Origin: Candidatus Hydrogenedentes bacterium CG07_land_8_20_14_0_80_42_17 | GTDB taxonomy: Bacteria; UBA8481 | Direction of reading: 5' to 3' | Length of the DNA: 19,393 nt | Assembly (NCBI GenBank): GCA_002780065.1 | Contig: PEWQ01000025.1 | Coordinates: 1-19,393 of the forward strand | Part shown: positions 1-19,393 of the stretch, in pieces | Position numbering within the stretch: the first letter of the stretch is position 1 | Layout of the letters: each line of letters starts with the position of its first letter | The notes under the pieces: generated by a model | Seen by the model: only the letters and a program-made list of their open reading frames with translations | Databases searched by the model: none | What the model was told of the DNA's origin: nothing | Program-made: the position numbers and the translations under genes

Positions 1-62
1 AATTTTATTTTTCCAATTTTCATTTTTCAATTATTTCACACGTTCTTTGGAAGATAGGCTGG
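1..62 (+). repeat. Dispersed repeat, copy A
   Basis: About 62 bases match positions 10189-10250 read on the minus strand, with roughly six mismatches. The match stops just after the shared GGAAGATAGGCTGG end. The left boundary is cut by the window, so the true unit may be longer. The element is very AT-rich, with runs such as TTTTTCCAATTTTC. No reading frame is apparent. Its right end merges with the second repeat type that follows. Confidence 0.7.
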
Positions 63-120
63 AGACAAGGAAAAAAAGATAAAATAAAAAATCTCAGTGT
101 CTCGGTTTCTTCGTGGTGAA
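57..120. repeat. GAGACA/TGTCTC-type imperfect inverted repeat, copy 1
   Basis: The pattern is GGCTGGAGACAAGG, an A-rich core containing GATAAAAT, then CTCAGTGTCTCGG and TTCGTGGTG. The same plan occurs at 16065-16138. The arms are imperfectly complementary (GAGACA against TGTCTC) around an AT-only loop. Purine-rich CACAGAG/CTCTGTG elements of this style recur in many environmental bacterial genomes. I infer membership of that loose class; its function is unknown. Confidence 0.55.
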
Positions 121-158
121 AGTTTTGCTAACACTGTGAGAAATATTCTTTGCGAGTT

Positions 159-231
159 CGTCTCCAAGGGGAATCGAACCCCTGTTACCAGGTTGAAAAC
201 CTGGGGTCCTAGGCCTCTGGACGATGGAGAC
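159..231 (-). tRNA. tRNA-Glu(UUC)
   Basis: The minus strand folds as a full cloverleaf of 73 nt. The 7-bp acceptor stem is GTCTCCA with TGGAGAC, followed by discriminator G, which is usual for tRNA-Glu. The anticodon stem CCAGG/CCTGG encloses the loop TTTTCAA, giving anticodon TTC (reads GAA/GAG). The T arm carries GGTTCGATTCC. The D-arm segment AGAGGCCTAGGAC is typical of bacterial tRNA-Glu. The 3' CCA is not encoded (GAA follows the discriminator), so it must be added after transcription. Confidence 0.97.
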
Positions 232-241
232 TAGATAGAGC

Positions 242-270
242 ATATTACCAAAGGCATAAATATTTGTAAA
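242..270 (-). promoter_or_regulatory. Promoter of tRNA-Glu
   Basis: On the minus strand TTTACA (265-270) and TAATAT (242-247) are separated by exactly 17 bases. This places the transcription start a few bases before the mature tRNA 5' end at 231. Both boxes are close to the sigma-70 consensus. Confidence 0.65.
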
Positions 271-290
271 TCGAAGTTTATAGTTAAAGT

Positions 291-299
291 TGATATAAT
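291..299 (+). promoter_or_regulatory. Extended -10 promoter of pcm (leaderless)
   Basis: TGATATAAT is a perfect extended -10 (TGnTATAAT). No good -35 lies 17 bases upstream (TCGAAG). The pcm ATG at 307 is only 7 bases beyond the box, so transcription would begin at or next to the start codon. No Shine-Dalgarno sequence is present, which is consistent with a leaderless message. Confidence 0.45.
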
Positions 300-306
300 T
301 TAAATT

Positions 307-957
307 ATGAATCGGAAGCCGGATGAAATGGTAGATACTCAACTTGTGCGGCGAGGCATTCGTTCTTCAAATGTTCTTGCTGCCATGAGAAAAGTCGACC
401 GTGCGGATTTTCTTTGTGATTCTGAAAAACGTTTTGCTTACAATGATGAGCCTCAGCCGATCGGTTTCGGCCAGACCATCAGTCAGCCGTTTATTGTTGC
501 TTTGATGACTGAAATGCTAGAATTGAATTCGGATGACATCGTTCTTGAAGTTGGAGTAGGTTCAGGCTATCAGACTGCAATTTTACTTGAACTTGTCTCG
601 AAGGTTTACGGTGTTGAACGAATTCATGCACTTTCTCTTCGAGCTACAAAGATTTTACTAGAAAACTATAAAGGCAGATTTCATATTGCAACTGCGGACG
701 GAACATTAGGGTTTCCTCTTCAAAATAAAATCTTTATTAATTTCTTCGATGCATGTCTTGTCGCGGCGGCCGCTCCGCAAATCCCTTCAGCTTTAATCAG
801 TCAGCTCAAACCTGAAGGAAGAATGATAATTCCAGTAGGTGATAGATATTCTCAAGAGCTGGTATTAGTCAGGAAATTAAAGGACGGAAGAATTGATAAG
901 TCTTACGTCGATGCAGTGCGATTTGTGCCTCTGGTCGGAAAAGAGGGATTTCATTGA
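307..957 (+). CDS. pcm: Protein-L-isoaspartate O-methyltransferase
   Basis: A cytosolic repair enzyme that uses S-adenosylmethionine to methylate isoaspartyl residues in aged proteins. The 216-residue length is normal for the family. Visible signatures are QTISQP (residues 56-61, ahead of motif I), the SAM-binding loop VLEVGVGSGYQTA (79-91), an AAAPQIP segment matching the family AAAPxxIP motif, GRMIIPVG, and C-terminal RFVPLVG. A short extra stretch (KIFINF) precedes the FDA...AAAP motif. The ATG at 307 has no ribosome-binding site but sits just behind an extended -10. A second ATG at 328 is possible and would give a more usual N terminus (MVDTQL). The stop overlaps the next gene by one base (TGATG), so pcm is coupled to the molybdenum hydroxylase genes although its function is unrelated. 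Confidence 0.93.
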   Translation: MNRKPDEMVDTQLVRRGIRSSNVLAAMRKVDRADFLCDSEKRFAYNDEPQPIGFGQTISQPFIVALMTEMLELNSDDIVLEVGVGSGYQTAILLELVSKVYGVERIHALSLRATKILLENYKGRFHIATADGTLGFPLQNKIFINFFDACLVAAAAPQIPSALISQLKPEGRMIIPVGDRYSQELVLVRKLKDGRIDKSYVDAVRFVPLVGKEGFH

Positions 958-1535
958 TGCGCATCGGAGCGATAATTCTCGCGGCAGGTGAAGGAAAAAG
1001 ATTGAATGGCAGAATAAAAGCTTTGATTCAAATAGGCAGTGTAACTTTTTTGGACAAAGCGATTTCTCTTCTAGATAGTCCTGAAATTTGCGAACGGATT
1101 GTTGTTTTGGGATATAAAGCGGATGAAGTTAAAAGAGCTTTGACTTTTTCGAATGTCTCTATAGCTATAAATGATTTCTGGAAAAACGGAATGACATCAT
1201 CTCTAAAAGTTGGAACCTCTAATTTATCGAAAAATCTCGATGGATTTATGGTTATGCCGGTGGATTTACCTCTTTTGAAAAAGGAAACTTTAATTAAAAC
1301 TTTAGAAACATTTCAAAAAGATTCTTCAAAGATTGTTCGACCGCGCTATCGTAAAATACCGGGGCATCCTGTAATTTTTCCGATTGAATTTGTCGAGAAA
1401 ATTATTGAACTCGATGATAATCTCGAACCGAATACAATTCTTAAAAGAAGTATTGATCGAGTTAAATATTTTGACACCGATCAGAGCTGTGTAAAAGACT
1501 TAGATACTGAGGTTGAATTGGACTTAATTCTGTAA
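957..1535 (+). CDS. mocA: Molybdenum cofactor cytidylyltransferase (MocA/YgfJ-like)
   Basis: A nucleotidyltransferase expected to transfer CMP from CTP to Mo-molybdopterin, forming the cytosine dinucleotide cofactor used by xanthine-dehydrogenase-family enzymes. The 192 residues match the MobA-like NTP transferase fold. The nucleotide loop is LAAGEGKRL (8-16) followed by K21, then NDFWKNGMTSSLK near 72-84, the metal-binding region VDLP (102-105), PGHPVIFP (135-142), and a terminal DLDTEVELD. These patterns fit E. coli MocA better than MobA. I chose the ATG at 957, which overlaps the pcm stop by one base (TGATG) behind AGAGGGA; a TTG at 954 is also possible. The direct neighbour is the hydroxylase it should serve. 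Confidence 0.88.
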   Translation: MRIGAIILAAGEGKRLNGRIKALIQIGSVTFLDKAISLLDSPEICERIVVLGYKADEVKRALTFSNVSIAINDFWKNGMTSSLKVGTSNLSKNLDGFMVMPVDLPLLKKETLIKTLETFQKDSSKIVRPRYRKIPGHPVIFPIEFVEKIIELDDNLEPNTILKRSIDRVKYFDTDQSCVKDLDTEVELDLIL

Positions 1536-1539
1536 TGCT

Positions 1540-1548
1540 TGATATAAT
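1540..1548 (+). promoter_or_regulatory. Candidate extended -10 promoter ahead of the FAD subunit
   Basis: TGATATAAT, the same extended -10 found before pcm, lies just after the mocA stop. A TTGGAC at 1518-1523 could act as a weak -35, but the spacing is long (19). Initiation near 1555 would leave AAGAGGTGA (1561-1569) as the Shine-Dalgarno sequence of the gene starting at 1573. The hydroxylase subunits could therefore be transcribed separately from pcm-mocA. Confidence 0.4.
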
Positions 1549-1572
1549 ATTTAAAATATTAAGAGGTGAATC

Positions 1573-2403
1573 ATGTTTCGAGAATTTTTGACTCCATCAA
1601 CAATAGAAGAGGCAGTGAAGCTCCGCAATTCGATTGATTCCTCGATGTACCTTGCCGGTGGAACAGAAATAAATTCCATTGTATGGCCGTGCAGATCGAA
1701 GATTTCTGCGAATACAGCTATTTATCTTGATAAGCTTCCTTTGAAAAATGTAAAGGTAGAGAAAACTAAAATAGAAATTGGAGCGAGCGTTACCATTCAG
1801 GAATTGGTTGAGAACAAATCTTTGCCGCCGATGCTGCTTGCGGCGGTTAGGCTTTTTGCAAACCGCAACGTTCGAACTATGGGAACGATTGGCGGAAATA
1901 TCGGAGGCAATCGCGCGTGCTCAAATATTGCCCCGGCGCTATTGGCTCTAAATACTTCGATAATGCTGGCAGGAAAAAACAGCAAGGAAAAGATAACACT
2001 CGAACAGTACTTTTCAAATCATGATCCCGAAAAATTAATTCTTTCAATTGAGATTCCTTCAGGTTGGCAGAAACGAAGATGGGCTGTCAGAAAGCATACT
2101 CGGACTGCAAATGATGTTTCACTTGTCTCCGCCGCTGTTTCTTTCTCGGGAACTGAGGCAAAGATAGAAGAACCTATTATTGCCGTGAATGGAGTTGTTC
2201 CTCATGCGACGAGGCTATATGAATTGGAAAAAAAATTAGATGGGCAGAGTTTGCCGTCCAGAGAAGCAATTGATGAAGAGGTCAAGAAATTAGTGAATCC
2301 TGAATCGGACTTACGAGGAAGCTCTGAGTTCAAGAAACATCTTTCGGCAGTGCTTGTAAGTGATGCTCTGCATGAAGCTGCGCACAGGGTGGTTTGCCGA
2401 TGA
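1573..2403 (+). CDS. ygfM: FAD-binding subunit of a molybdenum hydroxylase (YgfM/XdhB-like)
   Basis: The flavin subunit that passes electrons from the 2Fe-2S centres to an acceptor. Its 276 residues belong to the CO dehydrogenase/xanthine dehydrogenase FAD family. The first FAD loop is LAGGTEINS (27-35), and the second is TIGGNIGGN near residue 105. The C-terminal subdomain includes a DLRGSSEFKKHL stretch. The opening FxxFxTPSTIEEAxxL and the DLRGS...KxHL...VLVSDAL ending resemble E. coli YgfM, the probable FAD subunit of the XdhD enzyme. A good ribosome-binding site (AAGAGGTGA) precedes the ATG. The stop overlaps the next start as ATGA, so the two subunits are translationally coupled. Confidence 0.9.
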   Translation: MFREFLTPSTIEEAVKLRNSIDSSMYLAGGTEINSIVWPCRSKISANTAIYLDKLPLKNVKVEKTKIEIGASVTIQELVENKSLPPMLLAAVRLFANRNVRTMGTIGGNIGGNRACSNIAPALLALNTSIMLAGKNSKEKITLEQYFSNHDPEKLILSIEIPSGWQKRRWAVRKHTRTANDVSLVSAAVSFSGTEAKIEEPIIAVNGVVPHATRLYELEKKLDGQSLPSREAIDEEVKKLVNPESDLRGSSEFKKHLSAVLVSDALHEAAHRVVCR

Positions 2404-5273
2404 AGATTGAATTTACTTTAAACGGAGCAAAAAAAGAATTTGAAGTTGAGCCTAGCGAGCGAGCTTTGTATCTGCTGAAGCGAATTGGAGTTATGGCAAT
2501 GCATGACGGTTGCAATGGCGGCGGAGTGTGTGGAATATGCTCGATTCTGCTTGATGGAAAATTGGTCAACTCGTGCCTCTTGCTTGCTCCTCAACTTGAC
2601 GGACGAAGTGTGATTACTCTTGAATATTATTCGAAGCATAGAACTCTAACTGTTGTTCAAGCGTCTTTATTAGATGCCGGAGCTGTTCAGTGCGGCTATT
2701 GCACTCCATCATTTGTTCTCGCTATTGAAAGCCTTTTGAAACGAAATCCTGATCCTTCCGACAGAGATATTACCGATGCACTGTCAGGGCTATTTTGCCG
2801 CTGTACAGGCTATAAACAGTATTACAGTGCAGTTAAGCTTGCGGCAAAAAGATTGAAGGATCCAAATTACAATCCGCCGCTCGTGCCTGAATTTCGCGAT
2901 GAACTCAGAGTGGTTGGAAAACGCAAAAACAAAATCGACGGGCCAAAACTTGTTCGCGGCCAGAAAGCTTATGTCGAAGATATGGTGCCGAAGGACGCAT
3001 GCGTTTTGAAAATGCTTAGGTCTCCTTATGCTCATGCATACGTAAAATCGATAGATACATCAGAAGCAGAAAAAGTTTCTGGTGTGGTTTATATTTTGAC
3101 TCACAAAAATTGTCCTGATGTTTATTACAATCAAGCGGGGCAGGGTTTTCCTGAGCCTTCGCCTTATGATCGCAGATTGATCGATCAGAAAGTTAAGCAT
3201 GTTGGCGACAGAGTTGCAGCAATTGTTGCGGAAACATGGACGGCGGCGGAAGAGGCGGCGGAAAAGATTAAAGTTGAATACGAGGTATTAAAACCTGTGT
3301 TGACGATTGAAGATGCTGAATCGCCTGATGCTCCAATTATACATAACTCTCATGCTGAGTATGTAGTTGGCGCACCTCCGAATCTTGATGAGTATAATAA
3401 ATCTGCTGATTCAAGAGACGGTAAGATCATTTATCAATTTCCGATTAACGCCGATCCGCACAAGAATATCGCCGCAAGTGTCCATGGACATATTGGAGAC
3501 CTCGAAAAAGGTTTCGATGAATCTGACACAATAATTGAACGCGAGTACGAGAGTTCTCAGGTGCAATGCACTCCGACCGAAACGCATGTCGTTTACACTC
3601 GAATGGACGGCGAACGGCTCGTGATTCATGCTTCGACTCAGGTGCCGTTCCATCTGAGACGAATAGTTGCGTATATTCTTGGCACGAGTGAAAATAATGT
3701 TCATGTAATAAAAGAACGCGTCGGAGGAGGATTCGGTTCGAAGCAAGATATTGTTCTTGAAGAGGTACCTGCGTATCTGACTTGGATAACCGGGCGAGCG
3801 ATCTATCAGAGATTCACTCGCGAAGAAGAATTTATTGCATGCAGAACTCGGCATGTTATGAAGATAAAGGTTAAGCTCGGAGCGAAGAAGGATGGAAAGC
3901 TAACCGGAGTTTATATGGATTTGAAAGCGAATACAGGTCCTTACGGTTCGCACTGTCTTACCGTGCCGATGAATGCGTGTTCAAAATCGCTTCCGCTTTT
4001 TCTGTGCGACAATATTGGTTTTAATGTTACAACCTACTATTCGAATATTGCTCCGACAGGCGCTTATCAGGGCTATGGTGCTCCAAAAGGCTCTTTTGCT
4101 TTACAGCTTGCAATGGCGGAATTGGCTGATGAACTTGGAATGGATCACATAGAACTTATCGAAAAAAATCGTGTCCGTGAAAATGTTGTTCTCGAAATAT
4201 TGAAGTGCCTTGGAGAAGGAAGGGAAGGAAAACCTGAATTAGTTTCAAGCTGTGGATTGGGACCTGCCTTGAAGCGTGGCGCAGAGCTGATCGTGTGGGG
4301 AAAAGAAGAAAAAAATAGCGAACCGGATTTAAGGATTGGAAAAGGTGTGGCAATTATTCAGCAGGGCTCAGGGCTTCCAGGACTCGATTCATCGAATGCG
4401 GAAATAAAATTGCTTTCGGACGGAACCTTTATGGTTTATTCGGGCGGAGCGGATATTGGAACAGGACTCGATACGGTTGTCGTGAAGTTTGTTGCCGAAG
4501 CGCTTTGTGTAGATATGGAAAAGATATCGATTATTTCTGCCGATACCGATAGCACTCCGTTCGACTGCGGAGCTTATGCGTCTAAGGGAACTTATTTTAC
4601 AGGCGGCGCGGCTTTGAATGCCGCAAACGCTTTGAAAGAGAAGATTCTCGATACAGCGGCTTTGATTATGGAAGAAAAGCGTGAAGATATGCGGCTGGAA
4701 TATCCTGGAAAAGTTGTGGGCAAGAATAAGTCGATCTCATTTTGGGAGATTGCGCATTATGCCGAAACAGGAACAGGTTGTGGATCACTCTCCGCATTCG
4801 GACATTTTGTGACGGATAAATCCTCTTTTCCGTACGGAGCACATTTCTGCCAGGTCGCAGTAAATACGAGAACAGGGAAGGTCAAGATTCAAAAGTATTT
4901 TGCTTTGCAGGACTGCGGAACTCCAGTGAATCCGGAGATGGCTCTGGGACAAATTTACGGCGGAGTATTGAAGACTATCGGGCATTCTTTATACGAAGAG
5001 ATGATTTACGATGAAGATGGAAAATGCTTGAATCCTAACTTTTTGGACTACAAAGTTCCAATGATAGAAGATTTACCCGATACTTTTTTAGCCGAACTGG
5101 TCGACGTAAATGACCCATGGGGCCCGTTCGGCGCTAAATCAGTTTCCGAGATTGCATGCAACGGCGCGGCTCCGGCTATAGCATCGGCAATTCATAACGC
5201 TGTCGGAGTATGGATGCGGACTTGGCCGTTTTCCCCAGAGAAGATATTGAGAGCTCTCGGAAAGATAAAATGA
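2400..5273 (+). CDS. xdhD: Fused 2Fe-2S / molybdopterin subunit of a xanthine-dehydrogenase-family hydroxylase (XdhD-like)
   Basis: The catalytic subunit, probably hydroxylating a purine such as hypoxanthine or xanthine. The 957-residue chain joins two subunits that are usually separate. Residues 1-155 hold the plant-type 2Fe-2S centre (C38, C44, C47, C59) and the second centre (C98, C101, C133, C135). From about 170 onward is the molybdopterin domain, with GGGFGSK (442-448), GAYQGYGAPKG (554-564), GGADIGTGL (682-690) and the catalytic Glu at 917 in AKSVSEI. Compared with bovine xanthine oxidase, the conserved Arg of RGFG is Gln557 and the Gln of GQG is Thr688. Length, fusion and neighbours match E. 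coli XdhD and other proteins linked to selenium-dependent molybdenum hydroxylases. I chose the ATG at 2400 (ATGA overlap) over the TTG at 2394. The exact substrate is not visible in the sequence. Confidence 0.9.
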   Translation: MKIEFTLNGAKKEFEVEPSERALYLLKRIGVMAMHDGCNGGGVCGICSILLDGKLVNSCLLLAPQLDGRSVITLEYYSKHRTLTVVQASLLDAGAVQCGYCTPSFVLAIESLLKRNPDPSDRDITDALSGLFCRCTGYKQYYSAVKLAAKRLKDPNYNPPLVPEFRDELRVVGKRKNKIDGPKLVRGQKAYVEDMVPKDACVLKMLRSPYAHAYVKSIDTSEAEKVSGVVYILTHKNCPDVYYNQAGQGFPEPSPYDRRLIDQKVKHVGDRVAAIVAETWTAAEEAAEKIKVEYEVLKPVLTIEDAESPDAPIIHNSHAEYVVGAPPNLDEYNKSADSRDGKIIYQFPINADPHKNIAASVHGHIGDLEKGFDESDTIIEREYESSQVQCTPTETHVVYTRMDGERLVIHASTQVPFHLRRIVAYILGTSENNVHVIKERVGGGFGSKQDIVLEEVPAYLTWITGRAIYQRFTREEEFIACRTRHVMKIKVKLGAKKDGKLTGVYMDLKANTGPYGSHCLTVPMNACSKSLPLFLCDNIGFNVTTYYSNIAPTGAYQGYGAPKGSFALQLAMAELADELGMDHIELIEKNRVRENVVLEILKCLGEGREGKPELVSSCGLGPALKRGAELIVWGKEEKNSEPDLRIGKGVAIIQQGSGLPGLDSSNAEIKLLSDGTFMVYSGGADIGTGLDTVVVKFVAEALCVDMEKISIISADTDSTPFDCGAYASKGTYFTGGAALNAANALKEKILDTAALIMEEKREDMRLEYPGKVVGKNKSISFWEIAHYAETGTGCGSLSAFGHFVTDKSSFPYGAHFCQVAVNTRTGKVKIQKYFALQDCGTPVNPEMALGQIYGGVLKTIGHSLYEEMIYDEDGKCLNPNFLDYKVPMIEDLPDTFLAELVDVNDPWGPFGAKSVSEIACNGAAPAIASAIHNAVGVWMRTWPFSPEKILRALGKIK

Positions 5274-5311
5274 TTTTGCTTAATGAAGAAGTTCCTGATA
5301 AAACTTTTGTC

Positions 5312-6298
5312 ATGAATAAAATTTTCGCTATTTGCATTATTATCTTTTTGGCTCTTCCCGCTTATTCTATGAACTCGGATGAGATGCATGAGATGCTCGG
5401 TCCGAATATCTCTGATGTTCAGCCTTATTTGGATCTGAAGTTTCACCGTGAACCTGAAGAGAACACGAACCAAATTGCTCAGCATAAATTGACTCTTTAT
5501 GAACTCTTCATTCAGGCAACTCTTTTTCCGTCGATAACTGATAGACAGCTGTCTATTCAGCTCAAGGGGAGAATGTCTGATTTGATGGATGGGTTGGTTC
5601 TTCCTAATACCGGTCTTCAAATTCAGGAACCTTTATTTGACCCGGGACTCGGCGCAACTTACAGAATGAAATTATCTGATGACGCGATGCTCGGCATGAA
5701 CCTTTCGCTCTCTTCAGCAAGCGAAGCTCCATTCAACGACGGGCATCATCCTGATGTCGGAGCAAATATATTTTATCGCTTCCCGTTCAATGAGAATGAG
5801 GGATGGATAATTTATCTTCATTACGACTCAATTAGAGAATATTTGCCTAATGCTCCGGTTCCAGGAGCAGGCTATATTTTTAAATATGACGACAACAAAC
5901 TTCATGCTGTTATTGGAGCTCCCTATGCTGAGGCGGAATGGAAGCCTTTGGAGAGGCTTTCGCTCAAAGCTGATTGGCAGTATCCGAGACATCTTAGAAC
6001 TGAAGCCGGTGTGCGGATATTATCGAGTTTTATTTTGCATGGAAATTTCGATTGGAGACAGGAACGATTCAGAAATAAGGATCGAGTCAGAGATGAGAAC
6101 ATGCTGAATTATTATGAAAAACTTTTTTACGGCGGTTTGAGATACGAAATAGGAAACGGAGTTTTTGGCGATGTTTATGCCGGAAAAGCGTTTGATAGAT
6201 TTTGGTTCGAAGGTGAAAATTACGGGGATCGTAATTACAATAGGATAGAAGTTGATGACGGATTCGTATACGGTTTGCGATTCAAGACTACATTTTGA
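5312..6298 (+). CDS. Predicted outer-membrane beta-barrel protein, unknown function
   Basis: A signal peptide is visible from the ATG at 5312: a short basic start (MNK), a hydrophobic core to residue 16, and likely cleavage after AYS (19). The mature part has no long hydrophobic helix. It is built of alternating aromatic and polar strands with acidic turns and ends in Phe (RFKTTF), as outer-membrane barrels do. The protein is 328 residues long and I do not recognise the family. An alternative ATG at 5270 overlaps the xdhD stop as ATGA and would suit coupling. It would place acidic residues (NEEVPD) before the signal peptide, so I prefer 5312. An export role linked to the hydroxylase is only positional inference. 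Confidence 0.7.
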   Translation: MNKIFAICIIIFLALPAYSMNSDEMHEMLGPNISDVQPYLDLKFHREPEENTNQIAQHKLTLYELFIQATLFPSITDRQLSIQLKGRMSDLMDGLVLPNTGLQIQEPLFDPGLGATYRMKLSDDAMLGMNLSLSSASEAPFNDGHHPDVGANIFYRFPFNENEGWIIYLHYDSIREYLPNAPVPGAGYIFKYDDNKLHAVIGAPYAEAEWKPLERLSLKADWQYPRHLRTEAGVRILSSFILHGNFDWRQERFRNKDRVRDENMLNYYEKLFYGGLRYEIGNGVFGDVYAGKAFDRFWFEGENYGDRNYNRIEVDDGFVYGLRFKTTF

Positions 6299-6302
6299 TA
6301 AA

Positions 6303-6317
6303 CGCTGAACGCTGAAC
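6303..6317 (+). repeat. Short tandem GAACGCT repeat before ampG
   Basis: Two adjacent copies of AACGCTG followed by a partial copy (AAC) lie directly before the ampG ATG, in the place where a Shine-Dalgarno sequence would be expected. None is present. Confidence 0.5.
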
Positions 6318-6318
6318 A

Positions 6319-7545
6319 ATGAAAATTAATCAGCCGCGAAATTGGAAAAAACTTTCTGCGCTATTGCTCTTAGGCTTTGCGTCGGGTTTGCCTCAGCCGC
6401 TGACAGCGGACACAATGCAGGCTTGGCTGAAAGATGCGCATGTTGATCTAGGAAAGATAGGTCTGTTCAGTCTTGTAGCTCTTCCTTACACACTTAAATT
6501 TCTTTGGGCGCCTTTCATGGATAGATTCGTTCCTCCGTTTTTAGGAAGACGCAGAGGATGGTTGCTGGTGACGCAGATTCTGCTCGTCTTCTCAATCTCC
6601 GCGTTTGCTTTCATCGACCCGTCTCGTTCACTTGCAGTTTTCGGTTTTTTTGCTCTTCTGACAGCGTTCATAAGCGCAAGCCAGGACATCGTGACGGATG
6701 CATACCGCACCGACATTCTAAAACCGAACGAATTGGGAGAAGGCGCGGCATCTTCAGTGACCGGTTATAGATTTGCCATGATCGGCGCAGGGGCGGTTTC
6801 GCTTGTAATTGCGGATAAACTCGGTTCATGGCATCTTGTTTATTTTTTGATGGCAGTATGGATGATCGCGGGCATTGCGGCTACAATCTTTGCTGACGAA
6901 CCTGAATCAGTTAGCGCTCCGCTATCACTTCGTGAAGCTGTTGTGAATCCTTTCAAAGAAATTGCATTGAGAAGAGGCGGTTGGTTTGCGATCGGCTTCA
7001 TAATTTTATTCAAACTTCCGGACGTGATCGCCGCGGCAATGACAACTCCGTTTATGCTCGATATTGGAATTTCAAAGACGGAGATTGGAACGATAAGACA
7101 GGGATTAGGGCTATTGATTACGATTGTAGGAACTATTGTCGGCGGCGCAATAACATCGAAAATAGGGCTGAAACGAGCATTATGGGTTTTTGGACTTTTG
7201 CAGGCTGTAAGTAATTTAGGTTTTCTAATCCTTGCAAAAACAGGAAATGTTTTTTTGGCTACTGTCAGCGTTATTGGAGTTGAAAACTTTTGCACGGGAC
7301 TTGTGACTGCAGGATTTGTAGCTTTCCTGATGAGCCAATGCAGTCCTAAATTCTCAGCGACACAATACGCTCTATTGACGAGTGTAATGGCATTGACAAG
7401 AGTTTTTGGCGGAGCTCCAACAGGCTATCTTGTAGAGCATACCGGCTGGGGTGCATTTTTTATACTGAGCATTTTTGCGGGAATTCCGGGAATGCTGTTG
7501 ATACCATTTTTGAAGTTCAGAGAAGAAAACATTTTAGAAGCGTAG
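6319..7545 (+). CDS. ampG: AmpG-family muropeptide permease (MFS)
   Basis: An inner-membrane major facilitator expected to import anhydro-muropeptides released during peptidoglycan turnover, for recycling. The N-terminal third carries the AmpG hallmarks in order: LGFASGLPQPLT (18-29), LPYTLKFLWAPFMDR (56-70), FLGRRRGWLL (74-83) and SASQDIVTDAYR. About twelve hydrophobic segments are visible over 408 residues, which is typical for shorter AmpG homologues (E. coli AmpG is longer, with extra C-terminal segments). No ampC, ampR or nagZ lies nearby. The gene follows the outer-membrane protein by 20 bases and may be read with it. No ribosome-binding site is evident. Confidence 0.9.
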   Translation: MKINQPRNWKKLSALLLLGFASGLPQPLTADTMQAWLKDAHVDLGKIGLFSLVALPYTLKFLWAPFMDRFVPPFLGRRRGWLLVTQILLVFSISAFAFIDPSRSLAVFGFFALLTAFISASQDIVTDAYRTDILKPNELGEGAASSVTGYRFAMIGAGAVSLVIADKLGSWHLVYFLMAVWMIAGIAATIFADEPESVSAPLSLREAVVNPFKEIALRRGGWFAIGFIILFKLPDVIAAAMTTPFMLDIGISKTEIGTIRQGLGLLITIVGTIVGGAITSKIGLKRALWVFGLLQAVSNLGFLILAKTGNVFLATVSVIGVENFCTGLVTAGFVAFLMSQCSPKFSATQYALLTSVMALTRVFGGAPTGYLVEHTGWGAFFILSIFAGIPGMLLIPFLKFREENILEA

Positions 7546-7609
7546 AAACTGTTGATTTCGTCGATCGTATTTTAACTGGAGTTTCAATACAAAATATAGC
7601 TCAATTGTT

Positions 7610-7882
7610 TTATGACTGTTCTCTTGAACTGTATTTAAACTCCAATGCTTCAATTTTCTTCTGCATAACTAGCCACATAATAATTGCCGTTACAAATTCG
7701 CTTAAGAAAAATGCCAGCGCAATAAATAGACTTATTGTGGACAAACCTATAACTAAAAAAATAATCGCCGGTAAAAATAATGCCGATGCGGCAAGCGACA
7801 ATGTAATAATAAGTCGTGAGCGCCTCAGTCCATCTATGCTTGCTCGAAGAGTCGACGGATCATAAATGTCAGTTGTAATCAC
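7610..7882 (-). CDS. Small two-helix membrane protein, unknown function
   Basis: 90 residues with two hydrophobic segments, about 23-46 and 49-73, and a charged C-terminal tail (KKIEALEFKYSSREQS). The start is GTG at 7882, supported by a strong AAAGGAGA eight bases upstream on the minus strand. It lies 21 bases after the purine permease on the same strand, so the two are probably co-transcribed. No motif is recognisable. It could be an accessory to the permease or simply an independent small membrane protein. Confidence 0.65.
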   Translation of the reverse strand: MITTDIYDPSTLRASIDGLRRSRLIITLSLAASALFLPAIIFLVIGLSTISLFIALAFFLSEFVTAIIMWLVMQKKIEALEFKYSSREQS

Positions 7883-7903
7883 TAAAATGTCTCCTTTAAA
7901 TAA

Positions 7904-9193
7904 TTATTCGAATGCCAGCGTAATTGCGAAGAGCGCAACAATTGCAAAGAGCATCGGATGAATTTCACGGTAGCACCCTGCGGCAATAGCTAGGACAACG
8001 TATGATGCAAGCCCGATTCCAATACCGGTCGAAATCGAAAAAGTGAAAGGCATCAGAACTATCGTAAGAAACGCAGGCACGGCAATGACTGAATCTTCAA
8101 AATTAATCTCTCGAAGATTCCGCGACATTGCCATACCGACGATGATCAGTGCCGGAGCTGTAGCAAAAGCCGGAACCGCTCCAATAAATGGATAAAAGAA
8201 TAGCGAAAGGAGAAAAAAGATTCCGACAAAAATAGAAGTCAAACCGGTTCTGCCTCCTTCCTCTACACCAGCCGCAGACTCGATGTAAGATGTAGTAGAG
8301 GATGTTCCAACAAAAGCTCCAATCACGGTTCCTATGGCATCGGCACGTAAAGCTTTCCGCATTGCATTATCCTTTGCATTTGTCGCCACTCCGCAAGGCT
8401 TTGCAACAGCAAGAAGAGTTCCGACGGAATCAAAAAGATCAACGAACATGAATGAAAGTATTACTCCTACGAGCGCCGGCGAGAGAGCTCCACGCCAATC
8501 GAAGGCGAAGAGCACAGGACGAATATCTGGAGGAGCAGCAAATATGCTTGTAGGAGGCGGTGCGGCTCCTGTAATAAATCCAGCCACAGAAGTAGCAATG
8601 ATACCTATGATTATCGCTCCCTTAATGTTGCGAACAAAGAGGATTCCAGTTAGTGCAAGACCGCCAAGACCAAGTAAAGTCGGCAAGGCGCCGAGACTGC
8701 CGCGAGTAACCAAAGTCGCCGGGTTCGCAACGACAATCCCCATCTGCTTAGCACCTATAAGTGCGAGGAAGAAACCAATGCCGACGGCGATTGCGAGCTT
8801 GAGTGGTTCGGGAATCGCATCCACAATCCAGTCGCGAAAACGAGTATAGGCGAGAATTACGTTGAGCATCCCTTCAATAAATACGACGCCAAGTGCGACC
8901 TGCCACGAAAGCCCAAGCGCGCCGCAGAGCGTGAAAGCAAATAAGGCGTTGAGTCCCATTCCCGGAGCCATCGCAACAGGCAGATTTGAGTAGAGCCCCA
9001 TCACTATAGTCGAAAGCGCGGCGGCAACAGCAGTGGCCGCAATAGATGCCTCGACCGGCATTCCTGCATTCGCCAGAATCTGTGGATTTACAAATAAGAT
9101 ATAACCCATCGTAAGGAACGTTGCTGTTGCGGCGCGAGCCTCGGTCGAGAACGAAGTCTTATGTTCCTGTAGAAAAGCTGATAGCAATTTCAT
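7904..9193 (-). CDS. NCS2-family purine permease (AzgA-like, adenine/guanine/hypoxanthine)
   Basis: A polytopic inner-membrane proton symporter for purine bases. Family hallmarks are NPQIL (36-40), the APGMGLNA helix (76-83), FVDLFDSVGT (250-259) and GTSSTTSYIESAAGVEEG (296-313), which distinguish the AzgA/hypoxanthine-guanine branch from UraA-type uracil carriers. The 429-residue length is normal. I chose the ATG at 9193. The same frame is open to a TTG at 9229, but the extra residues do not look like the family N terminus. No clear Shine-Dalgarno sequence is visible. Its closeness to the XdhD-like hydroxylase suggests supply of hypoxanthine or xanthine to that enzyme, although the genes lie on opposite strands. 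Confidence 0.88.
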   Translation of the reverse strand: MKLLSAFLQEHKTSFSTEARAATATFLTMGYILFVNPQILANAGMPVEASIAATAVAAALSTIVMGLYSNLPVAMAPGMGLNALFAFTLCGALGLSWQVALGVVFIEGMLNVILAYTRFRDWIVDAIPEPLKLAIAVGIGFFLALIGAKQMGIVVANPATLVTRGSLGALPTLLGLGGLALTGILFVRNIKGAIIIGIIATSVAGFITGAAPPPTSIFAAPPDIRPVLFAFDWRGALSPALVGVILSFMFVDLFDSVGTLLAVAKPCGVATNAKDNAMRKALRADAIGTVIGAFVGTSSTTSYIESAAGVEEGGRTGLTSIFVGIFFLLSLFFYPFIGAVPAFATAPALIIVGMAMSRNLREINFEDSVIAVPAFLTIVLMPFTFSISTGIGIGLASYVVLAIAAGCYREIHPMLFAIVALFAITLAFE

Positions 9194-9292
9194 ATCAAAA
9201 AGCGTATAAGAAATGGTTTTCTCTATCAAATAAAATACCGAATGAAAAAGTAATATTAGAGTATTCGCAATTTTCTACCGATTATTTAACAG

Positions 9293-10180
9293 ATGTCATA
9301 CGAACTTGGAAAATATATCAAAAATTTTATCGAGCATATCGAGAAGAACCGCAATGCCAGCCCGAACACAGTAATCGCGTACAAAAATGATCTTGAGGCG
9401 GCCGCTTTATTTTTCGGAAAAGATAAATTCGTATCTGAAATGACTCGGTCGGACATTCGGTCATTTATGAGCAGTCTCTCTCAAAATGGACTTTCTCCCA
9501 AAAGCTGCGGCAGGCATCTGGCTTCACTTCGTTCTTTCTTCCGTTTTTTGATTTGCGAAGAGATTGTAAATTCCAATCCTGCTCGAGGAGTCATTACCCC
9601 GCGCTCATCAAAAGACTTGCCGAGATTCATATCCGAAAATGATATGAAAAATTTACTCGATGGAGCATTCAGAGATGACGCTATCGGAATCAGAGACAAA
9701 GCAATTCTTGAACTCTTCTATTCGACCGGAGCGAGAATTTCGGAAATAGCTTCTCTAAATATTGACGACATCGATATGGAGTCGGAGGAATTGAGAATTC
9801 TCGGAAAAGGCTCAAAAGAACGAATTGTTCCGATCGGCAGTGCCGCGAAAGAATCGCTCTCAAAATGGATTAGCTCAAGATCAAAAATGATTCGCCATTT
9901 CGAACGCGCTCTATTCGTCAATGCTCGAGACGGAAAAAAATTGTCAGTCAGAGGAATGCGGCTTGTAATCTCAGAGTATCTGGCAAGAGTCAATCCCTCG
10001 GCAAAAAATCCGCACGCGATTCGTCATAGTTTTGCGACTCACATGCTCGACCACGGAGCAGACTTGCGCGCTGTTCAGGAATTGCTCGGACATTCTTCAC
10101 TGGCCACGACACAGAAATATACTCATGTTTCGATAAAAAGGATAAAAGATTTATACCGCGGCGCTCATCCCCGCGCGTAA
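9293..10180 (+). CDS. xerC: Tyrosine recombinase, XerC type
   Basis: A site-specific recombinase that resolves chromosome dimers at dif with a partner (XerD). The 295 residues comprise an N-terminal SAM-like core-binding domain (about 1-95) and a catalytic domain with a complete active site: R148 (STGARISE), K172 (GKGSKER), H241 and R244 (HAIRHSFATH), H267 (LGHSS) and nucleophile Y276 (QKYTHVS). The ending YRGAHPRA is characteristic of XerC rather than phage integrases. No attachment site, excisionase or cargo lies around it, so it looks like a housekeeping gene. No ribosome-binding site is visible at the ATG. It ends only eight bases from repeat copy B. Confidence 0.9.
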   Translation: MSYELGKYIKNFIEHIEKNRNASPNTVIAYKNDLEAAALFFGKDKFVSEMTRSDIRSFMSSLSQNGLSPKSCGRHLASLRSFFRFLICEEIVNSNPARGVITPRSSKDLPRFISENDMKNLLDGAFRDDAIGIRDKAILELFYSTGARISEIASLNIDDIDMESEELRILGKGSKERIVPIGSAAKESLSKWISSRSKMIRHFERALFVNARDGKKLSVRGMRLVISEYLARVNPSAKNPHAIRHSFATHMLDHGADLRAVQELLGHSSLATTQKYTHVSIKRIKDLYRGAHPRA

Positions 10181-10188
10181 TCGAATTA

Positions 10189-10250
10189 CCAGCCTATCTT
10201 CCGTGGAACGCGTAAAATAATTGAAAAAAGAAAATTGGAAAAATAAAATT
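10189..10250 (-). repeat. Dispersed repeat, copy B
   Basis: Read on the minus strand, this stretch matches window positions 1-62 at about 90 percent, ending in the same GGAAGATAGGCTGG and diverging after it. It starts where similarity to ferredoxin-NADP reductase stops in the overlapping reading frame, and ends eight bases beyond the xerC stop. It therefore sits at the truncation point of the reductase gene. Confidence 0.7.
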
Positions 10251-10565
10251 TTCAATTTGCACTTTATGCAGTCTCGGAGTCAATGCGCCTGATCTGACTA
10301 AGCTGATATAAAATTCAACATACTCTTTCGACATTGAAGAAGACGCAACAGAATACGCTCTGCGAATCATTTTATCGGGGTCGGCAGGCGGTTCTTCAGG
10401 ATCCGAGAAAACAGATCTCGGAGCCGAATATGGAAGCCCTAGCACTCCATACTGGCCTGGAATAAAATCAGGAAGAGTTCGACCTATCGGAGCAATCTTA
10501 ATCGCAAAATTTCCTGGCGCAAATTCTATTTTGCCGACAACTTTTGCATTGAGTTCAGTTTTCAT
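10194..10565 (-). pseudogene. fpr: 3'-truncated ferredoxin-NADP(+) reductase (FAD domain only)
   Basis: The first ~100 codons encode the FAD-binding barrel of the Fpr family: DFIPGQYGVLGLP near 33-45, the flavin motif RRAYSVASS (68-76), VEFYISLV (83-90), then GALTPRLHKV. A full Fpr is roughly 250-290 residues with an NADP-binding domain; here only 123 residues remain. After KVQI the frame runs into repeat copy B, giving a Phe/Ile-rich tail (FIFPIFFFQLF) unlike any Fpr. The NADP domain is absent and xerC follows directly on the other strand. Its start is 30 bases from the stop of the kinase-flavoprotein gene on the same strand, so it may once have been the second gene of that operon. A still-folded short protein cannot be excluded. 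Confidence 0.75.
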
Positions 10566-10595
10566 AACAGCCGCATTCTAACATAAACAAATTCA

Positions 10596-13064
10596 TCATA
10601 ACAGTGCTTCCTGCTCAAAAGGCCATGCGAAAAAACCGCCTTCAAGAATATTTACTTTGTCAAATCCTTGAGAACGTAAAATACAAGATGCCTCGTATGA
10701 GCTCAATCCGGTCGAGCAGTAAATAACAATTTCTTTGTCTTTAGGAAGTTCATGCAGTCTGCCGCGAAGAGATCTCAAAGGAATAGATAAAGCGCTTGGA
10801 ATCATTCCTTGACTCAGTTCCTCCTGATTTCTTACGTCAACAATTATCGTCTCTTCCTTCGCATCTAATTTATGTTTTAGTTCCAATGCAGATATACCGG
10901 TAAAGCTTCCTATAAATTTATTTTTGTAAACATTAGCGGCAATGCAAACAATATCCATTGGAGTCGAATACGGAGGCGCATAACCAAGATCAAGTTTCGA
11001 GAGAGCATCTATCGTTTCTTTTGTAGAAAGCAACGCCGCCGCAACATCTATTCTCTTAGAAATATCTCCGTGCCCTACAGCTTGCAAACCTAAAATACGA
11101 CCCGAATCTCTGTCTCCGATAAGTTTCAAAATAATATTTTTTGCAGACGGATAATAATGCTCTTTATCTGAACCTGTCACTACAACAGAGAGAGGATTAA
11201 ATCCTGCTTCAATCGCATCGGTTTCATTTAAACCTGTGCATCCAATATTGTAATCAAAACTTTTTAGGACAATCGTTTCAACGATGCCGGGAAATGCTTC
11301 AGAATTCAAAATCACATTTGTTCCGGCAACTCTGCCCTGCCTGTTAGCGACTGAGCCTAAAGGCAAAAGAACCGGCTTGCCTGTGATGATATCGCGGTTT
11401 TCAACACAATCCCCTATAGCGTAAATGTCCGGTTCACTCGTTTGAAGCCATTCGTTTACCTTGATTCCTCCTGTCTCGCCTATTTCCAAAGCGGCAGAAA
11501 CTGCCAACTTAGTTTCAGGCGCGACGCCGGTTCCGAAAATTAAAATCGTAGCCGGCAACTCTCTTTTGTTCGTAATCACTTTCGTGACCGCACCATTTTC
11601 GCCAACTAATCTCATCACGCGTTCGTCTGTCAGTATCTTTACTCCGTGCTGATTAAGATGTTTTTGAACGAGTAAAGCAATTTCAGGATCGAGCATAGAA
11701 AGCACTTGGTCTCTAGCTTCAACGATAGTGACCTGCAGTCCGCATGACGCTATTGCTTCAGCAGATTCAATCCCAATCAGTCCGCCTCCAACTATAACGG
11801 CGTTGTTGCCGGAAATATCCTTTAGAGCCTTTCTCATTCCGCGAGCATCTTCAATGCGATTCAACGTAAAAACATTTTTCAAGTTTAAACCTTCGATGGA
11901 CGGAATTATAGGCCTGCCCCCTGTGGCAAGAATTAATTTATCGTAGACTAGTTTTCTAATCTCATTGTCTCTCAGAAATTTAATTTCAATCTCTTTCTTA
12001 GTTTTGTCTATAGAAAGACATTCAGTTCTGTTGTAAACGGCAATGCCTTTGACTCGCCTAAAAAATTCAGGATCACGCAGATCACCGTCAGGCGTTGTCA
12101 TCAACATTCTGGTATCTTTTACATGCCCTGCTAAAAAATACGGAAGTCCACAGCCCGCATAAGAAAGAAAACGTTCGCGCTCTATCACCGTAATATCAGC
12201 GTCTGCATCCATTCTGAGCGCTCGCGCCGCCGCCTTCGGTCCTGCCGCGCGGCCGCCGATAATCACAATTTTTTTTCGCTTTCTTTTCTCTGGCTGTTTT
12301 GCTTTTTCTTCTTCAGTTACTTGCACCATCGGCATCGTGAAACGAAATATAGTTCCCTTCCCGACCTCACTCTCAAATTCCAATGTGCCTTTATAGGATT
12401 CTATAATTCTTTTGACTATCGCAAGTCCCAATCCCGTTCCTTCCCGCTCTTCCAACTTTGCATTGGGCGCCCTGTAAAACTCTTCAAAAAGATTACCTTT
12501 GGACTCGGCAGGAATTCCTATTCCGGTATCCGAAATACTTCCTTCCAATCTTCGAAGCGGAATCGAATAATTTAACCAAACTTCGACTCTGCCTCCTGTA
12601 GGCGTATACTTAACTGCATTCTCTATTAGATTAAAAAACACATGTCTAAAGCTGTCTCTCTGAGCCCACACCTGAGGTAAAATCGATTCAATCTTAATAT
12701 TCAGTTCAACGCCCTTCAACCTTGCTTTGGCATCGAGCACTTCCTTGATTTCTCCCATCTCTCGTTCGAGGCCGACTTGTTCATAACTAAGTTCTTTTTC
12801 AGCATCACTTAGCTGAGCTAAGTCCATGAGCTCATTCAACATGTTCATCATGTCCCTGGTTTTTCGGTCAATGCCTTCCAAAAGCTGTTTCACTTGAGAC
12901 GATGAGAAATCAACATAACCTCCAAGAATGGTTTTAATCTGAGTGCTGATAGTTGAAAGCGGCGCTCGCAGTTGATGAGCTCCAACACGAAGCACTTGCC
13001 ATTTATCTTTTGCCGATATTTTATTTTCGGAATTTTTTCTAGTATTTTTTTTTCTATTAGGCAT
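10596..13064 (-). CDS. Histidine kinase fused to a CoA-disulfide-reductase-like flavoprotein and a rhodanese domain
   Basis: One uninterrupted 822-residue chain with three modules and no membrane segment. Residues 1-250 are a histidine kinase: H-box AHQLRAPL with phospho-acceptor H30, N-box NLIENAVKYT (145-154), ISDTGIGIP (177-185) and GTGLGLAIV (209-217). A basic linker (about 251-265) follows. Residues 266-720 are a pyridine-nucleotide flavoprotein of the CoA-disulfide reductase/NADH oxidase group: FAD loop VIIGGRAAG, redox Cys305 in SYAGCGLPYF, NAD loop VGGGLIGIE (425-433), YAIGDC (548-553) and LDLGYAPPYS (691-700). Residues 725-822 are a rhodanese with Cys783 in YCSTGLSSYEA. Flavoprotein-rhodanese fusions are known; the kinase front end turns the enzyme into a possible sensor of thiol or persulfide state. 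The ATG at 13064 is preferred over a TTG at 13070. The divergent receiver gene is the likely partner. Confidence 0.92.
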   Translation of the reverse strand: MPNRKKNTRKNSENKISAKDKWQVLRVGAHQLRAPLSTISTQIKTILGGYVDFSSSQVKQLLEGIDRKTRDMMNMLNELMDLAQLSDAEKELSYEQVGLEREMGEIKEVLDAKARLKGVELNIKIESILPQVWAQRDSFRHVFFNLIENAVKYTPTGGRVEVWLNYSIPLRRLEGSISDTGIGIPAESKGNLFEEFYRAPNAKLEEREGTGLGLAIVKRIIESYKGTLEFESEVGKGTIFRFTMPMVQVTEEEKAKQPEKRKRKKIVIIGGRAAGPKAAARALRMDADADITVIERERFLSYAGCGLPYFLAGHVKDTRMLMTTPDGDLRDPEFFRRVKGIAVYNRTECLSIDKTKKEIEIKFLRDNEIRKLVYDKLILATGGRPIIPSIEGLNLKNVFTLNRIEDARGMRKALKDISGNNAVIVGGGLIGIESAEAIASCGLQVTIVEARDQVLSMLDPEIALLVQKHLNQHGVKILTDERVMRLVGENGAVTKVITNKRELPATILIFGTGVAPETKLAVSAALEIGETGGIKVNEWLQTSEPDIYAIGDCVENRDIITGKPVLLPLGSVANRQGRVAGTNVILNSEAFPGIVETIVLKSFDYNIGCTGLNETDAIEAGFNPLSVVVTGSDKEHYYPSAKNIILKLIGDRDSGRILGLQAVGHGDISKRIDVAAALLSTKETIDALSKLDLGYAPPYSTPMDIVCIAANVYKNKFIGSFTGISALELKHKLDAKEETIIVDVRNQEELSQGMIPSALSIPLRSLRGRLHELPKDKEIVIYCSTGLSSYEASCILRSQGFDKVNILEGGFFAWPFEQEALL

Positions 13065-13101
13065 TCTCAAACCTATATTTTTGGAATTTTATTATTTTCA
13101 T
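13057..13101 (-). CDS. Possible 14-codon leader peptide before the kinase fusion
   Basis: On the minus strand a strong ribosome-binding sequence (GGAGAAGAG) directly precedes an ATG that opens a short frame, MKIIKFQKYRFENA. Its stop TAA lies just inside the kinase gene, out of frame with it. The kinase ATG has only a weak AGG upstream, so its translation could be coupled to this leader. The frame is too short to be judged by composition. Confidence 0.3.
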   Translation of the reverse strand: MKIIKFQKYRFENA

Positions 13102-13155
13102 CTCTTCTCCAATATATTTTACTTTACAATATCAATTTCACAAAATATTTAAATA

Positions 13156-13183
13156 TTGCCAGAATAACTATTTGTGATATGAT
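13156..13183 (+). promoter_or_regulatory. Promoter of the response-regulator gene
   Basis: TTGCCA (13156-13161) and TATGAT (13178-13183) are spaced by 16 bases. Initiation near 13190 leaves a short leader with GGAGGG (13198-13203) before the ATG at 13215. It lies in the 150-base divergent region shared with the kinase fusion gene, so both genes could be controlled from it. Confidence 0.5.
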
Positions 13184-13214
13184 TCTCATATAGTTTTGGA
13201 GGGATTCAAATAAA

Positions 13215-13586
13215 ATGGCAAATAAGAAAAAGATATTATGTATAGATGATGATGTAGAACTTTTGAATGCGTTGAAAATAATTTTAGAAAGCGGCGGATT
13301 CACTGTTATCACGGCAGAGTCAGAAGATGACGGAATAAATAAATTCAAAGAGAGCAAACCCGATCTTGTTCTATTGGATCTCATGATGGAAAATACTGAT
13401 TCAGCTGTAAATTTCATGAACCAAATAAAAAAAGAGGGAGCGCTTCCTCCAATCTATCTCTTGAGTTCAGTCGGAACCGATTTTTATCAAAATGTTGATA
13501 TAAATCAATTCGGATTTTCCGGTGCTTTTCAAAAGCCGATTGACCCGCAAAATTTACTAAAGCTTATTAATACTCGTCTTTCGTAA
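13215..13586 (+). CDS. Stand-alone response-regulator receiver domain
   Basis: A 123-residue CheY-like receiver with no output domain. The acidic pocket is D11-D13 (CIDDD), the phosphorylation site is D55 (VLLLDLMM region), the switch Ser is S84/S85 (LLSS), and the conserved Lys is K107 in FQKPID. A good ribosome-binding site (GGAGGG) precedes the ATG. Transcribed divergently from the kinase-flavoprotein-rhodanese gene, it is the obvious candidate to receive phosphate from H30 of that protein. With no DNA-binding domain, its output must go through protein contact or a further phosphorelay step. The nearby motA/motB genes make a motility target conceivable but unproven. Confidence 0.9.
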   Translation: MANKKKILCIDDDVELLNALKIILESGGFTVITAESEDDGINKFKESKPDLVLLDLMMENTDSAVNFMNQIKKEGALPPIYLLSSVGTDFYQNVDINQFGFSGAFQKPIDPQNLLKLINTRLS

Positions 13587-13603
13587 TCGCACAAACTTTT
13601 CTA

Positions 13604-13629
13604 TTGACCTATTATGAAACTTCTATAAT
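13604..13629 (+). promoter_or_regulatory. Candidate promoter of the SHOCT-tailed membrane protein
   Basis: TTGACC (13604-13609) and a perfect TATAAT (13624-13629) flank a 14-base spacer, shorter than ideal. The GTG start at 13638 is only nine bases beyond the -10, so the message would be essentially leaderless. No Shine-Dalgarno sequence is present. Confidence 0.4.
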
Positions 13630-13637
13630 TTTTTTGT

Positions 13638-14261
13638 GTGACGACTACTGATAAAGATTCTGAATATTCATGGAGGCCAAGCCTATTATCAAAACAGAAA
13701 TTATTTTTTAACGATGAGACGATCTCAATAGAACAAAAAATCGGCAGTTTCAAAAAAACTCATGAATATAAATTGAAGGATCTTAATTCAGTTCCTATTT
13801 CCGTAGCTCACAAAACATTCATGCCTTTTATATTCGGAACTATTTTTCTTTTGCTCATGTATCTCTCAGTCTCATCAATACTTTATAGCAATGATTACAA
13901 CTCTATGCTGAAGAGCTCAGCTAAAGCAATTTTTTTCGTTTTAACAGCGTCCGGTTTTTTTATCCAATACTGGAGAAGAAATGGAATTTTTATTCACTTT
14001 CAATTTCGCTCAACAAAAAGGCTTGCCTTTTTTTTACCTAAAATAAATGAGTCCAAAGATTTCATTGACAAACTTACGCGTGCAATTCATCTTTCCGATT
14101 CAAATAGTTCGAGTGTAGACACAGAATCCAAAATTTTCTCTCTCGGTTCAGCAGGAGACATGCTCCAACAGGCTGAATCTTTGCGCTCAAAGAATAAAAT
14201 AACGGAAGAAGAATTTCAAAATTTAAAAGAATTATACAGCAGTAGTAAAAATCGTGATTAG
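13638..14261 (+). CDS. Two-helix membrane protein with SHOCT-like C terminus, unknown function
   Basis: 207 residues. A polar N-terminal region (1-60) is followed by two hydrophobic helices at about 62-84 and 95-112, then a basic stretch (YWRRNG). The C terminus from about 175 (LQQAESLRSKNKITEEEFQ) has the amphipathic pattern with ITEEEF typical of SHOCT domains, small helical modules often found at protein ends. The start is uncertain: GTG at 13638 lacks a ribosome-binding site but fits a leaderless message, and the next Met in frame lies inside the first helix. The plan resembles membrane-anchored PH-like small proteins, but I do not recognise a family. It is convergent with motB. Confidence 0.65.
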   Translation: MTTTDKDSEYSWRPSLLSKQKLFFNDETISIEQKIGSFKKTHEYKLKDLNSVPISVAHKTFMPFIFGTIFLLLMYLSVSSILYSNDYNSMLKSSAKAIFFVLTASGFFIQYWRRNGIFIHFQFRSTKRLAFFLPKINESKDFIDKLTRAIHLSDSNSSSVDTESKIFSLGSAGDMLQQAESLRSKNKITEEEFQNLKELYSSSKNRD

Positions 14262-14295
14262 TGGTTGCATTCCATATCGACTTGCATGACTCCGG

Positions 14296-15051
14296 TTAAG
14301 ATTTAAGATGACTCCATCTAACAACAATTTCGACTCTGCGGTTTCTCGAATAATAATCCTCGTCAGTCTCGTCAGGAAATCTAGGAACCGGTCTTTGGTC
14401 GCCGTAACCTGCTACTGACATTCGCTTCTTCTCAATATTTCGAATGGAAAAAGATCTATAAACAGAAATAGCTCTATCAGTTGAAAGAGTAAGATTGTCC
14501 CTATTTCCCAATGCATCAAAAAAAGCAACAGCGTCCGTATGCCCTTCAATTCTGAAATCAGCTCCAGCCGCAGGACCATTCAGAAAAAACGAAATTCTGT
14601 CAAGAAGCGGTCCTGCTTCAGGTTTCAGTATCGATGATCCGGCATCAAACAGGACAGAATTTGTAATACTGATCTTGAACCCCTCTTCTGTCTGTTCAGC
14701 AGTCACTGCCTGACCGAGCTGATCTTTCAGCCAACCCATGAGTTCAGGCGCAGTCGACATAATAGGCGTTTGAGCCTCTCCAAGAGGTTCATTTCGGTCA
14801 CCTCTATTCAATAATCTCTGCCTGCTTAAATTAATTGTTTCGCCGCTCTCCATAAAACCTACTCCAAAAGTCACAGCCATCGATTTGACTGCAGCCTCAA
14901 ACTTATTCGCATCGAAAGTTGCAAAAGATAGAAGCGCCACAAAAAACGCCATAAGATTCGTCATCATGTCTCCGTAAGAAAGACACCACGGAGCAACGCC
15001 TTGCGGATATTTTACGTTATGACCGCAATTTGGGCATTTTTTTATCGCCAT
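14296..15051 (-). CDS. motB: Flagellar motor stator protein MotB
   Basis: The peptidoglycan-anchored half of the stator. After a short N terminus containing a CPNCG knuckle (C6, C9), a single transmembrane helix begins at PWCLSYGDMMT and carries the proton- or sodium-binding Asp28. A plug/linker region follows, then an OmpA-like peptidoglycan-binding domain from about 125: VLFDAGSSILKPEA, RIEGHTDAV, LSTDRA and the basic NRRVEIVVR near the end. The 251-residue length is normal. The ATG lies six bases after the motA stop, so the two are co-expressed. The extra CxxC pair ahead of the helix resembles the Cys-rich starts seen in some other MotB proteins. No flagellar structural genes lie in this window. 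Confidence 0.93.
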   Translation of the reverse strand: MAIKKCPNCGHNVKYPQGVAPWCLSYGDMMTNLMAFFVALLSFATFDANKFEAAVKSMAVTFGVGFMESGETINLSRQRLLNRGDRNEPLGEAQTPIMSTAPELMGWLKDQLGQAVTAEQTEEGFKISITNSVLFDAGSSILKPEAGPLLDRISFFLNGPAAGADFRIEGHTDAVAFFDALGNRDNLTLSTDRAISVYRSFSIRNIEKKRMSVAGYGDQRPVPRFPDETDEDYYSRNRRVEIVVRWSHLKS

Positions 15052-15057
15052 ACTTTA

Positions 15058-15855
15058 TTATTTTTCACCGCGGCTAAGAGCATATTGAGTCGCATTCGCA
15101 GAAGATAAGAATGAAAGAAGTTTTTCTTCTACGATTCGCGGATTGTCGCCTGACTGAATCGCGAGCACTCCTTCGATCATAAGATTTCGAACAAGCATCT
15201 CCTCGTCGTTCATCTTAGCAAGTTTTGTTTGGATAGGACCAGCAATCGCATTAGCAATAATTACACCGTAGAAAGTCGTTAGCAAAGCTACTGCCAAAGA
15301 CGGACCTAACGTCCCTGGATCTTTCAAATTGCGTAGAAGCTGAACAAGTCCGAGAATCGTCCCCATTAATCCAAAAGCAGGCGCTCTGATTTCAATCATG
15401 TTAAAAACACTTATTGCCGCATTGTGCCTATCTTCCATCTTCGAGTTTCTAATGTTCATGATCGTCTTGACTAATTCAGGATCAGTTCCATCGATCACGA
15501 GCTGTAACGCTCTCTTCAAGAAGTCATCAGTTATCTCTTCGAGATTATCTTCCAGAGAAAGAAGTCCTTCTCTCCTTGCTTTTTCGGAAAGAGAAACCAT
15601 CGTCGGAATTACTGCAATCGGATCAAATTTCGGAATGCTAAAAATCAATCTGAAATAGCGGAATATTCCTCTGTATTCCTTTGAAGTATAGGCTAAGATA
15701 AACACCATTGTAGTACCGCCGATAGTGATAAAAGTCGACGGGATGTCCAGATACGCTCCAAGAATTTCATACCAAACACCAGGCCTGCCCCAAAGAGCTC
15801 CAAGGCATACCATTACGAATACGCCAACTAAACCTATAATACTACCTATCTGCAT
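15058..15855 (-). CDS. motA: Flagellar motor stator protein MotA
   Basis: The channel subunit that converts ion flow through the stator into torque on the rotor. Four hydrophobic segments are visible over 265 residues: about 5-24, 38-56, 155-175 and 185-208. The cytoplasmic loop holds KARREGLLSLE (92-102), the charged region that contacts FliG. The third helix begins with APAFGLMGTILGL, carrying the conserved Pro159. A modest ribosome-binding site (TGAGG) precedes the ATG. It is the first gene of motA-motB. No convincing sigma-28 box is seen upstream. Confidence 0.94.
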   Translation of the reverse strand: MQIGSIIGLVGVFVMVCLGALWGRPGVWYEILGAYLDIPSTFITIGGTTMVFILAYTSKEYRGIFRYFRLIFSIPKFDPIAVIPTMVSLSEKARREGLLSLEDNLEEITDDFLKRALQLVIDGTDPELVKTIMNIRNSKMEDRHNAAISVFNMIEIRAPAFGLMGTILGLVQLLRNLKDPGTLGPSLAVALLTTFYGVIIANAIAGPIQTKLAKMNDEEMLVRNLMIEGVLAIQSGDNPRIVEEKLLSFLSSANATQYALSRGEK

Positions 15856-16064
15856 ATTTATGCCTCATCAAAACTTTAGTCATTTCGAATTCCTTACGGT
15901 ATTCATAAATTTCATCGGAAAAAAAAGAAGATATATTGAGATAAATATTCAAAACTTATTTTAAACTGTGGAAAAAACATGAAGAGCGGCAGACACCATC
16001 AGCTTCTGTGGGGAGAAGGATGAATCTGAATTATGATTCGGAGTCATGCAAATCGATGTTGAAT

Positions 16065-16138
16065 GAAACCACAGAGAGAGGCACTGAGACACGGAGAAAA
16101 AAATAGATAAAATTAAAAAAACTGTGTCTCCGAGCCTG
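16065..16138. repeat. CACAGAG/TGTCTC-type imperfect inverted repeat, copy 2
   Basis: A left arm ACCACAGAGAGAGGCACTGA continuing GACACGGAG, an A-rich core with GATAAAAT, and a right arm CTGTGTCTCCGAGCCT. The left arm's reverse complement resembles the right arm imperfectly. Core and right arm match the element at 57-120. The right arm lies immediately upstream of the nikR promoter region. Confidence 0.55.
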
Positions 16139-16142
16139 ATAT

Positions 16143-16168
16143 GTTATTATATTTTAAATCGTAATAAC
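16143..16168. promoter_or_regulatory. Candidate NikR operator upstream of nikR
   Basis: A perfect 7-base inverted repeat, GTTATTA then 12 bases then TAATAAC, ends 16 bases before the nikR start. Known NikR operators have the same plan of two 6-7 base half-sites with a spacer (E. coli GTATGA-N16-TCATAC; H. pylori TATWATT-N11-AATWATA). Position and geometry suggest autoregulation by nickel; the half-site itself is inferred. Confidence 0.45.
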
Positions 16169-16184
16169 GTAATAAGAGGATATG

Positions 16185-16601
16185 ATGTCTAAAATAATCA
16201 GATTTGGAATATCGCTGAGTAGTGATTTATCGAAGAGGTTTGACGTTCGCCTCAGAAAAAAAGGTTATTCAAATCGCTCTGAAGCTATTCGCGATTTAAT
16301 TCGGCAGGATTTAGTAATAGAAGAATGGCTTGAGGGATCGGATGTAGCCGGAGCTATTACACTTATTTATGATCATCACAAAAGAGAACTGCTCAATAAA
16401 ATTACGGATATTCAACATGATTTTCAGAAGATTATTGTATCGGCTCAGCATATTCATCTGGATCACCGCAATTGCCTGGAAATAATTGCAGTCAAAGGAG
16501 ATTCTGCAAAAGTGAATAAATTGGCCAATATGCTGAAGGCGATAAACGGGGTTAAACATAGCACATTAAGTATGTCCACTACAGGTAGGAGTTTAGTATA
16601 G
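16185..16601 (+). CDS. nikR: Nickel-responsive transcriptional regulator NikR
   Basis: A tetrameric repressor with an N-terminal ribbon-helix-helix DNA-binding domain (about 1-48: IRFGISLSSDL, then GYSNRSEAIRDLIR) and a C-terminal ACT-like nickel-binding domain. The square-planar nickel ligands of E. coli NikR align with H78 (IQHDF), H89 and H91 (AQHIHLDH) and C97 (NCLEI). The 138-residue length is normal. I chose the second of two adjacent ATGs (16185 rather than 16182) because it gives better spacing to AGAGGA. It stands immediately ahead of the cbiM-type transporter, which it presumably represses when nickel is plentiful. Confidence 0.95.
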   Translation: MSKIIRFGISLSSDLSKRFDVRLRKKGYSNRSEAIRDLIRQDLVIEEWLEGSDVAGAITLIYDHHKRELLNKITDIQHDFQKIIVSAQHIHLDHRNCLEIIAVKGDSAKVNKLANMLKAINGVKHSTLSMSTTGRSLV

Positions 16602-16679
16602 GAGGTATTATTTTTTTAATTAATAGTAGCACGATTTTAATATTTGTAATAAAATAAGAAGGATCTGAGAAAAGACATT

Positions 16680-16745
16680 TTGGTGGCGTAAATAATGATA
16701 GGTAAAATATTATACTGCCGCCGCCAATTTTGTATTTTTTATTTG
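16680..16745 (+). terminator. Terminator-like hairpin between nikR and cbiM
   Basis: TGGTGGCG (16681-16688) pairs with CGCCGCCA (16719-16726) over 8 bp with one G-U pair, plus a T-A outside. An inner ATAAT/ATTAT stem (16692-16696, 16709-16713) extends it. A T-rich tract (AATTTTGTATTTTTTATTT) follows. It could end nikR transcription or attenuate the transporter operon. The GC-rich stem stands out in very AT-rich surroundings. Confidence 0.45.
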
Positions 16746-16770
16746 CACATTTTAGTTAAGGAGAAAGTTT

Positions 16771-17451
16771 ATGCATATTCCAGATGGATATTTAAGTCCG
16801 GCAACATGCGGTATTTTTTATGTCGTTATGGTGCCGATTTGGACAATGGCATCAAAGATTGCTCAAAAAACATTGAAAGCACGGCAGGTGCCGCTCCTGG
16901 CTATCGGTGCGGCGTTTAGCTTTGTTATCATGATGTTCAACGTGCCTATTCCAGGAGGATCGACCGGTCATGCAGTTGGAGGTGTTTTAATCGCAATTCT
17001 TCTGGGCCCCTGGGCGGCTTGTATTGCGATCACTGTAGCTTTAGTGGTGCAGGCTTTGCTTTTTGGAGACGGAGGCATTACGGCCATTGGAGCTAATTGT
17101 TTCAATATGGCTTTTGTGCTTCCATTTGTCGGCTATTACACTTATCGCTTGATCAGTGGAAGCAGCTCTTCAACTTCGAATAGGCGTGTAATAGCCGCCG
17201 CAATCGCTGCATACCTTGGAATTAATTGTGCGGCTTTGGCAGCCGGAATCGAATTTGGCATCCAACCGTCACTGTTTCATACGGCAAATGGTCAGGCTCT
17301 CTATTGCCCTTACAGCCTTAATATTGCTGTACCTGCAATGCTTGGTGAGCATCTTTTGATATTCGGATGGATTGAGGTCATCGTGACTGCTCTTGTGGTT
17401 AAATATTTCCAGAAGCAGGATTCTATTTTACAGAAAGGAGAAGAATTATGA
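16771..17451 (+). CDS. cbiM: ECF nickel/cobalt transporter substrate-binding membrane protein CbiM/NikM
   Basis: The metal-binding S component of an energy-coupling factor transporter. It begins with the diagnostic MHIPDGYLSP, in which the N-terminal Met and His2 take part in metal binding. Further family motifs are FNVPIPGGSTGHAVGG (51-66, with a conserved His), LLFGDGGITAIGANCFNMA (about 107-125), and a late LGEHLLIFGWIE. About six to seven membrane segments lie in 226 residues. AAGGAGA precedes the ATG. Nickel rather than cobalt is the likely substrate because NikR is adjacent and no cobalamin genes or B12 riboswitch are present. The stop overlaps the next start as ATGA. Confidence 0.93.
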   Translation: MHIPDGYLSPATCGIFYVVMVPIWTMASKIAQKTLKARQVPLLAIGAAFSFVIMMFNVPIPGGSTGHAVGGVLIAILLGPWAACIAITVALVVQALLFGDGGITAIGANCFNMAFVLPFVGYYTYRLISGSSSSTSNRRVIAAAIAAYLGINCAALAAGIEFGIQPSLFHTANGQALYCPYSLNIAVPAMLGEHLLIFGWIEVIVTALVVKYFQKQDSILQKGEEL

Positions 17452-17783
17452 CTCTAATAAAAAAATTATGGATAGGGATTGGCGTTCTGATTCTTCTTTC
17501 GCCCATCGGGTTGATATTACCTGACTGGTTTAAAGCAGGAGCGGCATGGGGAGAGTGGGGTGCTGAAGAAATGCAGGAACTTGTAGGATATATTCCGCAG
17601 GGGCTTGAGAAACTTTCGAGTCTCTGGAATGCTCCGCTCCCTGATTATGCCTTTCAGGGATGGGAAGAAAGAGGTTTGGCTCATTTGAGTATTGCATATA
17701 TCTTTTCTGCTGTTGTGGGAATAGCAGTAACTGTCGGGATCGTTTTTGCTATTGGTAAATTTTTAGTGAGAAGAGAAGATTAA
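17448..17783 (+). CDS. nikN: ECF nickel transporter accessory membrane protein (NikN/PDGLE-type)
   Basis: A 111-residue protein with two membrane helices, about 5-25 and 81-105, joined by a periplasmic loop. The loop carries LSPIGLILPDWFKAGAAWGE and GYIPQGLEKL, the pattern of the PDGLE family that replaces CbiN beside CbiM in nickel-type transporters. It works with CbiM to load metal. The ATG overlaps the cbiM stop (ATGA). The stop overlaps the probable ATT start of the next gene by one base. Confidence 0.88.
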   Translation: MTLIKKLWIGIGVLILLSPIGLILPDWFKAGAAWGEWGAEEMQELVGYIPQGLEKLSSLWNAPLPDYAFQGWEERGLAHLSIAYIFSAVVGIAVTVGIVFAIGKFLVRRED

Positions 17784-17838
17784 GCAAAATTTTATAGAGC
17801 GATCTATTCTTAGCGCCGTATCTCTTCTGAAAGATTCG

Positions 17839-18612
17839 GTGCTTTGTGAGGAGTATGCACTTCGTAAAGGCTTTTTGCAGTCGCTTGATTCGCGAATAAA
17901 AACAATTACGATTTTACTCTTCGTATTGACCGCAGTTTCTTTGCAGAGAACTAGTTCAATCGGATTCTTATATTTGCTCTGCTTGATATTGGCTGTTTCT
18001 TCGAAAGTGCCGATAGTTTTTTTTCTTATTAGGACCTGGGTGTTCATACCTTTGTTCTCTCTGTGTATTACCATACCGGCTTTGTTCAGTATCGTCACGC
18101 CTGGCGAGCCGGTATCTTCATTTTTTATTCTGGGCGCAAAAGTAATAATTACCCGGCAGGGATTGGACGGAGCGATTTTATTCGTAACACGAATAACGAC
18201 CTCAGTTTCGTTCGTTATTCTATTATCTTTGACAACACGTCATACGGAGTTATTAAAGGTTCTGCGCGGGCTGGGAATTCCAAAGATTTTTGTTTTAACA
18301 GTGTCTATGTGTTACCGATATTTGTATCTCTTTGCTGAAATGGTCGAGAATATTTTTATGGCAATTAAAAGCCGGATAGGATTAGTAGTTCAGTATAAAC
18401 GCGGTCAGCAGATTGTTGCATGGAACATAGTAAATATGTGGAACAGAGCTTATCAACTGAACAATGATGTCTATAATGCTATGCTATCACGAGGATATAC
18501 TGGAGAACCTCGGCTCCTATCAAAATTCCAGACAGGTTTTTTGGATTGGGTCTGCCTGTTGGCTTCGGTAATTTTGTGCACAACAATCTTCTACATCGAG
18601 AACAAATTATGA
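17839..18612 (+). CDS. cbiQ: ECF transporter transmembrane (T) component CbiQ
   Basis: The integral-membrane coupling subunit linking the metal-binding component to the ATPase. Family features are SLDSRIKTITILLF near the N terminus, the coupling-helix region TELLKVLRGLGIP, and the second coupling motif AMLSRGYTGEPR near the C terminus, with about five hydrophobic segments. From this GTG it has 257 residues. The frame remains open upstream to 17770 and encodes KQNFIERSILSAVSLLKDS, which resembles the usual CbiQ N terminus. The only start-like codon that includes this is ATT at 17779, overlapping the nikN stop (ATTAA). The native protein is therefore probably about 20 residues longer. The 3' end overlaps cbiO as ATGA. 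Confidence 0.9.
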   Translation: MLCEEYALRKGFLQSLDSRIKTITILLFVLTAVSLQRTSSIGFLYLLCLILAVSSKVPIVFFLIRTWVFIPLFSLCITIPALFSIVTPGEPVSSFFILGAKVIITRQGLDGAILFVTRITTSVSFVILLSLTTRHTELLKVLRGLGIPKIFVLTVSMCYRYLYLFAEMVENIFMAIKSRIGLVVQYKRGQQIVAWNIVNMWNRAYQLNNDVYNAMLSRGYTGEPRLLSKFQTGFLDWVCLLASVILCTTIFYIENKL

Positions 18613-19393
18613 ATGAGATTATTTTTGAACTGAAGGACGTCCATTATTCTTACTTAAACAGATATCCCGCTATGTGTGGAATTGATATGACTATTCAAAG
18701 AGGAGAGAATATCGCCGTCGTAGGAGCAAATGGAACAGGAAAATCAACTCTTCTATATCTTCTTGATGGTTTATTATTCCCTGACAAAGGCAAGGTTATG
18801 GCATTTGGTCAGGAGCTAAGTGAGCAATCACTTATCGAAGAACAATTCTCACATTCTTTTCGAAGCAAGGTAGGATTGGTATTTCAAAATGCTGACATTC
18901 AATTATTCTGCCCGTCTGTTCGAGAAGACATTTCTTTCGGGCCGCTTCAGTTAGGCATTGATGAAGACGAAATTAAAAAACGCATTACAAATATTTCGGG
19001 ATTACTCGATATTCAGCAGTTGTTAGACCGAAGCCCTCATCAATTGAGTATTGGAGAAAAAAGAAGAGTTGCGATTGCTTCTGTGTTAGCAATTGAACCT
19101 GATGTTTTACTTCTTGATGAGCCAACAGCCGGTCTTGATCCGCTAACCGTCAGGCATATTGTTGACATTTTACTTGAGGCAAAGAGCAGGGGTAAGACAA
19201 TTATTACTGCAACGCATGATTTACATATTGTCGCCGAAATGGCAGACATTGTTTATGTGTTAGGCCGCGATAAAAAAATATTTGCTTCAGGAAACGCTTC
19301 GGATATTTTGAGCGATGAAGAATTGCTACGAAATAATAATCTCATTCATATTCACAGTCACAAGCATATAAATGTCATTCACAATCATTCGCA
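18609..19393 (+). CDS. cbiO: ECF transporter ATPase CbiO/NikO (3' end outside the window)
   Basis: The ATP-binding subunit powering nickel/cobalt uptake; at least 261 residues are visible and the frame is still open at the window end. All ABC motifs are present: Walker A GANGTGKST (39-47), Q-loop VFQNADIQLF (Q93), signature LSIGEKRR (146-153), Walker B VLLLDEPTAGLD (166-177) and switch H203 (ATHD). The last visible residues form a His-rich tail (IHIHSHKHINVIHNHS), common in nickel-handling proteins and perhaps a metal buffer or sensor. The ATG overlaps the cbiQ stop as ATGA. It is the fourth coupled gene of the operon. Confidence 0.94.
   Translation, partial: MNEIIFELKDVHYSYLNRYPAMCGIDMTIQRGENIAVVGANGTGKSTLLYLLDGLLFPDKGKVMAFGQELSEQSLIEEQFSHSFRSKVGLVFQNADIQLFCPSVREDISFGPLQLGIDEDEIKKRITNISGLLDIQQLLDRSPHQLSIGEKRRVAIASVLAIEPDVLLLDEPTAGLDPLTVRHIVDILLEAKSRGKTIITATHDLHIVAEMADIVYVLGRDKKIFASGNASDILSDEELLRNNNLIHIHSHKHINVIHNHS

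Follow-up and report, generated by a model that had tools for sequence, protein, structure and literature searches.

The window analysed here, a stretch of 19,393 nucleotides, carries on its minus strand (10596..13070) a gene in which ORF and Pfam analysis place a HisKA-HATPase_c histidine kinase, an Npsr-type flavoprotein and a rhodanese in one polypeptide. The frame begins at TTG 13070 (824 aa) or ATG 13064 (822 aa), contains no internal stop, and its stop codon ends at 10596. The original prediction of one continuous frame at 10596-13064 stands in its extent, but the strand must be minus: on the plus strand this interval has no open frame and many stops. The key residues named there by ATG numbering (His30, Cys305 and Cys783) are correct and become His32, Cys307 and Cys785 when counted from the TTG. 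All Pfam assignments exceed the gathering cut-offs, with HisKA (residues 30-87, 31.7 bits) followed by HATPase_c (138-248, 93.8 bits), Pyr_redox_2 (267-559, 225.9 bits), Pyr_redox_dim (605-702, 48.5 bits) and Rhodanese (728-816, 70.9 bits). Kinase (residues ~3-252, 12315..13064, from Pfam, motifs and alignment) and flavoprotein are joined by a charged linker of 16 aa (residues ~250-265, 12273..12323, minus strand) devoid of a start codon. GC and GC3 are alike in the two modules (0.41/0.43 and 0.38/0.37), and base composition therefore gives no sign of a chimeric join.

Divergent from the fusion, on the plus strand at 13215..13586, lies a lone receiver-domain response regulator (123 aa; Pfam and motif evidence, Asp55), which the original prediction had overlooked and which is the likely partner and proposed phospho-acceptor. 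The two genes have in common an intergenic region of 144 bases (13071..13214), where a promoter-motif scan of both strands returned promoter-like matches at no more than chance frequency. A minus-strand ORF of 14 codons, MKIIKFQKYRFENA (13057-13101), has a good GGAG site, lies immediately before the fusion gene and overlaps its ATG; a leader peptide or translational coupling is possible. Thirty bases downstream of the fusion, a truncated minus-strand ORF (10194..10565) resembles the N-terminal part of a ferredoxin-NADP reductase (FAD_binding_6). After ~100 aa it runs into unrelated AT-rich sequence, and it adjoins a XerC/D-like recombinase gene (9293-10180, plus strand); it may be a disrupted gene or mark an assembly join. 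Farther away, a motA/motB pair (14296-15855, minus strand) lies two genes past the lone receiver and is not conserved near the other fusions. A one-piece Mo/Fe-S oxidoreductase (2394-5273, plus strand) scores above the TIGR03313 (Se_sel_red_Mo) cut-off and is flanked by a MobA-like transferase, with a xanthine/uracil permease further on, a region that is likely a purine-hydroxylase cluster.

Intact copies of the fusion were found in four other genomes (G106, G281, G597 and G783; 803-825 aa), so the three-module protein put forward in the original prediction is real. Around 950 genomes were searched, several times under strict E-value limits, and these counts are lower bounds. The G106 protein is the sole full-length homologue in the 44 genomes of another phylum; it shares 45% identity with the window protein across 800 residues, and the alignment has 3 gap positions. 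The third fusion (G281) came from a sample of 383 genomes and the fourth (G597) from 395 genomes of a phylum holding a Desulfuromonadales genome; the fifth (G783) was found among 17 genomes of the class of G597, in which two further copies (G720 and G422) are cut by contig ends where a kinase region would lie. G106 and G281 thus represent two phyla other than that of the window, while G597 and G783 belong to a single class within another phylum group. In each of the four homologues Pfam recovers flavoprotein, rhodanese and HATPase_c domains, and in three of them also HisKA at the E 1e-4 limit; G597 falls short of it, yet its H-box is visible in the alignment. The active-site and rhodanese cysteines and the His, N and G boxes are retained throughout the five fusions.

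These homologues bear directly on the suspicion that two adjacent genes were fused by an assembly or sequencing artefact. The source genome is a fragmented metagenome-type assembly (207 contigs, 87% complete), which gives the suspicion some ground, but the identical gapless architecture recurs at 41-45% identity in unrelated genomes, base composition is uniform and the start codon between the modules is absent. A frameshift or assembly error, named at the outset as what could overturn the prediction, is answered by the four intact copies, and a frameshift or lost stop is ruled out by the homologues together with the composition of the junction. We regard an artefactual origin as vanishingly improbable.

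Elsewhere the searches returned unfused enzymes. Across 98 sampled genomes, the majority of them from separate families, CoADR or CoADR-rhodanese occurred only unfused; the fusion was absent from G001, the only other genome in the phylum of the window, and searches of the small phyla to which G025, G031 and G041 belong gave none. No plasmid record covers >=80% of the query. Genome contigs compared with the whole protein yielded no fusion; the six peptide patterns all came from the window sequence. Three CoADR matches in long frames (L011, L013 and L017) were considered as fusions and rejected, the N-terminal kinase being absent; in several relatives of ~820 aa the extra length lies at the C-terminus instead.

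The kinase half of the window protein has an H-box HQLRAP with His32, an N-box NLIENAVKYT, and the motifs DTGIGIP, FEEFYR and GTGLGL. It thus has the full set of N, G1, F and G2 boxes, which by alignment are mostly kept in the four homologues, with N-box variants in G281 (NGIS) and G597 (SLLNNAVKYT). The phospho-accepting histidine lies ~20-32 residues from the N-terminus in every fusion, and neither the window protein nor the four homologues has an input domain before HisKA. PAS, HAMP and membrane segments had been reported absent, which our data bear out: there is no corresponding Pfam match and the maximum 19-residue hydropathy of the kinase half is 0.57. The protein is, by this prediction, cytosolic.

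Active HisKA kinases usually have Glu or Asp at H+1, which serves as the catalytic base, and Thr or Asn at H+4, which aids phosphatase activity. The fusions carry neither: their H-boxes (HQLRAP in the window, HQ[LI][KR]SP in the four homologues; HQ[LI][KR][AS]P overall) have Gln at H+1 and Ala or Ser at H+4, which leaves the strength of the kinase uncertain and puts its phosphatase activity in doubt; both may be weak. HQ or HN H-boxes are common in the nearest unfused kinases, which argues for a subfamily trait rather than decay after fusion. One could take Gln at H+1 in all five proteins, with the N-box variants in G281 and G597, to mean that the kinase half is dead or kinase-weak and serves to scaffold the dimer or to sense ATP. 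Yet the His, the Mg-binding Asn, DxGxG and GxGLG persist in all five despite identity of ~36% or lower, receivers stay linked, and HQ/HN boxes are frequent among the closest unfused kinases; we judge a dead kinase half very improbable.

A lone receiver adjoins three of the five fusions: divergently in the window, directly upstream on the same strand in G106, where a PAS kinase precedes it, and convergently downstream in G281. Since the same kind of partner stands in three different orientations, a functional link is favoured over inherited gene order. At E<=1e-14, the G106 neighbour was the only one of 21 candidate receivers to match the window receiver, although the DVU0259/DivK-like group that includes these lone receivers is broad, and non-neighbours (e.g. 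G046a) are almost equally good matches to the window receiver. No receiver lies within ~4 kb of the fusion in G597 or G783. Two-component genes also occur beside relatives of the reductase: a receiver and a PAS kinase upstream of an unfused relative in G088, and an OmpR-type regulator with a HAMP kinase downstream of a relative in G422.

The enzyme half consists of an FAD/NAD(H) persulfide-reductase-like module (residues ~266-722, 10905..12275, minus strand; Pfam, PDB match and motifs) and a C-terminal rhodanese module (10596..10889, minus strand; Pfam and motifs) with Cys785 in a CSTGLSS loop. Active-site Cys307, the NAD motif GGGLIG and both CoA-pocket tyrosine motifs (EHYYP and YAPPYS) are present. 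As in Npsr and CoADR-rhodanese enzymes, an FAD/NAD flavoprotein with a single active Cys is followed by a Cys-bearing rhodanese; unlike them, the enzyme is not stand-alone but has an N-terminal kinase, in five genomes. The best solved relative is Archaeoglobus fulgidus NoxA-3/Npsr (PDB 6pfz; E 6e-147, all 550 residues), ahead of Bacillus anthracis CoADR-rhodanese and Shewanella loihica Npsr (3nta, 3icr). The alignment to AfNpsr is gapless across the loop by which AfNpsr restricts its CoA pocket, with the same loop length and with both cysteines and the tyrosine motifs kept. TIGR03385, the NCBIfam CoA-disulfide reductase equivalog, is the top-scoring family at 399.4 bits, below its curated cut-off of 578.8.

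AfNpsr uses NADH to reduce persulfides and polysulfide and leaves CoA disulfide untouched; sulfur travels from Cys519 of its rhodanese through bound CoA to Cys42 (PMC7969121). CoA disulfide, which the original prediction had stressed among the possible inputs, is thus less likely, the nearest enzyme being inert to it. Given the AfNpsr-like pocket and motifs and the missed TIGR03385 cut-off, persulfide or polysulfide is the likelier substrate, and persulfide/polysulfide or NADH appears the likelier input. A second, unfused CoADR-rhodanese of the same genome (G000:C122:6787-8427; L034, L056) is 38% identical, adjoins an RND-type efflux cluster and belongs to the opposite half of the family tree; the fused copy is therefore not the genome's sole enzyme of this type.

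The flavoprotein-rhodanese tree places the window, G106 and G281 in one group (support 96/83). A second group holds G597, G783 and both truncated copies and is nested with unfused G100 and G123 proteins (100/99). A single clade of all fusions is rejected by this tree (AU p 0.007; p 0.025 in a four-row version); the kinase-module tree does not reject it (AU p 0.09). We therefore favour more than one fusion event, kinase loss or swap being the alternative; repeated fusion, if it occurred, would speak for a functional cause. The junctions can also be read as the mark of a co-expression fusion, with kinase and reductase working independently and joined through one redox-stress regulon. A Met resembling the former reductase start persists at the junctions of G597 and G783, without an evident ribosome-binding site, and close unfused relatives lie in oxidative-stress or thioredoxin clusters (G123 and G100). 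The junction start codon is however gone in the window, G106 and G281, and none of the five kinases has the input domain of its own that an independent kinase would be expected to need. We hold mere co-expression to be unlikely. In G123, the unfused close relative L086 (G123:C796) lies, by eye, near rubrerythrin, peroxiredoxin and superoxide-reductase-like genes, which suggests an oxidative-stress role for that enzyme branch.

With moderate confidence, we propose a cytosolic two-component kinase that uses its entire C-terminal NADH-dependent persulfide/polysulfide reductase, rhodanese included, as the sensor and signals to the adjacent receiver. The enzyme is the only evident sensor since no other input domain occurs in any of the five homologues; the original proposal to this effect is reinforced, HisKA standing at the start of all five. 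From the sequence we infer enzyme activity, sensing, the direction of control, phosphotransfer and downstream output. Sulfane sulfur would be taken up by rhodanese Cys785 and passed via enzyme-bound CoA to Cys307 beside the FAD, where NADH would then reduce it. The occupancy and redox state of this centre (NADH-bound, with reduced flavin, or as a Cys307-CoA mixed disulfide) would alter the enzyme dimer, and this change would shift the ATPase domain relative to His32 and so set autophosphorylation. Such a change could reach the kinase because DHp and flavoprotein are both obligate dimers and the linker between them is short and charged. Phosphate would finally pass from His32 to Asp55 of the adjacent lone receiver. 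Sensors usually lie N-terminal to HisKA, and a C-terminal one is unusual, which counts against the reading we favour. An AlphaFold model from a four-row alignment (pLDDT 52) is too poor to give the arrangement of the modules.

The opposite direction of control, in which the enzyme is the output and the kinase tunes the persulfide reductase by binding ATP, by autophosphorylating or by contacting a receiver, deserves consideration: all catalytic motifs of a working reductase are kept, the kinase occupies a possible position for a regulatory domain, and in G106 the role of true sensor could fall to a second kinase, one with a PAS domain, next to the receiver. Histidine kinases act via phosphotransfer to receivers, though, and a lone receiver adjoins three of the five copies; moreover, we know of no way in which a HisKA module could gate a disulfide reductase of the flavoprotein type. 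Control of the enzyme by the kinase seems to us distinctly unlikely.

If the enzyme does act as the sensor, a histidine kinase would directly monitor how active a sulfur-reducing enzyme is, with no small ligand-binding domain as sensor, the Npsr fold would be a new sensor module, and anaerobes would have a persulfide/NADH gauge feeding into a phosphorelay. Cells with the fusion may pass sulfur or NADH status directly to a two-component signal. More tentatively, and at somewhat less than even chances, we speculate that these proteins form a class of cytosolic two-component kinases in which a complete, working metabolic redox enzyme at the C-terminus is the sensor and reports NADH and persulfide/polysulfide turnover to a lone receiver; such a class would have originated repeatedly, would extend over several phyla and would have a sister design with HydG.

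CoADR-rhodanese fusions and the separate parts are already known; for a kinase-first fusion of this kind we found no description in the open-licence literature, an absence that is weak evidence. The Npsr enzymes of A. fulgidus (6pfz) and S. loihica and the B. anthracis CoADR-rhodanese have the same flavoprotein with a C-terminal rhodanese, but are stand-alone and kinase-free, whereas the window enzyme is preceded by 265 kinase residues. HK853, PnpS/PhoR and WalK share with the fusion HisKA, HATPase_c and all nucleotide-binding boxes; the fusion differs from them in lacking an N-terminal PAS/HAMP/TM sensor, in having a C-terminal enzyme as putative sensor and in its HQ[LI][KR][AS]P H-box. Among sulfide/sulfane-sulfur two-component and repressor systems, NreBC with YrkD in Bacillus licheniformis ties sulfur-species status to a two-component pathway (PMC9918477). 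Unlike the window fusion, NreB senses via PAS with no enzyme fused, and NreC is a DNA-binding regulator.

Among the systems compared, the HydG-fused kinases of G041 and G142 (L057 and L104) belong to the kinase subfamily of the fusion (support 96/96) and likewise carry an enzyme after the kinase. These are minus-strand genes encoding proteins of 1113 aa (6TM-GAF-HisKA-HATPase_c-HydG; L057:2248-5589, and L104:85-3426, equal to L159:1542-4883), and the HydG part of L057 scores 529.6 bits against a TIGR03955 cut-off of 312.15. In G142, the gene beyond the upstream receiver resembles, by eye, an [FeFe] hydrogenase. As in the window, a lone receiver gene lies next door, here directly upstream; the HydG-fused kinases differ in that their enzyme is the [FeFe]-hydrogenase maturase HydG and that they have a GAF domain and membrane segments of their own.
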